Positions 1-64,000 of a stretch of 64,000 bases of DNA are shown in pieces. Origin of the DNA: Dehalogenimonas sp. W. Its GTDB lineage: Bacteria > Chloroflexota > Dehalococcoidia > Dehalococcoidales > Dehalococcoidaceae. Position numbers and translations under genes: made by a program. Under the pieces are notes generated by a model that had not been told where the DNA came from, made no database searches, and saw only the letters and a program-made list of their open reading frames with translations. Location of the stretch: positions 1,488,001 through 1,552,000 of the forward strand of contig NZ_CP146612.1 of assembly GCF_037094495.1 (NCBI RefSeq), in the 5' to 3' direction. The stretch's first letter is position 1; every line of letters starts with the position of its first letter.

Positions 1-511
1 CCAGAGCAGCTAAAATGCCGATGCCGGCGCCACTGATAATATCCAGAGGGTAATACATCCCGGCATATATTCTGGCGAATGAATGTACTCCTGCGATCAG
101 GAAAAAGAAATTTCCTGCTTTGCGGTTTCCTAACCAGACCGCAGCAGCAACAGCGAACAGAATAGCCGCTGAATTAGCCGGAAAAGAAGAGTCAGTCGGT
201 TGATACAGCAACACGTTTATCGGCAGCTCGTCAAAAGGGCGGGGCCGGAAGATAACCAGATTTAGTAAACTGACCAGTCCGGTCCCGATACCCAGTGCAG
301 CCATGGCTTGAAGAGTCAGTTTCTGGTTGGTCAGACGTTGCCGTGGCTCAGAAGCGGACAACCAAAGAAAAACCAATCCCAAGTTGGTGCTGATCAACAG
401 AAAATAATCATTAGCCAATCCCTTAAACAATTCGTCCAAAATTCGGATATATCCGACCAGGGAATTGATGGCCTGTACCACCGCCTGGTCAAAATGAATC
501 AGGTTCTCCAA
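1..511 (-). CDS. PAP2-superfamily membrane protein lacking the catalytic histidines (3' end off the window)
   Basis: About 170 residues are visible and the C-terminus lies beyond the window edge. The reading frame carries the layout of a PAP2/undecaprenyl-pyrophosphatase-type membrane phosphatase: hydrophobic helices, an FRPRPF segment matching the RP of motif 1, SFPANSA where motif 2 should read PSGH or PSNH, and ARIYAGMYYPLD where motif 3 should read R-x5-H-x3-D. Both catalytic histidines are replaced (Ser and Tyr) and the motif 1 lysine is not evident, so phosphatase activity is doubtful; a lipid-binding or structural role is possible. The start is taken as TTG at 511, because AGGA sits 7 nt upstream; it overlaps the stop of the preceding gene by 13 nt, which suggests translational coupling. 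Confidence 0.7.
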   Translation of the reverse strand, partial: MENLIHFDQAVVQAINSLVGYIRILDELFKGLANDYFLLISTNLGLVFLWLSASEPRQRLTNQKLTLQAMAALGIGTGLVSLLNLVIFRPRPFDELPINVLLYQPTDSSFPANSAAILFAVAAAVWLGNRKAGNFFFLIAGVHSFARIYAGMYYPLDIISGAGIGILAAL

Positions 512-888
512 TATCGTATCCTGATCGCCTGGAAGAAGGTCATCTGCTTTAGGGATTCAATCCCGTTGACTATGGTGCCAACCGGGGGAGTGAACTTAGG
601 GTGATTCACCAGGGACGACATGATAAATGTAAATGACCCGGCTGACAAAACAGCCAGACTGAATAGTCCGGCCTGTTGGGCGCCTTCAATAATTCCGGTC
701 GGATTCCGGGCATTCCAGGTAAAAAACAGCACTGCCGGTATTACCAGAGCAACGATGGAGGTGATGCTATTGAACAGCCGATTTTGACTGAATAGCAAGC
801 CGAGAAGACCACTTCTGATGGCGGCCAGTTGAATAACCGCAACTGTGGCGATAAGACTGGACAGAAAGTATTCAACAGAGAGGGTCAT
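499..888 (-). CDS. Small hypothetical membrane protein
   Basis: A 129-residue protein with about four hydrophobic stretches (near the N-terminus, around residues 40-60 and around 75-95) and a polar tail rich in aromatic and basic residues. I do not recognise a family. The ATG at 888 is chosen over upstream in-frame codons because GAGG lies 6 nt before it and because the upstream frame overlaps another gene. It sits between the HNH-like gene and the PAP2-like gene on the same strand, overlapping the latter by 13 nt, so it probably works with the PAP2 protein at the membrane. Coding status is inferred from the good Shine-Dalgarno and tight packing. Confidence 0.6.
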   Translation of the reverse strand: MTLSVEYFLSSLIATVAVIQLAAIRSGLLGLLFSQNRLFNSITSIVALVIPAVLFFTWNARNPTGIIEGAQQAGLFSLAVLSAGSFTFIMSSLVNHPKFTPPVGTIVNGIESLKQMTFFQAIRIRYWRT

Positions 889-931
889 AAAGTGCCTCGC
901 GCGTGAATTGGAATAAAAGTTGAAAGGGGTA

Positions 932-1159
932 TCACCCGGAGTTGTTGCAAAACCAGCAGATAACTTCGCAATCATCAACGCTCTTGGTGAATTTACCGCT
1001 CTTGCTGGCCGCGACCCAGCCACCGGGCCCACTTTCAGCCCGCCGTTCCCAGACCAGCGGACGATTACAGCGTCCGAAGTGCTGGTGGGTGCCCCGAGCG
1101 CACTCACATCTACCCGAAGACCTGATCCATGCCTGTTGAATAATGCCGGTGGAAAACAT
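932..1159 (-). CDS. Small HNH-like zinc-binding protein with degenerate active site
   Basis: A 75-residue protein resembling small HNH-endonuclease-like proteins: GRCECAR, then GRCNRPLVWE, then DDCEVICWFC, giving the cysteine spacing expected for a structural zinc. In active members of this group, as I remember them, a WEAHH segment supplies the catalytic histidines; here the equivalent stretch reads GGWVAAS, so nuclease activity is probably lost. The ATG at 1159 is used because an upstream in-frame TTG directly abuts the -10 box and would lie outside the transcript. A GGGGA 11 nt upstream is a poor ribosome site. First gene of the left-edge operon. Family assignment comes from the motif pattern only. 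Confidence 0.55.
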   Translation of the reverse strand: MFSTGIIQQAWIRSSGRCECARGTHQHFGRCNRPLVWERRAESGPGGWVAASKSGKFTKSVDDCEVICWFCNNSG

Positions 1160-1186
1160 TGGCCGCCAATTCCCCAGTTTTGGCAA

Positions 1187-1214
1187 ATTATAACACCTGA
1201 GCCGGATTTTGCAA
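1187..1214 (-). promoter_or_regulatory. Sigma-70-type promoter of the HNH-like/PAP2 operon
   Basis: Reading the minus strand, TTGCAA (1209-1214) and TATAAT (1187-1192) are separated by 16 nt. Transcription would start near 1180, about 20 nt before the HNH-like ATG. No other gene lies between, so it should drive the three-gene unit running to the left edge. Confidence 0.65.
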
Positions 1215-1332
1215 TCACCCGGATTATTCAGCTTGTGATGAGTCTCACCGAAGCAGTTTCCACTGCTCCGCAGTTTGTGTTAAAATCGCGTCAATACACG
1301 AATAAAAAGCTTCAATAAGGCGAGGGAATAAT

Positions 1333-2502
1333 ATGAAATTAATGGTTGTGGGCTGCGGGCAGTGCGGCGGTCGTATTGCCGACCAGTTTTCTAAATTAAA
1401 CCGGGTTGCCCATGTGCGTCGGGGTGTGGATATCGCCACCAATGTGGTCGCAGTAAATTCGGACGTGGCCGATCTTTCCGGGTTGGAGCATATCCGGGCT
1501 GATTACCAGCACCGGATTCTCATCGGTTCTCAAAAGACGTCCGGTCACGGTGTTGGTAAGATCAACGAGATGGGAGCTGAAATTGCTCGTGACGACGGCG
1601 ATAAACTGATTGAGGCAATCAAAAACACCCCTAATTTTGGGGAAACCGACGCCTTTCTGCTGATCGCCGGCGCCGCCGGTGGTACCGGTTCCGGTTCCAT
1701 TTCGGTGCTGTCTCAGCAGATTAAGGAAAGATTTCCGGAAAAGCCGGTATATAACATGCTGGTTTTGCCCTTCGCCTACGAAGAGGCGACTGAGGAACGC
1801 TCGGTTTTCAATGTCGGTATCTGCCTGAAATCCTGCTATCTGGTGGCCGACGCGATATTCCTGGTGGACAACCAGCGGTTTATTAAAGCCAGCCACTCAC
1901 TAAGAGCGAATCTGGATAAGATTAACTATCACATGGTCAAACCGTTTTATAATTTATTATGTGCCGGAGAAGAAAAGAATTCCAAGTATATCGGTTCTAA
2001 AGTAATGGACGGTGGTGATATCATTCAAACGCTGTCCGGTTGGACGGTTATCGGCTTCGGACAGGCCAAGACGCCGAATCTGCGTTTTAGCCGAAATGCT
2101 GATTTCCGGGAACAAAGCAGTGAAGTCCGGAAAGGCGCTGAGGCGATAAACGCTGCGCTGGCCGACTTGTCATTGCGGTGCAACCCGACTGATGCCAAGC
2201 GGGGTCTGTATCTGCTGACCGCCGCTCAGGCGGATATGAGCATGGACCTGATCAATGAGATGTCCGGCGCTCTGAAAGGGATGGCCACTGAGGCCACCAT
2301 CCGTACCGGCGATTATCCGCGCGGCGACAAGACGCTTGACGTTACCGTGGTGCTGTCCGAACTGGTTAATTCCAGCCGGGTGATGGATTACTTCAGCAAG
2401 ACCATCAGCTATATTAACAATTCCCGTCGCCGTCAGTCCGGTCTGGAGTATGGTTTCCGCGGTGTGGAAGACTCCTTCAAGGATATTCCTTCACTTTTGT
2501 AG
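1333..2502 (+). CDS. Tubulin/FtsZ-superfamily GTPase (CetZ-like)
   Basis: A 389-residue GTPase of the tubulin/FtsZ superfamily that should polymerise in a GTP-dependent manner. The N-terminal nucleotide loop reads GCGQCGG (residues 7-13), closer to tubulin/CetZ GQCG than to bacterial FtsZ GGGG. The tubulin signature loop is GAAGGTGSG (113-121), and the T7 hydrolysis loop keeps an Asp pair at D226 and D229 (DGGD) before a GWTVIGFG segment that aligns with FtsZ helix 8. There is no FtsA- or SepF-binding C-terminal tail motif and no fts gene nearby, so it is probably not the division FtsZ. GAGGG lies 7 nt before the ATG. It ends at a terminator shared with a convergent coiled-coil gene. Its specific function is unknown. 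Confidence 0.85.
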   Translation: MKLMVVGCGQCGGRIADQFSKLNRVAHVRRGVDIATNVVAVNSDVADLSGLEHIRADYQHRILIGSQKTSGHGVGKINEMGAEIARDDGDKLIEAIKNTPNFGETDAFLLIAGAAGGTGSGSISVLSQQIKERFPEKPVYNMLVLPFAYEEATEERSVFNVGICLKSCYLVADAIFLVDNQRFIKASHSLRANLDKINYHMVKPFYNLLCAGEEKNSKYIGSKVMDGGDIIQTLSGWTVIGFGQAKTPNLRFSRNADFREQSSEVRKGAEAINAALADLSLRCNPTDAKRGLYLLTAAQADMSMDLINEMSGALKGMATEATIRTGDYPRGDKTLDVTVVLSELVNSSRVMDYFSKTISYINNSRRRQSGLEYGFRGVEDSFKDIPSLL

Positions 2503-2516
2503 TTTTCGCAGGCAAT

Positions 2517-2550
2517 AAAAAGGGGCTGGCGTTAAACGCCAGCCCCTTTT
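2517..2550. terminator. Bidirectional intrinsic terminator
   Basis: A near-perfect hairpin with GGGGCTGGCG and CGCCAGCCCC arms around TTAAA, flanked by A-runs on the left and T-runs on the right. It serves both the tubulin-like gene (ends 2502) and the convergent coiled-coil gene (ends 2570). Confidence 0.9.
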
Positions 2551-2569
2551 AGTGTTTTTTCAACGGTTA

Positions 2570-4843
2570 CTACTTGTCTTCCGGGGGTTCCGGCGGCAGA
2601 TTTTTGGCCTCTTTAAACATCTGCTCCAGCATCTCCATCCGGCTTTTCATGGTCTCACGCGGCGGCGGGGGCGCCTCCTCTTCGGGGGCTGCTTTTGCTG
2701 TTGGAGCTGGTTCCGGCTGGGGTTCGGCCAGTGGCGACGGACGACGGGGTTTGGCTGCTATTTCAGAGGCGGGTTTTTTAAGTTCATCAGCAGTTTCAGC
2801 AATCAGCCATTTAGTCCCGCTACCGATATCCGTCGCGTTCTGGACAATTTCCTGAAAAGTGCTGATCCAGGAACGGGCAGCCTCCTGGGCGGCGCGGCGA
2901 GCGGCTTTGACAGCATCCCGGGCGGCCCTGGTGGAAGCTTCACTGGCTTGTTTAGCCTCTTCAATGAGTTCCTGCATACGTTCAATGGTTGCCTGGGAAG
3001 CCGCGGCGGAATTTTCGGCCATCTCTCGGGTCGTTCGGCTTTGCTCCTCAATAGCCTGGATATGTGATTTGGTTTCTTCCATCCAGGTAGAAACCGTCTG
3101 TTTGGCATCTTCGGTCATTCGGAAGACCCGGTCCATGGCTTCCTGGGCTGTCTTACGGGCGGCCTCGGCGGATTGGACAGCAGCCTTGCCCGCTTCATCA
3201 GCTTTGGCGGCTGCTTCTCTGGCATTGTTACCCGCAGCTTCCGCGGCCTGCCGGGCAGAGCGTCCGGCTTCTTCAGCCCTGGCGATAGCCTCGGCAGCCA
3301 GTTTGACGCAATTCTCACTGGCCAGTTCTGAGCTTTTGACTGCATTCTCGCTGGCGTCCATTGCCATTCTGGTGGCCTTTTCCGAGGCTTCTCTGGCTTC
3401 ATGTCCGGCACTTTCGGCCCGTTGAACAGCCTGTTGAGAAAGCGCAGCGGCGCGTTCCCCAGCTGCCTGAGCAGACAAAGAGATTTCTTCGGCGGTCTTG
3501 ATGGCCTTTTCATAATTTTTGGAATAACCAGCGATAGAGGTTTCGGTCTGTTTGGCCAGTGTCTCGGCCCGTTTGATAATATCCCGGGTTTTAACTTCTA
3601 CCACTTCGGCAGCTTTTTTGGCCTCCGTGGCAGCTAATTCCGCACCGGCGACACCGGCCGCGGCCAGTTCGGCCTTTGAGGCGGCATCAGCAGCCATATT
3701 CCTGGCGGTTTCAGCAGCCTGGGTGACGGCGGCAGTAGCTGTTTCAGCTCTGGCGATAGCTGCCTGGGAGGCCTCAATGCTGGATTGGGATGCCGTCTCA
3801 GCGGCTTTGATAGCCTTGTTGGAAGTCTCAACCGATAAACGGGAAGCCTGCTCTGCTGCTTCTTTGGCGGCCTCGCCGGCGGTTTTGGCTAATTCGGCAG
3901 CCTGCTGGGAAATACTGACGGCCTTTTCTCCGGCAGCTTTGGCTTCAGCGGCCGCATCGTTGGCGGTTTTTACCGCCTTATCGTAAGCGGCGGTGTAGGA
4001 GGAGGCTGATTCATGAATCTGACGGGCAATCGCCTCGGCCTGCTGCACAGCCTCCGACGCCTGCTGTTCCGCGGTGGCGACAGCTTTGGCAGCTTCAGAT
4101 GCGGCATCGTCCAGCGCCTGTTTGGTCCTGGTGACGGTGGTATCGGTAAAACTGCGAGTCTGTTCAGCGATGGTATCGGTATTTTTGCGGGCCTCGGCAA
4201 CCAGAGATGCTACATCTCGTTGTGCCTGGGCAATCACGCTGGCAACCTTTTCTTGGGTTCTGGCAACCGCCTCAGTGGCTTCCTGGGCGTTCTCTTGGGC
4301 GTCAGTCCGGGCATTTTCAGCCGCGGCCATAGCTTCTTTGGACGTAGCCAGGGCACGCGATGATTCCTCGGCGATGGTTTTCGCGGCTGCTTGAGCCTCC
4401 TTCAAAGCCTGTTGCGCCTCCCGGTTGGCGGCAGCTATTTCATCCTTTAACTCTTTGACCGTGGTTTCGGCTTTTTTAGAGGCATCCCGGTAGGCGCGGT
4501 TGAGTTCGTCAGCACCGGTCCCGGCGGCAGCAATGGCATTTTCGGCTTTGCGGAGGGCCTCTTCAAAAGCACGAGAGCCTTTTTCGTTCGCGTCCTGTGA
4601 TTTTTGGGCGGCCTCTTCCGCCAGGCTGATAGCCTTGTCGTAGTTTTTGGCATAATTACGAGCGGCGTCGCCGGCGGCTTTCACCGCTTTATCCGCTTGC
4701 TTAACGGCTTCCTGGGCCTGCCGTTCGGCATTATCCACAATGGTGCGGGCGGTGCGGGCGATGTCACTGGCCTCTTTCATCGCCTCTTTGGCGGCATTGA
4801 CTGACATTTCGCCTTTGGCCTGGAGATCATCTTTTTCCGACAT
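2570..4843 (-). CDS. Giant alanine-rich coiled-coil protein with proline-free rod
   Basis: A 757-residue protein composed almost entirely of Ala, Glu, Lys, Gln and Ser in heptad/hendecad-like helical patterns. Residues 1-690 contain no proline, implying a very long helix or coiled coil; there is a single Cys (512). A proline-rich linker (about 691-730) and a short amphipathic C-terminal helix follow. Three internal copies of a tyrosine-marked unit occur: NYAKNYDKA (63), SYTAAYDKA (282) and GYSKNYEKA (439). No signal peptide or membrane segment, so it should be cytosolic. GAGAGG lies 5-6 nt before the ATG and it has its own strong promoter. It could be a cytoskeletal rod, a nucleoid-associated filament or a structural scaffold; no enzymatic domain is visible. 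Confidence 0.8.
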   Translation of the reverse strand: MSEKDDLQAKGEMSVNAAKEAMKEASDIARTARTIVDNAERQAQEAVKQADKAVKAAGDAARNYAKNYDKAISLAEEAAQKSQDANEKGSRAFEEALRKAENAIAAAGTGADELNRAYRDASKKAETTVKELKDEIAAANREAQQALKEAQAAAKTIAEESSRALATSKEAMAAAENARTDAQENAQEATEAVARTQEKVASVIAQAQRDVASLVAEARKNTDTIAEQTRSFTDTTVTRTKQALDDAASEAAKAVATAEQQASEAVQQAEAIARQIHESASSYTAAYDKAVKTANDAAAEAKAAGEKAVSISQQAAELAKTAGEAAKEAAEQASRLSVETSNKAIKAAETASQSSIEASQAAIARAETATAAVTQAAETARNMAADAASKAELAAAGVAGAELAATEAKKAAEVVEVKTRDIIKRAETLAKQTETSIAGYSKNYEKAIKTAEEISLSAQAAGERAAALSQQAVQRAESAGHEAREASEKATRMAMDASENAVKSSELASENCVKLAAEAIARAEEAGRSARQAAEAAGNNAREAAAKADEAGKAAVQSAEAARKTAQEAMDRVFRMTEDAKQTVSTWMEETKSHIQAIEEQSRTTREMAENSAAASQATIERMQELIEEAKQASEASTRAARDAVKAARRAAQEAARSWISTFQEIVQNATDIGSGTKWLIAETADELKKPASEIAAKPRRPSPLAEPQPEPAPTAKAAPEEEAPPPPRETMKSRMEMLEQMFKEAKNLPPEPPEDK

Positions 4844-4887
4844 GGCAACCTCTCGTCAAGAATGTTAAATTTATTCAGCCGGGGGTA

Positions 4888-4916
4888 ATTGTAACTGAGG
4901 GTAAATGCGTTGGCAA
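4888..4916 (-). promoter_or_regulatory. Strong promoter of the coiled-coil gene
   Basis: On the minus strand TTGCCA (4911-4916) and TACAAT (4888-4893) are spaced by exactly 17 nt, about 45 nt before the coiled-coil ATG. It lies just past the rlmN stop, so the gene is transcribed separately from rlmN. Confidence 0.65.
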
Positions 4917-4938
4917 ACAGGAGACGACGAAACCGCTT

Positions 4939-5994
4939 TTAAGCCTGACGGCGGCGTAACTGACCGCAGGCGGCGTCAATATCAGCGCCCCGGCGGAGAC
5001 GCGCCGTGACGGCGATGCCGTGATTTTCCAACAGGTGTTGAAAAGCCCTGACGTGAATCGCCGGTGAAGATTTGAAGGGAATATCATCCACGGGGTTAAA
5101 AGGAATCAGATTGACGTGGCAATTCAAGCCCTTCAACAGTTTTGCCAGTTGGAGAGCATCGTCCGGGCGGTCATTAACACCAGCCAGCAGACAGTATTCA
5201 AACGTCAGGCGGCGGCCGGTAGCAACCAGGTATTCCTGAGCGGCGCTGATGATTTCTGCCAGATTGTGTTTCCAACCGGGAATCAGCTGCCGGCGCAAAT
5301 CGTCGTCCGCGGCATGCAGGGAAACGGCGAGGGTAACCGGTAATTCTTCCTGTGCCAGTCGCCGGATACCGGCAACGTGCCCGATAGTGCTGATGGTCAG
5401 GTGTCGGGCGCTGATACCCATTTCCTGGCTGAGCAGGCGCAGGGCTTTAACGACAGCTTCGTAATTCAACAAGGGCTCACCCATACCCATGAAGGTAACG
5501 TGATCCACGGTCTGATTTGGGTTTACCGGAGATTCGGAGAAGGATGTATTGACCGCTAAAACCTGGTCAACAATCTCCCCGGCACTTAGATTTCGCTGGA
5601 ATCCGCTAAGGCCGGTGGCGCAAAAGGCACAACCAACGGGACATCCTGCCTGTGTGGACACACAACAGGACCGGCGTTCCGAATAGGGCAGTCCGACAGT
5701 TTCCACCTGGGCGCCATCAGCCATTTCCAGCAGCAGTTTAACAGTGCCGTCAGCACTATGCTGTCGGGTGATTATCGTGGAACGGCCGGGAGTATATTCC
5801 TTCGCCAGTTTCAACCGGAAGGATGCCGGCAGGTTGGACATGGCGGAAAAGTCCGCAGCCCCTCGCCGGTACAGCCATTCGGCCAGCTGGTTACCGCGAA
5901 AGGCCGGTTCACCCAGGGTAACGGCCACCCCCCGCAGCTCTTCGGTATTCAGGCCGATCAGCGATTTGAAGGGATAATCTGTCGCGTTGGTCAT
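4939..5994 (-). CDS. rlmN: Dual-specificity 23S rRNA/tRNA adenine-C2 methyltransferase RlmN
   Basis: Radical-SAM enzyme that methylates C2 of A2503 in 23S rRNA and A37 in tRNA. The CxxxCxxC cluster motif is C118-C122-C125 within GCPVGCAFC, followed by the FMGMGEPLLN and HLTIST segments typical of RlmN. C343 in the C-terminal AACGQL is the expected methyl-carrying cysteine. The 351-residue length is normal. The ATG at 5994 is preferred; an upstream TTG would overlap cobB by 4 nt but gives an unusual N-terminus. No good Shine-Dalgarno precedes either, so translation may be coupled to cobB, which ends 23 nt upstream. Confidence 0.93.
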   Translation of the reverse strand: MTNATDYPFKSLIGLNTEELRGVAVTLGEPAFRGNQLAEWLYRRGAADFSAMSNLPASFRLKLAKEYTPGRSTIITRQHSADGTVKLLLEMADGAQVETVGLPYSERRSCCVSTQAGCPVGCAFCATGLSGFQRNLSAGEIVDQVLAVNTSFSESPVNPNQTVDHVTFMGMGEPLLNYEAVVKALRLLSQEMGISARHLTISTIGHVAGIRRLAQEELPVTLAVSLHAADDDLRRQLIPGWKHNLAEIISAAQEYLVATGRRLTFEYCLLAGVNDRPDDALQLAKLLKGLNCHVNLIPFNPVDDIPFKSSPAIHVRAFQHLLENHGIAVTARLRRGADIDAACGQLRRRQA

Positions 5995-6017
5995 AACGGA
6001 ATTATTTTTACAGCGGC

Positions 6018-7394
6018 TCAAGACCGGGCGCAGCGGTCAACAAAATGCTTCGCCATCCGGGCATCGCTGCCGAAGTGAAGATGAAGATAGCTGGCCAGTA
6101 AATTGTTACCGGGGCCCAGGACAAAGCCCTCCAATTGCTTTTTAGGTTCAACAACATGGTAGGCGGCTGAGTTCTCATCCGGCGTATCAAGGTGAGACCA
6201 ATGAAACATATGTCCGCGAAGTTGTTGCCCACGCTCAGCAACCGGTGATTCTTTGAGAACCTCAGCTTCGGTATACCCCAGCCGCTGTAATTTGCCCTGC
6301 ATGCGGCAAAGACCGGGCAGCAGGCCGATCATATCATGGGATTGGCCTTCAAAATCAACGATTCCCTGCGTCAGGTACATCAGACCGCCGCATTCGGCAT
6401 AAACCGGCAAACCGGCGGCCACCGCTGCCTTGATGGACTCTTTCATTGACGTGTTGTCTTCAAGTTCTTTAAGGAAGACCTCAGGGAAGCCGCCGCCAAT
6501 ATAAACACCTTCAGTTCCTGCCGGCAGGGAGGTGTCGGCGACCGGGCTGAAGTAAGTAATTTCAGCGCCCCAGGCACGCAGCAGCTCAATATTAGCCTGG
6601 TAGTAAAAATTAAAAGCTTCATCTTTGGCGACGGCCATGCGGCAGCGGACCGGCTGCGGGTCGGCCGGAAAAAGTACTGGAGTTTCCGGCGGGTAAAATT
6701 CCGGGGCTTGTCCGGCGATTTCAATCAGGCGGTCCAGGTCAATGGTGCTCTCAATAAGGTCTCCAAGTTGGTCCAGAAAGCCGGAGTTGTCATTACGCTC
6801 AACCGCCGGCACCAGGCCCAGGTGGCGTTCCGGCAGGGTCAGCCCGGCATTTTTAGCCAGACTGCCGATGACGGGAATGCCGCAATTTTGTTCAATGGCC
6901 CCTTTTACGGTTTCCAGATGACTGGGGCTGCCGACCTGATTGAGGATGATGCCGGCGATTTTGACGTCCGGGTCATAATGAGCGAAGCCGTAAGCCAGGG
7001 CGGCGGCGCTCTGCCCCATTTTAGCCACGTTCAGAATCAGGATAACAGGTGAATCGGTGACTTTGGCGATATGGGCGGTTGAGCTGGTGCCGGCCGAAGC
7101 CCGATGGCCGTCAAAAAGACCCATGACACCTTCAATAATGGCTAAATCGCTGGTGCGGTTAAAATAGGCGAAGAGTTCTTTAACGTGGTCTTCCGGCAGC
7201 ATCCAGGTGTCAAGGTTATGACAGTCTCGGCCGGCGGCGATGCTCAGATAGCCGGGGTCAATATAGTCCGGCCCGCATTTGAAGGGCTGAACCTTAAGCG
7301 CCCGGCGCTTCAGGGCATAGGCGATGCCGGTAGCGATGGTGGTTTTCCCGACACCTGATGAGGTACCGGCGATGACGATGCGAGGAATTTTCAT
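6018..7394 (-). CDS. cobB: Cobyrinate a,c-diamide synthase CobB/CbiA
   Basis: ATP- and glutamine-dependent amidation of the a and c side chains of cobyrinate in cobalamin synthesis. The N-terminal P-loop reads GTSSGVGKTT, and the C-terminal class I glutamine amidotransferase domain has YAECGGLMYL with the nucleophilic Cys and a distal SYLHLHF histidine. 458 residues from ATG 7394, a usual length. An upstream TTG at 7445 would begin almost at the predicted transcription start and is rejected. No other corrinoid gene is visible here; in obligate organohalide respirers this family would act in corrinoid salvage or remodelling (inference). Co-transcribed with rlmN. Confidence 0.92.
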   Translation of the reverse strand: MKIPRIVIAGTSSGVGKTTIATGIAYALKRRALKVQPFKCGPDYIDPGYLSIAAGRDCHNLDTWMLPEDHVKELFAYFNRTSDLAIIEGVMGLFDGHRASAGTSSTAHIAKVTDSPVILILNVAKMGQSAAALAYGFAHYDPDVKIAGIILNQVGSPSHLETVKGAIEQNCGIPVIGSLAKNAGLTLPERHLGLVPAVERNDNSGFLDQLGDLIESTIDLDRLIEIAGQAPEFYPPETPVLFPADPQPVRCRMAVAKDEAFNFYYQANIELLRAWGAEITYFSPVADTSLPAGTEGVYIGGGFPEVFLKELEDNTSMKESIKAAVAAGLPVYAECGGLMYLTQGIVDFEGQSHDMIGLLPGLCRMQGKLQRLGYTEAEVLKESPVAERGQQLRGHMFHWSHLDTPDENSAAYHVVEPKKQLEGFVLGPGNNLLASYLHLHFGSDARMAKHFVDRCARS

Positions 7395-7459
7395 AATAAT
7401 CCGTACGGCGCTGATTAGCGGCACAAGCGCTGTCGCCTCAAACAATGAAACCAGAATGT

Positions 7460-7488
7460 ATTATAGGCAGATTACCGGCAATACTCAA
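7460..7488 (-). promoter_or_regulatory. Promoter of cobB-rlmN
   Basis: On the minus strand TTGAGT (7483-7488) and TATAAT (7460-7465) have a 17-nt spacer. The predicted start near 7453 gives a leader of about 60 nt before the cobB ATG. I saw no cobalamin riboswitch signature in that leader. Confidence 0.65.
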
Positions 7489-7503
7489 TGAATGCCGGCC
7501 GGT

Positions 7504-8337
7504 TTATTTCAGAATGATATTATCAATCAGCCGGGTTTTACCGATTCTGGCCGCCAGCGATATCAGCACCGGACGGGCAACCACGGCCAATTCAGTCAGG
7601 GAGTCTGCGTCGGCCAGGCTGACATAATCAATAGCTGCGGACGGGACGGTCTCAATCAGGTCGGTCATGCGGCCTTTGATGACGCCGGTGTCGGCTTCGC
7701 CGCCGGCAATCAGATCGGCCGCCAACTGGAGCGAACGGTACAGTATCAGGGCTGCCTGCCGTTCAGCCGGATTCAGGTAGGTATTACGGCTGCTCATAGC
7801 CAGACCGTCGCTTTCCCGCACGGTCGGCATGACGGTGACACCCACCGGTATGTTCAGGTCGGCAACCATTTTTTGTATTACGGCTACCTGCTGGGCGTCT
7901 TTCTGGCCGAAGTAGGCGTAATCCGGTTGAACCAGATTGAACAATTTTAGCACCACGGTGGCGACGCCCTGGAAATGACCGGGCCGGGCTGCGCCTTCCA
8001 GTTTGCCCGCAATCTCGCCGGGGACGACGACGGTATCGGTGCCCGGGGGGTACATTTCCCCGGCTTCAGGCAGGAATACGGCATCGGTGCCGGCGGCGGC
8101 CAGTAAAGCCAGATCCCGCTCGGTGTCACGGGGGTAACTCTTAAAGTCCTCACCGGGACCGAACTGGGTGGGATTAACAAAGATGCTGACTACCGTTTGG
8201 GCGCATTCGGCGACTGAGGCCCGAACCAAAGACAGGTGGCCCTCATGGAGGTAGCCCATCGTCGGCACCAGCCCGACCAGGCCGGTCAGGCCGCGCCGGT
8301 ATTGCCGTAATTCGGCGATGGTTTTAAGAATTATCAT
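7504..8337 (-). CDS. panC: Pantoate-beta-alanine ligase PanC
   Basis: Joins pantoate and beta-alanine using ATP, the last step of pantothenate synthesis. The nucleotidyl-transferase HIGH-like motif is MGYLHEGH near residue 28, followed by FVNPTQF, FGQKDAQQ and the SSRN segment near 180, all typical of PanC. The 277-residue length is normal. ATG 8337 (MIILKTI) fits family N-termini better than the ATG at 8358. It overlaps the end of panB by 14 nt, so the two are translationally coupled. Last gene of the pan operon. Confidence 0.95.
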   Translation of the reverse strand: MIILKTIAELRQYRRGLTGLVGLVPTMGYLHEGHLSLVRASVAECAQTVVSIFVNPTQFGPGEDFKSYPRDTERDLALLAAAGTDAVFLPEAGEMYPPGTDTVVVPGEIAGKLEGAARPGHFQGVATVVLKLFNLVQPDYAYFGQKDAQQVAVIQKMVADLNIPVGVTVMPTVRESDGLAMSSRNTYLNPAERQAALILYRSLQLAADLIAGGEADTGVIKGRMTDLIETVPSAAIDYVSLADADSLTELAVVARPVLISLAARIGKTRLIDNIILK

Positions 8338-9169
8338 CAGCCTGCCGCAGGGCGTCAATCAGCGTATCATCCATGTCAAAGCTTTGCTGAGCCGTGGGGA
8401 AAGCGCCGATTTTTACGTCGTTGTTATAGGCGCTGACGGCTTCAGTGATAACTTCCGCCAGATTAGCGTACCGGCCGGCATGTTTGGGAACAAAATCGGT
8501 AAAAAGGCCCAGCAGGTCGGAAATCACCTGTACCTGGCCGTCACAGCCGGCACCGGCGCCGATACCGATGGTCGGAATGCTTATCGTTGAAGTAATGAAA
8601 GCGGACAGCGCCGACGGCATGGTTTCCAGCACGACGGCGAAGGCTCCGGCAGCCTCAAGTGCCCGGGCATCGGCAAGCAGTTTATTGGCGGCTTCCAGAC
8701 TGCGTCCCTGGACCTTATAGCCGCTGAGTTGGTTGACCGACTGCGGCGTGAGACCGATGTGCCCCATGACCGGAATGCCGCAATCAACCAGTTTGCGGAC
8801 CTTATCGGCAACAGTGACGCCGCCCTCCAGTTTGACTGCCTGAGCCCCGGCTTCCTGAATGAAGCGGGCGGCATTTCTGAGGGTTTCCTCAACGGTGATA
8901 TGGTAGGTCATGAACGGCATATCGGCGATGACCAGAGCGTTTTTGGTCCCGCGGACGACGGCTTTGGTGTGATGGAGCATCTCAGCCATGGTGACCGGGA
9001 TGGTGGATTCATAACCCAGGACAACGTTGCCCAGCGAGTCGCCCACCAGAATGAGAGGAATGCCGGCCCGGTCCACTATTTGCGCGGTGGCGTAATCGTA
9101 GGCGGTCAGGACTGAAAAGTGCTCGCCTTTATCCTTGAATTGCTGTACCTGCTGAATGGTGGTTCTCAT
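8324..9169 (-). CDS. panB: 3-methyl-2-oxobutanoate hydroxymethyltransferase PanB
   Basis: Transfers a hydroxymethyl group from methylene-tetrahydrofolate to 2-oxoisovalerate, making ketopantoate. Family motifs visible include LTAYDYATAQIVD, VGDSLGNVVLGY (metal-binding Asp), VKLEGG, MGHIGLTPQ and IGIGAGAGCDGQ. ATG 9169 is set by a perfect AGGAGG 6 nt upstream, giving 281 residues; an earlier in-frame start would run into panD. It is ten bases downstream of panD in the operon order DUF2520-panD-panB-panC. Confidence 0.96.
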   Translation of the reverse strand: MRTTIQQVQQFKDKGEHFSVLTAYDYATAQIVDRAGIPLILVGDSLGNVVLGYESTIPVTMAEMLHHTKAVVRGTKNALVIADMPFMTYHITVEETLRNAARFIQEAGAQAVKLEGGVTVADKVRKLVDCGIPVMGHIGLTPQSVNQLSGYKVQGRSLEAANKLLADARALEAAGAFAVVLETMPSALSAFITSTISIPTIGIGAGAGCDGQVQVISDLLGLFTDFVPKHAGRYANLAEVITEAVSAYNNDVKIGAFPTAQQSFDMDDTLIDALRQADDNS

Positions 9170-9179
9170 AAAATGCCTC

Positions 9180-9557
9180 CTAAAAGGAGATAGCTCCAAT
9201 GGCGTGTTTAACTGAGGTAATACGGTTGTTTCGGTCAACGTAAACCAGCGTGGGCATGTGACCGGTCAGGCTTTCTTCGGCGATCTGGACGTAAGTTAAA
9301 ATGATGACCATGTCGCCCTTACAGGCGCAACGGGCGGCGGCGCCGTTCAGGCCGATTTCGCCGCTGCCGGCCTCACCTTCAATGACGTAAGTGGCGAAAC
9401 GGGCACCGTTATTAAGGTTCAACACCTGTACCTGTTCATTAGGCAGGATATTGGCTGCCTGGAGCAGGTCGCGATCAATGGTGATGCTGCCTTCATATTC
9501 CAAGTCGCAGCGGGTAACCCGCGCCCGGTGTATTTTGCTGTTTAACATGGTTCTCAC
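9180..9557 (-). CDS. panD: Aspartate 1-decarboxylase PanD (pyruvoyl-dependent)
   Basis: Makes beta-alanine from aspartate. The self-processing site YEGSITID places the Gly-Ser cleavage at residues 23-24, close to the usual 24-25, which supports the GTG start at 9557 rather than the ATG three codons later. GGAGG is 7 nt before the GTG and too far from the ATG. The GTGA shared with the preceding gene's stop (9554-9557) indicates translational coupling. 125 residues, normal for the proenzyme, which is cleaved into a short beta chain and a pyruvoyl-bearing alpha chain. Confidence 0.95.
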   Translation of the reverse strand: MRTMLNSKIHRARVTRCDLEYEGSITIDRDLLQAANILPNEQVQVLNLNNGARFATYVIEGEAGSGEIGLNGAAARCACKGDMVIILTYVQIAEESLTGHMPTLVYVDRNNRITSVKHAIGAISF

Positions 9558-10423
9558 GATTGGGCCTCCAGCAGTTCTTTGAGTTCGGCGGCCTGAATGG
9601 TGTTGATACCGCCCCGGTTCAAGGCCAGGGGGATGGTTGCCTGTCCCATCACCTGGTAAAGATCCAGAATGTCAGGCGCCGCGGCGGCCAGCGCCGCCAG
9701 ATGTTGTTGAACGGTTCCGGTGTCACCGCGCGAAATAGGGCCGGTGAGACAGTCCGGAGTCCCGATGGTCTCAATGTTGGCAATGGTGCCACGGATAAGC
9801 GGCAGAAGGGCTGTCACTGCCTGTTCCCGGGTGGCGAAACCCTGCCACAGTGCAGCCGCACGGTCAACCAGGGTGACCAGATAGTTAGAAGCCAGAATGG
9901 CCGAAGCGTGGTACAGGACGCGGTCCGCCGCAGACAGCTCAATCACCCTGCCGTCTAATTTGGCGGCCATGGCGCACAGGATAGACCGCAGGGGTTCAGA
10001 CGCTTCAACGGCGAAGCTGATACCTGACGGAATGCCGGTAGTATCGCGGGAGCCGGCGCTGAGCAGGGGATGGAAGACGCCTGTGACCGCGCCTTGTGCC
10101 GTCAGTGTGTTCAGAGCCTCCAAAGGGGTCGCCGCTGAGATGTGACACACCATCCGGCCCGGTCGGACGTGAAGCGCATCGGCAACCTCAGCAATGGCAC
10201 TGTCAGGGGTGGTGATAAATAACAGGTCAGCTGACTCAGCCACTGACCGGGGGTTTTCATACACCGCGGCGGAGGCCAGTTTGCCAGCCAATAACCGAGC
10301 CGAAGCCGGACTGCGGCTGGTAATTCCCGCCACCGTATAGCCGGCTTGATTTAAACTCAAGGCCAGAGCGGTGCCCATTCTGCCGGCACCGATAAAACCG
10401 ATTTTAAAGTCTTTTGTGGTCAC
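9554..10423 (-). CDS. Rossmann-fold DUF2520 dehydrogenase, candidate ketopantoate reductase
   Basis: A 289-residue NAD(P)-binding protein: GFIGAGRMGTAL (residues 8-19) is the dinucleotide-binding loop, FHPL at about 120 marks the domain junction, and the second half is the all-helical DUF2520 domain of the 6-phosphogluconate-dehydrogenase-like superfamily. Its place as first gene of an operon with panD, panB and panC, and the absence of a panE here, make it a good candidate for reducing ketopantoate to pantoate (inference). The start is GTG 10423. The only strong Shine-Dalgarno (AGGAGG, 10465-10470) is separated from it by a hairpin. Confidence 0.85.
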   Translation of the reverse strand: MTTKDFKIGFIGAGRMGTALALSLNQAGYTVAGITSRSPASARLLAGKLASAAVYENPRSVAESADLLFITTPDSAIAEVADALHVRPGRMVCHISAATPLEALNTLTAQGAVTGVFHPLLSAGSRDTTGIPSGISFAVEASEPLRSILCAMAAKLDGRVIELSAADRVLYHASAILASNYLVTLVDRAAALWQGFATREQAVTALLPLIRGTIANIETIGTPDCLTGPISRGDTGTVQQHLAALAAAAPDILDLYQVMGQATIPLALNRGGINTIQAAELKELLEAQS

Positions 10424-10432
10424 AGAAATACC

Positions 10433-10470
10433 AAAACCTTCCCGGCAAAAGCGGCGAAGGTTTTCCTCCT
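10433..10470 (-). promoter_or_regulatory. Leader hairpin between Shine-Dalgarno and start codon of the pan operon
   Basis: On the transcript AGGAGG (10470-10465) is followed directly by a 9-bp perfect stem, AAAACCTTC (10464-10456) with GAAGGTTTT (10441-10433), containing an inner CCG/CGG pairing. Nine bases then lead to the GTG at 10423. Folding would bring the Shine-Dalgarno to normal distance; an attenuator terminator is the alternative reading, although only four U residues follow the GC-rich part. Confidence 0.55.
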
Positions 10471-10524
10471 GTGCTATTGCCGTCTCGTTCCGGTGAGGGA
10501 TACAAGCGGACTGTTTAGGCCAAC

Positions 10525-10530
10525 ATTATA
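10525..10530 (-). promoter_or_regulatory. -10 element of the pan operon promoter
   Basis: A TATAAT on the minus strand predicts a start near 10518 and a leader of roughly 95 nt. The -35 is poor (TTTCCC at 18 nt). It lies between surE and the pan genes, so the pan operon is transcribed on its own. Confidence 0.45.
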
Positions 10531-10593
10531 CCGCATCTTGTACAGAGCGGGAAATATTACGTTTCAGCAGGCTGGCTGATTGTGAAAAGCGGG

Positions 10594-11370
10594 TTACTGA
10601 CGGAGTTTGATAAACCATTCCTGACAGACAGCATCAAGCCCGGTAATCATCGGCCTGCGGAACAGATTGGCGTGTAGTTCGGTCACTGAGACACAGTTCC
10701 GTTCAATAGCCTTGATATCAGTGCCCTCAACGGCTTCAAAATCCAGTTGACGGCGTACCAGCCAATAAAACTCCCGGCGTCCATCATGACCTTCCTTGAC
10801 GCTGTCTATATTGGTCTTGTGCGCCAGTACGGTCAGTTCAATGCCCTTGAGTTTACCCAGGGGCAAATCCGGTACATTTACGTTCAAAAAAATATCCTTC
10901 GGCAGTTTGCCGGCCTGGATGTCGGCGGCGATAATGGCGGCCAGCCGAGCCGGGACTTCCAGGTTGGCCGAGTCTACCCCGGCGGTGGATATGGCCACGG
11001 TCGGAATGTTTCGGAGGTAACCTTGAAGCGCGGCCCCAACGGTGCCCGAGATCAGGACATCATCACCCATGTTGGGGCCATTATTGATACCGGAGATGAC
11101 TAAATCCACCGGACCCGTAACCAGGTTTTCCAAGGCCAGAATGACGGCGTCACCAGGCATGCCCTCCACCGCAAAGCACTCCATGCCGTTAAGCGGTGAG
11201 TCCGCCTTACGCACCCGCAACGGCTGGCGCAGGGTGATGGCGGTGCCGGTGGCGCTCTGTTCCCGGTCGGGGGCTACCACGGCTACCGGGGCTACCTCTG
11301 ATACATGGGTTGCCAGCGCCCAAAGCCCGGCGGCATTAATTCCGTCATCATTAGAGAGAAGTATTTTCAT
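10594..11370 (-). CDS. surE: 5'/3'-nucleotidase SurE
   Basis: Metal-dependent phosphatase acting on nucleoside monophosphates, cytosolic. Characteristic N-terminal LLSNDDG supplies the metal-binding Asp pair (D8, D9), followed by PDREQSATG, EGMPGDAV and SGINNGPNMGDDVLISGTVGAA with the active-site Asn and Ser residues. 258 residues, usual length. No Shine-Dalgarno precedes the ATG; instead a -10-like TATCCT ends 8 nt upstream, suggesting a leaderless transcript. It stands alone, divergent from queA. Confidence 0.94.
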   Translation of the reverse strand: MKILLSNDDGINAAGLWALATHVSEVAPVAVVAPDREQSATGTAITLRQPLRVRKADSPLNGMECFAVEGMPGDAVILALENLVTGPVDLVISGINNGPNMGDDVLISGTVGAALQGYLRNIPTVAISTAGVDSANLEVPARLAAIIAADIQAGKLPKDIFLNVNVPDLPLGKLKGIELTVLAHKTNIDSVKEGHDGRREFYWLVRRQLDFEAVEGTDIKAIERNCVSVTELHANLFRRPMITGLDAVCQEWFIKLRQ

Positions 11371-11378
11371 ATGATTTC

Positions 11379-11384
11379 AGGATA
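11379..11384 (-). promoter_or_regulatory. -10 element giving a leaderless surE transcript
   Basis: TATCCT on the minus strand ends 8 nt before the surE ATG. Transcription starting 6-8 nt downstream would begin at or next to the start codon. A TTGGCA lies 19 nt further upstream. Confidence 0.4.
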
Positions 11385-11672
11385 GCATAACCGGTATTCG
11401 CTCTGCCAATGGGGGTAAGTTCTTAAGAATGATTGGCGTATTCGTCGTGAAATAGAAATCGAAGGCAACGAATCCCCCTTTATGACTGGAAAATCGCCGT
11501 TGCGGCGGGTGGTCGGCAGAATGTACAAAAAATTCAAAAGCTCTAATAAACATATAATAATATACAGAACACATAATAGCATATTACCAAGCATTCTGCA
11601 AGTGGCAAATGTCTCATTTCCAAAGTATATTTTTCAGCCGAAAAACAGGGGCGCCTTAAAATGTCAGGAAGT
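11385..11672. other. Non-coding spacer between surE and queA
   Basis: About 290 nt, AT-rich in its middle part (around 11530-11590), with no supported gene, RNA motif or terminator. Short open stretches in both strands have no Shine-Dalgarno and no recognisable protein pattern. Confidence 0.5.
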
Positions 11673-11703
11673 TTGACCAACGAACTGCAAAAACCGTTAT
11701 AAT
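11673..11703 (+). promoter_or_regulatory. queA promoter, leaderless configuration
   Basis: TTGACC (11673-11678) and TATAAT (11698-11703) with a long 19-nt spacer. The -10 ends 8 nt before the TTG start of queA, so the transcript should have almost no leader. Confidence 0.5.
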
Positions 11704-11711
11704 TGCTTGCT

Positions 11712-12743
11712 TTGAAAACATCTGATTTTGATTATCATTTGCCGGAAAACCTGATTGCCCAAACACCCATTGAACCTCGCGACAGTTCCCGCTTGCTGGT
11801 GCTTGACCGCAATACCGGGGGGATTGAGCATCAGCGGTTTACGGATATTATGGACTATCTGGAGCCGGGAGACGCTCTGGTTTTCAATGACAGCCGGGTG
11901 ATTCCGGCCCGGCTATACGGGCATAAACGGGAAACCGGGGCCAGGGTTGAAGCGCTTCTGCTGATTCGGAAAGCCCGGAATGAGTGGCAGGCCTTGCTGA
12001 AGCCGGCTAAAAAACTCGGTGGCGGCACGGTAGTTGAACTGCATGACCAAACCGGAGGGGACAGCGGGGTTAATTTTGAGGTGTTGTCCAAGAGCGAAGA
12101 GGGGATTGCAGATATCCGGTTCTCCGATGAAGCACGTCTGGAAGAATTGGGCATATTAGCCTTGCCGCCGTACATCCATCACCGCCTGGATGAGCCGGAA
12201 CGCTATCAGACGGTTTATTCACGCATCAGGGGCAGCGTGGCGGCACCGACTGCCGGACTGCACTTTACGCCGGAACTATTGAAATCCATTGAGTCCAAAG
12301 GAATTAAACTGTTGTTTGTAACCTTGCATATCGGTCTGGATACCTTCCGACCGGTCAAGGAAGAAGACCCGGCCCGGCATCCGATCCATAAAGAATTTGC
12401 CTATCTGCCGGCGGAAACGGCGGCGGCGATCAATGAGGTCAAAGCCAATGGCGGCAGAGTGTACGGCGTGGGGACTTCGGCGGTGAGGACACTGGAGTGG
12501 GCGGCGAAAACCGCCGGACTGCCGTTGGAACCGTTTGAAGGCTGGGTGGAGCTGTTCATATTGCCAGGATTTGAATATAAGGTGATAGACAGGTTGATAA
12601 CCAACTTTCACCTGCCGTGCGGTACGCCTTTGATGCTGACAGCGGCTTTTGCCGGGTGGGACAAGGTGAAGGATGCTTACGAGGCGGCGGTGGCGGAAGA
12701 GTATCGGTTTTTCAGCTTCGGAGATAGTATGCTGGTATTGTAA
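11712..12743 (+). CDS. queA: S-adenosylmethionine:tRNA ribosyltransferase-isomerase QueA
   Basis: Transfers and isomerises the ribose of SAM onto preQ1-tRNA to form epoxyqueuosine. Hallmarks: KTSDFDYHLPENLIAQTP at the N-terminus, FNDSRVIPARL, PPYIHH, AAPTAGLHFT and TNFHLPCGTPLML near the C-terminus. The TTG at 11712 yields the standard MKTSDFDY start and 343 residues; a TTG at 11703 overlaps the -10 box. No Shine-Dalgarno is present, consistent with a leaderless message. No tgt or preQ1 synthesis genes lie alongside. Confidence 0.95.
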   Translation: MKTSDFDYHLPENLIAQTPIEPRDSSRLLVLDRNTGGIEHQRFTDIMDYLEPGDALVFNDSRVIPARLYGHKRETGARVEALLLIRKARNEWQALLKPAKKLGGGTVVELHDQTGGDSGVNFEVLSKSEEGIADIRFSDEARLEELGILALPPYIHHRLDEPERYQTVYSRIRGSVAAPTAGLHFTPELLKSIESKGIKLLFVTLHIGLDTFRPVKEEDPARHPIHKEFAYLPAETAAAINEVKANGGRVYGVGTSAVRTLEWAAKTAGLPLEPFEGWVELFILPGFEYKVIDRLITNFHLPCGTPLMLTAAFAGWDKVKDAYEAAVAEEYRFFSFGDSMLVL

Positions 12744-13032
12744 TGAGCGGTCTGGACAGGTAACCACCTGTTGAGGAATCTGCTTTGTTACGGCACAATT
12801 GTCCAGCAGTTTTAACTGCTGCTACAAAAAACATAACGATACTTGATAGCCCCGGAGATATCTCGGTGACGATGGCGGTGAAAGCCAGCAGTACGCCATC
12901 CTCCCTGAAAAGTTCCCATTTCCAAATTTAAGCGAAAGACAGAATTCGCTGTATTGACAAGATAGACCAAAAAGATGTCCCTCCCGTTTTTTAACCATGT
13001 TGTGACATGATAAAGCCTGTGATGACAGTTCG
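12744..13032. other. Gene-free spacer with two stem-loops
   Basis: Two perfect inverted repeats occur: ACAGGT/ACCTGT (12756-12771, loop AACC), just after the queA stop, and CAGCAGTT/AACTGCTG (12804-12821, 2-nt centre). Neither is followed by a T-run. A roughly 60-codon open stretch on the minus strand has no start codon. No gene is supported. Confidence 0.4.
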
Positions 13033-13060
13033 TTGAACCTGGTGGTTTGGGCGGTATAAA
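13033..13060 (+). promoter_or_regulatory. Promoter of the TM2-like gene
   Basis: TTGAAC (13033-13038) and TATAAA (13055-13060) with a 16-nt spacer, upstream of the small membrane-protein gene. Start would be near 13067. Confidence 0.5.
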
Positions 13061-13109
13061 ACGTCGTGATAAGATGGAAATGGGAAGCTTATGGTATGGT
13101 ATCAATACA

Positions 13110-13412
13110 ATGAATAAATCCAAAAAAAGCCTGGAAACGGCCTATTTGTTGTTATTCTTGTTATGGCCGACAGGGGCACACAATTTCTATCTGGGGCGAA
13201 CCATCCAGGGTGTCGGTTTCATCATCGGTTATTTACTTTGGGCGATAACCTACGTTTTACTCTCACCCGACAACGGTGGAGGATTTTTCATCGGTCAAGT
13301 TCTAATTACACCGTTAGCCGTTGTTTATTCCGTGTTGTTTATCCTGCCCATGCTGGTTGAATCTTTATTATTAAGCGGGAGAGTGGAACGCTACAATAGT
13401 AAGATGGACTGA
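13110..13412 (+). CDS. TM2-domain-like small membrane protein
   Basis: A 100-residue protein with three hydrophobic helices. The segment LLLFLLWPTGAHNFYLGRTIQGVGFI (about residues 10-36, shown here only as its pattern) follows the TM2 domain layout: helix, G-x-H-x-FYLG turn, second helix. ATG 13110 starts the protein directly before the first helix; in-frame ATGs at 13074 and 13080 are possible and no start has a convincing Shine-Dalgarno. Function of bacterial TM2 proteins is generally unknown. First gene of the accessory zone. Confidence 0.6.
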   Translation: MNKSKKSLETAYLLLFLLWPTGAHNFYLGRTIQGVGFIIGYLLWAITYVLLSPDNGGGFFIGQVLITPLAVVYSVLFILPMLVESLLLSGRVERYNSKMD

Positions 13413-13459
13413 ATAGACGTCAAACGTTGGGAAAGCCAGTATTCGGAATAAGTAGTACG

Positions 13460-13666
13460 TCACTCTTCATGTAGAAATACTGCTTCAATAGGGGTGGCGA
13501 GGGCTTTGGCGACCCTATAAGCCAGTTCGATAGATGGCACGTATTTGTCCTGCTCCAGTGCAATAATAGTTTGCCGGGTACAGCCGGCACGTTTAGCAAG
13601 CTCATCTTGAGTCATTTCACTTTGTTCAAAACGGAGTCGCCGAATGCGATTGGTTATTTTACCCAT
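13460..13666 (-). CDS. XRE-family helix-turn-helix regulator
   Basis: A 68-residue Cro/CI-type DNA-binding protein. The helix-turn-helix is [22 protein letters not shown] (residues about 18-39), ending in the [14 protein letters not shown] tail typical of small YozG-like regulators. It overlaps the upstream membrane-protein gene by 8 nt (the ATGGGTAA shared at 13659-13666), so translation is coupled. It probably represses its own operon through the dyad in the promoter at 14127-14143 (inference). Confidence 0.88.
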
Positions 13667-14096
13667 TTCGGTTCATTTCCCAGTAGCCTATTAAAATACC
13701 GAGCGATTGCGCGATCGGAGTGATAACCAATATTGAGATGAATATCAGGGTCAAAAATACGATGGGAACCTGGCCTTGATCCTGATAGATTTCTGTCAAG
13801 GCTATAGTCCAGGTCACAATGGTCAATATCGTCGCAACCCATTGAATGCGGTGAGATCTTTCTTTAATCAGGATATCTCTTTCGTCAATCTGCGTTGTTT
13901 TCCTTAGTGTAATGTCCACCAATATCAAGTAGATCAATGGAATGCCGATAAAGATCGCATAGGTGATCAGTCTTATATTCAGATCTGTCTCAAATGCGTC
14001 AACACTTCCCTGTGAAATCAAGATAACAACGAGGACAACGACTAGTACGATTCCTGTTATCAGGCTGTACAATGCTCTTTTTTGTAAAGGGGCCAT
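13659..14096 (-). CDS. DUF2178-like integral membrane protein
   Basis: A 145-residue protein with four predicted membrane helices (about 9-30, 42-62, 85-105 and 112-132) and a charged loop around [18 protein letters not shown], which resembles the conserved D-E-R element of DUF2178-type proteins. These commonly pair with a small XRE regulator, as here. ATG 14096 has GGAGG 6 nt upstream; longer in-frame openings run through the promoter. The role is unknown; signal sensing for the regulator is a reasonable guess. Confidence 0.7.
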
Positions 14097-14126
14097 ATCA
14101 CACCTCCGATTTGTATTATCAGCATA

Positions 14127-14155
14127 ATAGTAACCTATACTATACAAAATGTCAA
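14127..14155 (-). promoter_or_regulatory. Promoter with overlapping dyad operator
   Basis: Minus strand TTGACA (14150-14155), 17-nt spacer, TACTAT (14127-14132). The -10 is one arm of a perfect inverted repeat, ATAGTA at 14127-14132 and TACTAT at 14138-14143, separated by 5 bp. A repressor bound here would occlude the -10; the XRE protein of the same operon is the obvious candidate. Confidence 0.65.
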
Positions 14156-14382
14156 GAGTATAATACATATATCGTTGGCAGGCGCGAAACAGGCGCCTAT
14201 GTTGACCGGGTAAATGTATCGTCAAGTATCAGCTCTGGGTGGAAGGCGACTAGAAACAGCCGGATAGAATGATGTGTTTAGGTGTCAGTCTGAATGCTTC
14301 CCGGCACGATCCCGGTATGACACGACCAAGATGGCAACGTTCTTCTGTTTGAGTTTGATGTGGGGGGCATGGACGATGCCGT

Positions 14383-14820
14383 TTATTCCACAGTCACGTT
14401 GATCTTTAGTCTATTGATAACCGGCGGTGGGGTGTCAAAGACGCCTACCGAGGCGTATGACATGGAGATCACGGCGGTACCGACTCCAACCGCCTTAAAA
14501 GTCCATTCCTCGCCGCCCCGACCACCGAAGATGAATCCCCCGGTGAATTCCCGCGCACCGTCCTGTCTGGCAACTGCCGGATTGGTGAAACTAACACTCC
14601 AACGCATTCCAGCACTGCCGGCGGCGTATAGTTTTATAGTAAATGTGTCGCCCTGGGAGACGATAACATCTCGAATTATCAGACCGTCCTGGGACTCTGC
14701 CGCTTGTTCCATGTCCGACTGGGTTACTTCAATGACGGCGGCGGGGCGTGAAGCGATTAAGATGCCAACCAGCAGGACTGCAACGGCGGATACTGAGAAG
14801 ATCAGGAGTCGTTTCTTCAT
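14383..14820 (-). CDS. Secreted or membrane-anchored chagasin-like (I42) protein
   Basis: A 145-residue protein with a basic N-terminus and one hydrophobic helix (residues 4-24) acting as signal anchor, then a beta-rich domain. GDTFTIKL, GMRWSVSF and EEWTFKAVGVGTAVISMSYAS follow the strand order of chagasin-type cysteine-protease inhibitors, but the NPTTG and RPW inhibitory loops are not recognisable, so inhibitor function is uncertain. ATG 14820 is used; TACACT ends 8 nt upstream with a TTGTAG -35 at 17 nt, so the message is probably leaderless. No protease gene is adjacent. Confidence 0.55.
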   Translation of the reverse strand: MKKRLLIFSVSAVAVLLVGILIASRPAAVIEVTQSDMEQAAESQDGLIIRDVIVSQGDTFTIKLYAAGSAGMRWSVSFTNPAVARQDGAREFTGGFIFGGRGGEEWTFKAVGVGTAVISMSYASVGVFDTPPPVINRLKINVTVE

Positions 14821-14828
14821 CACCAGTC

Positions 14829-14857
14829 AGTGTACTCCGGAGATGGAGGTACTACAA
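14829..14857 (-). promoter_or_regulatory. Promoter of the chagasin-like gene, leaderless configuration
   Basis: Minus strand TTGTAG (14852-14857), 17-nt spacer, TACACT (14829-14834), ending 8 nt before the ATG. No Shine-Dalgarno is present at the usual distance. Confidence 0.55.
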
Positions 14858-15333
14858 GGGTGTGATCCTAGCTTAAGACTGGAATTGACTAATCTCAAAT
14901 TGCGAATGAATTTCAAATCCGTATTACCGAAATGGGTTCCGATACGAACAGTCAGCGACTACTAATTTCGATGGCTTGATTAATGGGTAGGATTACACTT
15001 CTGCTGGCAATATTCTTCACAAGCCCTCTTTTGAGTTTTAAGGCTTGTCTTCTCTCTCTCTCTAGTCAATCGGGGTGCTTACGCGGCAATATATCACGGC
15101 TCTTTTGGCGTTCATCATCATCAAAGATCTTCCCTAGCAAAATGCTAAACTTTCAAGAAAGCGAATCACGGTAAAACCCGAAGGGCAAGAGTTCTCCCTG
15201 CTTTGTTACCAGAGATTAATCGGCGGGAAAAGCCGGGAACTCTCCCCGTCGGGACGGCCCCGCGAATGCCAGTCCCCTGGACTTTTCATAAGGCACATAC
15301 TTGACCGCGACAGCCTGCATTACCTTTTATTGT
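14858..15333. other. Non-coding spacer with a structured block
   Basis: No gene is supported in about 475 nt. A short CT-microsatellite lies at about 15050-15063. At 15188-15257 there are nested inverted repeats: AGAGTTC/GAACTCT (15188-15194, 15237-15243) enclosing CGGC/GCCG, followed by CCGTC/GACGG (15246-15257). This could be RNA structure or an old recombination scar. Confidence 0.4.
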
Positions 15334-15362
15334 TTGACCGTCCTTTACGTAGGGGCTATAGT
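15334..15362 (+). promoter_or_regulatory. Promoter of the ribbon-helix-helix gene
   Basis: TTGACC (15334-15339), 17-nt spacer, TATAGT (15357-15362). Start near 15369, only about 10 nt before the first ATG. Confidence 0.6.
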
Positions 15363-15377
15363 GTAATACATGACAAG

Positions 15378-15581
15378 ATGGAAAACATGGTAAAAGGACG
15401 CAATACTTCGGTCATTTCCGTCAGAGTACCGGATGACTTCCTGGCAAAGTTCAAGGCTGAGGCAAACAAGCGGGGCAAGTCTTACACTGTCCTCGTCCGG
15501 GAGTTGATGTACAAGGGCATCGGGATGAGTCCGCCATCAAATAAGGTGACAGCTTCAGTCAAGACCCCCTTCCCTCACTAA
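15378..15581 (+). CDS. Small ribbon-helix-helix (CopG/Arc-like) protein
   Basis: 67 residues. TSVISVRVPDDFLAKFKAEANKRGKSYTVLVRELMYKGI has the beta-strand, helix, turn, helix arrangement of CopG/Arc-type DNA-binding proteins (only the pattern is used here). ATG 15378 and 15387 are both possible and neither has a good Shine-Dalgarno; the transcript start is about 9 nt upstream of the first. Such proteins act as autoregulators or antitoxins. The next gene downstream is an unrelated orphan that does not look like a known toxin. Confidence 0.65.
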   Translation: MENMVKGRNTSVISVRVPDDFLAKFKAEANKRGKSYTVLVRELMYKGIGMSPPSNKVTASVKTPFPH

Positions 15582-15626
15582 CAGAGAAGGCGCAAACGCC
15601 AGAATAGAATGGTAAAGGCGCGAATT

Positions 15627-16727
15627 ATGTATTACTTAAATAAAATACTATTTGCAATCAGATTGGGGAATAACCAAATCACCCCTTCTGGTGCGGTGTG
15701 GGATTCGATTCATTTGGATTTAGACTCATTTATCAAATCCTGTACCAATGACGGATTCACAATCTCCAAAATAACCGGTACTCTTGAGGGTGAAGTGGCG
15801 AATCTTACTCAAGGGCTGTGTTCCCAAACTTTGACACAGGAATTTGGTTTTTGCTTGTGGAAGCCTGTTGAATTTGACCTAGTATACAAAATGAGTAGTG
15901 TTGATCCCGATTTTGTAAATAATATATCGAAAAAAGATGTCAAAATATTAACAAGAGTCAAGATGGATGGCATCGGTCTTCAGTTAATGACATTCAGTAA
16001 AAATCGCTACAATACACGACGTCATGGTTTCAGAGTAATCAAATATCTCGCAGGGCAAATTAACAAACTTTCTAATGATATGACAATAGAATACTCATTT
16101 GACTATTTATTTATGAGATTAAAACCCGTAAAGGATATAGAATTGATTTCTAAATATGATAGTAATATTGTGATTTCGCCTATAAATGATAGGGTTATAG
16201 AATTTGAATATAAATATCATTCCAGCCTATCGAATTATCTATTTGATAGCGCTTGGAACCAGGTCAGCTACATTCTTAACACTGTATTTCCTATGTACTT
16301 CGCCCACCAAGTATATCTTATTTGTATCAATGAAAGTGAATATAAGTTGACAATGCTAATCCGTAACACCTCGAAAATATTTGAGAAATTCAATGACAGT
16401 AATTATCTGAATATTCGCCAAAGAATTAGGCTTTACAAACAGGCATCTAAAGAATTTTCGATATTCTATCAATTGGCTGCTGACGTAGAATTGATTAGAC
16501 AAGCATACAATTCTAAAGCCAAAGAACCAATTGAAGAAGAACAAATTAAATTATTTGAAATCGTTGAGAAAACAAAGCAATCACTTCATTCTCCGGTTAT
16601 AATACCGAATCGTGAAAAATCGATGGAGTTTTTGGTTCACGAAATGAGAGCACAGATTGGAACTGTTTTTATATTTCTAACTATTATAGTCTCTGTAGCT
16701 GCTCTATTAGCTTCTCTAATTATATGA
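15627..16727 (+). CDS. AT-rich orphan protein with C-terminal membrane anchor
   Basis: I do not recognise this 366-residue protein. It is markedly AT-rich and uses many ATA, AAT and TTA codons, unlike its neighbours, which points to acquisition from elsewhere. The body is mixed alpha/beta with many aromatic residues; a charged helical stretch (about 270-335) precedes a single hydrophobic helix at the extreme C-terminus (last ~22 residues), so it is likely tail-anchored with a cytosolic body. ATG 15627 is preferred because AAAGG lies about 8 nt before it; ATG 15609 is the alternative. It follows the ribbon-helix-helix gene. A defence or stress role is possible but unsupported. Confidence 0.6.
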   Translation: MYYLNKILFAIRLGNNQITPSGAVWDSIHLDLDSFIKSCTNDGFTISKITGTLEGEVANLTQGLCSQTLTQEFGFCLWKPVEFDLVYKMSSVDPDFVNNISKKDVKILTRVKMDGIGLQLMTFSKNRYNTRRHGFRVIKYLAGQINKLSNDMTIEYSFDYLFMRLKPVKDIELISKYDSNIVISPINDRVIEFEYKYHSSLSNYLFDSAWNQVSYILNTVFPMYFAHQVYLICINESEYKLTMLIRNTSKIFEKFNDSNYLNIRQRIRLYKQASKEFSIFYQLAADVELIRQAYNSKAKEPIEEEQIKLFEIVEKTKQSLHSPVIIPNREKSMEFLVHEMRAQIGTVFIFLTIIVSVAALLASLII

Positions 16728-16878
16728 GGCGATACTATTAGTTTATAGGACCCATACTGAACACCTTAATACCTTTCCAAACGCCAATGGCATGGCAACA
16801 TAGAAATAGTTACTTCTCCTGATGGGTAGCTACGCTCAATTAGCACCTTCATCCCCCATGTTCGTCTAGTGGTGGTCT

Positions 16879-16899
16879 GAGGGCTACAAAAAAGCCCTC
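16879..16899. other. Stem-loop in the convergent gap after the orphan gene
   Basis: GAGGGCT and AGCCCTC flank a 7-nt A-rich loop. No T-run follows on either strand, so it is a weak terminator at best. The surrounding 16728-16912 spacer holds nothing else that I can support. Confidence 0.4.
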
Positions 16900-16912
16900 A
16901 ACTTGGTGGAGT

Positions 16913-17986
16913 TTACTCCCACTTAAAGAAGCGGATGGTTAGAATTAGACAGACGACCAGCCAGCCCAGCAACACCAGAATATCGGTTGACAGGGGATAC
17001 AGCGGCGCTGATTCCACCATCACCTGGCGGAAACTGTCGGCCAGATAGGTCAGCGGCATGGCGGTAATGACCGGGCGAATGAATTCCGGCATCATGTCCA
17101 CCGGGAAGAAGACACCGGATAGGAACATCATGGGGAAGGATATGAGATTAACAATGGGGGTGGCGCCTTCAACGGTCTTAACGCGGGCGGCAACGACATA
17201 GCCCAGACTGATAAAGACCAGGGTTCCCAGGACAACCAGTCCGAGCAACAGGAATATACTGCCCAGGATGGGGACACCGAAAACGGCATAGGCAATGCCA
17301 AGCAGAATCGCCGCCTGGATTACGGCCAGCACCAACCGAAAGACCAGCTGACTGATAACCACGGTGGAGCGGCTTAACGGCGTGACCCCCAGGCGTTTGA
17401 GAACTTTCTTTTCCCGCCATTCAACCAGCGGCAGAATGCCGAACAGGCCGCTCTGCATGATAGACATGGCCAGGATGCCGGGGACGAAGAAATCAATGAA
17501 ACGGAAACTGTCGGCCAGGATGGATTCTTCCGAAACGGTGATGAGAATCGGTGCCTGGGTCAACTGACGATTGAATTCATCAACAATCTGCCGGACAACC
17601 GGCAGGATTATCTGCGCTGTCTGGGTTTGGGAGGGGTCATGATAAATGGTCAGCGCCGCGGTGCCGCCGGTGCCGATGGTTTCCTCAATATTCGCCGGAA
17701 TCCGGATTACGGCTGTCAGATCGCCGTTTTTGAGGGTATCAAGAGAGGCGTCAAGTTCGCCTTCGGATATGGTGAAGATGGGCACCGATGAAAAAGCTTC
17801 GTTCAAACCCTGAGCGATGTGGGAATCATCTTCAACGACCAGCCTGATATTGTAGTTGAGTTCGTCGGAACCGCTGAAAACCATGCCGAACAGGAAGATG
17901 AAAATCAACGGGAAGGCGAAAGTGAAAAAGACGGCGGTTTTATCACGCAGAAACTGTTTAAAATTGGCGATGATAAGTTTGTTCAT
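16913..17986 (-). CDS. ABC-2 type transporter permease
   Basis: A 357-residue permease. One helix at the N-terminus (about 19-37), a large extracytoplasmic domain (40-170), then five helices (from about 175), including the SFPMMFLSGVFFP signature of ABC-2 exporters. It starts 4 nt after the ATPase gene ends, so the two form one exporter, half-size subunits dimerising in the membrane. The substrate cannot be told; drug/lipid efflux and multidrug resistance are common for this family. Confidence 0.92.
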   Translation of the reverse strand: MNKLIIANFKQFLRDKTAVFFTFAFPLIFIFLFGMVFSGSDELNYNIRLVVEDDSHIAQGLNEAFSSVPIFTISEGELDASLDTLKNGDLTAVIRIPANIEETIGTGGTAALTIYHDPSQTQTAQIILPVVRQIVDEFNRQLTQAPILITVSEESILADSFRFIDFFVPGILAMSIMQSGLFGILPLVEWREKKVLKRLGVTPLSRSTVVISQLVFRLVLAVIQAAILLGIAYAVFGVPILGSIFLLLGLVVLGTLVFISLGYVVAARVKTVEGATPIVNLISFPMMFLSGVFFPVDMMPEFIRPVITAMPLTYLADSFRQVMVESAPLYPLSTDILVLLGWLVVCLILTIRFFKWE

Positions 17987-17990
17987 GCGG

Positions 17991-18908
17991 CTATTCCCTG
18001 ATCTTCCGACCGGTTAATTTCAAAAAGACATCTTCCAGTGAAGCCTGCCGGACATGGAGGTCTTGCAGCATGGAGGTCAGGTTGTGGTCCTCGGCGTATT
18101 TCAATACGGCCGACATGGTGACCGGCACATTGTCGGTGTAAATAACCACTTCATTGAGATCAACGGCGACACTGATGGCGCCGGGAAACTTCAATAATTC
18201 CGCCTCGGACGGCCGGGGTTCAAGTTCAAACTGGATGGCTTTCTCATGGAAATTACTGTTAATCAGCCCCCGGGGGGTGTCCAGCGCAATAATCTTGCCG
18301 TGATCAACGATAGCGATGCGGTCACATAATCGTTCCGCTTCTTCCATGTAATGGGTGGTTAAGAATATAGTCTTGCCCTTGGCTTTCATATCCTCAATGA
18401 CCTGCCACATGCCGCGCCGAACCTGGGGATCCAGGCCGGTGGTGGGCTCGTCCAGAAAAGCGATTTCCGGGTCATTGATGAGTGCCATGGCCACCGACAG
18501 GCGTTGCAGCTGCCCGCCGGAAAGGTTTTTTACCAGTACTTTGCGGCTTTCGGTCAGCGAGAGCATGTCCAGAAGCTCATTGACCGGCAGGGTGCGGGTA
18601 TAGAAAGCCGAGAAAACATCCAGCAGTTCTTCCACCGTAAGCGACGGCATCAGCGCCGGAGTCTGGAGCTGTGCGCCGATACGCTGCTTGATAGCGTTGG
18701 AAGCCCTGGCCGAGTCCATGCCGAGAACGGTGACTTTACCGGAATCCGGTTTGCGGAGGCCTTCAATTATTTCAACCGTGGTGGTTTTGCCGGCCCCATT
18801 GGGACCAAGCATACCGAAAACTTCACCTTGTCTGACTTCAAAACTAAGACCGTCCACGGCGCGGATGGGGCCGTAGACCTTGACAAGATTTTCTACTTTA
18901 ATGACCAA
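17991..18908 (-). CDS. ABC transporter ATP-binding protein
   Basis: A 305-residue ATPase powering the adjacent ABC-2 permease. Walker A is GPNGAGKTT (about 35-43), signature LSGGQLQR, Walker B IAFLDEPTTGLDP, and the switch His is in LTTHYMEE. The C-terminal third is the DUF4162-like domain found in exporter ATPases. The start is TTG 18908, supported by GAGGG 6 nt upstream. It has its own promoter. Confidence 0.94.
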   Translation of the reverse strand: MVIKVENLVKVYGPIRAVDGLSFEVRQGEVFGMLGPNGAGKTTTVEIIEGLRKPDSGKVTVLGMDSARASNAIKQRIGAQLQTPALMPSLTVEELLDVFSAFYTRTLPVNELLDMLSLTESRKVLVKNLSGGQLQRLSVAMALINDPEIAFLDEPTTGLDPQVRRGMWQVIEDMKAKGKTIFLTTHYMEEAERLCDRIAIVDHGKIIALDTPRGLINSNFHEKAIQFELEPRPSEAELLKFPGAISVAVDLNEVVIYTDNVPVTMSAVLKYAEDHNLTSMLQDLHVRQASLEDVFLKLTGRKIRE

Positions 18909-18929
18909 TCAGAGCCCTCAGAATGTACG

Positions 18930-18959
18930 ATAATAGCGGAGATTCTAAACGACTGACAA
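18930..18959 (-). promoter_or_regulatory. Promoter of the ABC exporter operon
   Basis: Minus strand TTGTCA (18954-18959), 18-nt spacer, TATTAT (18930-18935), about 20 nt before the ATPase start. Confidence 0.55.
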
Positions 18960-18993
18960 GGCAACATCAAGAATTTTCAGGCACAGGCCGGTA

Positions 18994-19581
18994 TCAGATG
19001 GCAATGGCAATAGCAAGGATAAGAATCAACGCGATAATGACGACCGCACCGATAAAAAGATAACGCGGCGGGATGTCTGCCAAAATACCGGAAAGCTGGA
19101 CGCCTCCGCCGGAGGGGGCATGGTGCCGGGGCGCCTGAGCCGGACGGGGTTTTTCCATCACCGGCAGGGCTTCTTCCGGCAGGTCGGAATAGGCGGCCCA
19201 TTGTTTGTAGAGTTTCTTTAATTTAGGGTCGGTGACGACCTGTTTGTGTTCAGCTGATGGCCCGGCGGGCGGAGCGATAAAACCTTTTTTAGCTGCGGCC
19301 AGCTCTGCCGGAGTGGGCGGATAATCTTCAGGCGAAGTGTGTCCATCGGCAGAAGCTTCGCCGTTTAATCGGGTGCCGCAGCCGGGACAATAATCAAATG
19401 GCGCGGACAGGGCTTTACCGCAACCGGGACAATAGTTGGTTTTATGCTGCGGGGGTGGGGTGAACAATTGACCGCCGCAATTGGGACAATATTTAACGTC
19501 ACCGCCGGCGACGGCGGTGTCAATGTTGGTACGGCACCTGGTACAGGTAACGATGTTATGACCTTTTTCAGCTGTACTCAT
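18994..19581 (-). CDS. Zinc-ribbon protein with C-terminal membrane helix
   Basis: A 195-residue protein. Three CxxC-type zinc-ribbon pairs occur in the first 75 residues (CTRCRTN, CPNCGG, CPGCGKA, CPGCGTR), then a Pro/Ala-rich linker, a small helical segment (KLKKLYKQWAAYSDLPEEALP) and a C-terminal membrane helix of Ile/Leu/Ala. This is the layout of double zinc-ribbon membrane-tethered proteins of unknown role. ATG 19581 is chosen; TATAAT ends 10 nt upstream and there is no Shine-Dalgarno, so the message is nearly leaderless. Divergent from hpt. Confidence 0.75.
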   Translation of the reverse strand: MSTAEKGHNIVTCTRCRTNIDTAVAGGDVKYCPNCGGQLFTPPPQHKTNYCPGCGKALSAPFDYCPGCGTRLNGEASADGHTSPEDYPPTPAELAAAKKGFIAPPAGPSAEHKQVVTDPKLKKLYKQWAAYSDLPEEALPVMEKPRPAQAPRHHAPSGGGVQLSGILADIPPRYLFIGAVVIIALILILAIAIAI

Positions 19582-19591
19582 ATCAGCCGCT

Positions 19592-19597
19592 ATTATA
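19592..19597 (-). promoter_or_regulatory. -10 element of the zinc-ribbon gene
   Basis: TATAAT on the minus strand ends 10 nt before the ATG, so the leader would be at most 3-4 nt. No clear -35 is visible. Confidence 0.5.
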
Positions 19598-19624
19598 GCA
19601 CGAGCGGTAAAGAGAGAGGCAAGA

Positions 19625-20200
19625 ATGGTGGACACAAAACAGACCAGTGTTTATAATGCCGGTGTGCCTGAACTTAAATTACTGTACACTCGTCATGACA
19701 TTGAAGTCAGGATCAAACAACTGGCCTCGCGCATATCCGATGATTATAACGGCCGTTCGCCCCTGGTCATCGGCGTGCTGAAGGGGGCGGTTATTTTCCT
19801 GGCCGACCTGGTCCGGGAAATAGAGCTGCCGCTGGAAATTGATTTTATCGGCATGTCCAGCTACGGCAGTGATACAACCACCTGCGGCCAGGCAGTGGTG
19901 ACCAGTAATCCAACCGCGGCGTTGGACGGCCGGGACATTATCATTGTGGAAGATATTGTTGATACCGGTATTTGTTTGAAGGCTTTGCGGGAATACCTGG
20001 CCAGCCGGCATCCGGCCTCGGTCAGGGTCTGCGCCCTATTGGACAAACCATCGCGACGGCGGGTGCCGGTAGCGGTGGACTATGCCGGGTTTGAGATACC
20101 CGACAAGTTCGTCGTCGGTTATGGCCTGGATTGTGCGCAGCGTTACCGTAACCTGCCGGCTATCTACACTCTGGAGGATAACGATGTCCGTGAATATTGA
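19625..20200 (+). CDS. hpt: Hypoxanthine phosphoribosyltransferase
   Basis: Salvages hypoxanthine or guanine to IMP/GMP with PRPP. The PRPP loop reads IIIVEDIVDTGIC (about 101-113), preceded by VLKGAVIFLADL and DFIGMSSYG, and followed by KFVVGYGLDCAQRYRNLP, all typical of bacterial Hpt. 191 residues with a slightly extended N-terminus. ATG 19625 has GAGAGG 5 nt upstream. Its last 17 nt overlap the adenine deaminase gene, so adenine can be converted to hypoxanthine and then IMP by adjacent products. Confidence 0.94.
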   Translation: MVDTKQTSVYNAGVPELKLLYTRHDIEVRIKQLASRISDDYNGRSPLVIGVLKGAVIFLADLVREIELPLEIDFIGMSSYGSDTTTCGQAVVTSNPTAALDGRDIIIVEDIVDTGICLKALREYLASRHPASVRVCALLDKPSRRRVPVAVDYAGFEIPDKFVVGYGLDCAQRYRNLPAIYTLEDNDVREY

Positions 20201-21893
20201 AAAACTGAACCGCCGGATAAAGGTTGCCCGGAGAGAGGCCCCGGCCGACCTGTTGCTCCAAAATGCCCGGGTGGTCAATGTCTTTAACGGAGAGATAGAA
20301 AAAGCCTCCGTGGCGATTTGCGACGGCATCATTGCCGGCGTGGGGGAATATGACGCCGCCGCAGAAATAATTGATCTTGAAGGCCGGTTTTTGTTGCCGG
20401 GCTTTATTGACGGTCATACCCATATTGAAAGCTCAATGCTGGATATCGGTGAGTATGCCCGGGCGGTCACGGCGCGCGGCACGACCGGTTTGGTAACCGA
20501 CTTGCACGAACTGGTTAATGTCACCGGTATTGAAGGAATACGCTATATTCTGGAGGCGTCGCGCCATTTGCCGCTGGATATCAAGGTGATGGCGCCTTCC
20601 TGTGTGCCGGCGACGCATCTGGAGAGCAGCGGTGCGGTGCTGGACGTTGACAGCGTGACTGACGTGCTTAAAATGCCCGGTGTAATCGGTCTGGGTGAGA
20701 TGATGAATTTCCCCGGCGTGCTGTTCGGCGACAGCCAGGTATTGGGGAAGGTTACGGCAGCGGCCGATAAAATTATTGACGGCCATGCCCCCGGTGTTAC
20801 CGGATTTGACTTGAACGCCTATGCCGGCGCCGGCATTGGTTCCGATCATGAATCCACCAGATTGGCTGAAGCCAGCGAAAAACTAGCGCGCGGACTTCAC
20901 ATAATGATAAGGGAAGGTTCCACGGAAAAAAATCTGGAGGAACTGCTGCCGCTGGTAACAGCCCAGACCAGCCGCCGGTGCATGTTTGTGGTGGACGACC
21001 GGAGCTGCGCCGACCTCAAGCGGGATGGGGACATGGACGCTATCGTCCGCAAAGCCATCCGGCTGGGACTGGACCCGGTTACGGCCATTCAATTGGCGAC
21101 ATTGAACCCGGCGGAATATTTCGGATTCAAGCAGGTCGGGGCGATTGCCCCGGGATACCGGGCGAATCTGCTGGTAACGGATGACCTGCGGGTATTAGAT
21201 ATCAAACAGGTATTTTTTAATGGCCGCCTGATTGCAAATGATGGTCAGGCCTTGTTTGAAGTTACACCCAAGGCTCCCGAAGCCTTGAGGCGCAGCATGC
21301 AGGTCAAGCCGTTTGACCGAAAATCACTGGAACCTGACCTGAGGGACGGACCGGCGCCGGTTATCGGTTTGGTGCCGGGACAGATTGTCACCCGGTATTT
21401 GAAAGAAAAAATAACGGCGATACCTGATCTCAACCGGGATATTTTGAAAATGGTGGTAGTGGAAAGACACCATGGTACCGGTAATATCGGTATCGGACTG
21501 GTCAAGGGGTTCGGCCTGTCCGGCGGCGCCCTGGCTTCTTCGGTCGCCCATGATTCGCACAATATTATCTGCGTCGGTACTTCCGATGAGGAGATACAGA
21601 AGGCGGTTCAGGAAGTCATCCGGATGGGCGGCGGTTTAACGGTAGTCCGGGACGGGAAAGTACTGGCTTCTCTGGCTTTACCGATTGCCGGACTGATGTC
21701 CGACCGGCCGCTGGATGAGGTGGTGGCGGGATTTGAACATTTGGAAGCCGCGGCCTTACTAACCGGCGTCAGCGCTCCGGCGCCGTTCGCCGCGCTGTCC
21801 TTTCTGGCTTTGCCGGTAATCCCCGAACTTAAACTGACCGACCTGGGTCTGGTAGATGTCGGCGCCTTCGCACTAATTGGAAAGCAGGTATAA
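20184..21893 (+). CDS. ade: Adenine deaminase
   Basis: Converts adenine to hypoxanthine. The N-terminal amidohydrolase metal motif is FIDGHTHIESSM (about 64-75), with LHELVNVTGIEGI, GLGEMMNFPGV, DGHAPG and VVDDRS further on, then the C-terminal beta domain of the Ade family with SVAHDSHNIICVGT. 569 residues, typical. ATG 20184 has GGAGG 6 nt upstream inside the end of hpt; longer in-frame openings are not used. Together with hpt this forms a purine-salvage pair. Confidence 0.94.
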   Translation: MSVNIEKLNRRIKVARREAPADLLLQNARVVNVFNGEIEKASVAICDGIIAGVGEYDAAAEIIDLEGRFLLPGFIDGHTHIESSMLDIGEYARAVTARGTTGLVTDLHELVNVTGIEGIRYILEASRHLPLDIKVMAPSCVPATHLESSGAVLDVDSVTDVLKMPGVIGLGEMMNFPGVLFGDSQVLGKVTAAADKIIDGHAPGVTGFDLNAYAGAGIGSDHESTRLAEASEKLARGLHIMIREGSTEKNLEELLPLVTAQTSRRCMFVVDDRSCADLKRDGDMDAIVRKAIRLGLDPVTAIQLATLNPAEYFGFKQVGAIAPGYRANLLVTDDLRVLDIKQVFFNGRLIANDGQALFEVTPKAPEALRRSMQVKPFDRKSLEPDLRDGPAPVIGLVPGQIVTRYLKEKITAIPDLNRDILKMVVVERHHGTGNIGIGLVKGFGLSGGALASSVAHDSHNIICVGTSDEEIQKAVQEVIRMGGGLTVVRDGKVLASLALPIAGLMSDRPLDEVVAGFEHLEAAALLTGVSAPAPFAALSFLALPVIPELKLTDLGLVDVGAFALIGKQV

Positions 21894-21899
21894 CAACCT

Positions 21900-22610
21900 A
21901 TGGTTTTTCGCGCACCAGCCCCCCAGCCTTTGTTTGAAAACCGCTTTGATGCCGGCAAACAACTGGCCGAGAAATTGACGGCATATAAAAATGAACCGGC
22001 CATTGTGCTGGCGATACCTAACGGCGGCTTACCGGTGGGTTTGCAGGTAGCCCTGGCACTGGGAGTGGACCTTGATGTCGTTATTGCGCGTAAGATTCCC
22101 ATTCCGCTGCGGCCTGAGGGCGGGTTCGGCGCGGTGGCTGATGATGGTACCACCATTTTTAATAACGACATTATCAAATCCGTGGGCCTGACCCAGTCTC
22201 AGATTAACTACCAGGTGGCCAAAGTGCGCAATGATATCCAGCAACGCTCCCTGGCCTTTCGCGGCCCGAACCGGTCGCTGTCAGTGGTGACCGGCAAGAC
22301 GGCACTTATCGTTGACGATGGTCTGGCTTCGGGTTACACCATGATGGCGGCGGTGGAGTCGGTCCGGCGGCGGCGGCCTGCCCGTATCGTGGTGGCGGTG
22401 CCGGTGGCTTCAGAAATGGCGGTGCGGACGGTGGAAAAGGTGGCCGACCGGGTAATCACCGTCCATACAGCGCTGGTGCCCAAGTTTTACGTGTCCTATT
22501 ACTATCGGTTCTGGCACGAAATGAAAGACGACGACGGGCTGAAATGTGTGCGGGAATGGGAAATCCGGCGCTACAAGCCTAACCTTAAATCCATCAACAA
22601 GCCGCTGTAA
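21900..22610 (+). CDS. Phosphoribosyltransferase-domain protein
   Basis: A 236-residue type I phosphoribosyltransferase fold. AIPNGGLPVG takes the place of the PPi loop, and LIVDDGLASGYTM (about 135-147) is the PRPP-binding motif. The layout matches the family often annotated as predicted phosphoribosyltransferase near dienelactone hydrolases, whose substrate is unknown. It follows ade by 6 nt and probably belongs to the same operon; the Shine-Dalgarno is weak, suggesting coupling. Confidence 0.82.
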   Translation: MVFRAPAPQPLFENRFDAGKQLAEKLTAYKNEPAIVLAIPNGGLPVGLQVALALGVDLDVVIARKIPIPLRPEGGFGAVADDGTTIFNNDIIKSVGLTQSQINYQVAKVRNDIQQRSLAFRGPNRSLSVVTGKTALIVDDGLASGYTMMAAVESVRRRRPARIVVAVPVASEMAVRTVEKVADRVITVHTALVPKFYVSYYYRFWHEMKDDDGLKCVREWEIRRYKPNLKSINKPL

Positions 22611-22619
22611 GGATAGAGG

Positions 22620-23429
22620 TCAACGGCTTCGGGCGGTACCGGGTTTTAGCCCTGAGTTTGGTTTAGGCGGCTGGGCGGCGGTGCGGGTCAAACGCTGAAT
22701 CTCTGAAGGCGACAGACGGCGGTAGTTACCTTCCTTCAAATCTCTTAACTCAATTGAGCCGATTCTGATCCGCTTCAATATTCTTACCTGGTGGCCCAGC
22801 GCGGCGAACAAACGCCTGACGATGCGCTTACGGCCTTCGTGAATGATAACACGGTAATTGTAAGGGGCTTTCAATACCGGATGAATCATGGCCGGAGCAC
22901 TCAGACCGTCATCCAGGACAATGCCTTCTTTCACTTTTTCAAAATCGGTGACCGTCAGGGCGCCGTTGATGGCGACCAGATACTCTTTTTCCACGCCGAA
23001 GCTGGGGTGGGTCAGCCGGTGGGTCAGTTCGCCGTCATTGGTCAGCAGTATCAGCCCGGTGGTATTTTCATCCAGGCGTCCGACCGGAAACAACTGGTAA
23101 CGGCGATAACTTTCCGGTATCAGATCAAGCACGGTGGTCCGCCCCTGCGGATCATCGGTGGTGGAGATAATGCCCAGCGGTTTATTGAGAATCAGGTAGA
23201 TTTTGTTGGCGCTGGTGCCGGTGAGTTCAATAATCTGGTCGTTCAGCTTGACGATGTCTCCGTTGGCCAGCTCCAGGTTATAACCTTCAGCGGGAATATC
23301 GTTGACGGTGACCTGTCCTTTTTTTATGGCTTCCGCCAGCTCCCGCCGGGAACCGGCGCCGGCATCGCGAAGAGCTTTCAACAGCGTCAGACCAGGGGCG
23401 GCAACAGGTGATGATCTGGTTTTTCTCAT
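22620..23429 (-). CDS. rluB: 23S rRNA/16S rRNA pseudouridine synthase, RluB/RsuA family
   Basis: 269 residues: an N-terminal S4 RNA-binding domain (residues about 14-70) and a pseudouridine synthase domain with the catalytic GRLDENTTGLILLTNDG (Asp in RLD). The C-terminus carries a Pro/Lys/Arg-rich tail. Families RluB, RluE, RluF and RsuA cannot be fully separated by eye; RluB is most likely from the S4 plus length. Start ATG overlaps the sbcD-like gene's stop by 4 nt. Confidence 0.88.
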   Translation of the reverse strand: MRKTRSSPVAAPGLTLLKALRDAGAGSRRELAEAIKKGQVTVNDIPAEGYNLELANGDIVKLNDQIIELTGTSANKIYLILNKPLGIISTTDDPQGRTTVLDLIPESYRRYQLFPVGRLDENTTGLILLTNDGELTHRLTHPSFGVEKEYLVAINGALTVTDFEKVKEGIVLDDGLSAPAMIHPVLKAPYNYRVIIHEGRKRIVRRLFAALGHQVRILKRIRIGSIELRDLKEGNYRRLSPSEIQRLTRTAAQPPKPNSGLKPGTARSR

Positions 23430-24664
23430 GAGTTTGAAACCTCAGCCAGCAATATGTCCGCATGCTGCAGCAGTTCCGTCCGGCGGGTGCCGGTAATTGC
23501 CTGGACGTCCAGATACTGTTCCAGAGCTTTTCGGGGCGACAGTGCTTCAGCCTCAGCAACGCCGTACCGGCTCCGGTTTTCCCGTTCAATCAGGCGGGAA
23601 ACGGCAAAATAATGGGCACCCTTGAGCGCACTTTTAATATCCGATTCACGGAGGGCCGGGGCGATGGACTCGGGTAGCCGTAATTTTAGCTGCACGACGG
23701 AGTTCATAATCAGTTCCCGGTTGGCTTCAATCAATGCCAACACTTCCGCCGTGGGATCCAGACAGTCTGCACCAAGGGTTTTCTCCAGGGTGAGAAACCT
23801 GCGGCCGTCAAGGCGGTGAAACCGATAATTTACTTTTTTTATAGCGGATCCGGTAGTCAATTCAACCTCATAAAAGCCCTTATCGTCTTTCTCTTCACCG
23901 AAATCCAGGCGCTCCAGCCCGCCGGCATAAACTACCGGCGGCGTTTCATTAAGCACCTGTCGCTTGTGAAGATGACCCAGGGCGACATAATCAAATTTGG
24001 GAGATGCGATATTGCCCAGCATGACTGTCGGTTCATTGCCAAGCACTAGTGATTTTTCCGACCCGAGGCGGGCCCCGTCCACCCAGATGTGGGCGGCCAG
24101 CACCGCTGGTAATGACGGATCCAGTTCCGCCGCCATGCGTTCAACCTTGGCTGATAAGATGGCTTCAATACCGGCCTTCAGGCCTTCCGCCGACAAGGGA
24201 CGATCATCATTCTGGGCTTTAACCTCCAGCGCGCCTTTGCGGGGCCAGGGCAAGGCAGCTATCTGGATATCGCCGGAAGCGGTGGCAATGCGGTAGATAC
24301 CAGGTTTGGCAGCCACAGTGACTCTGGAGATGCGCAAGATATCGTAAATTTCGGTTGACGTAGCGCGCCCGGAAGCTGCCGGAAGATCGTGATTACCGAT
24401 CAGCAGAAAAACCGGGATATTATTATCGGCCAGTTGGCGGATACGGCGCGCGAATTCCCGCTGCTGAGTCTGGGACGGGTCCCGGCTTTTGAAGGCATCA
24501 CCGCAGAATAAAACCAGGTCCACTTTTTCAGCGACGGCATACGTCACCAGCTTATCAAACGCCGCCAGAAAATCCAGGAAACGGGTGTTAAGGCCGCTGT
24601 CGGCGTCGGGACGGCCATAGGTTTCCACCCCCAGATGCAGGTCCGCAAAATGGATAATCTTCAT
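23426..24664 (-). CDS. sbcD: DNA repair exonuclease, SbcD/Mre11-type
   Basis: A 412-residue calcineurin-like metallophosphoesterase of the Mre11/SbcD group. Metal motifs are FADLHLG (D8, H10), FCGDAFKSRDPS, IGNHD and AAHIW/GHLH. SbcD acts with the SMC-like SbcC on double-strand ends and hairpins. No sbcC lies adjacent in this window: the flanking genes are rluB and glyS. The start has no good Shine-Dalgarno. It is translationally coupled to rluB by the ATGA overlap. Confidence 0.85.
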   Translation of the reverse strand: MKIIHFADLHLGVETYGRPDADSGLNTRFLDFLAAFDKLVTYAVAEKVDLVLFCGDAFKSRDPSQTQQREFARRIRQLADNNIPVFLLIGNHDLPAASGRATSTEIYDILRISRVTVAAKPGIYRIATASGDIQIAALPWPRKGALEVKAQNDDRPLSAEGLKAGIEAILSAKVERMAAELDPSLPAVLAAHIWVDGARLGSEKSLVLGNEPTVMLGNIASPKFDYVALGHLHKRQVLNETPPVVYAGGLERLDFGEEKDDKGFYEVELTTGSAIKKVNYRFHRLDGRRFLTLEKTLGADCLDPTAEVLALIEANRELIMNSVVQLKLRLPESIAPALRESDIKSALKGAHYFAVSRLIERENRSRYGVAEAEALSPRKALEQYLDVQAITGTRRTELLQHADILLAEVSNS

Positions 24665-24692
24665 TGCTGAATCACTGATTCGGCGCTGTTCT

Positions 24693-26018
24693 CTATTTTA
24701 GCTCACCTTTGAGACGGGGGAAGAGGTAGGCTTTAATCTCCGCAATGGGGATGCGGACCTGGGTCATGGAGTCCCGCTCACGAATAGTGACCTGATTATC
24801 ATTGAGGGAGTCAAAGTCCACCGTAATACAGTAGGGCGTACCGATCTCATCCTGACGCCGGTAGCGACGGCCGATGCTCTGGGCATCATCATAGGTCACC
24901 ATCCAGGCTTTGCGGAGCGAGGCATAGACTTCCTTTGACAGATTAGCCAGCGGTTCCTTCTTGGACAGCGGCAGTACGGCGGCCTTGAACGGAGCGAGGC
25001 GGGGATGCAGCTTCAGCACGGAGCGGATCTCATCCTTATCCGGCTCCTCGGTATAGGCATCAATCAGGAACGCCAGCACTGAGCGATCAACCCCCGCTGA
25101 CGGCTCAATGACGTAAGGAGTGATGTGTTCTTTGGTTTCTTCATCAAAATATTCCAGCTTCTTGCCGCTGTGCTCCGAGTGTTGCTTGAGGTCAAAATCA
25201 CAACGGTTGGCAATGCCTTCCAACTCGCTCCAACCCATGGGGAACAGATACTGGATGTCAGAGCAGGCTTTGGCATAATGGGCCAGCTCGCTGTCGCAAT
25301 GCGCCCGCAACCTCAGATTAGCCGGATTCATACCCAGAGAGGCATACCAGTCAAGCCGGGTCTGGAGCCAGTGATCGTGCCAGTATTCATCGGTGCCCGG
25401 TTTGACGAAATACTCCAGTTCCATCTGTTCAAACTCCCGGGAGCGAAAGATGAAATTGCCGGTGGTGATTTCATTACGAAAGCTCTTGCCGATTTGGGCG
25501 ATGCCGAAAGGCAGTTTTTTACGGGTGGTATTCAGCACATTCTCAAAATTAACGAAGATGCCCTGAGCGGTTTCCGGCCGCAAATAGACGACGGCAGCGG
25601 TATCTTCCACCGGGCCCATAAAGGTTTTGAACATCAAATTAAACTGACGCGGCGCGGTCAATTCTCCACCGCAGGAAGGGCAGACAGTGCCCTCAAAATC
25701 CTCCGGTCGCCAGCGCATTTTGCACTTGAGGCAGTCACACATGGGATCCGAAAAGCCGGTGACGTGACCGGAGGCTTCCCAGACGCGGGGGTTCATCAGG
25801 ATGGAGGAATCCACACCGACAACGTCATCGCGCTCCTGAATAATGGATTGCCACCAGGCCTGTTTGATGTTGTTCTTGAGCTGGACGCCCAAGGGGCCGT
25901 AATCCCAGCAACCGCCCTGGCCGCCGTAAATTTCACTGGACTGAAAGACAAAGCCGCGCCGGCGGCTGAGCGATACAATTTTATCCATTTCGGTGGGGTT
26001 TTTTGCGTCCTGTGCCAA
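24693..26018 (-). CDS. glyS: Glycyl-tRNA synthetase (single-chain, class II)
   Basis: Charges tRNA-Gly. The 441-residue class II enzyme has RRRGFVFQSSEIYGG near the N-terminus, RPETAQGIFVNF (motif 2 region), IGKSFRNEI and a C-terminal anticodon-binding domain; a CDCLKCKMRW...CPSCGG zinc cluster lies near residues 95-130. The TTG start at 26018 has AAGGAG 7-8 nt upstream and lies 4 nt after the preceding gene's stop, which decides it over the ATG at 25987. Single-chain GlyQS-like eukaryotic/gram-positive type, not the alpha2-beta2 type. Confidence 0.95.
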   Translation of the reverse strand: MAQDAKNPTEMDKIVSLSRRRGFVFQSSEIYGGQGGCWDYGPLGVQLKNNIKQAWWQSIIQERDDVVGVDSSILMNPRVWEASGHVTGFSDPMCDCLKCKMRWRPEDFEGTVCPSCGGELTAPRQFNLMFKTFMGPVEDTAAVVYLRPETAQGIFVNFENVLNTTRKKLPFGIAQIGKSFRNEITTGNFIFRSREFEQMELEYFVKPGTDEYWHDHWLQTRLDWYASLGMNPANLRLRAHCDSELAHYAKACSDIQYLFPMGWSELEGIANRCDFDLKQHSEHSGKKLEYFDEETKEHITPYVIEPSAGVDRSVLAFLIDAYTEEPDKDEIRSVLKLHPRLAPFKAAVLPLSKKEPLANLSKEVYASLRKAWMVTYDDAQSIGRRYRRQDEIGTPYCITVDFDSLNDNQVTIRERDSMTQVRIPIAEIKAYLFPRLKGELK

Positions 26019-26022
26019 GTAA

Positions 26023-26553
26023 TTACTCCTTTTTCTTGTCCTGGAAAGAATCAAAACCGCGGTAAGTCTGCAAGACCACCGGTAAGGCATAGATGATGAG
26101 GATAATTCCGCCGAGCACCAGGGTGATCAGAGTAAACAGCCACAGCGGCATAAGGTGACTGTCATTAAGAGCATAAAAGATGCCATCAATCAGAATATAG
26201 GCCACTACGGTCTGGATAATGGCCGGCATGTTGCCCATGGCTGTCAACAGTTTGGTGGGATTGAACCAGAAGTTGTGGACATTATCCTGAAACAGCTGCA
26301 CCCGCCCGATAGCTCTGACGGACAGGTAGGCCAGCCCGGTCAAACCGATTTGGATAGCCAGCATCAGCCCGATAAAGCCGTTTTTGGAAACCGGGTCGCC
26401 GGAAGGTGCGCCGTCCAGGCCGAAGCGGTAATGAATCTCGGCCGGCAACTGGCCGAAAAAAAACCCGGCAATACCCGCAGCGATGACCATAACAGCCAGC
26501 GGCAGGATAATAAAACTCAAACGAAATTTCAGCGGATCAGGGTTTTGCGGCAC
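26023..26553 (-). CDS. DUF1648-like membrane protein
   Basis: A 176-residue membrane protein with four helices (about 10-30, 57-75, 105-125 and 132-155) and the PAEIHYRFGLDGAPSG turn between helices 1 and 2, which matches the DUF1648 consensus (IPxHWNxxGxPD). Function unknown; some relatives are SdpI-type immunity or sporulation proteins. GTG start at 26553 with GAGGA 4 nt upstream. It is co-directional with glyS, 4 nt ahead of it, and likely co-transcribed. Confidence 0.75.
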   Translation of the reverse strand: MPQNPDPLKFRLSFIILPLAVMVIAAGIAGFFFGQLPAEIHYRFGLDGAPSGDPVSKNGFIGLMLAIQIGLTGLAYLSVRAIGRVQLFQDNVHNFWFNPTKLLTAMGNMPAIIQTVVAYILIDGIFYALNDSHLMPLWLFTLITLVLGGIILIIYALPVVLQTYRGFDSFQDKKKE

Positions 26554-26569
26554 GTGTTCCTCGTGCCAT

Positions 26570-26599
26570 ATTCTACCTTAATCCTGCCGGCGATGGAAA
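26570..26599 (-). promoter_or_regulatory. Promoter of the DUF1648-glyS pair
   Basis: Minus strand TTTCCA (26594-26599), 18-nt spacer, TAGAAT (26570-26575). Confidence 0.4.
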
Positions 26600-26609
26600 T
26601 GCCGGGGAT

Positions 26610-28394
26610 TCAGGAAACCAGGGCAACGAGGGTGGTTACCGCCTTGTTTTCCAAATCCGTATCCGGAGTGATTACGGTCAGTTCCGCTGAAGCCGACACC
26701 AGGAACAGGGGTATAGCTTTCTTGTGGTCACTCAAAAAAGCCTTGAAGGGGTAGTCGGCAGTAAGATTTGTGGTTTTAATCCTGGCGCCTTCAAGATACA
26801 GGTCATTGATGGTTTCATAACCGGCTCGGTCGTCAAATAGAACCCGGCCGGGCAGGTGGCTTTTTAAATGGGCTGCTTTTTTAGAAGCCGGCAGGTTTTC
26901 CGGCGGCAACAGGTAAGTATTGGCCGAGCCAAATTCCTTACTGAATTGCAGGGCTGCCAGGTGGTTTACGTTATCATTGGAAGTCATGGAGAGTACCCGG
27001 CCGTAATCACTGAATCCCAGGTTATCGGCAATACCCGGCGACAGGGCATTGCCGTAATAGGCTTTGAGTTTTTTACGCCGGGCGTAGGCAATATTAGATT
27101 TGCTGTGGTCAATAATGCAGGTTTGAATTTTTAATTCTTCCAGAATAGTGGCGATGTCCCGCACCCAGATTTGGCCGCCGATAAAGACGACGCCCTGAGG
27201 ATTCGGTTTGGATATTTTGAACACGCGGGTGGCCACGGTGGCCAGGGTGCTGGAGGAGATAACGGTGATTATGATGACGGCAAAGGTTATCGGCAACAAT
27301 ATGTCTGCATCGGCAAAACCTTGTTCAGCAAGTCTGAAGCCGAATACCGAAGCCACGGAGGCGGACACGATACCTCGGGGGGCGACAGCACTCAGTAATA
27401 TTTTATCCCGCCATTTCAACTTTGACCGCCAGCCGGCGATAAATACCGACAGCGGCCGGGCCAGAAAAATTAGCAACAGGCTGAACAACAGGATGCCGCC
27501 CGCCAGCGGCCTGATGGCCTGGATATCAATGGTGGCCGAAAGGGTAATGAACAATAGTGAAATCAGTATCAGCCCCAGGGTTTCCTTGAAATCCACGATG
27601 TGCTCAACACTTACCTGCTTCTGATTGGCGAGAACGGCACCCATGATGACGGCGGTAAATAAACCTGAATCCGGCTGAATCAAATCAGATACCAGAAAGG
27701 CTCCGATGACTACGGCCAGCACCACCGGAATCTGCAGGAAATCCGGGATAAGAAAACGGCGCAGCAGTTGTGTAATCAGCAATCCGCTGGCGCCGCCGAG
27801 GATGACCCCGACCAGGAGAGTAACGACAAGCGTCGTCAGGCCCTGCAGCACCGCTTCTTCCGGGCCGCCGGCCAGAATCACGCCGAAAACCAGCAGCGCC
27901 AGGGTGGCTCCTATCGGGTCAATAAGAATACCTTCCCATTTGAGAATGGGGCCGATATCGCCCCGCAGGCGTAAATGGCGCAGCAGCGGCATAATGACTG
28001 TCGGGCCGCTGATGACCAGAATGGCGGATAACAGGATTGCCGGCGCCCAGTCCAGACCCAATAGCCACCAGGCACCGAGAGCTCCGACCACCCAGGTGAG
28101 GACTACCCCCAGCGTAATCAACCTGGTAACCACCCTGGCGGTGCGCTTGATTTCCTCCAGTTTGAGGCTGAGTCCGCCTTCAAAAAGAATGATGGCCACC
28201 GAAAGAGAAATAAAAGGAGTTAAGAGGTCACCGAAAACAGCCTCGGGTTGCAGCCAGCCGAAAACCGGACCGGCCAGCAAACCGGCACCGATCAAAATCA
28301 CGATTGAGGGGATACGGGTATACCAGCCGACAACCTGAGCGGCGATGCCCAGTACCAGAATGAGGGTCAGGCCGGACATGATGTGTTCGGTCAA
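26610..28394 (-). CDS. CPA-type cation:proton antiporter with regulatory NAD-binding domain
   Basis: A 594-residue protein. The N-terminal ~400 residues form about 12 helices of the NhaP/CPA1-2 exchanger fold with GPTVIMPLLR, LKWEGILIDPIGATLALL (conserved Asp pair for ion translocation) and LSAVAPRGIVSASVASVF. The C-terminal ~190 residues carry a TrkA-N/RCK-like Rossmann domain (VVFIGGQIWVRD ... IIDHSKSNIAYARRKKL) that binds nucleotide or regulates gating. It exchanges Na+ or K+ for protons at the membrane. Start is TTG 28394 with GGAGG 6-7 nt upstream. Confidence 0.9.
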   Translation of the reverse strand: MTEHIMSGLTLILVLGIAAQVVGWYTRIPSIVILIGAGLLAGPVFGWLQPEAVFGDLLTPFISLSVAIILFEGGLSLKLEEIKRTARVVTRLITLGVVLTWVVGALGAWWLLGLDWAPAILLSAILVISGPTVIMPLLRHLRLRGDIGPILKWEGILIDPIGATLALLVFGVILAGGPEEAVLQGLTTLVVTLLVGVILGGASGLLITQLLRRFLIPDFLQIPVVLAVVIGAFLVSDLIQPDSGLFTAVIMGAVLANQKQVSVEHIVDFKETLGLILISLLFITLSATIDIQAIRPLAGGILLFSLLLIFLARPLSVFIAGWRSKLKWRDKILLSAVAPRGIVSASVASVFGFRLAEQGFADADILLPITFAVIIITVISSSTLATVATRVFKISKPNPQGVVFIGGQIWVRDIATILEELKIQTCIIDHSKSNIAYARRKKLKAYYGNALSPGIADNLGFSDYGRVLSMTSNDNVNHLAALQFSKEFGSANTYLLPPENLPASKKAAHLKSHLPGRVLFDDRAGYETINDLYLEGARIKTTNLTADYPFKAFLSDHKKAIPLFLVSASAELTVITPDTDLENKAVTTLVALVS

Positions 28395-28424
28395 AAATAA
28401 CCTCCAGAGAATGAACCAATAATA

Positions 28425-28453
28425 AAAATACTATATAGTAAATGGGGAAGCAA
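28425..28453 (-). promoter_or_regulatory. Antiporter promoter overlapping a 12-bp palindrome
   Basis: Minus strand TTGCTT (28448-28453), 17-nt spacer, TATTTT (28425-28430). The perfect palindrome TACTATATAGTA (28429-28440) overlaps the -10 and spacer and could be an operator. Confidence 0.5.
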
Positions 28454-28483
28454 GACCAAAAAAGATGAGGAGTTGACGCACTG

Positions 28484-29122
28484 ATGATTTTGGAACGTTT
28501 AACGGTCGGGGCGATTGAGGCTAATTGTTATCTGGTGGGTGATGAAACCACTAAAGAAGGGCTGGTGATTGACCCGGGCGCTGACGCGGAACTGATAATA
28601 AGCCGGATCCGGCAGCTGGGACTGAAGATAAAATATATCATCCTGACCCACGGTCATTTTGACCATACGGCAGCAACCGGCGCGGTGAAAGAAGCGACCG
28701 GGGCGGTACTGGCGGTGCATCAGGGTGACCTGGAATTGTTGAATGATGACTCGTTGCCCCGGCTGATTGGTTTTCGGGCCACGCCGGTGCCGGCACCGGA
28801 AATGATATTGCAGGGGTGGGAAGACCTTAGTATTGGAGAAATGAAATTCACCGTACTGCATGTGCCGGGTCATTCTCCGGGAGGCATTGCGCTTTACGGT
28901 CAGGATACTGTCTTTACCGGGGACGCGCTGTTTGCCGGCGGTATCGGGCGGACGGACCTGCCGGGCGGCGACTATAATACTTTAATTGACAGTCTGAATA
29001 CCCGGCTACTGGCCCTTGACGATGCCATAAAAGTTTACCCCGGGCACGGCCCCGATACTACTATCGGAGACGAGCGCCGGGGTAATCCATTTTTAGTTAA
29101 TCCGCCCAGGCGGGAATGCTAA
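28484..29122 (+). CDS. Metallo-beta-lactamase fold hydrolase (glyoxalase II-like)
   Basis: A 212-residue cytosolic hydrolase. Zinc ligands are in THGHFDHT (about 55-62), LHVPGHSPG (about 126-134), TGDALF (Asp) and YPGHGPDT. This matches the stand-alone glyoxalase II-like MBL group, which hydrolyse thioesters or act on persulfides; the substrate is not evident. ATG 28484 with GAGGAG 11 nt upstream. It ends 4 nt past the hppA end, convergent. Confidence 0.9.
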   Translation: MILERLTVGAIEANCYLVGDETTKEGLVIDPGADAELIISRIRQLGLKIKYIILTHGHFDHTAATGAVKEATGAVLAVHQGDLELLNDDSLPRLIGFRATPVPAPEMILQGWEDLSIGEMKFTVLHVPGHSPGGIALYGQDTVFTGDALFAGGIGRTDLPGGDYNTLIDSLNTRLLALDDAIKVYPGHGPDTTIGDERRGNPFLVNPPRREC

Positions 29123-31161
29123 AAGATACCGTTCATATTCACGATGACCGGAGCCAGCACCAAAGAGATGATGGACACCAGTTTAATCATGATGTTGAGT
29201 GACGGACCGGAGGTATCCTTCATGGGGTCGCCAACGGTATCGCCAATGACGGTTGCTTTATGGGCTTCGGAGCGTTTGCCGCCGTAAGCACCGGTTTCAA
29301 CCCACTTCTTGGCATTGTCCCAGCTGCCGCCGGCGTTGGAGAAGGCCACAGCCAGAATGAAGCCGGTAACCGTAGCGCCAATCAGGAAGCCGCCCAAGGC
29401 GATCTTGCCGAATAAGAAGGCGATAACGATAGGAGCCAGAACGGTCATAACGCTGGGCAGAATCATCTGTTTGAGAGACTCTTTGGTACAGATGTCAACG
29501 CACTTGGCGTATTCCGCCTTGCCGGTACCTTCCATCAAACCGGGGATTTCCGCGAATTGGCGGCGGACCTCATTAACGATGGAGAAGCCGGTTTTACCGA
29601 CCGCCTGCATGGTCATGGCGCTGAAGACCGCGGGCAGCATGCCGCCCAGGAACAGACCGACCAGCACGGCGGGGTCCAGCAGACTGATTTGAGACGGGGT
29701 GATGCCGACAGCGATGGTGTAGGACAGCAGCAGAGCCAGGGCGGTCAGCCCGGCGGAGCCGATGGCGAAACCCTTGCCGATGGCGGCGGTGGTGTTGCCC
29801 AGGGAATCCAGCGCGTCGGTGCGCTCGCGAATTTCGTGAGGCATCCCGGACATTTCCACAATGCCGCCGGCGTTGTCAGCGACCGGGCCGTAGGCATCGG
29901 TGGCATCCTGAATACCCAGGGTGGCCAGCATGCCGACGCCGGCCAGCGCTACGCCGTAGACGTCACCGAAATTGTAGGCGACGATAATGGCGATGACGAT
30001 AAAGACGACCGGGGGCGCGACGCTCATCAGGCCGTTGCCAAAGCCGGCGATGATGTTGGTGGCGGCGCCGGTCTGAGAGGCCTCAGCGATTTTAAGGGTG
30101 GGTTTGTAAACGTATGAAGTGAAGTAGTTGGTGCTTTCACCGATGGCCATACCGGCAGCTAAACCGGCTACGATGGCCACAAATAAGCCGAGGTCGGCTT
30201 CCAGGAAATACACTGCGGCGAAAGAGAATATCACCGACAGAATGGCGGCGACATAGGTGCCGCGGCGCAGCGCATTTAAAAGCGCCGTCATCTGCAATTT
30301 CTCACCGACGCGGACCGAGAAGATGCCGATAATAGAAGCGACGATACCGCCGGCGGCGACCAGCATCGGCAGCCACCAGGCTGTTTGTTCATCCGGCACC
30401 AGACCGATATTCAGATGGGTGGAGAACACGGCGATAGTGCCGAGGGTCATGGTGGCGATGATAGAGTCAACATAGGATTCAAAGAGGTCGGCACCCATGC
30501 CGGCGGTGTCGCCGACGTTGTCGCCGACGAAATCGGCGATGACCGCAGCGTTGCGCGGGTCATCTTCAGGAATGCTTTTTTCCACCTTGCCGACAATGTC
30601 AGCGCCGGTGTCGGCACCCTTGGTGTAAATACCGCCGCCGACGCGGGCGAAGATGGCGACTGAAGAAGCGCCGAAGCCGTAGCCGGGGATGATGGCCAGG
30701 AAGTTGGCATCGCCATTAAAGGCGAAGTACAGGATAGACAGGCCGAGCAGGCCGATGGCGACCACACTCATACCCATGACCGAACCGGCGCGGAAAGAAA
30801 CTTTCAGACCATGGTTCAGGCTGACCGCTGCGGCTGCGGCGGTGCGGGAGTTGGCGCGGATGGCGATACTCATGCCGATGTAACCTGCCAGACCGGAGCT
30901 GATGGCACCGAAAACAAAAGCCAGTGCTACTTTCCAGCCGAGGTCAGGGACGACAATCAGTACCAGGGTGACTATCGCGACGAAGATTGCGAGTATCCTA
31001 TACTCGCGTCCAAGGAAGGCCAGGGCTCCCTCTTTGATGGCAGCGGCGATTTCCCGGACTTTAGCGTTACCTTCATCCTGGCTAAGTACGAACTTGGCCA
31101 GGAATCCGGCGAGCACCAGTCCCAGGACCGCACTGCCGAGGGCTAGAATAATTGGGTCCAC
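29119..31161 (-). CDS. hppA: Membrane-bound ion-translocating pyrophosphatase
   Basis: A 680-residue protein with about 16 helices that couples PPi hydrolysis to H+ or Na+ pumping. Motifs include GGGIYTKGADTGADIVGKVE, DDPRNAAVIADFVGDNVGD and, near residue 460, GNTTAAIGKGFAIGSAG; the Ala rather than Lys after GNTT marks the K+-dependent class. The GTG start at 31161 has AGGAGG about 11 nt upstream. It recovers energy from biosynthetic PPi, useful in a low-energy anaerobe (inference). It follows the translin gene by 33 nt. Confidence 0.96.
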   Translation of the reverse strand: MDPIILALGSAVLGLVLAGFLAKFVLSQDEGNAKVREIAAAIKEGALAFLGREYRILAIFVAIVTLVLIVVPDLGWKVALAFVFGAISSGLAGYIGMSIAIRANSRTAAAAAVSLNHGLKVSFRAGSVMGMSVVAIGLLGLSILYFAFNGDANFLAIIPGYGFGASSVAIFARVGGGIYTKGADTGADIVGKVEKSIPEDDPRNAAVIADFVGDNVGDTAGMGADLFESYVDSIIATMTLGTIAVFSTHLNIGLVPDEQTAWWLPMLVAAGGIVASIIGIFSVRVGEKLQMTALLNALRRGTYVAAILSVIFSFAAVYFLEADLGLFVAIVAGLAAGMAIGESTNYFTSYVYKPTLKIAEASQTGAATNIIAGFGNGLMSVAPPVVFIVIAIIVAYNFGDVYGVALAGVGMLATLGIQDATDAYGPVADNAGGIVEMSGMPHEIRERTDALDSLGNTTAAIGKGFAIGSAGLTALALLLSYTIAVGITPSQISLLDPAVLVGLFLGGMLPAVFSAMTMQAVGKTGFSIVNEVRRQFAEIPGLMEGTGKAEYAKCVDICTKESLKQMILPSVMTVLAPIVIAFLFGKIALGGFLIGATVTGFILAVAFSNAGGSWDNAKKWVETGAYGGKRSEAHKATVIGDTVGDPMKDTSGPSLNIMIKLVSIISLVLAPVIVNMNGIF

Positions 31162-31194
31162 TAGTTCAGATTCCTCCTTTTATTATTTTGCTCT

Positions 31195-31839
31195 CTATTT
31201 AAGCCTATCGTTAAGCGCACCCAGTTGACCTTCCAGGCGCTTCTGCTGGAGTGACAGAGTCAGGTCGCTGCGGGTTTTTTCCAGAATACCCCGCGCCACA
31301 TCGGTACTGCGGCGCAGGTTACCGGTAATGGCATCGGGAAAATCCATGGTGACCAGTATCTCATAAATTGAGTCCATGATGCCAAGCAGTTCTTCCGACC
31401 GCGACATATCGCCCTGGCGCAGGCCGTCAAGGATATAGCGGCGTAATTCACCGACGACCTCGGACATGCCGTTCAGGTAGGCGGCGGAATCAACACTGAG
31501 GTCTTCCGGAGCCGGAATCGGTTGTCCGTTGATGACGGCCAGAGTGATGCGGCCTTCGGCGTATTCCTTCTGGGCATCACGGAAAAAGCTGATGTTGGAT
31601 AATTCGTCACAGGCTTTGATGCTGGCCGCCGCTTCCTGGAGCAGACCGTCTGCCTTGTTCAGCGCCTCTTCGGCTTCGGTCAGTTGCTGGCGGTGTATGG
31701 CGCGGATGGACAGCGAACAAAACCTGATGGCTTCCCGGGACAGGGGCAGGGATTTCTCTCTGGCGGCATCTTTTTCTGAAAAGGCAATGCGGATGCCGGC
31801 GGCAATCCGGTCCAATCTTTCGGCAAAATCCTGCGTCAT
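31195..31839 (-). CDS. Translin-family nucleic-acid-binding protein
   Basis: A 214-residue all-helical protein. REKSLPLSREAIRFCSLSIRAIHR near the N-terminus, YLNGMSEVVGELRRYILDGL (about 122-141) and DFPDAITGNLRRSTDVARGILEKTRSDL (about 167-194) match the translin fold of archaeal and eukaryotic single-strand RNA/DNA-binding proteins. Bacterial members are scarce. The ATG overlaps the ThiD2-ThiE stop by 4 nt, so translation is coupled. The role in this organism is unknown; RNA processing or turnover is the family theme. Confidence 0.78.
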   Translation of the reverse strand: MTQDFAERLDRIAAGIRIAFSEKDAAREKSLPLSREAIRFCSLSIRAIHRQQLTEAEEALNKADGLLQEAAASIKACDELSNISFFRDAQKEYAEGRITLAVINGQPIPAPEDLSVDSAAYLNGMSEVVGELRRYILDGLRQGDMSRSEELLGIMDSIYEILVTMDFPDAITGNLRRSTDVARGILEKTRSDLTLSLQQKRLEGQLGALNDRLK

Positions 31840-32699
31840 ACCGCTGCGGTCTCCTGTGGGGTAATGACCGGAATGCCGACCCGGCCGGCGAGAGTGTTTT
31901 TTAAGGCTGCCGGGCAGACCAGATAATCAGCCCCGCTGTCGGCTGCTTTGACCGCCTCGTCAGTATCCCGGGCTGCAAAACCGATGAGCTGGTCAACCGC
32001 CAGTAGTTTTCTTATCACCCCGGGCGGTAACGAACCGCCGTTAATGGCAACGCCGTCGGCGTTAACGGCGACGGCGATGTCTGCATATTCTCCAATAATA
32101 AAGAGACCTTTATCAGGTGTTTGCGAGCCCGACAGGTTCAAAGCCTGCCGCCACAACTCGCCGCGGCCGGCCCCGCTCTCATTGAGCTGAACCGTGGTTG
32201 CCGGTTCAGCCAGAGCTTCGGCAGCGGCAGCGATGTTACCGGTGATCAGGTAATGTTCCCCCAGCCGCTTAAGTCGGTGGCGGCGGCCGACGGCTCCGGT
32301 GAGTTCTTTCTCCAGGTCATATACCCGGTAACGGATTGATTCAAATAACGCACCGCTGAGGCGGGAATCCGGCAGGCGTGCCAGTTCTTCCAGGACCCGC
32401 AGTGACTGTTCCACCCGCCGGGCATTGGCGGTTACGGTATCAGCCAGACCTGTTGATGGGATTTTAGCTGCTTCTGGATTTCGGCCGACGTCGCCGGAGC
32501 TGTCACGGGCCGAAGTTAATTCAGCACTGGTGAAGGGGATGCCGGCCAGCAGGCGATTGCGCAGGCTTTTTAATTCGGCAGATACGGGCAGTGAATCAAG
32601 ACAAAAACGTGCCACGTCCTCAAGAACGCGCAAGCCCTCGGCAGCGCGGTCAAGGTTGGCATCAACGGCCCGTAGCGTTTGACTGTGGAAATAAGTCAA
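31836..32699 (-). CDS. ThiD2-ThiE fusion with a degenerate, shortened ThiE half
   Basis: 287 residues. The N-terminal ~125 residues match the ThiD2 domain fused to some ThiE proteins (LRAVDANLDRAAEGLRVLEDVARF). The C-terminal half is recognisably ThiE-like (TTVQLN, NADGVAINGG, LIGFAARDTDEA, SGADYLVCP) but QLRxK has become QLNES, the G-P-x-F-x-T-x-TK phosphate loop is replaced, and the protein stops in the final strand before the usual GGI phosphate-binding motif. Thiamine-phosphate synthase activity is therefore doubtful. TTG 32699 is used (GGA 6 nt upstream); TTG 32726 is possible. Overlaps translin by 4 nt. Confidence 0.7.
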   Translation of the reverse strand: MTYFHSQTLRAVDANLDRAAEGLRVLEDVARFCLDSLPVSAELKSLRNRLLAGIPFTSAELTSARDSSGDVGRNPEAAKIPSTGLADTVTANARRVEQSLRVLEELARLPDSRLSGALFESIRYRVYDLEKELTGAVGRRHRLKRLGEHYLITGNIAAAAEALAEPATTVQLNESGAGRGELWRQALNLSGSQTPDKGLFIIGEYADIAVAVNADGVAINGGSLPPGVIRKLLAVDQLIGFAARDTDEAVKAADSGADYLVCPAALKNTLAGRVGIPVITPQETAAV

Positions 32700-32742
32700 G
32701 TCACATCCGATTGGACATTCATTCAATATATTTAAGCGCCTG

Positions 32743-32771
32743 ATTGTAGCATAAGGGCTGGAGCAAGGCAA
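32743..32771 (-). promoter_or_regulatory. Promoter of the ThiD2-translin-hppA unit
   Basis: Minus strand TTGCCT (32766-32771), 17-nt spacer, TACAAT (32743-32748). Start near 32736. No TPP riboswitch signature is visible in the short leader. Confidence 0.6.
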
Positions 32772-32814
32772 AGCTGATGGGCTGCCGGTAACACAGGGCG
32801 ACCCGGCCTGTAAA

Positions 32815-33171
32815 TTATTCCAGACTTACGGCGTAAGGTATATGTTCCAGCTGGTGGGTATTACCGGTGAACTGGATGCCGATGAAATCAATGCGCCAGT
32901 CCCCGTCAATCTTATTTTCAGCCAGGTAGCTCTGTGCGGCGCTGATCAGTTTCCGTTGTTTGTGCCGGGTGACGGATTCCGCCGGGGTGCCGAAGGCGTC
33001 AGTGGATTTGGCGCGGACTTCTACGAACACAATTTCTCGGCCTTTCCGGGCGATCAGGTCCAACTCGGCATTTTTGGAACGCCAGTTGGCGGCCAGAATT
33101 CGGTAGCCGTTCTTTTCCAGATATTTGCGGGCGATGGCTTCGCCGTTTTGCCCGGTGCTGATCCGGCTCAT
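32815..33171 (-). CDS. yraN: UPF0102 protein YraN
   Basis: A 118-residue Holliday-junction-resolvase-like nuclease-fold protein. The restriction-endonuclease-like core is visible as GEAIARKYLEKNGYRIL, then NAELDLIARKGREIVFVEVRAKS (the D-x-E-x-K like ELDLI ... FVEVRAK). Function is not established in the family. ATG 33171 overlaps the rnhB stop by 4 nt; longer in-frame openings start inside rnhB. Co-transcribed with rnhB, a common arrangement. Confidence 0.9.
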   Translation of the reverse strand: MSRISTGQNGEAIARKYLEKNGYRILAANWRSKNAELDLIARKGREIVFVEVRAKSTDAFGTPAESVTRHKQRKLISAAQSYLAENKIDGDWRIDFIGIQFTGNTHQLEHIPYAVSLE

Positions 33172-33806
33172 AAAAGGCTCCGGAAGTGTTGAACCGGAGC
33201 GAAGGAACGGCGGTGAATCGGGCATGGTCCATGGTGATTCAAGCAGGCCAGGTGTTCCGCGGTGCCGTATCCTTTGTGCCGGCTCAGGTGATAAAGGGGA
33301 TAGCGGTCATCCAGCGCGGTCATCAGCCGGTCACGGGTGACTTTGGCGATGATAGAAGCGCAGGCGATGGATATGCAGACGGCATCGCCGTCCACGATGC
33401 CTTTTTGGGGCAGGCGGATGTCCGGCAGGGTCAGGTAGTCAATCAACAAACCGTCTGCTCCGGGCTGGAGTTCCGAAAGCGCCAGTTTCATCGCCAGTTT
33501 GGTGGCGGCAACGACGCCGTGGGCGTCGATATGCTGGTGCGAGACGACGCCGATACCAAAGGCAAGCGATTCCGTAGTGATCAAGTCATAAAGTTCTTCC
33601 CGGGTTTTGGCTGACAACAGTTTGCTGTCTTTGACGACCTTAAGCCAGCCTTTGCGCCGCCGCCGTCCCAAAATAACGGCCCCGGCCACCACCGGTCCGG
33701 CCAGGGCCCCCCGGCCGGCTTCATCCACACCGGCGACCAGGGTAAGGCCCTGTTCAAAAAAAGCCGATTCTTCCCGGAAATGCGGTATTACATGAGAGAC
33801 AGCCAT
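33168..33806 (-). CDS. rnhB: Ribonuclease HII
   Basis: Removes ribonucleotides from DNA and RNA primers. The family motif GVDEAGRGALAGPV (about residues 26-39) supplies two catalytic acidic residues, with DSKLLS and ACASIIAKVTRD (about 137-148) completing the site. 212 residues from ATG 33806. TATAAT ends 9 nt before this ATG and there is no Shine-Dalgarno, so the transcript is probably leaderless. An in-frame start at 33878 would lie upstream of the promoter. Confidence 0.94.
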   Translation of the reverse strand: MAVSHVIPHFREESAFFEQGLTLVAGVDEAGRGALAGPVVAGAVILGRRRRKGWLKVVKDSKLLSAKTREELYDLITTESLAFGIGVVSHQHIDAHGVVAATKLAMKLALSELQPGADGLLIDYLTLPDIRLPQKGIVDGDAVCISIACASIIAKVTRDRLMTALDDRYPLYHLSRHKGYGTAEHLACLNHHGPCPIHRRSFAPVQHFRSLL

Positions 33807-33815
33807 CAGTCGGCT

Positions 33816-33821
33816 ATTATA
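33816..33821 (-). promoter_or_regulatory. -10 element for leaderless rnhB
   Basis: TATAAT on the minus strand ends 9 nt before the rnhB ATG. No good -35 is visible. Confidence 0.5.
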
Positions 33822-33854
33822 GCATCTAAATAACGGGACGGCTTTACAGGGCAC

Positions 33855-33883
33855 TTGACAATGAACCGGCAGCCTCATACGAT
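33855..33883 (+). promoter_or_regulatory. nadE promoter, leaderless configuration
   Basis: Consensus TTGACA (33855-33860), 17-nt spacer, TACGAT (33878-33883). The -10 ends 9 nt before the nadE ATG and no Shine-Dalgarno is present, the clearest leaderless case in the window. Confidence 0.7.
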
Positions 33884-33892
33884 AGCGAGACG

Positions 33893-35527
33893 ATGAAAAA
33901 ATTACGGCTGGCGCAGGCGCAGATAAATACCACGGTGGGTGATTTTTCCGGGAATGTCCGGCTGATCAGCGAATACCTGATAAAGGCACGGGATGCCGGT
34001 GCCGACCTGGTGGTTTTTCCCGAAATGACGGTTTGCGGTTATCCGCCCGAAGACCTGCTGCTCAAACCGGGCTTTATTGCAGCGAACGGAAAAGCCATGA
34101 GCGAGGTGGCGGCGGTGGTGCAGGGGATTACGGCGGTGGTGGGATTTGTGGATTGCCGGCCGGAAGGGCTATTCAACGCTGCGGCGGTGATTCAGGACGG
34201 GCAAATAACTGGTATCTACCATAAGATACATCTGCCGAATTACGGTGTTTTTGATGAACAGCGTTATTTTCAACCGGGGCAGGCCTGTCCGGTATTCACC
34301 ATTAGAGGAGTCAAAGTTGGCCTGAACGTGTGTGAAGATATCTGGCGGGACAACGGGCCGACCGCCGGGCAGGCCGCAGCCGGCGCCGAATTAATCTTGA
34401 ATATCAGTGCTTCACCATATCACCACGGGAAATATCTGGTTAGGGAACAGATGCTCAAGAGCCGGGCGCTGGATCACGGAGTCAGCGTGGCTTTCTGCAA
34501 TCTGGTGGGCGGACAGGACGAACTGGTGTTTGACGGCGCCAGTCTGGTGGTTGACCGCCAGGGAACGGTGATTGCCAGAGCCGGTCAATTCAATGAAGAA
34601 CTGCTGATAACCGACCTGAGTGTTGGCGGGATAGACACTGACAAATCCGGTCTGCGCCGGATGGCTGGACTACTGGAGCCGGACGCCGAGGTCTATCAGG
34701 CGCTGGTGACGGGAACCCGGGACTATATCACCAAAAACGGCTTCCAGCATGTGATTATCGGCCTGTCCGGCGGGTTGGATTCATCTCTGGTGGCGGCAGT
34801 GGCGGTTGATGCGGTCGGCGCGGAACACGTTAACGGTCTGATAATGCCGTCCCGTTTTTCCTCTCCGGTTAGTGCCGAGTACGCCGGGCAATTGGCGGCT
34901 AATCTGGGTATCAAGGTGTTTTCCATTCCTATTGAAGAGGTGTATAGCGCCTATCTGGATAATCTGGCTGGAGTTTTTACCGGGCTGAACGCTGACGTGA
35001 CTGAAGAAAATATTCAGGCCCGCATCCGCGGCAATCTGCTGATGGCGTTATCCAACAAGTTCGGCTGGCTGGTGTTAAATACCGGCAACAAGAGCGAGGT
35101 AGCTACCGGTTACACCACACTTTACGGCGATATGGCCGGGGGTTTTGCGGTAATCAAGGATGTACCCAAGACGCTGGCCTATGAACTGTGCAAACATCGC
35201 AACCGGCAAGCCGGGCGTGACTTGATACCTCAAGCCATAATTAACCGGGCACCTTCGGCGGAACTGCGACCGGAACAAAAAGACTCCGACAGTCTGCCGC
35301 CTTATGATGTGCTTGACCCGATACTGTCGGCCTATGTGGAAGAAGACCGGAGCGTGCCGGAAATCATTGCGCAGGGATATGACGCGGCAACGGTGCGCCG
35401 GATAGCCCGGCTGGTGGACTCCAGTGAATACAAAAGGCGTCAGTCACCGCCGGGCGTGAAGATTACGCCCAAGGCTTTCGGGAGAGACCGCCGATTGCCG
35501 ATCACCAATAAATTCCGGGGGGCTTAA
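33893..35527 (+). CDS. nadE: Glutamine-dependent NAD+ synthetase
   Basis: 544 residues. The N-terminal nitrilase-type glutaminase domain (1-260) shows the Glu-Lys-Cys triad as E44 (VFPEM), K111 (YHKIHLP) and C147 (NVCEDIW). The C-terminal synthetase domain (from about 270) has the ATP PP-loop SGGLDSS near 295. It converts deamido-NAD to NAD using glutamine-derived ammonia channelled between domains. ATG 33893 lies 9 nt after a strong -10. The next gene begins 1 nt after its stop. Confidence 0.96.
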   Translation: MKKLRLAQAQINTTVGDFSGNVRLISEYLIKARDAGADLVVFPEMTVCGYPPEDLLLKPGFIAANGKAMSEVAAVVQGITAVVGFVDCRPEGLFNAAAVIQDGQITGIYHKIHLPNYGVFDEQRYFQPGQACPVFTIRGVKVGLNVCEDIWRDNGPTAGQAAAGAELILNISASPYHHGKYLVREQMLKSRALDHGVSVAFCNLVGGQDELVFDGASLVVDRQGTVIARAGQFNEELLITDLSVGGIDTDKSGLRRMAGLLEPDAEVYQALVTGTRDYITKNGFQHVIIGLSGGLDSSLVAAVAVDAVGAEHVNGLIMPSRFSSPVSAEYAGQLAANLGIKVFSIPIEEVYSAYLDNLAGVFTGLNADVTEENIQARIRGNLLMALSNKFGWLVLNTGNKSEVATGYTTLYGDMAGGFAVIKDVPKTLAYELCKHRNRQAGRDLIPQAIINRAPSAELRPEQKDSDSLPPYDVLDPILSAYVEEDRSVPEIIAQGYDAATVRRIARLVDSSEYKRRQSPPGVKITPKAFGRDRRLPITNKFRGA

Positions 35528-35528
35528 A

Positions 35529-36554
35529 ATGTCCGGCTGGCAGGACATGGTGAAAGGGAATCCGGTTGACTGGTTGCTTGAGCCGGATATCCAAAATCCT
35601 GCGGTGCGTTATCTGGCATTACGGGACTTGCAGGATTCACCGGCTGACTCTCCAGAATTTATTCAAGCTAAAGCAGATGCCTTTTCAACAGGTTCCGTGG
35701 CCACTATTCTTAGCCGGATGCGGCCGGAAGGTTTTTGGGTTAAGCCCGGAGGCGGGTATGGGCCGAAATTCACCGGTTCAGTGTGGTCGCTGGTGACACT
35801 GGCTCAAATGGGCGCCGACATATCACACCCGGGAGTACGGCTGGCGGCTGAGTATATGTTAGGGCATACCATCGCGCCTGCCGGCTGGTTCAGCTACAAC
35901 GGCACCAATCCCGGTTTACTACATTGCCATGCCGGGTACCTGGCAGCGGCGATGCTTGATCTTGGCATGACAGGTGATCCGAAAGTGATGAACGCCGTTG
36001 AGTGGCAGGCAAGGTTGATCACCGGTGAAGATATTGCTGAGGTTGGCGACGAATCTCCCATCAGGTATTATCGCTACACCCCGGGTCCGGGTTTCGTCTG
36101 CAGCGCAAATACCGGAATGCCCTGTGCCTGGGGGGTGGTAAAAGCGATGGGGGCTTTGAGCAGGGTAAACTGCCTCCAGCGCAGTCGGACGATTCACGAA
36201 GCAATTGAAACAGGGCGGCAATTCCTTTTTGGAACCAATCTGAAAATTTGTGATTTTCCGACCCGTGATAAATCCAAAGACTATCGTGCCTGGTTCAAAT
36301 TGGGGTTTCCCATGCTATATTCGTCAGACATATTGGAGGTTCTGGAAGTATTGACTCGCCTCGGAGATGGGGCGGATTCACGGTTACAAGCGATTTGGCA
36401 ACTGGTTTTGGACAAACAAGATGCTGAAGGCCGATGGCTGATGGAATCGGCCCATGACGGTAAGAAGTGGGTTACAATTGAGGAAAAAGGTCAGCCGGGC
36501 AAATGGGTGACGTTGCGCGCTTTGCGTGCGCTAAAAGCGGCCTTTCCCTCTTAA
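35529..36554 (+). CDS. Alpha/alpha-toroid (prenyltransferase/squalene-cyclase fold) protein
   Basis: A 341-residue cytosolic protein. Repeats with the pattern G-x-W (EGFWV, GRWLM), GSVWSLVTLAQMG, GYLAAAMLDLG and WVTLRALRALK fit the alpha/alpha toroid of terpenoid cyclases and protein prenyltransferases, but the DxDD or zinc site is not seen. Relatives are often annotated vaguely. GGGGGG lies 6 nt before the ATG, immediately after nadE, so it is translated from the nadE transcript. Function unknown. Confidence 0.65.
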   Translation: MSGWQDMVKGNPVDWLLEPDIQNPAVRYLALRDLQDSPADSPEFIQAKADAFSTGSVATILSRMRPEGFWVKPGGGYGPKFTGSVWSLVTLAQMGADISHPGVRLAAEYMLGHTIAPAGWFSYNGTNPGLLHCHAGYLAAAMLDLGMTGDPKVMNAVEWQARLITGEDIAEVGDESPIRYYRYTPGPGFVCSANTGMPCAWGVVKAMGALSRVNCLQRSRTIHEAIETGRQFLFGTNLKICDFPTRDKSKDYRAWFKLGFPMLYSSDILEVLEVLTRLGDGADSRLQAIWQLVLDKQDAEGRWLMESAHDGKKWVTIEEKGQPGKWVTLRALRALKAAFPS

Positions 36555-38392
36555 GTGTTATGCCATTTGGCACAGTCACGGCACCCGGCCTCCGGGCGCC
36601 AATTGGATGAGACATTCGGGTGAACGCTTAGTTTAAGCAGCATGTCCATCATCAGGCAGACCGGCAGGCCGACGACGTTGTGATAGCAGCCCTTGATGCA
36701 GGCAACCGGATTAAATTCCTTATCCTGGATACCGTAAGCCCCGGCTTTATCCAGCGGGCTGCCGGAATTGACATAAATATCAATTTCAGCATCAGTATAA
36801 TGCCGCATGGTAACCTGACTGGTTTTAATGTCAGCCAGGGTCTCACCAGTGGCAGCATCAGTGACGGCAACTGCGGTGACAACCCGGTGGGTTTTGCCGC
36901 GAAGCGCCTTCAATATTTCGGCGGCTTGCTCCGGCGAGTCGGGTTTTCCCATCATTTCACCGTCAAGAACGACGATGGTATCTGCGGCGATGACCGTGCC
37001 ATGCTCAGTTCGGCCGGCCACCGCCGATGCCTTGGAGCGGGCGTGAGCCAGCGCCTGTTCTGCCGGTGTTAAACCGGCGGCAGGTGTTTCAGTTACCGAT
37101 GAGGCGGACGTGGCAAACTTTAAGCCCAAAGCAGTCAGTATTTCAGCACGACGGGGTGAGGCGGAGGCCAGTATCAGGTTCTGGCGTTGAGTAAAAGCCT
37201 CTTCTTTAGACTGATTATGTTTTAAGGTTGCCACCGTTTCAACATGGAAAGTCTGCGGGAAGAGATCAACCGGGGTGATGTCTTCAAGGTCATAAGGCCC
37301 ATGGGTCAGCGTCACCAGGTCCCGGGCCAGCGCTTCGGGATTGCAGGAAACATAGACCAATCTCTTTGAGGGATAAAAGTTCAGCGTCTTCAAGGCACCG
37401 GGATGGCAGCCGTTGCGGGACGGGTCAACGATGACGGCATCGGCCAGCCGCCCCAGGTGAGGCAGGACTGATTCCGTTCGGGCTTCCAGCAGTTCCACAT
37501 TGTTGAATTCGCGAATGTTAGCCCGGGCATCTTTGACGGCGGCACCGGATTCTTCAATGGCGATCGCTTTTTTAACATAGGGTGCCAGCAGCACGGCGAA
37601 AGTTCCCACTCCGGCGTAGGCATCAACGACTGTCTCCTCGCCGGTGAGCTGTAATCGGTCCCGGATAATTTCCGCCAGTTTTTCGGCCTGAGCGATATTA
37701 ACCTGAAAAAATGCCGGTGACGAAACCCGAAAACGCCGGCCGGCCATAATCTCGTGGTAATACGTTTGCCCGGTAATGACCGTGACCTCAGGGTTTTTTA
37801 ATTTCGGCTGGATCAAGTACTCGTCGGTGTTGACACCGTAACGAATGGAAAACTGGGACGTTTCGCCACAACGGCCGGCCAGCGCCGCCATCAGGGAGTT
37901 AATGCCTTCGGTCATAATGAGACACTGGTCAACCGGCGCAAACCGGCGGGTGACCCGGTTGATAAAACCGAACCGGTTCAGACGGCGGCGTACTGTAAAA
38001 CGGGCGTGATTGCGGTAACCGAATTCCTCCGGCGCCGGCACCACGGCATTGATGGGGAAATCAATGCCTTGCCCGGCCAGGGCATTTTGGACCAACTCCT
38101 GTTTAAGTACGAGTTGGTGGGGGTATTCAATATGCTGCCACTGGCAACCGGAGCAATCACCGAAATAGGGGCAGGGAGGTTCCCGGCGATGCGGTGACGG
38201 AGTGACCACTTTCTCAAGCATGCCTTCAAGTTGAGTTTCGGAATCGCGCAGAATGCGCACCTGGACCGTTTCGCCGGCGATACCGCCGAAAGTGTTGACC
38301 GGCAGACCTTCCGGTGACTGACCCAGTGCGCCGCCGCATTCCCCGATACCGGTCAGGACAATGGTTACAAGTTCAGAATCGGGATTATTCAT
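36551..38392 (-). CDS. Fusion of RlmD-type uracil-C5 methyltransferase and Maf nucleotide pyrophosphatase
   Basis: 613 residues in one frame. Residues 1-60 are TRAM-like; CPYFGDCSGCQWQ (about 74-86) carries the Fe-S cysteines of RlmD-type enzymes. The SAM domain follows (VVDAYAGVGTFAVLLA) with catalytic VSCNPEALARDL near 353. From 406 the Maf domain begins (LILASASPRRAEIL ... VIAADTIVVLDG, KAGAYGIQD), a nucleoside-triphosphate pyrophosphatase of the dTTP/UTP or m7GTP class. A CRDCAKWHNT tail follows. No stop or start lies between domains. GAGGA lies 7 nt before ATG 38392. Confidence 0.9.
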   Translation of the reverse strand: MNNPDSELVTIVLTGIGECGGALGQSPEGLPVNTFGGIAGETVQVRILRDSETQLEGMLEKVVTPSPHRREPPCPYFGDCSGCQWQHIEYPHQLVLKQELVQNALAGQGIDFPINAVVPAPEEFGYRNHARFTVRRRLNRFGFINRVTRRFAPVDQCLIMTEGINSLMAALAGRCGETSQFSIRYGVNTDEYLIQPKLKNPEVTVITGQTYYHEIMAGRRFRVSSPAFFQVNIAQAEKLAEIIRDRLQLTGEETVVDAYAGVGTFAVLLAPYVKKAIAIEESGAAVKDARANIREFNNVELLEARTESVLPHLGRLADAVIVDPSRNGCHPGALKTLNFYPSKRLVYVSCNPEALARDLVTLTHGPYDLEDITPVDLFPQTFHVETVATLKHNQSKEEAFTQRQNLILASASPRRAEILTALGLKFATSASSVTETPAAGLTPAEQALAHARSKASAVAGRTEHGTVIAADTIVVLDGEMMGKPDSPEQAAEILKALRGKTHRVVTAVAVTDAATGETLADIKTSQVTMRHYTDAEIDIYVNSGSPLDKAGAYGIQDKEFNPVACIKGCYHNVVGLPVCLMMDMLLKLSVHPNVSSNWRPEAGCRDCAKWHNT

Positions 38393-38448
38393 GTTTAAAT
38401 CCTCGTTTGAGCGGCGGTGACGGGCTAATCAGCTGAAAATACAGGCGG

Positions 38449-40260
38449 TTATTTTTCAGATCTTTTCCGGTCATGAGCTGACAGGAGCTTTTTTCTCAAT
38501 CTGAGATTTTTCGGTGTAACTTCAACCAGTTCATCATCTTCAACAAAGTCCAGTGATTCTTCCAGAGAAAGTTTAATCGGCGGCGTCAGTCTAACGGAGA
38601 TATCACTGGTGGATGACCGGATATTGGTCATCTTTTTTTCCTTGCAGACATTGACGGCTAGGTCAGAGCCACGGGCATGCAGACCGACAATCATCCCTTC
38701 ATACACTTCCGTCATGGGATCAATGAAGGTCAAGCCGCGCTCCTGGGCATTGTTCAGGCCGTAGGTGACGGCGGTGCCGCTCTGGGAGGCGACCAGCACA
38801 CCGCTGCGGGAGGACCCGACTTCACCCTGCCACGGTTCATAATGTAAAAACAGCGTATTCATCACGCCGCGGCCGCGGGTAGCGGTCAGAAAACTGCTGC
38901 GGAAGCCAATCAGGCCGCGGGTGGGAATATGATATTCCAGCCGGACATTGCCGTTGCCGTCATGATGCAGGTTGGTCATCCGGCCTTTGCGTTTGGCCAG
39001 CATTTCCGTCAGTTCACCGATACATTCCTCGGCGGTATCAATGGTCAGGGCCTCCATGGGTTCCATGACCTGACCGTCAACAGTTCGGGTGATGGCTTCC
39101 GGTTTGGAAAGCTCTACCTCGTAACCTTCCCGGCGGAGGGTTTCCACGAGCACGGAAAGATGAAGCTCGCCCCGGCCGGAAACGAGGAAGACATCCGGTG
39201 AGTCGGTATCTTCCACCCGCAGACTGATGTTGGTTTCCAGTTCCCGGTACAGGCGGGCTCGTATCTGGCGGGAGGTGCAGTATTTGCCCTCACGGCCGGC
39301 AAGGGGGGATGTGTTGACGCCGAAGGTCATTTTAACCGTCGGTTCTCCGATAGTGATACCGGGCAGCGCTTCCGGACGCTCCGGGCTGGCGATGGTTTCG
39401 CCGATGTTAACGGCATCAAGGCCGGTTACGGCGATGATATCGCCGGCATCGGCCCGGTCAACTTCCTGTCGGGCCAGACCGAGATGGGTAAATACTTCGT
39501 TTATCTGATAGCGTTTATTTTCGCCGGTGCTGTTAATGACTACTACGGAATCCCTGGGGGAAACCGCACCGCGGCGGATACGGCCGATGGCTATCCGGCC
39601 TTTGTGACTGGAATAATCCAGATTTGAGACCAGCATCTGCAGCGGGCCATCCTCAATTTCCGGCGGCGGTATTTCCCGCAGGATACATTCAAAGAGGGGC
39701 ACCAGATCGGTGCCGGCCGTGTCAGGGTCGCTCACCGCGAAACCGTCCCGGGAACTGGAGTAGATGACCGGGTAATCCAGCTGAAAGTCGTCGGTGGCCA
39801 GTTCCAGAAAGAGATCCTGGGTCATGGATAAAACTTCTTTTATGCGGCGGGTCGGGCGATCCATTTTGGTGACCACGACGATCGGCTTAAGCTTTTTCTC
39901 CAAGGCCTGTTGGAGGACAAAACGGGTTTGGGGCATCGGTCCGTCGGTTGAATCAACCAGCAGCAGGCAGCCTTCCGCCATATTCAGCACCCGTTCCACT
40001 TCACCGGAAAAATCGGCATGGCCGGGGGTGTCAATAATATTTATTTTATGGTCACGGTACAAGACGGCGGTGTTCTTGGCCAGAATAGTGATGCCTTTTT
40101 CACGCTCCAGGGCGTTGCGGTCCATGATAAGTTCACCGACTTCCTGATTTTCCCGAAAAACGTGGGATTGCTTCAGCATCACGTCCACCAGGCTGGTCTT
40201 GCCATGGTCAACATGGGCGATAATGGCGATATTACGAATGTCTTCACGGTATTTGGGCAC
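38449..40260 (-). CDS. typA: Ribosome-associated GTPase TypA/BipA
   Basis: A 603-residue translational GTPase. G1 is [10 protein letters not shown] (about 14-23), G3 DTPGHADF, G4 NKMD-equivalent VTKMDRP, followed by EF-G-like domains and the BipA-specific C-terminus ([28 protein letters not shown] region). It acts on ribosome assembly and stress adaptation. GTG 40260 is set by AAGGAG 6 nt upstream. A leader with a terminator-like hairpin lies between its promoter and the gene. Confidence 0.95.
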   Translation of the reverse strand: [603 protein letters not shown]

Positions 40261-40297
40261 AAAAGTCTCCTTCAAACGGCGTGGTTAAATAATTCGG

Positions 40298-40328
40298 AAA
40301 AACAAAAACGACGCCTTAATCAAGCGTC
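40298..40328 (-). terminator. Intrinsic terminator/attenuator hairpin in the typA leader
   Basis: On the minus strand GACGC (40328-40324) pairs with GCGTC (40314-40310), followed by GTTTTTGTTTTT (40309-40298). It is downstream of a promoter at 40395-40424 and 38 nt upstream of typA. It may end the upstream two-component transcript or attenuate typA. Confidence 0.6.
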
Positions 40329-40394
40329 TAAATTCGGAAGCGGCGCCGACGGGGTCGGGTGAATAAATATGAATTTAAAACCATTTAGGATTAT

Positions 40395-40424
40395 ATTGTA
40401 GCTTTATTACCGGCATGATGACAA
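40395..40424 (-). promoter_or_regulatory. typA promoter
   Basis: Minus strand TTGTCA (40419-40424), 18-nt spacer, TACAAT (40395-40400), just after the response-regulator stop. Also a TATAAT (40390-40395) overlaps. Confidence 0.5.
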
Positions 40425-40425
40425 G

Positions 40426-41040
40426 TCAGTCCTTGTAAACCTGGTCATAGTACTCCGGGTAAAGCTCTTTGGTGCATTTGGGGCAGATGGAATGGGTGAA
40501 ATCAGCCCCGGTGTGCAGGGCGACATAATGTTCAACCGATTGCCAGTAGCCTTTATCATCACGGATTTGTTTGCAGTTGGCGCAGATGGGGATAAGGCCT
40601 TTGAGTTCTTTGATGTTATCCAGCGCTTCCTGGAGCTTGCGGGTGAGTTCCCGGCGTTCAGCTTCCATACCGGCTTTATACAGGGCTATTTCTACGGCGG
40701 CGCGGAGATCATTTTCGTTAAACGGTTTGGTCAGATAACCCAGCGGCTCAGCCTTTTTGGCCTGTTGCAGGGTAGCGGCATCAGCATAGGCTGTCAGATA
40801 CACCACCGGAATGGTAAACCGGTTTTTCAGCTCAATAGCCGTGGCGATGCCGGAGTGCGGGCCTTTCAAGACAATGTCCATAAGAGCCAGGACAGGCTGG
40901 TGTTCCTCAGCCAGCGCCAGCGCGTCATCGCCATTGGCGGCCGGACCTATCACCTCATAACCCATGTCTTCCAGACTCATCTGGATGTCCTGGGCGGTGA
41001 TGCCTTCATCCTCAACTACCAATATCTTAGCTTTAGCCAT
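40426..41040 (-). CDS. Response regulator with C-terminal CxxC/CPxC domain
   Basis: 204 residues. The receiver domain (about 1-120) has VVEDE near the N-terminus, LMDIVL with the phosphoacceptor Asp, T/S in VYLTAYAD and the conserved Lys in LTKPF. A coiled helix leads to ICANCKQIRDDKGYWQSVEHY ... HSICPKC (about 153-195), a putative zinc module often found in place of an output domain in such systems. ATG 41040 is used, 4 nt after the histidine kinase gene's end. It is the cognate partner of the kinase. Confidence 0.9.
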   Translation of the reverse strand: MAKAKILVVEDEGITAQDIQMSLEDMGYEVIGPAANGDDALALAEEHQPVLALMDIVLKGPHSGIATAIELKNRFTIPVVYLTAYADAATLQQAKKAEPLGYLTKPFNENDLRAAVEIALYKAGMEAERRELTRKLQEALDNIKELKGLIPICANCKQIRDDKGYWQSVEHYVALHTGADFTHSICPKCTKELYPEYYDQVYKD

Positions 41041-41044
41041 TGAT

Positions 41045-43468
41045 TTAACCTTTCTGGAAAACAATTCTGAAGGTGGTACCGCCGGAGCGCTCCAGGTCAA
41101 AAACACCGCCTAATTGATGGCGGGCCAGGGCATTGACCAATCTCATGCCCAGCGAGCGATTATTCAGCGGGTCAAAACCTTCCGGAAGTCCGATGCCGTT
41201 GTCTTTGACGATCAGGACATATTTACCATTATCGTTAAGGGGTTGTAAAGAAATCCGAATGGTGCCGTGCTTGCCCTCGGGGAAAGCATATTTTATGGCA
41301 TTAGTTACCAGTTCGTTGATGATCAGGCCCAGCGGGATGGCGGTATCAAGGTCAAATGACACTCCGGCGACATCAATGTCAGCGTGGATTACACCGGGTT
41401 CGGGAGCATAGGCGTGCAGCAAATTTGTAATCAGATCATTGACGTAATCCCGGATATCAATACTGGCGATATCGGCGGATTCGTATAGCTTGTTATAAAC
41501 CAGCGACATACTCTTGATGCGTTCCTGGCTTTCCTTGAGCATTGCTTTAGTAGGTTCATCGGCGACGTACTGGCTCTGCATTTTAAGCAGGCTGGACACC
41601 ACCTGCATATTATTTTTAACCCTGTGATGGATCTCTTTCAGCAGCAGTTCTTTTTCGGCCAGAGCGGCTTTAATGCGAGCCTGGGACTTTTTAACCTCAG
41701 TGATGTTCCGGGCAATGGTGGAGTATCCGGTAACGTGACCGTCGGTGTCTTTGATAGGGGATATAATCACCGCCACGTCAATAAGTGCGCCGTCCTTCCG
41801 TTGACGTGTGGTTTCCCAATTGACGGCGGTCCCGGATTTAAAAATCTCCTGGAGTATTTCCGGGACTTCATTGTCAATGCCGGCGGGGATGAGCGGGGAA
41901 TTGGACTGACCGATCATTTCGGCCGCAGTGTAGCCAAAAATCTTTTCGGCTGCTTTGTTCCAACTGGTGATTATCCCGTTGGTGTCACGCCCGATGAGGG
42001 CTTCAGCGGAAAACTCAACGATGGAAGCCAATTGCGATGTGGTCTCCCAAATTCGGTTTCGTTCGGTAATATCGGTGAATATGGTAGCGAAACCTTTTTC
42101 TCCCCAGGGTGCGATTGAGATATCAAATTGGCGCCCCAGCGGTTTGAAATAGACCTGAATATGGCTCGGTTGACCGGAATAGGCCACTCCGGCATATTCT
42201 TCAAGGTACGGGGCTTGCGGGATGCCGTAGGCCTCTGTGGCAAGTTTGCCGATGACATCTTTCTTCTTAATGCCGATCAGCTTTTCAAATTCAGGGTTAA
42301 CGTCAATAATGCGGTAATTTACGGCCTGACCGTGTTCATCTTCAACCAGCCGATGCAAGGCCACGCCCTCGGACATATTGGAGAACAGGGAAAGATAAAG
42401 CTCCTGGCTTTTACGGACCGCTTGTTCAGACAGATGGCGCTCAGTGATGTCCCTTAAAAGGATAATACGCCCGGTGGTCCGCCCGCGATTATCCCGCAAG
42501 ATGCTGATGCTGGCCTCCAGGTGATGGTTTGTCCCGGTAATCAGACACAAGCTTGAAGACTCTTCACTTAATGAACTTAAAGAACTCAGCCACGGTGTGA
42601 CGGAAATCAGGCTTAGCAGAGGCCGGCCGATGGGTGAATGGTCTGTTATGCCTATCATTTCCCTTGCAGAGCGGTTGATGTCAATTATTCGGTCGGCGCG
42701 ATCCAGTACCAGCATGCCGTCAGGTATGGTATCAATGATGATGTTGCGGGCGACCGGGGCGATAGCCAGCAGATGTCTGCCGAAGATAGCCAGTAAAAAC
42801 ATTAACCCGGAAAAGGCAAATGCCACTCGGGTCAGGTCATAGCCGGGGAAGGGATTGAATCCGGAAACATAAAGAAGGCCGGCAATCCAGGGAATGGAGA
42901 CGCCCGATAACAACAAAAAGGCGATCGGCCGGTATTCAGCGTGGGATTGTAAAGCCGCCCGGATAATCAGCAGTCCACCGCCCAGCAGGCAGAGGGTTGA
43001 ATAGCCGATATTGGCGATCCAGAACCAAATCCCATGCCCGTAAATCATCAGATTGGTGTCTGGATTGACTGCGGAAAATGAATCCCAAATCAAATGGTGG
43101 TGTTCGTTAGTGAAGGCTAAGAGTAAAGTCACCGCAGGGATTAAAAAAAGCAGCACCAAATTGCGCTGCGACAGCCAGCGGCTGAATCCGCCATATGCCG
43201 CCGCGAATACAAAAAACAGAACCGGCGTATTCACCCCTCCGATGTATTCCAACTTGGATAACAGTATTTTGGTACTCTGAGCGGTGGCGGAGACTTCCAG
43301 TAAACCGAAAAAGATCCAGATTGAAGCGGCGGTCATCAGCAAAAAAAGCGCAACCCCACCGAAGGACTGACGGCGTTGCCAAGATACTGCGGCGGCGATC
43401 AGAGTAATGGTCAGAGAGAACAGGTACCCGGCGGTATAGGGCGTGATAATGAAGGCTGGTGCTTCCAT
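41045..43468 (-). CDS. Membrane sensor histidine kinase, 7TM plus PAS domains, HisKA_2 type
   Basis: 807 residues. Seven hydrophobic helices (about 5-235) of the HisKA_7TM type are followed by three PAS-like domains (about 240-360, 370-475, 480-600), then a HisKA_2-type phosphotransfer domain with LLKEIHHRVKNN (His about 614) and a HATPase domain (about 690-807: NELVTNAIKYAF, DNGIGLP). The signal is unknown; membrane or PAS-bound ligand likely. It has its own promoter and is co-transcribed with the response regulator, 4 nt downstream. Confidence 0.93.
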   Translation of the reverse strand: MEAPAFIITPYTAGYLFSLTITLIAAAVSWQRRQSFGGVALFLLMTAASIWIFFGLLEVSATAQSTKILLSKLEYIGGVNTPVLFFVFAAAYGGFSRWLSQRNLVLLFLIPAVTLLLAFTNEHHHLIWDSFSAVNPDTNLMIYGHGIWFWIANIGYSTLCLLGGGLLIIRAALQSHAEYRPIAFLLLSGVSIPWIAGLLYVSGFNPFPGYDLTRVAFAFSGLMFLLAIFGRHLLAIAPVARNIIIDTIPDGMLVLDRADRIIDINRSAREMIGITDHSPIGRPLLSLISVTPWLSSLSSLSEESSSLCLITGTNHHLEASISILRDNRGRTTGRIILLRDITERHLSEQAVRKSQELYLSLFSNMSEGVALHRLVEDEHGQAVNYRIIDVNPEFEKLIGIKKKDVIGKLATEAYGIPQAPYLEEYAGVAYSGQPSHIQVYFKPLGRQFDISIAPWGEKGFATIFTDITERNRIWETTSQLASIVEFSAEALIGRDTNGIITSWNKAAEKIFGYTAAEMIGQSNSPLIPAGIDNEVPEILQEIFKSGTAVNWETTRQRKDGALIDVAVIISPIKDTDGHVTGYSTIARNITEVKKSQARIKAALAEKELLLKEIHHRVKNNMQVVSSLLKMQSQYVADEPTKAMLKESQERIKSMSLVYNKLYESADIASIDIRDYVNDLITNLLHAYAPEPGVIHADIDVAGVSFDLDTAIPLGLIINELVTNAIKYAFPEGKHGTIRISLQPLNDNGKYVLIVKDNGIGLPEGFDPLNNRSLGMRLVNALARHQLGGVFDLERSGGTTFRIVFQKG

Positions 43469-43570
43469 GGCGTGTTAACGAACCCCCGTTATTGATGCGG
43501 TATTGAATTGGTGCCGGGTAAGTAACGATTTACGACAGTGATCGGTTGAACGTTGGTTCATTGTTTTTCA

Positions 43571-43598
43571 ATGGTAACATACCGTCCGGGATTGTCAA
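43571..43598 (-). promoter_or_regulatory. Promoter of the two-component operon
   Basis: Minus strand TTGACA (43593-43598), 16-nt spacer, TACCAT (43571-43576). The leader contains a CATTG/CAATG hairpin with a five-A loop just after the -10. Confidence 0.5.
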
Positions 43599-43610
43599 GA
43601 GTCGGTTGTA

Positions 43611-45962
43611 TTATTTCAACCGAATCACAGTTGCACCGTCACCGCCCTGGTCACGCGGCGCGCTGAAAAAATTACCTACCAGCGGATGACGGGCCGCTTG
43701 CTGTCGTACGATATCACGCAGCACTCCGGTACCGTAGCCGTGGATGACTCGGACTTCCGGCAGGTTGGCTGTTGCGGCATTATTCAGATATTCATCCAGC
43801 AGCGTTTCAATGTCATCGGCGCGTTTGCCCCGGAGGTCAAGTTCAATTCCAATCTGTTTGCCTGCGGACAATATCCTGACTTTGGTATCAGGCCGTTTGC
43901 CGGAAATGCCATTAGTTTTGACCACGCCCTGACGCTCCAATTTGAAGCGCAAAGACCCGGCAGATACTTCAATCTGACCGGTTTTGTCGTTAACGGATAC
44001 GACATCAGCTTCTATTTCAGCCTCCTTGAGCCATACCCGGTCGCCTGTTTTAAGCAACTCGTTATCCGGCGCAACCTCGTTGGATATTTCAGAGAAAATA
44101 CCCTGTTTCAGGCGGGTGCGGACATTTTCTGATATCGTTTTAGCCTGGTTTAAGGCGGCAGTGGAACGCTCTTTTTCCAGCGTATTTCTGGCCAGGCGCA
44201 ACTCTTTCTGGAGTTGGGAGATTTCTTCCACGATGGTGTCTCGCGCGGTCTGAATGATTCCGGTTTTTTCATCGTGAAGCCGAGATAATTCGGTTTGGAG
44301 GATTTGCTGTCGGTTGTGCAGTGATATACGCTCCCGGCTAATTAATTTTTGCTGATCCTCCAGGCGCTGTTTCTCCTCCTGCAGGACATTAAGCAATTCT
44401 TCCAGTCGGCGACCGCCGCCGGATAACAGGCCACGAGCGGTTTCAATAATTGTTGGAGGTATCCCATAACGGGCGGCGGTGGCAATGGCATTTGAGCCGC
44501 CCGGCGAACCCAGAGTGAGCCGGTAGGTCGGTTTCAAGGTATCCGGGTCAAACTCAAACGAGGCGTTTTGTAAGCCCTGGGTTACATGGGCAAAAACCTT
44601 AAGGTCGGTGAAGTGAGAGGTAACCGCTCCCAGGGCGCCCAGAACCTGTAAGTGGAGCAGTATCGCCCTGGCCAAAGCGGAGCCTTCCTGAGGATCGGTA
44701 CTGGCCCCCAGTTCATCCAGCAAAATCAGACTGCCGTCCTTAGCCAGGTTGATAATCCGGGCGATATTGTTCATATGGCCGCTGAAGGTTGAAAGAGCTT
44801 CCTGAACGCTCTGTTCATCGCCGATATCAGCAAATATACCGGAAAATACGGGCAATCGGGAGCCGCTTTCGGCTGGGATCGGCAAACCAGCCTGAGTCAT
44901 GGCACTTAAAAGCCCCAGCGTCTTAAGGGCAACGGTTTTGCCGCCGGTGTTGGGGCCGGTGATAACGATAATACTGAAGTCCTTACCTATTTCAATAGAT
45001 AGCGGGATAGCAGAATCACCAATCAAGGGGTGGCGGGCGTTATTGAGGTGGATGATGCCTTTTTCGGACGACGAGTTGCTATATACCGCGGCTTCCAGTG
45101 CTTTGACCTGATGCGCGTAGCGGGCTTTAGCCAGGGCATAATCAATTTCGGCGGCAGCCCGGAGGCCAGATATGATAGCGGCGGCGTGATTGCCGACCGC
45201 GGCTGAAAGCTCTCTCAGAATCCGTTCAATTTCCCGGGCTTCCATGATTTCCAGTTCCTTGAATTCATTGCCGGTTTCCAGGGCGGTAAAAGGTTCCAGA
45301 AACACCGTGGCGCCGGAGTTGGAAATATCATGGACGATGCCCTTGATTTCACCTTTGTATTCGGCTTTTACAGCGAGTGAGAAACGGCCCTCACGCTCGG
45401 TAATGATCGGCTCCTGAATATAATGCCGGGTAGCTTCAGACTGGATAAGGTTTTGTAATTTAGCCGTCATTTCGTCACGCTTGGCCCGTAAGCGGTTCCG
45501 GATGTTGAGCAGTTCCGGTGAAGCGCCGGGTTGGAGCTCCCCGTCTGCGGTGATTATGCGGTCCATGGTTTTCTCCAGCGTTGAAAAGCCGGCGATGTTT
45601 TCGGCAATAGCGGCCAGACGAGGTGTGTCGGCGGAGGTGTCTCCGATACCGCTTTTTAACTGGCGCAGAACGCCGATATTTCGCCGAATTTCGGCTAATA
45701 CCTTACCCTCCAAGCCACGTCCCAGGTGGGCGAAACGCAATGGTTCGGTCACATCTGAAAGACCGTACGCCGACAGCCCCGGTTCATGCTGTAAAATCCG
45801 GCGGGCTTCGGCGGATTCGGCTAAACGGGCTTCAATCCAATCAACATCAGTTGAGGGTAAAAGCTTCAGCACCAGGGCTCGGCTGAGTTCAAAATGACAG
45901 AATTCAGCGATTATCTCCCGGATGCGGGGGAATTCTAGAAGGGAAAGATCTTTGTCCTGCAT
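43611..45962 (-). CDS. mutS2: Endonuclease MutS2
   Basis: 783 residues. MutS-type ATPase with Walker A GPNTGGKTVALKTLG (about 334) and Walker B LILLDELGASTDP, a long coiled-coil insertion (about 510-630), a KOW-like segment (about 635-680), and a C-terminal Smr domain with LDLRGKRADD and HGYGTG (about 705-783). MutS2 is linked to suppression of recombination and ribosome collision rescue. ATG 45962; the start has no strong Shine-Dalgarno. Lies downstream of tRNA-Asp on the same strand. Confidence 0.95.
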   Translation of the reverse strand: MQDKDLSLLEFPRIREIIAEFCHFELSRALVLKLLPSTDVDWIEARLAESAEARRILQHEPGLSAYGLSDVTEPLRFAHLGRGLEGKVLAEIRRNIGVLRQLKSGIGDTSADTPRLAAIAENIAGFSTLEKTMDRIITADGELQPGASPELLNIRNRLRAKRDEMTAKLQNLIQSEATRHYIQEPIITEREGRFSLAVKAEYKGEIKGIVHDISNSGATVFLEPFTALETGNEFKELEIMEAREIERILRELSAAVGNHAAAIISGLRAAAEIDYALAKARYAHQVKALEAAVYSNSSSEKGIIHLNNARHPLIGDSAIPLSIEIGKDFSIIVITGPNTGGKTVALKTLGLLSAMTQAGLPIPAESGSRLPVFSGIFADIGDEQSVQEALSTFSGHMNNIARIINLAKDGSLILLDELGASTDPQEGSALARAILLHLQVLGALGAVTSHFTDLKVFAHVTQGLQNASFEFDPDTLKPTYRLTLGSPGGSNAIATAARYGIPPTIIETARGLLSGGGRRLEELLNVLQEEKQRLEDQQKLISRERISLHNRQQILQTELSRLHDEKTGIIQTARDTIVEEISQLQKELRLARNTLEKERSTAALNQAKTISENVRTRLKQGIFSEISNEVAPDNELLKTGDRVWLKEAEIEADVVSVNDKTGQIEVSAGSLRFKLERQGVVKTNGISGKRPDTKVRILSAGKQIGIELDLRGKRADDIETLLDEYLNNAATANLPEVRVIHGYGTGVLRDIVRQQAARHPLVGNFFSAPRDQGGDGATVIRLK

Positions 45963-46086
45963 ATGATTAAGGTTGTTGAATTAAACCTATTTTATCCGAC
46001 ATGAAAGGGCACACCAAATCATATCCTAGCAATAGTGGAAGAATCGTGCAAATAGACGAAAAACCCGGACGGGGAAGCTGAAAGAA

Positions 46087-46163
46087 TGGCGACCCCGATG
46101 GGATTCGAACCCACGATCTCCACCGTGACAGGGTGGCATGTTAAACCGCTACACCACGGGGCC
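46087..46163 (-). tRNA. tRNA-Asp (GTC)
   Basis: On the minus strand a full cloverleaf: acceptor GGCCCCG with CGGGGTC, anticodon stem CCACC/GGTGG with loop CTGTCAC (anticodon GTC), T-loop GGGTTCGAATCCC, discriminator G, and CCA encoded (46087-46089). It has its own promoter and lies upstream of mutS2. Confidence 0.97.
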
Positions 46164-46175
46164 GCGCGAAGTGGA

Positions 46176-46205
46176 AGTGTACCGTAATCTTGCGCCGAAT
46201 GTCAA
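46176..46205 (-). promoter_or_regulatory. tRNA-Asp promoter
   Basis: Minus strand TTGACA (46200-46205), 18-nt spacer, TACACT (46176-46181), 12 nt before the mature 5' end. Confidence 0.6.
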
Positions 46206-46332
46206 ACGAAACCGCCGGTATTGAGAAATTGAAACGATGAGTGAAAATTAATCAGGATCTGGATATTTGCAGAGCCGGCCGTAAACGCACATAATAGTAT
46301 CCAATCATTACGCGGTATTCAGACAAACCTTG

Positions 46333-46361
46333 TTGTTTGCCCGGTTACGTTGTGCTATAAT
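46333..46361 (+). promoter_or_regulatory. Promoter of rpsF-ssb-rpsR
   Basis: TTGTTT (46333-46338), 17-nt spacer, TATAAT (46356-46361), leader of about 40-70 nt to rpsF depending on the start codon. The gap upstream (46206-46332) holds no gene. Confidence 0.7.
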
Positions 46362-46435
46362 ACCGCAGTTATTTAGGATTAAGTGTACTGTGGGAGGGTA
46401 CTACCATCGCTGTTAAAGAAAAACGAAGCCAGGAA

Positions 46436-46756
46436 ATGACCGAACTGCTGCGCAGTCGCACTGAGCCGGTTAGCAGTTATGAATTGGTCGTCATCTATCG
46501 CCAGGAATTGCCCCAGGAGAAAATTGATGTTGCTGTAGAGCACATCTCCAACATGATAACCGCCAACGGCGGTGTTGTTGACGCGGTGGACCGGTGGGGC
46601 AAGCGAAGGCTGGCGTATCCAATCAAGCAACAGCTTGAAGGTGTCTATGTCTTATTCAAATTCACCGCCGGCTCATCGGTAGTCAGAAAATTAACCGATG
46701 ACCTGAGGATTTCCGAAAGCGTCCTGCGCCATATGGCGATTAAACCGGACGCCTAG
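46436..46756 (+). CDS. rpsF: Ribosomal protein S6
   Basis: Primary 16S rRNA-binding protein, bound with S18. SSYELVVIYRQELPQEKIDVAVEHI and VDAVDRWGKRRLAYPIKQQLEGVYVLFKF match S6. The only canonical in-frame start is ATG 46436, but its nearest Shine-Dalgarno is too close. Thirty bases upstream, ATC at 46406 has GGAGGG exactly 7 nt before it and would give M-A-V-K-E-K, a typical ribosomal-protein N-terminus, so a rare AUC start is likely; coordinates here are the conservative ones. First gene of rpsF-ssb-rpsR. Confidence 0.93.
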   Translation: MTELLRSRTEPVSSYELVVIYRQELPQEKIDVAVEHISNMITANGGVVDAVDRWGKRRLAYPIKQQLEGVYVLFKFTAGSSVVRKLTDDLRISESVLRHMAIKPDA

Positions 46757-46785
46757 GTCTTTGATGCCGGAAACGGGGGATATTG

Positions 46786-47187
46786 ATGGTTAGTTTAAAT
46801 AAGGTAATGATAATCGGCAACGTGGGTGTGGAGCCGGAGATGCGCTTCACTCCCGGCGGGCATCCGGTGACCACTTTTTCTGTTGCTACCAACCGGCGGT
46901 ATGATGCCGGGGATGGTGAAAAGAAAGAAGAAACCGAATGGTTCAGTGTCGTTGCCTGGAACAAACTGGCGGAACAATGCAACCAGTTTGTGGCCAAAGG
47001 CCGACTGGTTTATGTAGAGGGCCGACTCCGAACCCGCAGCTGGGACGGACCGGATGGCCAGAAACGTTATAAGACAGAAGTTATTGCCAGTACGGTAAGT
47101 TCATTGGATCGGGCGCCGGCATCTTCCGGCGACAGTGCCACCGTGGAGCCCGGCGGCGATATCAGTCCCGATGACCTTCCTTTCTAA
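46786..47187 (+). CDS. ssb: Single-stranded DNA-binding protein
   Basis: 133 residues. OB fold with [22 protein letters not shown] and [31 protein letters not shown], and the C-terminal DDLPF tip that recruits repair and replication proteins. A short Pro/Ser/Gly linker precedes the tip. GGGGG lies 5 nt before ATG 46786. Its place between rpsF and rpsR is the standard bacterial order. Confidence 0.95.
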
Positions 47188-47225
47188 GTATATACAACAG
47201 ATTATTTTTTTCAGGAGATTTTAAC

Positions 47226-47702
47226 TTGGTAGTTTCGAGAAGTTTTGGATCCCGGCCGCAGGGCGGCGCCAGGCCCGCTGGACGCTTCGGCGGTCGCGGA
47301 CGTTTTCAGGCAAGGCGTAAAGTATGTGCCTTTTGCGCTGACAAGAATCTGGTGATTGATTACAAGGATACCGCCCGTTTGAGCCGGTATATATCCGAAC
47401 GCGGCAAGATTAACCCCCGTCGCCGCAGCGGTACCTGTGCGAAGCATCAAAGGGCTTTGGCAAACGCGATTAAACAAGCCCGGATGATAGCCTTGCTGCC
47501 CTTTGTACCGGAGCATATTCGTGTTGCCGGTACTTCCTGGACGGTCAGTCCGGGGATGCCGAAAGCCGTACCCGCTGTTAACGAAGCGGTAGCACCGAAG
47601 GTGGAAGGAACCGTGGCTGTTGTTGAAACTGAAACAGTGGCTGAGATTGAGATCGTCACCGAGGTTTCGGCTGAAACCACTGAAAATCCGACGGCGGAAT
47701 AA
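47226..47702 (+). CDS. rpsR: Ribosomal protein S18 with long acidic C-terminal extension
   Basis: 158 residues against a usual 70-100. The S18 core is [25 protein letters not shown] ... [29 protein letters not shown] (about 32-95), in the Cys4-like zinc form (CAFC, CAKH). The last ~60 residues are Val/Glu/Thr-rich and acidic ([19 protein letters not shown]), an unusual tail that would protrude from the ribosome or be processed. N-terminus is Gly/Arg-rich. TTG 47226 with AGGAG 8 nt upstream. Confidence 0.93.
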
Positions 47703-47740
47703 TTACTTTTTTTATTTGAATTATTGAGTGAGGGATAATC

Positions 47741-47881
47741 GTGCCCAAAAGAACATATCAACCCAAGAAAATTCCCCGGAAACGGGAACATGGCTTTTTA
47801 GCCCGCATGGCAACACGCGGCGGTCGTAATGTTTTGAAAGCTCGGCGTGCCAAGGGTCGTTTACGTCTGACAGTAGTTTAA
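47741..47881 (+). CDS. rpmH: Ribosomal protein L34
   Basis: 46 residues: [39 protein letters not shown] is the L34 signature. GTG 47741 with AGGG 6 nt upstream. It is followed by rnpA, the canonical order, and is too short to appear in most gene callers' top lists. Confidence 0.95.
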
Positions 47882-47917
47882 CCGGTTCTGCCCCTGGGTT
47901 CGGAAAGCGGAGGGGCA

Positions 47918-48253
47918 ATGGCGCAATATTATTCGTTAAAAGATTCCCGGGAATTCCGCCGGATAATGAACGGCGGACGCGGTTGGTCGGATGCCAGACT
48001 GGTTATCAAGATAATACCTGGACATAGCGAGCACAATCGCATCGGCATCGTGGTCAGCAAGAAGGTCGGCGCTGCAGTAGTCCGCAACCGGGTCCGGCGG
48101 AGAATTAAAGAAATATTTCGCCAAAAACCTTTAGAAAAGGGATATGATATTGTAGTCATCGCACGGCAGGCTGCCCGGGACGCCAGCTACCACCAACTGG
48201 TGGAAAGTGCTCAAAAACTCACCGGACGGGCCGGATTGGTAATTCAGCAATGA
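47918..48253 (+). CDS. rnpA: Ribonuclease P protein component
   Basis: 111 residues. SLKDSREFRRIMNGG and the RNR-type signature VVSKKVGAAVVRNRVRRRIKEIFRQ (about 46-70) identify the protein cofactor of the tRNA 5'-maturation ribozyme. GGAGG lies 4 nt before ATG 47918. Its stop overlaps the yidD start by 4 nt (ATGA). Confidence 0.95.
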   Translation: MAQYYSLKDSREFRRIMNGGRGWSDARLVIKIIPGHSEHNRIGIVVSKKVGAAVVRNRVRRRIKEIFRQKPLEKGYDIVVIARQAARDASYHQLVESAQKLTGRAGLVIQQ

Positions 48254-48459
48254 AAAAAATGGCACTGTGGCTGATTAAAGCCTACCAAAACAGCATTTCC
48301 CGGGTTACTCCGCCGTCCTGTAGGTTTTTACCGACCTGTTCACAATATACGTATGAGGCTATATCCAGATACGGGGTTTTTAAAGGCGTCTGGCTGGGGG
48401 CCAAACGGCTTTCCCGTTGTCATCCATTGAATGAGGGTGGGTACGACCCGGTACCATGA
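48250..48459 (+). CDS. yidD: Membrane protein insertion efficiency factor YidD
   Basis: 69 residues. WLIKAYQNSISRVTPPSCRFLPTCSQYTYEAISRYG and CHPLNEGGYDPVP are the YidD signature (three conserved Cys). Amphipathic N-terminal helix. Translationally coupled to rnpA. It usually adjoins yidC, but here a beta-propeller lipoprotein gene lies in between. Confidence 0.95.
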   Translation: MKKMALWLIKAYQNSISRVTPPSCRFLPTCSQYTYEAISRYGVFKGVWLGAKRLSRCHPLNEGGYDPVP

Positions 48460-48487
48460 CCAGTGCATTATTGAGAGGTAGCCCGCT

Positions 48488-49552
48488 TTGAAAAATAAAT
48501 TATTATCTTTGACAGCCATGCTGCTGGCTTTTACCATTCTTTTTACCGGATGTTTCGGCGGCGGCACCAGACCGCTGGGCTGGAGCGGCGTAACTCCGGA
48601 TGGGGACAATCTATATTTCGTTACCCGCGACGGTACATTATTTTCCATTGACGCCGGCAACGGCAATACCGTTTGGCAAAACGCGCTGGAGAAAGCCCAG
48701 GGAGCCTACGGCAGTCCGCTGGTGATAGACGGCACTGTTTTTGTGGCCGGTTACAGCGGCAAGGTGTTTGCCTTGAATACAGCAGGCACGCTGAAGTGGG
48801 TTTATCCCACCGACAACAAACTACCGTCGGCGGTAGTCAGCGGGCTGGCGTACAGTGACGGGCTGATATACTACGGGTCCGATGACGGAAATATATACGC
48901 CTTAAACGCCGCTTCCGGTCAGAAAGAATGGCAATTTGAAACCGGCGACAAGGTATGGGCGACACCGGTAGTTGCTGACGGTGTTTTGTACGTCGGCTCC
49001 TTTGATAATTCCTTTTATGCACTTTCTGCCGATGACGGCCAGGAGTTATGGTCGTTTGACGCCCAAGGCGTGTTCACCAGTGCGGCTAGAATCGTTGGCG
49101 ATACTGTCGTCGTGGGTTCTTTGGATCGTCAGCTTTACGCCCTTGATAAAAACACTGGAGCCGAACTGTGGTCCTTTACAGGTGAACGTTGGTTCTGGAC
49201 GGCACCGGTCGTGCTGGACGGCAAGGTTTATGCGCCCAATACCGACGGCACTATCTACGTGATTGATCTTGCTTCCGGCTCACTGGACAAACAATATGAA
49301 ATGACAGCACCTGTATCTTCAACACCGGTTGTGGTCGGAGATAAGCTGGTTGTGGCCGCCCAGGACGGCGTAATCAGCCTGATCGCGCTTTCAACAGGGA
49401 CAGTCAGTGTCCTGACCGAACTGGATACCACGGTTAGAGCGCCGCTGGCAACCCAGGGCGATATTGTGTTTGTGCATTCACAGACAAATGAGACTATTTA
49501 CGCTTTGAACGTAGCCACCGGGGCTCAAATCTGGCTACACAGCGTTCAGTAG
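48488..49552 (+). CDS. PQQ-like beta-propeller lipoprotein
   Basis: 354 residues. Signal peptide with lipobox LFTGC (Cys about 22), then seven or eight beta-propeller blades with the repeated G-x-x-YALDA/NAASG-x-x-W pattern (YALNAASGQKEWQF, YALSADDGQELWSF, YALDKNTGAELWSF). BamB-like topology, but a monoderm host has no BAM complex. TTG 48488 has GAGAGG about 9 nt upstream. It separates yidD from yidC, hinting at a role in membrane-protein insertion or folding outside the membrane (inference). Confidence 0.88.
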   Translation: MKNKLLSLTAMLLAFTILFTGCFGGGTRPLGWSGVTPDGDNLYFVTRDGTLFSIDAGNGNTVWQNALEKAQGAYGSPLVIDGTVFVAGYSGKVFALNTAGTLKWVYPTDNKLPSAVVSGLAYSDGLIYYGSDDGNIYALNAASGQKEWQFETGDKVWATPVVADGVLYVGSFDNSFYALSADDGQELWSFDAQGVFTSAARIVGDTVVVGSLDRQLYALDKNTGAELWSFTGERWFWTAPVVLDGKVYAPNTDGTIYVIDLASGSLDKQYEMTAPVSSTPVVVGDKLVVAAQDGVISLIALSTGTVSVLTELDTTVRAPLATQGDIVFVHSQTNETIYALNVATGAQIWLHSVQ

Positions 49553-49565
49553 AAGAGGTATTTAA

Positions 49566-50522
49566 GTGGATATAGGCGCGATATGGGATTTAGTTATTCT
49601 GAACCCGCTGATCAACGTTATGGTCTGGTTGTCCAGCGTATTGTTTCACAATTTTGGTTTGACGGTTATTGTTCTAACGGCAATTATATTCGGTATCCTG
49701 TATCCGTTGACGATGAAGCAGATGCGCGCCGCCAAGGCGATGCAGGAACTGCAACCCAAGATCCAGGAACTGCAAAAAAAGTACGCTAAAGACCGTCAAA
49801 AACTAGCTCAAGAGCAGATGGCGCTGATGAAGGAATCCGGGGCCAGTGCTTCTGGTTGCCTGGTGCCAATGCTGATTCAAATGCCGGTCTGGATCGCGCT
49901 TTATCAATCCATTATCCGGGTGCTGGCAGTTACTCCGGAAGATTTTGTGAACTTATCCAGCCGTTTGTATGACTGGCCGGTTTTGTATCAATCGCTGCCT
50001 TTGGACAGTAGTTTCTTATGGCTTAATCTGGCGGTGCCGGACTACTTGTTGGCGTTCCTGGTTGGCGGTGTAATGTTCCTGCAACAGAAAATGACGACAC
50101 CTGCTTCAACCGACCCGAAGGTAGCGGCTCAAGGGAAAATGATGTTGTTCATGATGCCGGGCATGTTTGTTTTTATTTCCATTACCTTTCCGGCTGGTCT
50201 GGCATTGTATTGGTTGACCTCCAGCATTTTACGGGTTGTGATTCAATTGTTTGCCACGGGCCCCGGGGAATTGAAGCCCTGGATACAAGGAATGCTAAGC
50301 AGGTTTGACCGTGATCGGGATATTAAGGCTCGTGCAAGCCGGGTTGAAAAAGTAAAAACTAAGCCGGCGGCGTCTGCCGTTGTGGTTGATCAATCTGAGG
50401 AGATAATTGATGAAGCATCAGGAGATATACGGGCGGACAGTGGAAGAAGCGATAAGCAGCGCACTGGAAAAGCTAAAGGTAAGTCGGGAAGAACTGGAGA
50501 TAGACGTAATAAGCGAAGGTAG
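49566..50522 (+). CDS. yidC: Membrane protein insertase YidC
   Basis: 318 residues of the Gram-positive SpoIIIJ/YidC2 type: no large periplasmic domain; helices at about 17-45, 105-125, 165-185 and 200-235, with MKQMRAAKAMQELQPKIQELQKKY in the cytosolic hairpin and the hydrophilic groove Arg/other residue among them. The C-terminal ~60 residues are highly basic (RTGKAKGKSGRTGDRRNKRR) and suited to ribosome binding; they are encoded in the region shared with jag. GTG 49566 with AGAGG 7 nt upstream. Confidence 0.94.
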   Translation: MDIGAIWDLVILNPLINVMVWLSSVLFHNFGLTVIVLTAIIFGILYPLTMKQMRAAKAMQELQPKIQELQKKYAKDRQKLAQEQMALMKESGASASGCLVPMLIQMPVWIALYQSIIRVLAVTPEDFVNLSSRLYDWPVLYQSLPLDSSFLWLNLAVPDYLLAFLVGGVMFLQQKMTTPASTDPKVAAQGKMMLFMMPGMFVFISITFPAGLALYWLTSSILRVVIQLFATGPGELKPWIQGMLSRFDRDRDIKARASRVEKVKTKPAASAVVVDQSEEIIDEASGDIRADSGRSDKQRTGKAKGKSGRTGDRRNKRR

Positions 50523-51099
50523 TCACGGTATTTTCGGACTGGGCGCCGAGGAGGCATGTATTACGGTGGCTTTCAAAGAAAACTGCGCTCCGAAGGCTGT
50601 TTTATGCGCGGAAGATGCGATTACCATCACAACCGAGATTATTCAAAATCTGGTTGACCGGATGGGACTGGACGCTGATGTGGAATATCTGCCCGATGCC
50701 ATGTTGACCGAAGAATCAGAGAATGAATCCGGGATGGTGTTTGATATTCTTGGTGAAGACCTTGGGCTGCTGATTGGTCGACACGGTCAGACGCTGTCTA
50801 ATTTTCAGTATCTGGTGCGGATTTTGGTCGCCCAGCGTATCAAGGAGTACCTGCCGATTCTGGTTGACGTCAACGGTTATCGCCAGCGGCGCTTCAAGGC
50901 GCTTGAGGTTTTAGCCCGCCGGACGGCTGAACAAGTCAGGATAAAGCGGGTATCTTTCACCATGGATCCGATGCCGGCTTTTGAGCGCCGAATTGTTCAC
51001 ATGGTTCTTGCGAATGATCCGGCGGTTACGACACAAAGTACGGGTATTGGCGATGACCGTAAGGTGGTGGTAGTCCCGCGCGATAATACTACCAGGTAG
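50410..51099 (+). CDS. jag: RNA-binding protein Jag (KhpB)
   Basis: 229 residues. Jag N-terminal domain (EIYGRTVEEAISSALEKL), KH domain with the GRHGQTLSNFQYLVRI loop, and a C-terminal R3H domain (DPMPAFERRIVH). Partner of YidC in cell elongation/sporulation or small-RNA binding as KhpB. ATG 50410 has GAGGAG 7 nt upstream and lies inside yidC, so the two genes overlap by 113 nt in different frames. Confidence 0.93.
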   Translation: MKHQEIYGRTVEEAISSALEKLKVSREELEIDVISEGSHGIFGLGAEEACITVAFKENCAPKAVLCAEDAITITTEIIQNLVDRMGLDADVEYLPDAMLTEESENESGMVFDILGEDLGLLIGRHGQTLSNFQYLVRILVAQRIKEYLPILVDVNGYRQRRFKALEVLARRTAEQVRIKRVSFTMDPMPAFERRIVHMVLANDPAVTTQSTGIGDDRKVVVVPRDNTTR

Positions 51100-51119
51100 G
51101 CTTTAAACAAACTTTCAGC

Positions 51120-51148
51120 TTGCCGCCACAGGCGGCGTATGATATTCT
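51120..51148 (+). promoter_or_regulatory. ileS promoter
   Basis: TTGCCG (51120-51125), 17-nt spacer, TATTCT (51143-51148). A GCCGCC/GGCGGC hairpin overlaps the spacer. The transcript would start near 51155, just before the T-box. Confidence 0.5.
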
Positions 51149-51154
51149 ACGAGT

Positions 51155-51410
51155 CAAAAGCGGTGACGGAGAAGAGTAAACTGGGATTAACCTCCAGCGA
51201 GTCCGGTATGGTGGAAGCGGACAGGTATAAGACGGTTGAAAATCACTCCAGAGCTTCCAGGTGAAAGATCTATTGATTGATTAACTGAGGACGGGTTCCG
51301 CCCGTTATCCCGGAAGGGCATGTCAGTGCCTGAGAGCGTCTCTGTAGCAGGCAGGGAAAATAGGGTGGTACCGCGGGTGATTTTCCCGTCCCTAACCGGA
51401 CGGGATTTTT
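51155..51410 (+). promoter_or_regulatory. Isoleucine T-box riboswitch
   Basis: Stem I base GGAG ... CTCC encloses AAGAGTA and, on the 3' side, the specifier ATC (51242-51244), matching tRNA-Ile(GAU). The T-box sequence AGGGTGGTACCGCGG lies at 51362-51376 and the competing terminator TCCCGTCC/GGACGGGA (51384-51405) with five Ts follows. Uncharged tRNA-Ile binding would favour read-through into ileS. Confidence 0.93.
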
Positions 51411-51429
51411 GTATTTTGAGGGGAAAAAT

Positions 51430-54400
51430 ATGTTTCAACCAGTAGCCAGCCGGGTCAGCTTTCCGGAAAAAGAAGCCGAGGTTCTAAAACTCTGGGCCGA
51501 TAAGGACATCTTCCGGCGGTCAATAGATAACCGGAAAGGTGCCAAACGATTCACCTTGTATGAAGGGCCGCCAACCGCCAACGGCAAACCCGGTATTCAC
51601 CATGTGTTGTCGCGGGTGTTCAAGGACGTAATCCCGCGGTACAAGGTCATGAAGGGCTATTATGCGCCGCGGATCGGTGGTTGGGATACCCACGGTCTGC
51701 CGGTGGAGCTTGAGGTTGAAAAGGAACTGGGATTTAAAAGCAAAACCGATATTGAGCGTTACGGTATCGCCGCATTCAATCAGAAGTGTCGGGAGTCAGT
51801 TTTTCGTTACGTTAATGATTGGAACAAACTGACCGAGCGTATCGGATACTGGGTTGATCTGGAACATGCGTATGTAACCATGAATAACACCTATATTGAA
51901 AGCGGTTGGTGGGTGGTCAAACAATTATGGGATAAAGGACTGGTTTACCAGGGGCACAAAGTTACCCCGCACTGTCCGCGGTGCGGCACTTCTTTATCAT
52001 CACATGAGGTGGCTCTGGGTTATGAAGAAAATACGGAAGACCCTTCGGTGTTTATCAAGTTTCTGGTGGACAAAAATTCACTCAGCGGCGAATTGGAGCA
52101 ATTTGTTGACAAACCGTTTAATCTGCTGGCCTGGACTACCACTCCCTGGACTTTGCCGGCTAATACCGCTCTGGCAGTATCTGATTCCGCGACCTATGCC
52201 GTACTTGATATGGGCGATGAATACCTGGTTCTGGCGGCAGCTTTGGTTGAGGCTAACGGCTTAGCTGAAGTGCCGGAAGCCGGACGAATATCCGGAGCCA
52301 GGCTGGTGGGATTACGGTATGCCCCACTTTATGATGCGTTTAAATATGGAATGACAGTCTCACGTTTGGTGAATGGAGAGTTAATGCCGGTTGATGAGGA
52401 GGAATTATCGTATCCGGTAATTGCTGCTGATTATGTGTCCATGGATGACGGTACCGGTATCGTTCATACTGCTCCTGCCTATGGTGAGGTGGATTACGAT
52501 TCAGGGCGCAAACAGGGACTTAATTTTATTCATCATGTTGATTTACAGGGTATGGTCACCGGCAATTATCCCGGTGCCGGCAAATTTGTAAAAAAGGCTG
52601 ATGGTCTCATCATGGCCGATCTCAAGGAACGCGGTCGGGTATTCAAGTCTGAAAAAATTCTCCATACCTATCCATTCTGCTGGCGATGCGCTACCCCGCT
52701 GCTGTATTTTGCCAAACAGAGTTGGTATATCCGTACCACAGCCTGTCGTGACGCCCTGATTGACGGTAATGAAGCCATAAACTGGTATCCCGGTCATATT
52801 AAAACCGGGCGTTTCGGGGACTGGCTGCAGAATAATGTAGACTGGGCTTTTTCCAGAGAACGTTACTGGGGTACGCCGGTCCCGGTATGGCGCTGTGGTG
52901 ATTGCCAGACTACGGAGTGTATCGGCGGATTGGATGATCTTAAATCCAAACCTGGTTTTTCCGGACTGTCGGAAAAACTGGATCTGCACCGGCCATATGT
53001 GGATGAATTTACCTTTGATTGTCCCCATTGCGGCGGCATCATGAAACGGGTAACCGATGTCATTGATTGCTGGTTTGATTCCGGGGCGATGCCGGTAGCC
53101 CAATACCATTATCCCTTTGAGGAAGACAGCCGCAAGATTTTTGTGGACGGCCGTTTTCCTGCTGATTATATTTGTGAGGCCATTGACCAGACGCGGGGCT
53201 GGTTCTATAGTCTGCATGCACTGTCAACTTTGTTATTCGGTCGGCCGAGCTACCAAAATGTAATCTGTCTCGGTCATATCCTGGACGGCAAGGGCGAGAA
53301 GATGAGTAAATCCAAGGGGAATGTGGTTTTGCCGGAGACCGTTATTGATAAATATGGGGCTGATGCCGTGCGCTGGTACCTGTTTACAGCTTCGCCGGCC
53401 GGTAACGCCCGCCGTTTTTCAGAAAACTTGGTAAGTGACGTAACCCGGTCCTTCATGTCAACGCTTTGGAACGTGTATTCTTTCTTCGTATTGTATGCCA
53501 ATATTGATCAATTTCAGCCGGCTGAAAATCAGTTGGAGCCAGCGTCCGAGTTAGACCGATGGATACTTTCAGAGCTTAATCAGCTTGTCGCCGAAGTGAC
53601 TGAAGATATGGATAATTATGACCCTGTAGCCGCCGCGAGGGCCATAGAGTCGTTCGTGGATTATCTGTCAAACTGGTATGTACGGCGTTCGCGGCGGCGT
53701 TTCTGGAAGTCTGAGAGTGATGCGGACAAGGTGTCAGCGTATCACACGCTGTATCAATGTCTGTTCAAAACCTCACAATTACTGGCGCCTTTTATGCCGT
53801 TTTTAGCAGAAACCATGTATCAGAATCTGGCTAAGTCGGTTTCTTCGGAAGCTCCTGACAGCGTCCATATGACCGATTATCCCGTGGCGGAAACAGAGTG
53901 TATTGACTCTAATCTGTCAACGGCAATGCGATTGGCGATGAAAGTTTCAAGCATCGGTCGAGCGGCAAGGGCTCAAGCCGGTATCAAGGTGCGACAACCC
54001 TTGAGTAGGGCCTTAGTGGCCGGGGTAAATAACCAGGAAAAGAATGGACTTACTGGGTTACTGGATGCGGTTATGGAAGAACTGAACGTTAAAGGCATTG
54101 AATTTGCCGAGGATGAAAAAGCATTACCTGAGGGGGCGGTAGCTGTTACTGAAGGACCTCTTACTGTGGCGGTTGATCCGGTTTTGACCCCGGAATTGGC
54201 CGATGAAGGACTAGTGCGGGAAATCACCCATCGTATTCAAGGTTTACGCCGGAGCGCCGGATTTGAAATTGCCGATAACATTATCACTTATTATGAATCA
54301 AACTCAGAGGTTGCAAGAGTCATTGGGGAATGGAGCGGTTATATTCATAAGGAAACATTATCCCGGCAGATTTCCAGGGGTATACCGGAAGAAACGGATC

Positions 54401-54465
54401 TGACTGCCGATGATTACAAACTTGAAGGACATCCTGTTCGGCTGGCAGTGAAGAAAGCCCTGTAA
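51430..54465 (+). CDS. ileS: Isoleucyl-tRNA synthetase, eukaryotic-like (IleS2) type
   Basis: 1011 residues. Class I signature in GPPTANGKPGIHHVLSR (HIGH, about 52) and KMSKSKGN (about 624); a long CP1 editing domain and C-terminal anticodon-binding/zinc region follow. Length above 1000 and the YYAPRIGGWDTHGLPVE segment fit the eukaryotic-like IleS2 clade, often resistant to mupirocin (family knowledge). ATG 51430 with GAGGGG 6 nt upstream. Controlled by the T-box immediately before it. Confidence 0.95.
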   Translation: MFQPVASRVSFPEKEAEVLKLWADKDIFRRSIDNRKGAKRFTLYEGPPTANGKPGIHHVLSRVFKDVIPRYKVMKGYYAPRIGGWDTHGLPVELEVEKELGFKSKTDIERYGIAAFNQKCRESVFRYVNDWNKLTERIGYWVDLEHAYVTMNNTYIESGWWVVKQLWDKGLVYQGHKVTPHCPRCGTSLSSHEVALGYEENTEDPSVFIKFLVDKNSLSGELEQFVDKPFNLLAWTTTPWTLPANTALAVSDSATYAVLDMGDEYLVLAAALVEANGLAEVPEAGRISGARLVGLRYAPLYDAFKYGMTVSRLVNGELMPVDEEELSYPVIAADYVSMDDGTGIVHTAPAYGEVDYDSGRKQGLNFIHHVDLQGMVTGNYPGAGKFVKKADGLIMADLKERGRVFKSEKILHTYPFCWRCATPLLYFAKQSWYIRTTACRDALIDGNEAINWYPGHIKTGRFGDWLQNNVDWAFSRERYWGTPVPVWRCGDCQTTECIGGLDDLKSKPGFSGLSEKLDLHRPYVDEFTFDCPHCGGIMKRVTDVIDCWFDSGAMPVAQYHYPFEEDSRKIFVDGRFPADYICEAIDQTRGWFYSLHALSTLLFGRPSYQNVICLGHILDGKGEKMSKSKGNVVLPETVIDKYGADAVRWYLFTASPAGNARRFSENLVSDVTRSFMSTLWNVYSFFVLYANIDQFQPAENQLEPASELDRWILSELNQLVAEVTEDMDNYDPVAAARAIESFVDYLSNWYVRRSRRRFWKSESDADKVSAYHTLYQCLFKTSQLLAPFMPFLAETMYQNLAKSVSSEAPDSVHMTDYPVAETECIDSNLSTAMRLAMKVSSIGRAARAQAGIKVRQPLSRALVAGVNNQEKNGLTGLLDAVMEELNVKGIEFAEDEKALPEGAVAVTEGPLTVAVDPVLTPELADEGLVREITHRIQGLRRSAGFEIADNIITYYESNSEVARVIGEWSGYIHKETLSRQISRGIPEETDLTADDYKLEGHPVRLAVKKAL

Positions 54466-54501
54466 ACGCAGTATTGGGTTTTCTATTGGTGACAATAGGG
54501 G

Positions 54502-55110
54502 TCAGAAATTGGTGTGGTAAGCCTGGTAGGTTTCAGCCATGCTGACAAAATATTGATGAAAACGGTCATCGTCCCCTAATTCCGGGTGAAAGGTGGTGGC
54601 CAGCAGATTATCCTGCCTGACGGCGACGATGGCACGGTTGCCCAATCGGGCCAACACTTCGGCAGGCGGTTCCGATGATTCTATCAAGGGAGCCCGGATA
54701 AAAACGGCTGGGAACGGCTTATCTCCGAGTACCGGAACCCTCAGCTTTTCTTCAAAGCTATCTACCTGCCGGCCGAAGGCATTTCGGCGGACGGTGATTT
54801 TCATCAGTCCCAGGCCGGCGGGCATATTGGGGTTGGTGTTGCCGACTTCTCCTGCCATCAGGATGGCACCTGCGCATGTGCCCCAAATCGGGAATCCTCT
54901 GGCGCAAAGATCAGCCAGCATAGTGTCCAGGCGGTATAAACCCATCAGTTTCAGGATGGTCGTGCTTTCCCCCCCGGGAATTATAAGCCCGCACAGATCA
55001 AGCAACTGGACCGGTTGACGTACCTCAACTGTCTCCAGGTTTTGGAAACAACGAAGTATTTTAAGGTGCTCGGAAAAGGCTCCCTGTAGCGCCAGCACGC
55101 CAATTTTCAT
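54502..55110 (-). CDS. pdxT: Pyridoxal 5'-phosphate synthase glutaminase subunit PdxT
   Basis: 202 residues. Class I glutaminase motifs PGGESTT, GTCAGAI (nucleophilic Cys about 79) and ATTFHPEL (His-Glu). It supplies ammonia to PdxS for PLP synthesis; no pdxS lies in this window, so the partner must be elsewhere. It is the last gene of the ribF-tyrS-aminotransferase-serA operon; the two upstream enzymes use PLP or serine metabolism, which may explain the grouping. Confidence 0.94.
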   Translation of the reverse strand: MKIGVLALQGAFSEHLKILRCFQNLETVEVRQPVQLLDLCGLIIPGGESTTILKLMGLYRLDTMLADLCARGFPIWGTCAGAILMAGEVGNTNPNMPAGLGLMKITVRRNAFGRQVDSFEEKLRVPVLGDKPFPAVFIRAPLIESSEPPAEVLARLGNRAIVAVRQDNLLATTFHPELGDDDRFHQYFVSMAETYQAYHTNF

Positions 55111-55137
55111 TTTATGTGCATACCTGCAAAATGATAT

Positions 55138-56721
55138 TTACAAATTAACCAGTCTGGCGGAATTGACTCCGTCAAGCGATTTTACCTGCTTCAGGCCATC
55201 CTCTGATAAGGCCTCATCCAGTGCCAGAACCATCAAGGCCTGACCTCGGGGTTTAAGGCGGGACAGGTGCATGTAGCTGACGTTGACATCGGCTTTGCCG
55301 GTGATGTTACCAACGGCACCGACCAGTCCAGGACGATCACGATGATCGGCGAAGAGGAAAAAGCCGCCGGGAGAGATATCAATCCAGTAGTCATTGACTT
55401 TAACCACATGAACTTCATCTCTCAGAAAGGTAGCGGCGACTGACAACGGACCGGCGCTGGTAACGGCTTCAATGGTGATAAGGCTTTGATAGTTATCACA
55501 AACCGGCTCTTTCTGCTCAGAAACGGTAATACCCCGCTTGCAGGCTATGATATCGGCGTTTACTACGTTAACGCGTTCTTCCGAAATTTGTTCTAAAACG
55601 CCGCCGAGTACCGTGGCTTTCAACGCCTGTGTTTCGTATTTAGAGACTTCGCCGCTGTATTTAATACCAAGAGTTTTGAATTGCCCTTCAGCCATCTGTT
55701 GTAATAATCGGCCCAGAGTTCTGGCTACCTTAACATAAGGGGCTATTACCGGTAAGCTTTCAGCCGGGATGTAAGGCGCATTGACCGCATAGCGGGCAGG
55801 GCGACCTTCAAATACGTCAATCACCTGGGTTACGACATCGGAGGTGGCCAAATCTTGGGCTTCGGCGGTGGATGCACCCAGATGCGGAGTGACGATTATA
55901 TTATCAACGCCAAATAAAATACTTTCGGTACAGGGTTCTTTGACAAATACATCAATGGCAGCACCAGCCAGTTTATTGCTATTTATAGCGGCGACCAGGG
56001 CTTCTTCATCAATCAATCCGCCGCGAGCCGCATTAATGATACGGGTGGTGGGTTTCATCAAAGCCAGTTCCCTGGCCCCGATCATATTTTTGGTCTGGGC
56101 CGTCAGCGGTACATGAAGAGTAACAAAATCAGCTTCCCGGTAAATCCGGTCAAGTGTAGCCAGTTCAACTTGCATCGTCAGAGCGCGTTCCTCGGTGACA
56201 TAAGGGTCATAACCCAATACCTTCATCTCAAAACCGCGGGCGCGTTTGGCTACTTCCGAGCCGATGTTGCCTAAGCCGACGACGCCCAAAACCTTGCCTT
56301 TCAATTCAGTGCCCATAAAATCGGCCCGCTTCCACTGACAACTCTTGAGCGAGGAGTTTGCGCGGGGAATATGGCGGGCCAGTGACAACATCAGCGCCAT
56401 GGCGTGTTCAGCCGCTGAAATGGTGTTACCGGTGGGGGCATTAACCACAATAATGCCGCGTTCAGTAGCCGCATTGATGTCAATATTATCAATGCCGACT
56501 CCGGCACGTCCGATAATCTGGAGCTTTTTCCCGGCAGCAATGATATCCGCAGTAACTTTAGTTTGAGAACGTACCAGCAGGGCATCGTAGTCGCCGATTA
56601 TGGCAACAAGCTCCTCCAGTTTCAGACCGGTTTTGACATCCACTTTAGCGACAGCTTTGATGCGCTCAACTCCGGCTGAGGAAAGGGCGTCGGCAACTAA
56701 AACTCTTTTATTATCTGGCAC
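55138..56721 (-). CDS. serA: D-3-phosphoglycerate dehydrogenase
   Basis: 527 residues. Substrate and nucleotide-binding domains with GLGNIGSEVAKRARGF (Rossmann loop about 146-161), conserved RS near 71, INAARGGLIDEEAL and catalytic E/H pair in VTPHLGASTAEA; then the intervening domain and C-terminal ACT domain (DRPGLVGAVGNITG). First step of serine synthesis. GTG 56721 with GGAG 6 nt upstream. Followed by the class V aminotransferase in order, consistent with serine or glycine metabolism. Confidence 0.96.
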   Translation of the reverse strand: MPDNKRVLVADALSSAGVERIKAVAKVDVKTGLKLEELVAIIGDYDALLVRSQTKVTADIIAAGKKLQIIGRAGVGIDNIDINAATERGIIVVNAPTGNTISAAEHAMALMLSLARHIPRANSSLKSCQWKRADFMGTELKGKVLGVVGLGNIGSEVAKRARGFEMKVLGYDPYVTEERALTMQVELATLDRIYREADFVTLHVPLTAQTKNMIGARELALMKPTTRIINAARGGLIDEEALVAAINSNKLAGAAIDVFVKEPCTESILFGVDNIIVTPHLGASTAEAQDLATSDVVTQVIDVFEGRPARYAVNAPYIPAESLPVIAPYVKVARTLGRLLQQMAEGQFKTLGIKYSGEVSKYETQALKATVLGGVLEQISEERVNVVNADIIACKRGITVSEQKEPVCDNYQSLITIEAVTSAGPLSVAATFLRDEVHVVKVNDYWIDISPGGFFLFADHRDRPGLVGAVGNITGKADVNVSYMHLSRLKPRGQALMVLALDEALSEDGLKQVKSLDGVNSARLVNL

Positions 56722-56763
56722 GAGTATCTCCTTATGATTTTGATTAAGCTGTTTTTCGTTGAA

Positions 56764-57867
56764 TTATCTTTGTTCTGATTTTCCGGTAAACCCGGCTTGG
56801 GGCAAGGCTAATTTTAAGGCGTCAAAAACCGCCTGGATATCGCTCTCCTTTACCATACCAAGGTGTCCGATACGAAAAATCTTACCTTCCAGTGGTCCCT
56901 GACCGCCGGCCAGGACAATATCAAACTCTTCCCGCATGATTTTATTGAGCTTTTTAGCATCCAGTCCCTGGTCAGCGATGACCGATGTTACGGTATTGGA
57001 AGCGTAACGCTCGTCAGCCAACAGGTTGAGTCCGAGAGCCTTGACGCCGGTGCGGGTGAAATTGCCCATGCGGGTGTGACGGGCGAAGATACTTTCAATG
57101 CCTTCTTCCAGCATCATATTCAGGGCGACCCTGAATGCCAGAACAGCAGAAACGTTGGGGGTCCAGGGTGTCTGGCCTTTTTCCAAGCTTTTTTTAGCTT
57201 TGCCCAGGTCAAAATAGAAACGCGGCATTTTGGACTGAGCGTAAGCTTCCCAACCTGCTTCGGAGACCGCCAGCATGGCCATCCCGGGAGGTACCATCCA
57301 CCCTTTCTGGGAACCGGAAATTGCCACATCAATACCCCATTCGTCAACAGGTACATTAATAGAGCCCAGGGAACTGATGCAGTCCACCATTAGAAGCTTG
57401 CCGGCAGATTTTACGATCTTGCTGATGGCAGCCAAATCATTGGTGATGCCGGTGGAGGTTTCATTATGGGTCACCAGCACTGCTTTAACGGCCGGGTTAT
57501 TTTCCAAAGCAGTGCGTACGGCCTCCGGGTCGGCAGCCTGGCCGTGGGCAAAACTGAGGGAAACCACGTCGGCGCCATAGGTTTCGGCAATCTTGGCAAA
57601 ACGCTCACCAAAGACTCCAATTGAAACCGACAGAACTGAATCGCCGGGCGAGAGCATATTGACGACGGCGGCTTCCAAACCTGCGGTTCCTGATCCCGTA
57701 ACCAAAAGCGGGTCAGCCTGAGTTTGAAATACTTTTTTCATTTTAGCAGTGACGTCTTTAAGGGCGTCGGCGAATTCAACACCTCGGTGGTTTATCATCT
57801 GATGTCCCATGGCTGTCAGAACTTCAGGCGGGCAGGGGGTTGGGCCGGGAATTCTTAAGTTTTGCAT
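56764..57867 (-). CDS. Class V aminotransferase, alanine-glyoxylate/serine-pyruvate family
   Basis: 367 residues. PLP-lysine in SGSQKGWMVPPG (about 185-197), GSGTAGLEAAVVN, NETSTGI and the C-terminal FRIGHLG motif place it in the AGXT/SerC-like group. Upstream neighbours are tyrS and downstream serA; it may take the SerC (phosphoserine) role or convert glyoxylate/serine. ATG 57867 with AAGGAG 9 nt upstream. No classical serC is seen in the window. Confidence 0.9.
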   Translation of the reverse strand: MQNLRIPGPTPCPPEVLTAMGHQMINHRGVEFADALKDVTAKMKKVFQTQADPLLVTGSGTAGLEAAVVNMLSPGDSVLSVSIGVFGERFAKIAETYGADVVSLSFAHGQAADPEAVRTALENNPAVKAVLVTHNETSTGITNDLAAISKIVKSAGKLLMVDCISSLGSINVPVDEWGIDVAISGSQKGWMVPPGMAMLAVSEAGWEAYAQSKMPRFYFDLGKAKKSLEKGQTPWTPNVSAVLAFRVALNMMLEEGIESIFARHTRMGNFTRTGVKALGLNLLADERYASNTVTSVIADQGLDAKKLNKIMREEFDIVLAGGQGPLEGKIFRIGHLGMVKESDIQAVFDALKLALPQAGFTGKSEQR

Positions 57868-57912
57868 TGTTTATAACTCCTTATTACAACTCATAATAGT
57901 TAACAAAATTGT

Positions 57913-59124
57913 TTAATCGGCGTTAATAATCCGGATAAAACCTCTTTTACCGGCTTTGATGACACAACCATTCGTCAGCGATGCCTTGTCCACCTTAATC
58001 TTTTCGCCTTCAATGGCGACGCCGCCTTGCGAAATCAGCCTCTTGGCCTCGCTTTTACTGCCAATCAAACCACAGCTAACCAGTAATGACGGTATATCTA
58101 CGTTTGAATCATCTGCTGAAATCAGAGAACTGAAGGATACTCGATATTCGGCAATTTCAGTTGGGAGTTCACGGCGCTGGTGTACCCGTTCAAAGTGCTC
58201 AGCAGCTTCCCGCGCTTCAGCTTCAGTATAAAGTTGCAGTAATATTTCCTGAGCCAAACGTTTTTTGAGCCGCATCGGGTTAATTGCACTTGAGCGTATA
58301 GCGGAGGTGAATTCAGCCAGCTCCGCATCATTGATGTCGGTCAGTAGTTCAAAATACTGAATAATCAGGTCATCATTGATTGACATAACTTTGCCAAGGA
58401 TGATCTCCGGGGGTTCCGCTACTCCGATATAATTATTCAGGCTCTTGGACATTTTCTTGATGCCGCTGGTGCCGGTCAAAATGGGGGTCATAAACACCTG
58501 CTGTGGTTGCTGACCAATCATGGACTGTAGTTCACGGCCGACCAGTAAATTAAACTTTTGATCATTCCCCCCGAATTCAATGTCCGCCTCCACCATGACG
58601 GAATCATAGGCCTGGAGCAGGGGATACAGGAATTCGGTGATGGTGATCGGGCGATTGCTTTCAAATCGTTTTTTAAAATCATCACGGGCCAGCATTTGAG
58701 CTATGGTGAAACGGCTGGTGAGTTTAATAACATCGGCCAGAGAAAATTTACCGAACCATTCGCTCTGCCACCGTACCTCGGTTTTTGATTTATCAACAAT
58801 TTTGAAAAATTGCTGCAGATAGGTTTCGGCGTTGGCTTTAACCTGTTCAGCAGTCAGAATTGGCCGGGTGACGGAAGCTCCGGTCGGGTCGCCGATCTGG
58901 GCTGTCCAGTCGCCAACAATCAAAACTACCTGGTGTCCAAGCTCCTGTAATTGCCGTAATTTTCTCAAACCAACCATGTGACCCAGATGAATATCGGGTG
59001 AACTGGGGTCAAAGCCTTCTTTAAGGCGGAGCTTCTTACCGGAAGCCAGCAGAGTTCTGAGTTCGGATTCAGAAATTATCTCGCTGACGGCCCGTTTAAG
59101 AATATAATCCAGGTCTGCAACCAT
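57913..59124 (-). CDS. tyrS: Tyrosyl-tRNA synthetase
   Basis: 403 residues. Class I motifs PDIHLGHMVGL (about 44) and KKMSKS (about 230), DPTGAS, and a C-terminal S4 domain (about 340-400). It is of the TyrZ/bacterial TyrS type. ATG 59124 gives MVADLDYILKRA; ATG 59130 is two codons earlier and overlaps the ribF stop by more. No T-box is seen, unlike ileS; it is part of the ribF operon. Confidence 0.93.
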   Translation of the reverse strand: MVADLDYILKRAVSEIISESELRTLLASGKKLRLKEGFDPSSPDIHLGHMVGLRKLRQLQELGHQVVLIVGDWTAQIGDPTGASVTRPILTAEQVKANAETYLQQFFKIVDKSKTEVRWQSEWFGKFSLADVIKLTSRFTIAQMLARDDFKKRFESNRPITITEFLYPLLQAYDSVMVEADIEFGGNDQKFNLLVGRELQSMIGQQPQQVFMTPILTGTSGIKKMSKSLNNYIGVAEPPEIILGKVMSINDDLIIQYFELLTDINDAELAEFTSAIRSSAINPMRLKKRLAQEILLQLYTEAEAREAAEHFERVHQRRELPTEIAEYRVSFSSLISADDSNVDIPSLLVSCGLIGSKSEAKRLISQGGVAIEGEKIKVDKASLTNGCVIKAGKRGFIRIINAD

Positions 59125-60056
59125 TAACATTCCGCCTTTGCCAAAATCGTTCTGGCTCTCAAAATATCGCCCTCAATCTGCTTCTTTAAAGAGTCAACTG
59201 AGTCAAACTTAATTTCCGGGCGAATTTGCTTTATTATAGCAATTTCCAGTATGTCATCGTAAACCTGGGTATTAAAGTCAAAGATGTGGGTTTCCACTGA
59301 TCGCTTACCGCCACCAAAGGTCGGTCTCGTCCCGATATTGGTAATTGCCGGCCAATACTGCCCGGCAATTAAGGCCCGGGTGGCGTAAACACCGTCAGCC
59401 GGCAAGGCCTGATCAGCGGCAATTTCCAAATTAGCCGTCGGAATGCCCAACCCCATTCCACGGCCCTCACCTGTAATGACCCGACCTTCAAGCGAAAAAC
59501 AGCGTCCCAGCAATTGATGTACCCGTTCCATATCACTTTGGGTCATTGCTTTGCGTATCAGTGTGGAACTGATTTTAGCATTGTCAATTTGCTCAGGTTC
59601 CACAACGGTCAGGCTGAAGCCTTTGCGGGCTCCGATATCTTTCAGGATAGCAGCGTTGCCTGAGCGGTCACGGCCAAGGGTAAAATCCGGCCCGATTACG
59701 AGTCTGCGCATAGATAAATGGCTGACCAGTAAATCCGTAAATTGTTCTGCTGATAATGCAGCCAGTTCTTCGGAAAAAGTCAGGCATACGACATGCTTAA
59801 TACCAATTGCCTTGATAAGGTTCAGTCGCTGCTTTATTGACGTCAAATGAGGCAACTCTCGATGTTTACCCAAAACCAGCCGGGGGTGACCGATGAAGGT
59901 AACGGCGGCTGAGGCCAAACCAAGGACAACAGCTTGCCGGACGGTTTCCTTGAGAAGCGCCTGGTGACCCAGGTGAACCCCATCAAAAACACCGACCGTT
60001 AAAACTGTTGGCTGGATTAGCTCGGCAGATTTGAATTCTTTTTGTAATTGCGTCAC
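59124..60056 (-). CDS. ribF: Bifunctional riboflavin kinase/FAD synthetase
   Basis: 310 residues. N-terminal FAD synthetase half with LTVGVFDGVHLGHQ (HLGH) and RLVIGPDFTLGRDRSGN; C-terminal flavokinase half with GRGMGLGIPTANLEI and YATRALI. It makes FMN and FAD. The start is uncertain: GTG 60056 is used, with TTG 60065 and 60071 possible; none has a good Shine-Dalgarno. First gene of the operon leading to pdxT. A hairpin precedes it. Confidence 0.9.
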   Translation of the reverse strand: MTQLQKEFKSAELIQPTVLTVGVFDGVHLGHQALLKETVRQAVVLGLASAAVTFIGHPRLVLGKHRELPHLTSIKQRLNLIKAIGIKHVVCLTFSEELAALSAEQFTDLLVSHLSMRRLVIGPDFTLGRDRSGNAAILKDIGARKGFSLTVVEPEQIDNAKISSTLIRKAMTQSDMERVHQLLGRCFSLEGRVITGEGRGMGLGIPTANLEIAADQALPADGVYATRALIAGQYWPAITNIGTRPTFGGGKRSVETHIFDFNTQVYDDILEIAIIKQIRPEIKFDSVDSLKKQIEGDILRARTILAKAEC

Positions 60057-60072
60057 GTTAAACAAAACCAAA

Positions 60073-60092
60073 AAGGGGATACCTATCCCCTT
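60073..60092 (-). other. Hairpin upstream of ribF
   Basis: On the minus strand AAGGGGATA pairs with TATCCCCTT (2-nt loop) and is followed by TTTT, terminator-like. The candidate promoter TTAAGT-17-TATAGT (-10 at 60094-60099) would start transcription inside it, so it may instead terminate a read-through transcript or form the 5' end. Confidence 0.4.
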
Positions 60093-60204
60093 AACTATAA
60101 AATTGGGTGAAATGACACTTAATATTAGCATGGGTGGCCGAAAAGCTCAATCACAGTGGGTAGGAGACGTGCCGGAAATGTAATGGGCGACGCCATAAAA
60201 CATG

Positions 60205-60233
60205 TTGACATCCGATTAGTATCGGTATATACT
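60205..60233 (+). promoter_or_regulatory. rpoB promoter
   Basis: Consensus TTGACA (60205-60210), 17-nt spacer, TATACT (60228-60233). Leader of about 120 nt to rpoB. Confidence 0.75.
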
Positions 60234-60274
60234 GAGTGGTTGTTAATTATGCCTCTTAGCTTTTATTATTATTT

Positions 60275-60298
60275 TGGGCCTCTTTCGGCCCATTTTTT
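60275..60298 (+). terminator. Terminator hairpin in the rpoB leader
   Basis: TGGGCC (60275-60280), loop TCTTTC, GGCCCA (60287-60292), then six T. It lies between the rpoB promoter and gene, so it could attenuate rpoB. Confidence 0.75.
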
Positions 60299-60361
60299 CA
60301 CTTGGTCATAGTCCGTCATTTTCCTTAAGCATTTATTGATCGTTTATTTTAAGGAGTAGAC

Positions 60362-63300
60362 ATGGTTTCAACTTTACCTGCTACCGGTGTAGTATCATCG
60401 GCCGCCACCCGCAAATCCTATTCCAAGATCCCCGAAGTGGTAAACGTACCCAATCTCATTGATATCCAATTGGCCTCTTTCCGCTGGTTCATGGAAGACG
60501 GGTTGAAAGCGCTGGTTGAAGAGATATCTCCGGTAAAAGACTTCAACGGCAACCGTATGGAACTGGAGTTTATCGGGTATGAATTCAGGGAACCGCGCAT
60601 GTCCGAAGAAGAATGTCAGCATCGGGACAAAGATTATTCCATTCCTTTATATGTTAAGGCTCGTCTGATAATCAAGGCCACCGGCGAGATCAAGGAGCCG
60701 TTTGAGATCTTTTTTGGCGACCTGCCGCTGATGACTGCCAACGGCACTTTCATTACCAGCGGTACCGAAAGAGTCGTCGTCAGCCAGTTGTTACGTTCAC
60801 CCGGTGTGTATTTTACCGTTCAGGATGATACGGCAACCGGCCGGCCACTGTGCCATACCAGTTTGATACCCAGCCGCGGCGCCTGGCTGGAATTTGAAAC
60901 TTCAAACCGTGACGTAATCTCGGTAAAAATTGATGGCCGGCGCAAGATTCCGGTCACCAGTTTCTTGCGTGCTATCGGCTACGGTTCAGATCAGGAACTT
61001 ATAGATTTATTTGCTGATGTGGATACATCGCCGGACCACATATATATACAGTCTTCTATTGAAAAAGATCCGCTGATTCGGGATACAGCCGGGGCTTTGA
61101 TTGATCTTTACGGGCGGTTGAGACCTGGCGATCCGGCCAACGTTGATAACGCCACCAAGCTGGTTAACGATATGTTCTTCAGCCCTGATCACTACGACCT
61201 GGGCGCTGTCGGCCGTTATAAAGTCAACCGGCGGTTGAATTTGGAAGGCAAGGTTAGTGAGGCAAATAGGGCCTTAACCCGGGAAGACATCATTGCTATT
61301 ATCAAGCAAATCATCAATATCAATAACAGTGTGGATCATGCTGATGATATTGACCATCTGGGCAACCGGCGTATCCGAACGGTAGGGGAACTGATTCAGA
61401 ATCAGTTCCGTATAGGCCTTATTCGGCTGGAACGGGTTGCAAGGGAGAGGATGAGCATTGTCCCTTTGGATCAGGTGACACCCGGCGGGCTGGTGAATAT
61501 TCGCCCGGTGGTTGCTGCGGTGCGGGAGTTTTTCGGCGGCTCGCAGTTGTCCCAGTTCATGGATCAGACAAATCCGCTTTCTGAACTGACCCATAAGCGC
61601 CGTTTGTCAGCCATGGGTCCCGGCGGTTTGTCTCGCGATCGTGCCGGGTTTGACGTCCGTGACGTTCATTATTCCCATTACGGCCGTATTTGTCCTATTG
61701 AAACGCCGGAAGGCCCCAATATCGGCCTAATCGGCTCTCTGGCAGCGTACGGCAGGGTTAATCGTTATGGTTTTATTGAAACCCCTTACCGCAAGGTGAT
61801 CCGGGAGTTGCTTAATCATGATCTTCGATTGGTCGGCCTGGCGCCGGTTGAGGACATCATGGACGGGGGAAAAATTGTTTTGGCCGCCGGTAGCATTGTG
61901 GATGATAAATCTTTCAAGGCCATAGCCAAATTATCGGAGCAGACAGTTAAGGTTGAGCCATTCGTTTCTGATGAAATATATTATCTGGCTGCTGATGAAG
62001 AAGATAAGTACGTTATCGCCCAGGCTCACGCCCAACTTGACGGTCGGGGGCGCTTTTTAGACGAACGTATTGAGTCTCGCCTTGGCGAAAGCTATCTCTA
62101 TGAACCACCGGCCAAGATTGAGTATATGGATATCTCGCCCAAACAGATTTTCAGCGTAGCGGCGTCGTTGATTCCATTTTTGGAACACGATGACGCTAAC
62201 CGTGCTTTGATGGGCGCCAATATGCAACGGCAGGCAGTGCCTTTGTTGCGGCCCGAAGCACCTTTAGTAGCGACCGGTATGGAAAAAGAAGCTGTTCGTT
62301 ATAGTTCTCATGTTATATTTGCCCGTCGTGACGGCAAGGTGCAGTCGGTAACCAGCGAGAAAATCATCGTTGAAACCCTTGATGGGCAGGAAGATGAGTA
62401 CAAGCTGGTCAAGTTCATGAAAACCAATCAGGGCACCAGTATTAACCAGCGTCCCATCGTCAACCGTGGCGATAATGTTGTCGCCGGTCAGGTTTTGGTG
62501 GATTCCTCCGCCACTGAAAACGGTGAGCTGGCACTTGGACAGAATCTGGTCTGTGCCTTCATGAGCTGGCACGGCTATAACTACGAAGACGCTATCATTT
62601 TGAATGAGCGGTTGGTTAAGGAAGACCGACTGACCTCACTTCACATAACGCGCCATGAACTGGAAGCCAGAGATACCAAGCTGGGCGTTGAAGAAATTAC
62701 TCGTGATATTCCGAACGTGGGCGAGGAATCACTGCGGGAACTTGATGAAGATGGCATTATCCGCGTCGGGGCTGAGGTAGGGCCTGATGACATTCTGGTG
62801 GGAAAAATTACTCCCAAAGGCGAAACCGAGCTGTCAGCCGAAGAGAAGCTGTTGAGAGCCATATTCGGGGAAAAAGCCCGGGAAGTTAAAGACACATCAT
62901 TACGTATGCCCCATGGCGAATGGGGTAAAGTAATCGCTGTTAAAATGTTCTCTCGCGACGAAGGCGATGACCTGCCGGCCAGGGTCAATAAATGGGTGCA
63001 GGTCTGGGTTGCCCAAAAGCGTCAAATTTCTGTAGGCGACAAATTGGCCGGACGTCATGGTAATAAGGGTATTGTTTCCATTGTGGCGCCTTCCGAGGAC
63101 ATGCCTTTTTTGCCTGATGGGACGCCGGTTGACGTGATTCTTAACCCTATCGGGGTGCCTTCCCGTATGAATTTGGGTCAGATACTTGAACTGCACCTGG
63201 GATGGGCCGGACATTTGATGGGTTTCAAAGTTCGTACACCTGTTTTTGACGGAGCTTCTGACGTGGATATTGAAGACGATCTGGCACGTGCTTCTATTGC

Positions 63301-64000
63301 CCAGATGGCTGGTTTGATTAAACTGGACTACGCGGCCAAGAATACCGCTGAAATTGTTAAAAAATCCGTTGCCTGGCTTAACGAGCGTGGCTATGATGGG
63401 CGTAAAGTGTTTGACAGCCAGGTTGTCGGGTTTGCCCGCGAAGTATGTTTGCGATTATGGCTGACCCAGCAAGGCATAGCTGATGTTGGCGACATCAACG
63501 CCGGGGAGCTCTTTGATCGGGCGTTCAAAGTGGCCAGGGACCATAATATACCATTACCCATTGATGGCAAGACACTGTTACGTGACGGTAAAACCGGTGA
63601 ATATTTTGACCAGCCGATTACCGTCGGGAACATGTATATTCTGAAGCTGAACCATTTGGTGGAAGACAAGGTTCATGCCCGGTCCACCGGTCCTTACTCC
63701 CTGATAAGTCAGCAGCCTTTGGGCGGGAAAGCCCAATTCGGTGGGCAGCGATTCGGTGAGATGGAAGTTTGGACTCTTGAGGCCTATGGCGCCGCATATA
63801 ACCTTCAGGAAATGCTTACCATCAAAAGTGACGATGTGACCGGACGCGCCAAAGCCTATGAGTCAATTGTCAAAGGTGAAGATGTGTCGCAACCAGGTGT
63901 ACCGGAATCTTTCAAGGTTCTGGTTAAGGAATTGCAGAGTCTGGGTCTGTCGGTTGAGGTAATCAACGAAGAGGAAAATCGGTTACCGGCGGAGCATTTA
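60362..64000 (+). CDS. rpoB: RNA polymerase beta subunit (3' end off the window)
   Basis: 1213 residues visible without a stop. ATG 60362 with AAGGAG 5 nt upstream. Features: N-terminal [31 protein letters not shown], the rifampicin region [35 protein letters not shown] with wild-type Asp, His and Ser at the usual resistance sites, [28 protein letters not shown] and [17 protein letters not shown] near the end. No rplJ/rplL precede it, so rpoB stands alone here; rpoC is presumably downstream. Confidence 0.97.

Follow-up and report, generated by a model that had tools for sequence, protein, structure and literature searches.

What does a bacterium do with a single protein chain that could span about 100 nm? 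The window analyzed here, a stretch of 64,000 nucleotides from Dehalogenimonas sp. W, carries a gene for such a protein, and the ORF noted earlier at 2570–4843 was confirmed; it lies on the minus strand and encodes 757 aa from an ATG start. Its residues 1–690 are free of proline as claimed, the first proline being residue 691, and are rich in Ala (28%), Glu (12.5%), Lys (7.7%) and Gln (6.4%), with Ser and Thr also prominent. The best clue to function is a gene that the original prediction did not mention, a CetZ-type tubulin gene that adjoins the rod gene and converges with it, the two gene ends lying 67 bp apart (Table 1). The reading we favor, and consider rather probable, is that the protein serves as the rod dedicated to a CetZ cytoskeletal module of two genes, often three, docking through its C-terminal helix, spacing, bundling or tethering filaments, and aiding cell shape.

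Table 1. Features of the rod and cetZ genes, in window coordinates
Feature	Position	Strand	Remarks
CetZ-family tubulin-like GTPase, 389 aa	1333..2502	+	Convergent with rod gene; Pfam, PDB sequence and fold matches
CetZ C-terminal tail ending FKDIPSLL	2425..2499	+	Clade-specific Phe at the third position ahead of Ile-Pro
Inverted repeat bordered by runs of A and T, AAAAAGGGGCTGGCGTTAAACGCCAGCCCCTTTT	2517..2550	.	Read directly in the sequence
Rod protein, 757 aa	2570..4843	-	ATG start; helical rod, Pro-rich linker, C-terminal helix, short tail
C-terminal motif helix, residues 728–747, proposed attachment site	2603..2662	-	Invariant R735, L739, M742
Pro/charge-rich linker, residues 688–727	2663..2782	-	
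Ala-rich proline-free rod, residues 1–690	2774..4843	-	Hydrophobic period 3.585
Conserved rod-end segment SWISTFQEIV, residues 658–667	2843..2872	-	F663 nearly invariant among 20 rods
YSKNYEKA element, residues 440–447	3503..3526	-	
Probable hinge GVAGAELAAT, residues 397–406	3626..3655	-	AF2 helix break; dip in periodic power
YTAAYDKA element, residues 283–290	3974..3997	-	
YAKNYDKA element, residues 64–71	4631..4654	-	Retained by four members of the genus; sister genus has a related YTALY

Spectral analysis of residues 1–640 gave a single sharp hydrophobic line at a period of 3.585 residues with a power of 77.5, while the maximum at the helical period among 2000 composition shuffles was 12.5, which places the suspected coiled-coil periodicity far above chance. 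The hydrophobic phase is roughly constant along the rod apart from a weak stretch at residues 365–421, where local power falls to 1.8. An AlphaFold model of low confidence (mean pLDDT 53) contains helices at residues 4–396, 407–687 and 728–747. From the dip in power together with the break in the model, the window rod probably has a hinge separating two extended helices, whose lengths work out by simple arithmetic at about 59 and 42 nm. The continuous helix of some 100 nm that had been envisaged thus holds as to great length, since a fully helical rod would measure about that, but probably not as to continuity. The proline-rich linker and short C-terminal helix, which had been likened to an attachment region, are both present, and the helix is the best-predicted portion of the model. 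Its motif, R-[LM]-[ED]-x-L-x2-M-[FY], is constant among rods despite their varying length. Only four columns are invariant in an alignment of 20 rods (A644, R735, L739 and M742). Three of the four fall in the C-terminal helix, the best candidate for a docking site.

Three tyrosine elements of the form Y-x3-Y-[DE]-K-A had been proposed as the defining repeats. The elements exist, each one residue further along than first given, yet they are only partly kept within the genus, with one related YxxxY in the sister genus and none elsewhere, and they were rejected as the repeat unit for want of conservation beyond close relatives. The real unit, clear only in relatives, is 25 residues or seven turns long, with a consensus near SAKEAAEESxRASQEAIxRAEExxK. 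Identity at lag 25 reaches 0.51 in relatives, compared with at most 0.25 in 300 phase-preserving shuffles. Where spacing between units is irregular, the departures from 25 are mostly +11, +22, +25 or +14, and 86% keep the helical phase. In the window rod, identity between residues at lags 7, 11, 18 and 25 is higher than in any of 1000 shuffles; against phase-preserving shuffles lags 11 and 18 remain above, while the lag-25 identity of 0.186 is within their range (maximum 0.202). The window rod is accordingly a degenerate version of the repeat, and its unit count from the 25-mer profile is partly circular, as it was included in the training set. The helical pattern is retained in relatives and rod length differs between species: 26 rods of 425–910 aa have periods of 3.570–3.590. 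A period of 25/7 = 3.571 lies between those of heptads (3.5) and hendecads (3.667), from which little supercoil is expected.

Composition of this kind can suggest a protein that coats lipid or granules with amphipathic helices (apolipoprotein or phasin-like), or a LEA-like stress protein, and the Ala/Glu/Lys content of the rod and sub-threshold Pfam matches to ApoLp-III and Phasin_2 fit that suggestion. However, every match of the window rod is under the curated cut-off (15.3 vs 24.9 bits for phasin and 16.7 vs 36.3 bits for apolipophorin-III), and the LEA, alanine-zipper and Ser-Ala repeat matches were likewise discarded. LEA and apolipoprotein-type 11-mers have an expected period of 11/3 = 3.667, which is not the period of any of the rods. 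Since this explanation also leaves the cetZ linkage and the C-terminal motif unaccounted for, we consider it very improbable. A LEA-like identity in particular was rejected, there being no Pfam LEA match above cut-off and the period not being 3.667. Matches to phasin, BORCS6 and other helical families in a few homologues were taken to be effects of composition. The expectation that no known family would match was upheld: neither LEA, KfrA, DivIVA nor any other Pfam family scored above its cut-off with the rod. DivIVA gave no Pfam match to the window rod at E up to 1, nor to 20 homologues at 0.01, and no KfrA N-terminal DNA-binding domain was matched in Pfam or NCBIfam.

The neighboring gene product matches Pfam PF00091 Tubulin (1.7e-28, 100.6 bits, cut-off 33) and PF21011 CetZ_C (1e-17, 64.6 bits, cut-off 21.6). 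Its closest solved sequences are 4b46 and 4b45, and the top fold matches of its model are 4b46 (CetZ1), 4b45 (CetZ2) and 3zid (CetZ). All 23 rows of a CetZ alignment keep the GTP-binding GGTGSG as well as two T7-region Asp. A TubZ-like partition system, with the rod as a DNA segregation partner, would likewise place an accessory gene beside a tubulin-family gene. However, the locus is chromosomal, Pfam and NCBIfam scans returned no DNA-binding or plasmid-type domain, and the tubulin is a CetZ by both sequence and fold, with TubZ (4ei7) only 30th among the fold matches, all of which makes that reading barely credible. The inverted repeat between the two genes is likely a bidirectional terminator common to both.

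The window CetZ tail ends in DIPSLL, which we take to be reminiscent of the FtsZ C-terminal peptide. Three residues before the Ile-Pro of the tail, F, I or L is found in all 29 CetZ proteins of the rod-linked clade, whereas 42 of the 43 remaining CetZ proteins have S, A or G. A tail specific to its partner may account for this, yet a single ancestral substitution could explain the difference as well. Two further CetZ paralogues are encoded in the same genome, G000 (L051:6910-8091 and L052:7988-9163); eno and gapdh lie just upstream of one, and NADH dehydrogenase genes downstream of the other. Genus members without a rod contain a diverged CetZ with 44% identity and no DIPSLL tail (L065:7262-8473 in G007 and L066:7170-8408 in G002).

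To avoid low-complexity artefacts, linkage across genomes was assessed with a profile built solely from the last 32 rod residues, outside the repeats. A scan of genome contigs with short peptide patterns from the rod, which are ill-suited to such a low-complexity protein, gave no confirmed match. The profile identified 30 loci in 61 related genomes, one per genome except for two in G032, and at 29 of them the rod lies beside a cetZ of a single clade (clade A, support 100/97). The thirtieth (G052) is a 46-aa rod piece at a contig start, with a clade-A cetZ on the same contig. Five genomes outside the profile training set agree with the linkage (G012, G033, G052, G056 and G107). When 197 genomes of the class were searched, the sole strong match outside the order was in G107, again beside cetZ, and five weak matches (E 0.002–0.09) were also obtained. 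Orientation is tail-to-tail in nearly all cases, one of the two G032 loci being co-directional. Within the genus, rod and clade-A CetZ occur together in four genomes and are both absent in four. The clear exception is G016, in which clade-A cetZ is kept while no rod is detectable; in the fragmented assemblies G019 and G038 the contig with the rod has no cetZ.

Since convergent genes do not share a transcript, linkage here is weaker evidence than an operon would be. The rod could be an independent, intermediate-filament-like scaffold resembling Scy or FilP, placed next to cetZ by synteny and not by function; the lack of an operon agrees with this, and Actinobacteria do possess long Ala-rich rods tied to cell division and the cytoskeleton (PMC9858780). 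Nevertheless we judge it unlikely, because the pair persists while the genes flanking it mostly vary between genomes, because the motif occurs only beside one CetZ clade and never with the paralogues beside eno/gapdh or nuo alone, which fall outside that clade, and because rod and clade-A CetZ are jointly absent in the four genus members mentioned above. The near-constant tail-to-tail pairing with one CetZ gene suggests instead that rod and CetZ are probably partners, in what would be a hitherto undescribed internal skeleton of Dehalococcoidales.

In about a dozen genomes a small helical protein (146–196 aa), whose C-terminal tail contains Trp (QAWKIY, for example), is encoded between rod and cetZ, including L041:10968-11483, L060:9058-9624, L061:275-832 and L038:9830-10315. 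It is absent from the window. A 779-aa rod with a period of 3.56 is encoded at L138:5651-7990 (G023); it differs at its C-terminal end, which is possibly TPR-like, and lacks the RLExLxxMY motif.

For the CetZ-linked module, we propose that CetZ, predicted to form GTP-dependent filaments, is the other main part. The rod itself is probably a coiled coil, dimeric or of higher order, with an alanine core and a length of roughly 50–125 nm by species; such cores are used by hendecad-containing dimers, e.g. FilP and Scy (PMC9858780). The 25-residue repeat (7+7+11, seven turns) would make it nearly straight, with little supercoil. Held behind a flexible linker, the conserved C-terminal helix would dock on CetZ, either at the filament face or at the tail, and the rod would then space, bundle or tether the filaments. 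Dehalococcoidales have lost peptidoglycan, and their cells are irregular discs or cocci (PMC10284905), which makes an internal skeleton for shape reasonable; the CetZ-rod skeleton may help to set the shape of these peptidoglycan-free cells.

A variant of this reading is that the rod anchors CetZ elsewhere, to the membrane, the division machinery or other rods that are tail-anchored, without spacing filaments. The same genome encodes such tail-anchored rods, of similar period, including one whose gene converges with ftsA-ftsZ; within the genus their presence and absence match those of the CetZ rod. However, across the order the two kinds co-occur incompletely, and contact of the rod with partners of this type is itself conjecture; we think the variant rather doubtful. 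The tail-anchored rods resemble the CetZ rod in being Ala-rich and proline-poor with periods of 3.56–3.63, but they have another head (KPLPQILDEMD), lie at other loci, and bear a C-terminal membrane helix in place of the RLExLxxMY motif.

One of these, an 811-aa Ala-rich protein, has a ILTKPLPQILDEMD head and a membrane helix at the C-terminus; it is encoded at L156:7144-9579 (-), equivalent to about 1454143-1456578 of G000:C1. Genes of its type converge with ftsA-ftsZ in four members of the genus (also L159, L160 and L181), the very four in which the CetZ rod occurs. A similar rod gene is found two genes upstream of ftsA, in another orientation, in G011 and G049 (L163 and L164), and the remaining ftsZ loci examined have no tail-anchored rod beside ftsZ. 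Further rods with the same head are found beside thrS and infC (L157:7683-9014 (-) and L146:4173-8308 (-)), with two in tandem in G010. The KPLPQILDEMD head also stands alone on short proteins, at G000:C1:1285149-1285361 and as ORFs of about 90–140 aa in other genomes.

Returning to the CetZ-linked module, a broader picture can be drawn, which is possible but speculative: Dehalococcoidales without peptidoglycan might have an internal skeleton made of CetZ and a specialized rod, its length differing by species and its function comparable to that of microtubule-associated spacers; a related rod, tail-anchored and beside FtsZ, might link the network to the membrane. Shape maintenance, as discs or irregular cocci, in these peptidoglycan-less organohalide-respiring bacteria becomes directly testable. 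The explicit seven-turn repeat of 25 residues, with variable length and fixed phase, should also be of use to coiled-coil biology.

CetZ-like proteins have already been reported in Dehalococcoidia (PMC9871819), while a later study of CetZ described the family as archaea-specific (PMC9856176). CetZ tubulins give archaeal cells their shape, though few of their partners are known; the rod gene is a conserved and nearly exclusive companion of cetZ across more than 20 bacterial families. No rod partner was found in the open-access CetZ papers searched, nor any open-access paper describing the rod or its pairing with cetZ. The window CetZ is like Haloferax CetZ1 and CetZ2 in its Tubulin and CetZ_C domains and its fold, but is bacterial, has a conserved DIPSLL-type tail and is paired with a long rod. 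Ala-rich helical proteins of LEA or KfrA type are similar to the rod in composition; the rod differs from them in having no Pfam match, a period unlike that of the 11-residue class, an invariant C-terminal motif and the CetZ linkage. Also comparable are Scy and FilP of the DivIVA-like superfamily (PMC9858780), which are very long, Ala-rich, cytoskeleton-linked coiled coils of variable length with many 11-residue elements. By the Ala-rich hendecad criterion used for them the rod is indeed Ala-rich, but its period reflects mixed 7- and 11-residue elements and not pure 11/3. The rod also differs in its lack of a DivIVA match (although Scy itself is N-terminally truncated, PMC9858780), its 25-residue repeat, its CetZ neighbor and a conserved motif that is C-terminal and not N-terminal. 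We regard the rod as a new family within a kind of system already known, in which a coiled coil accompanies a filament of the tubulin family.
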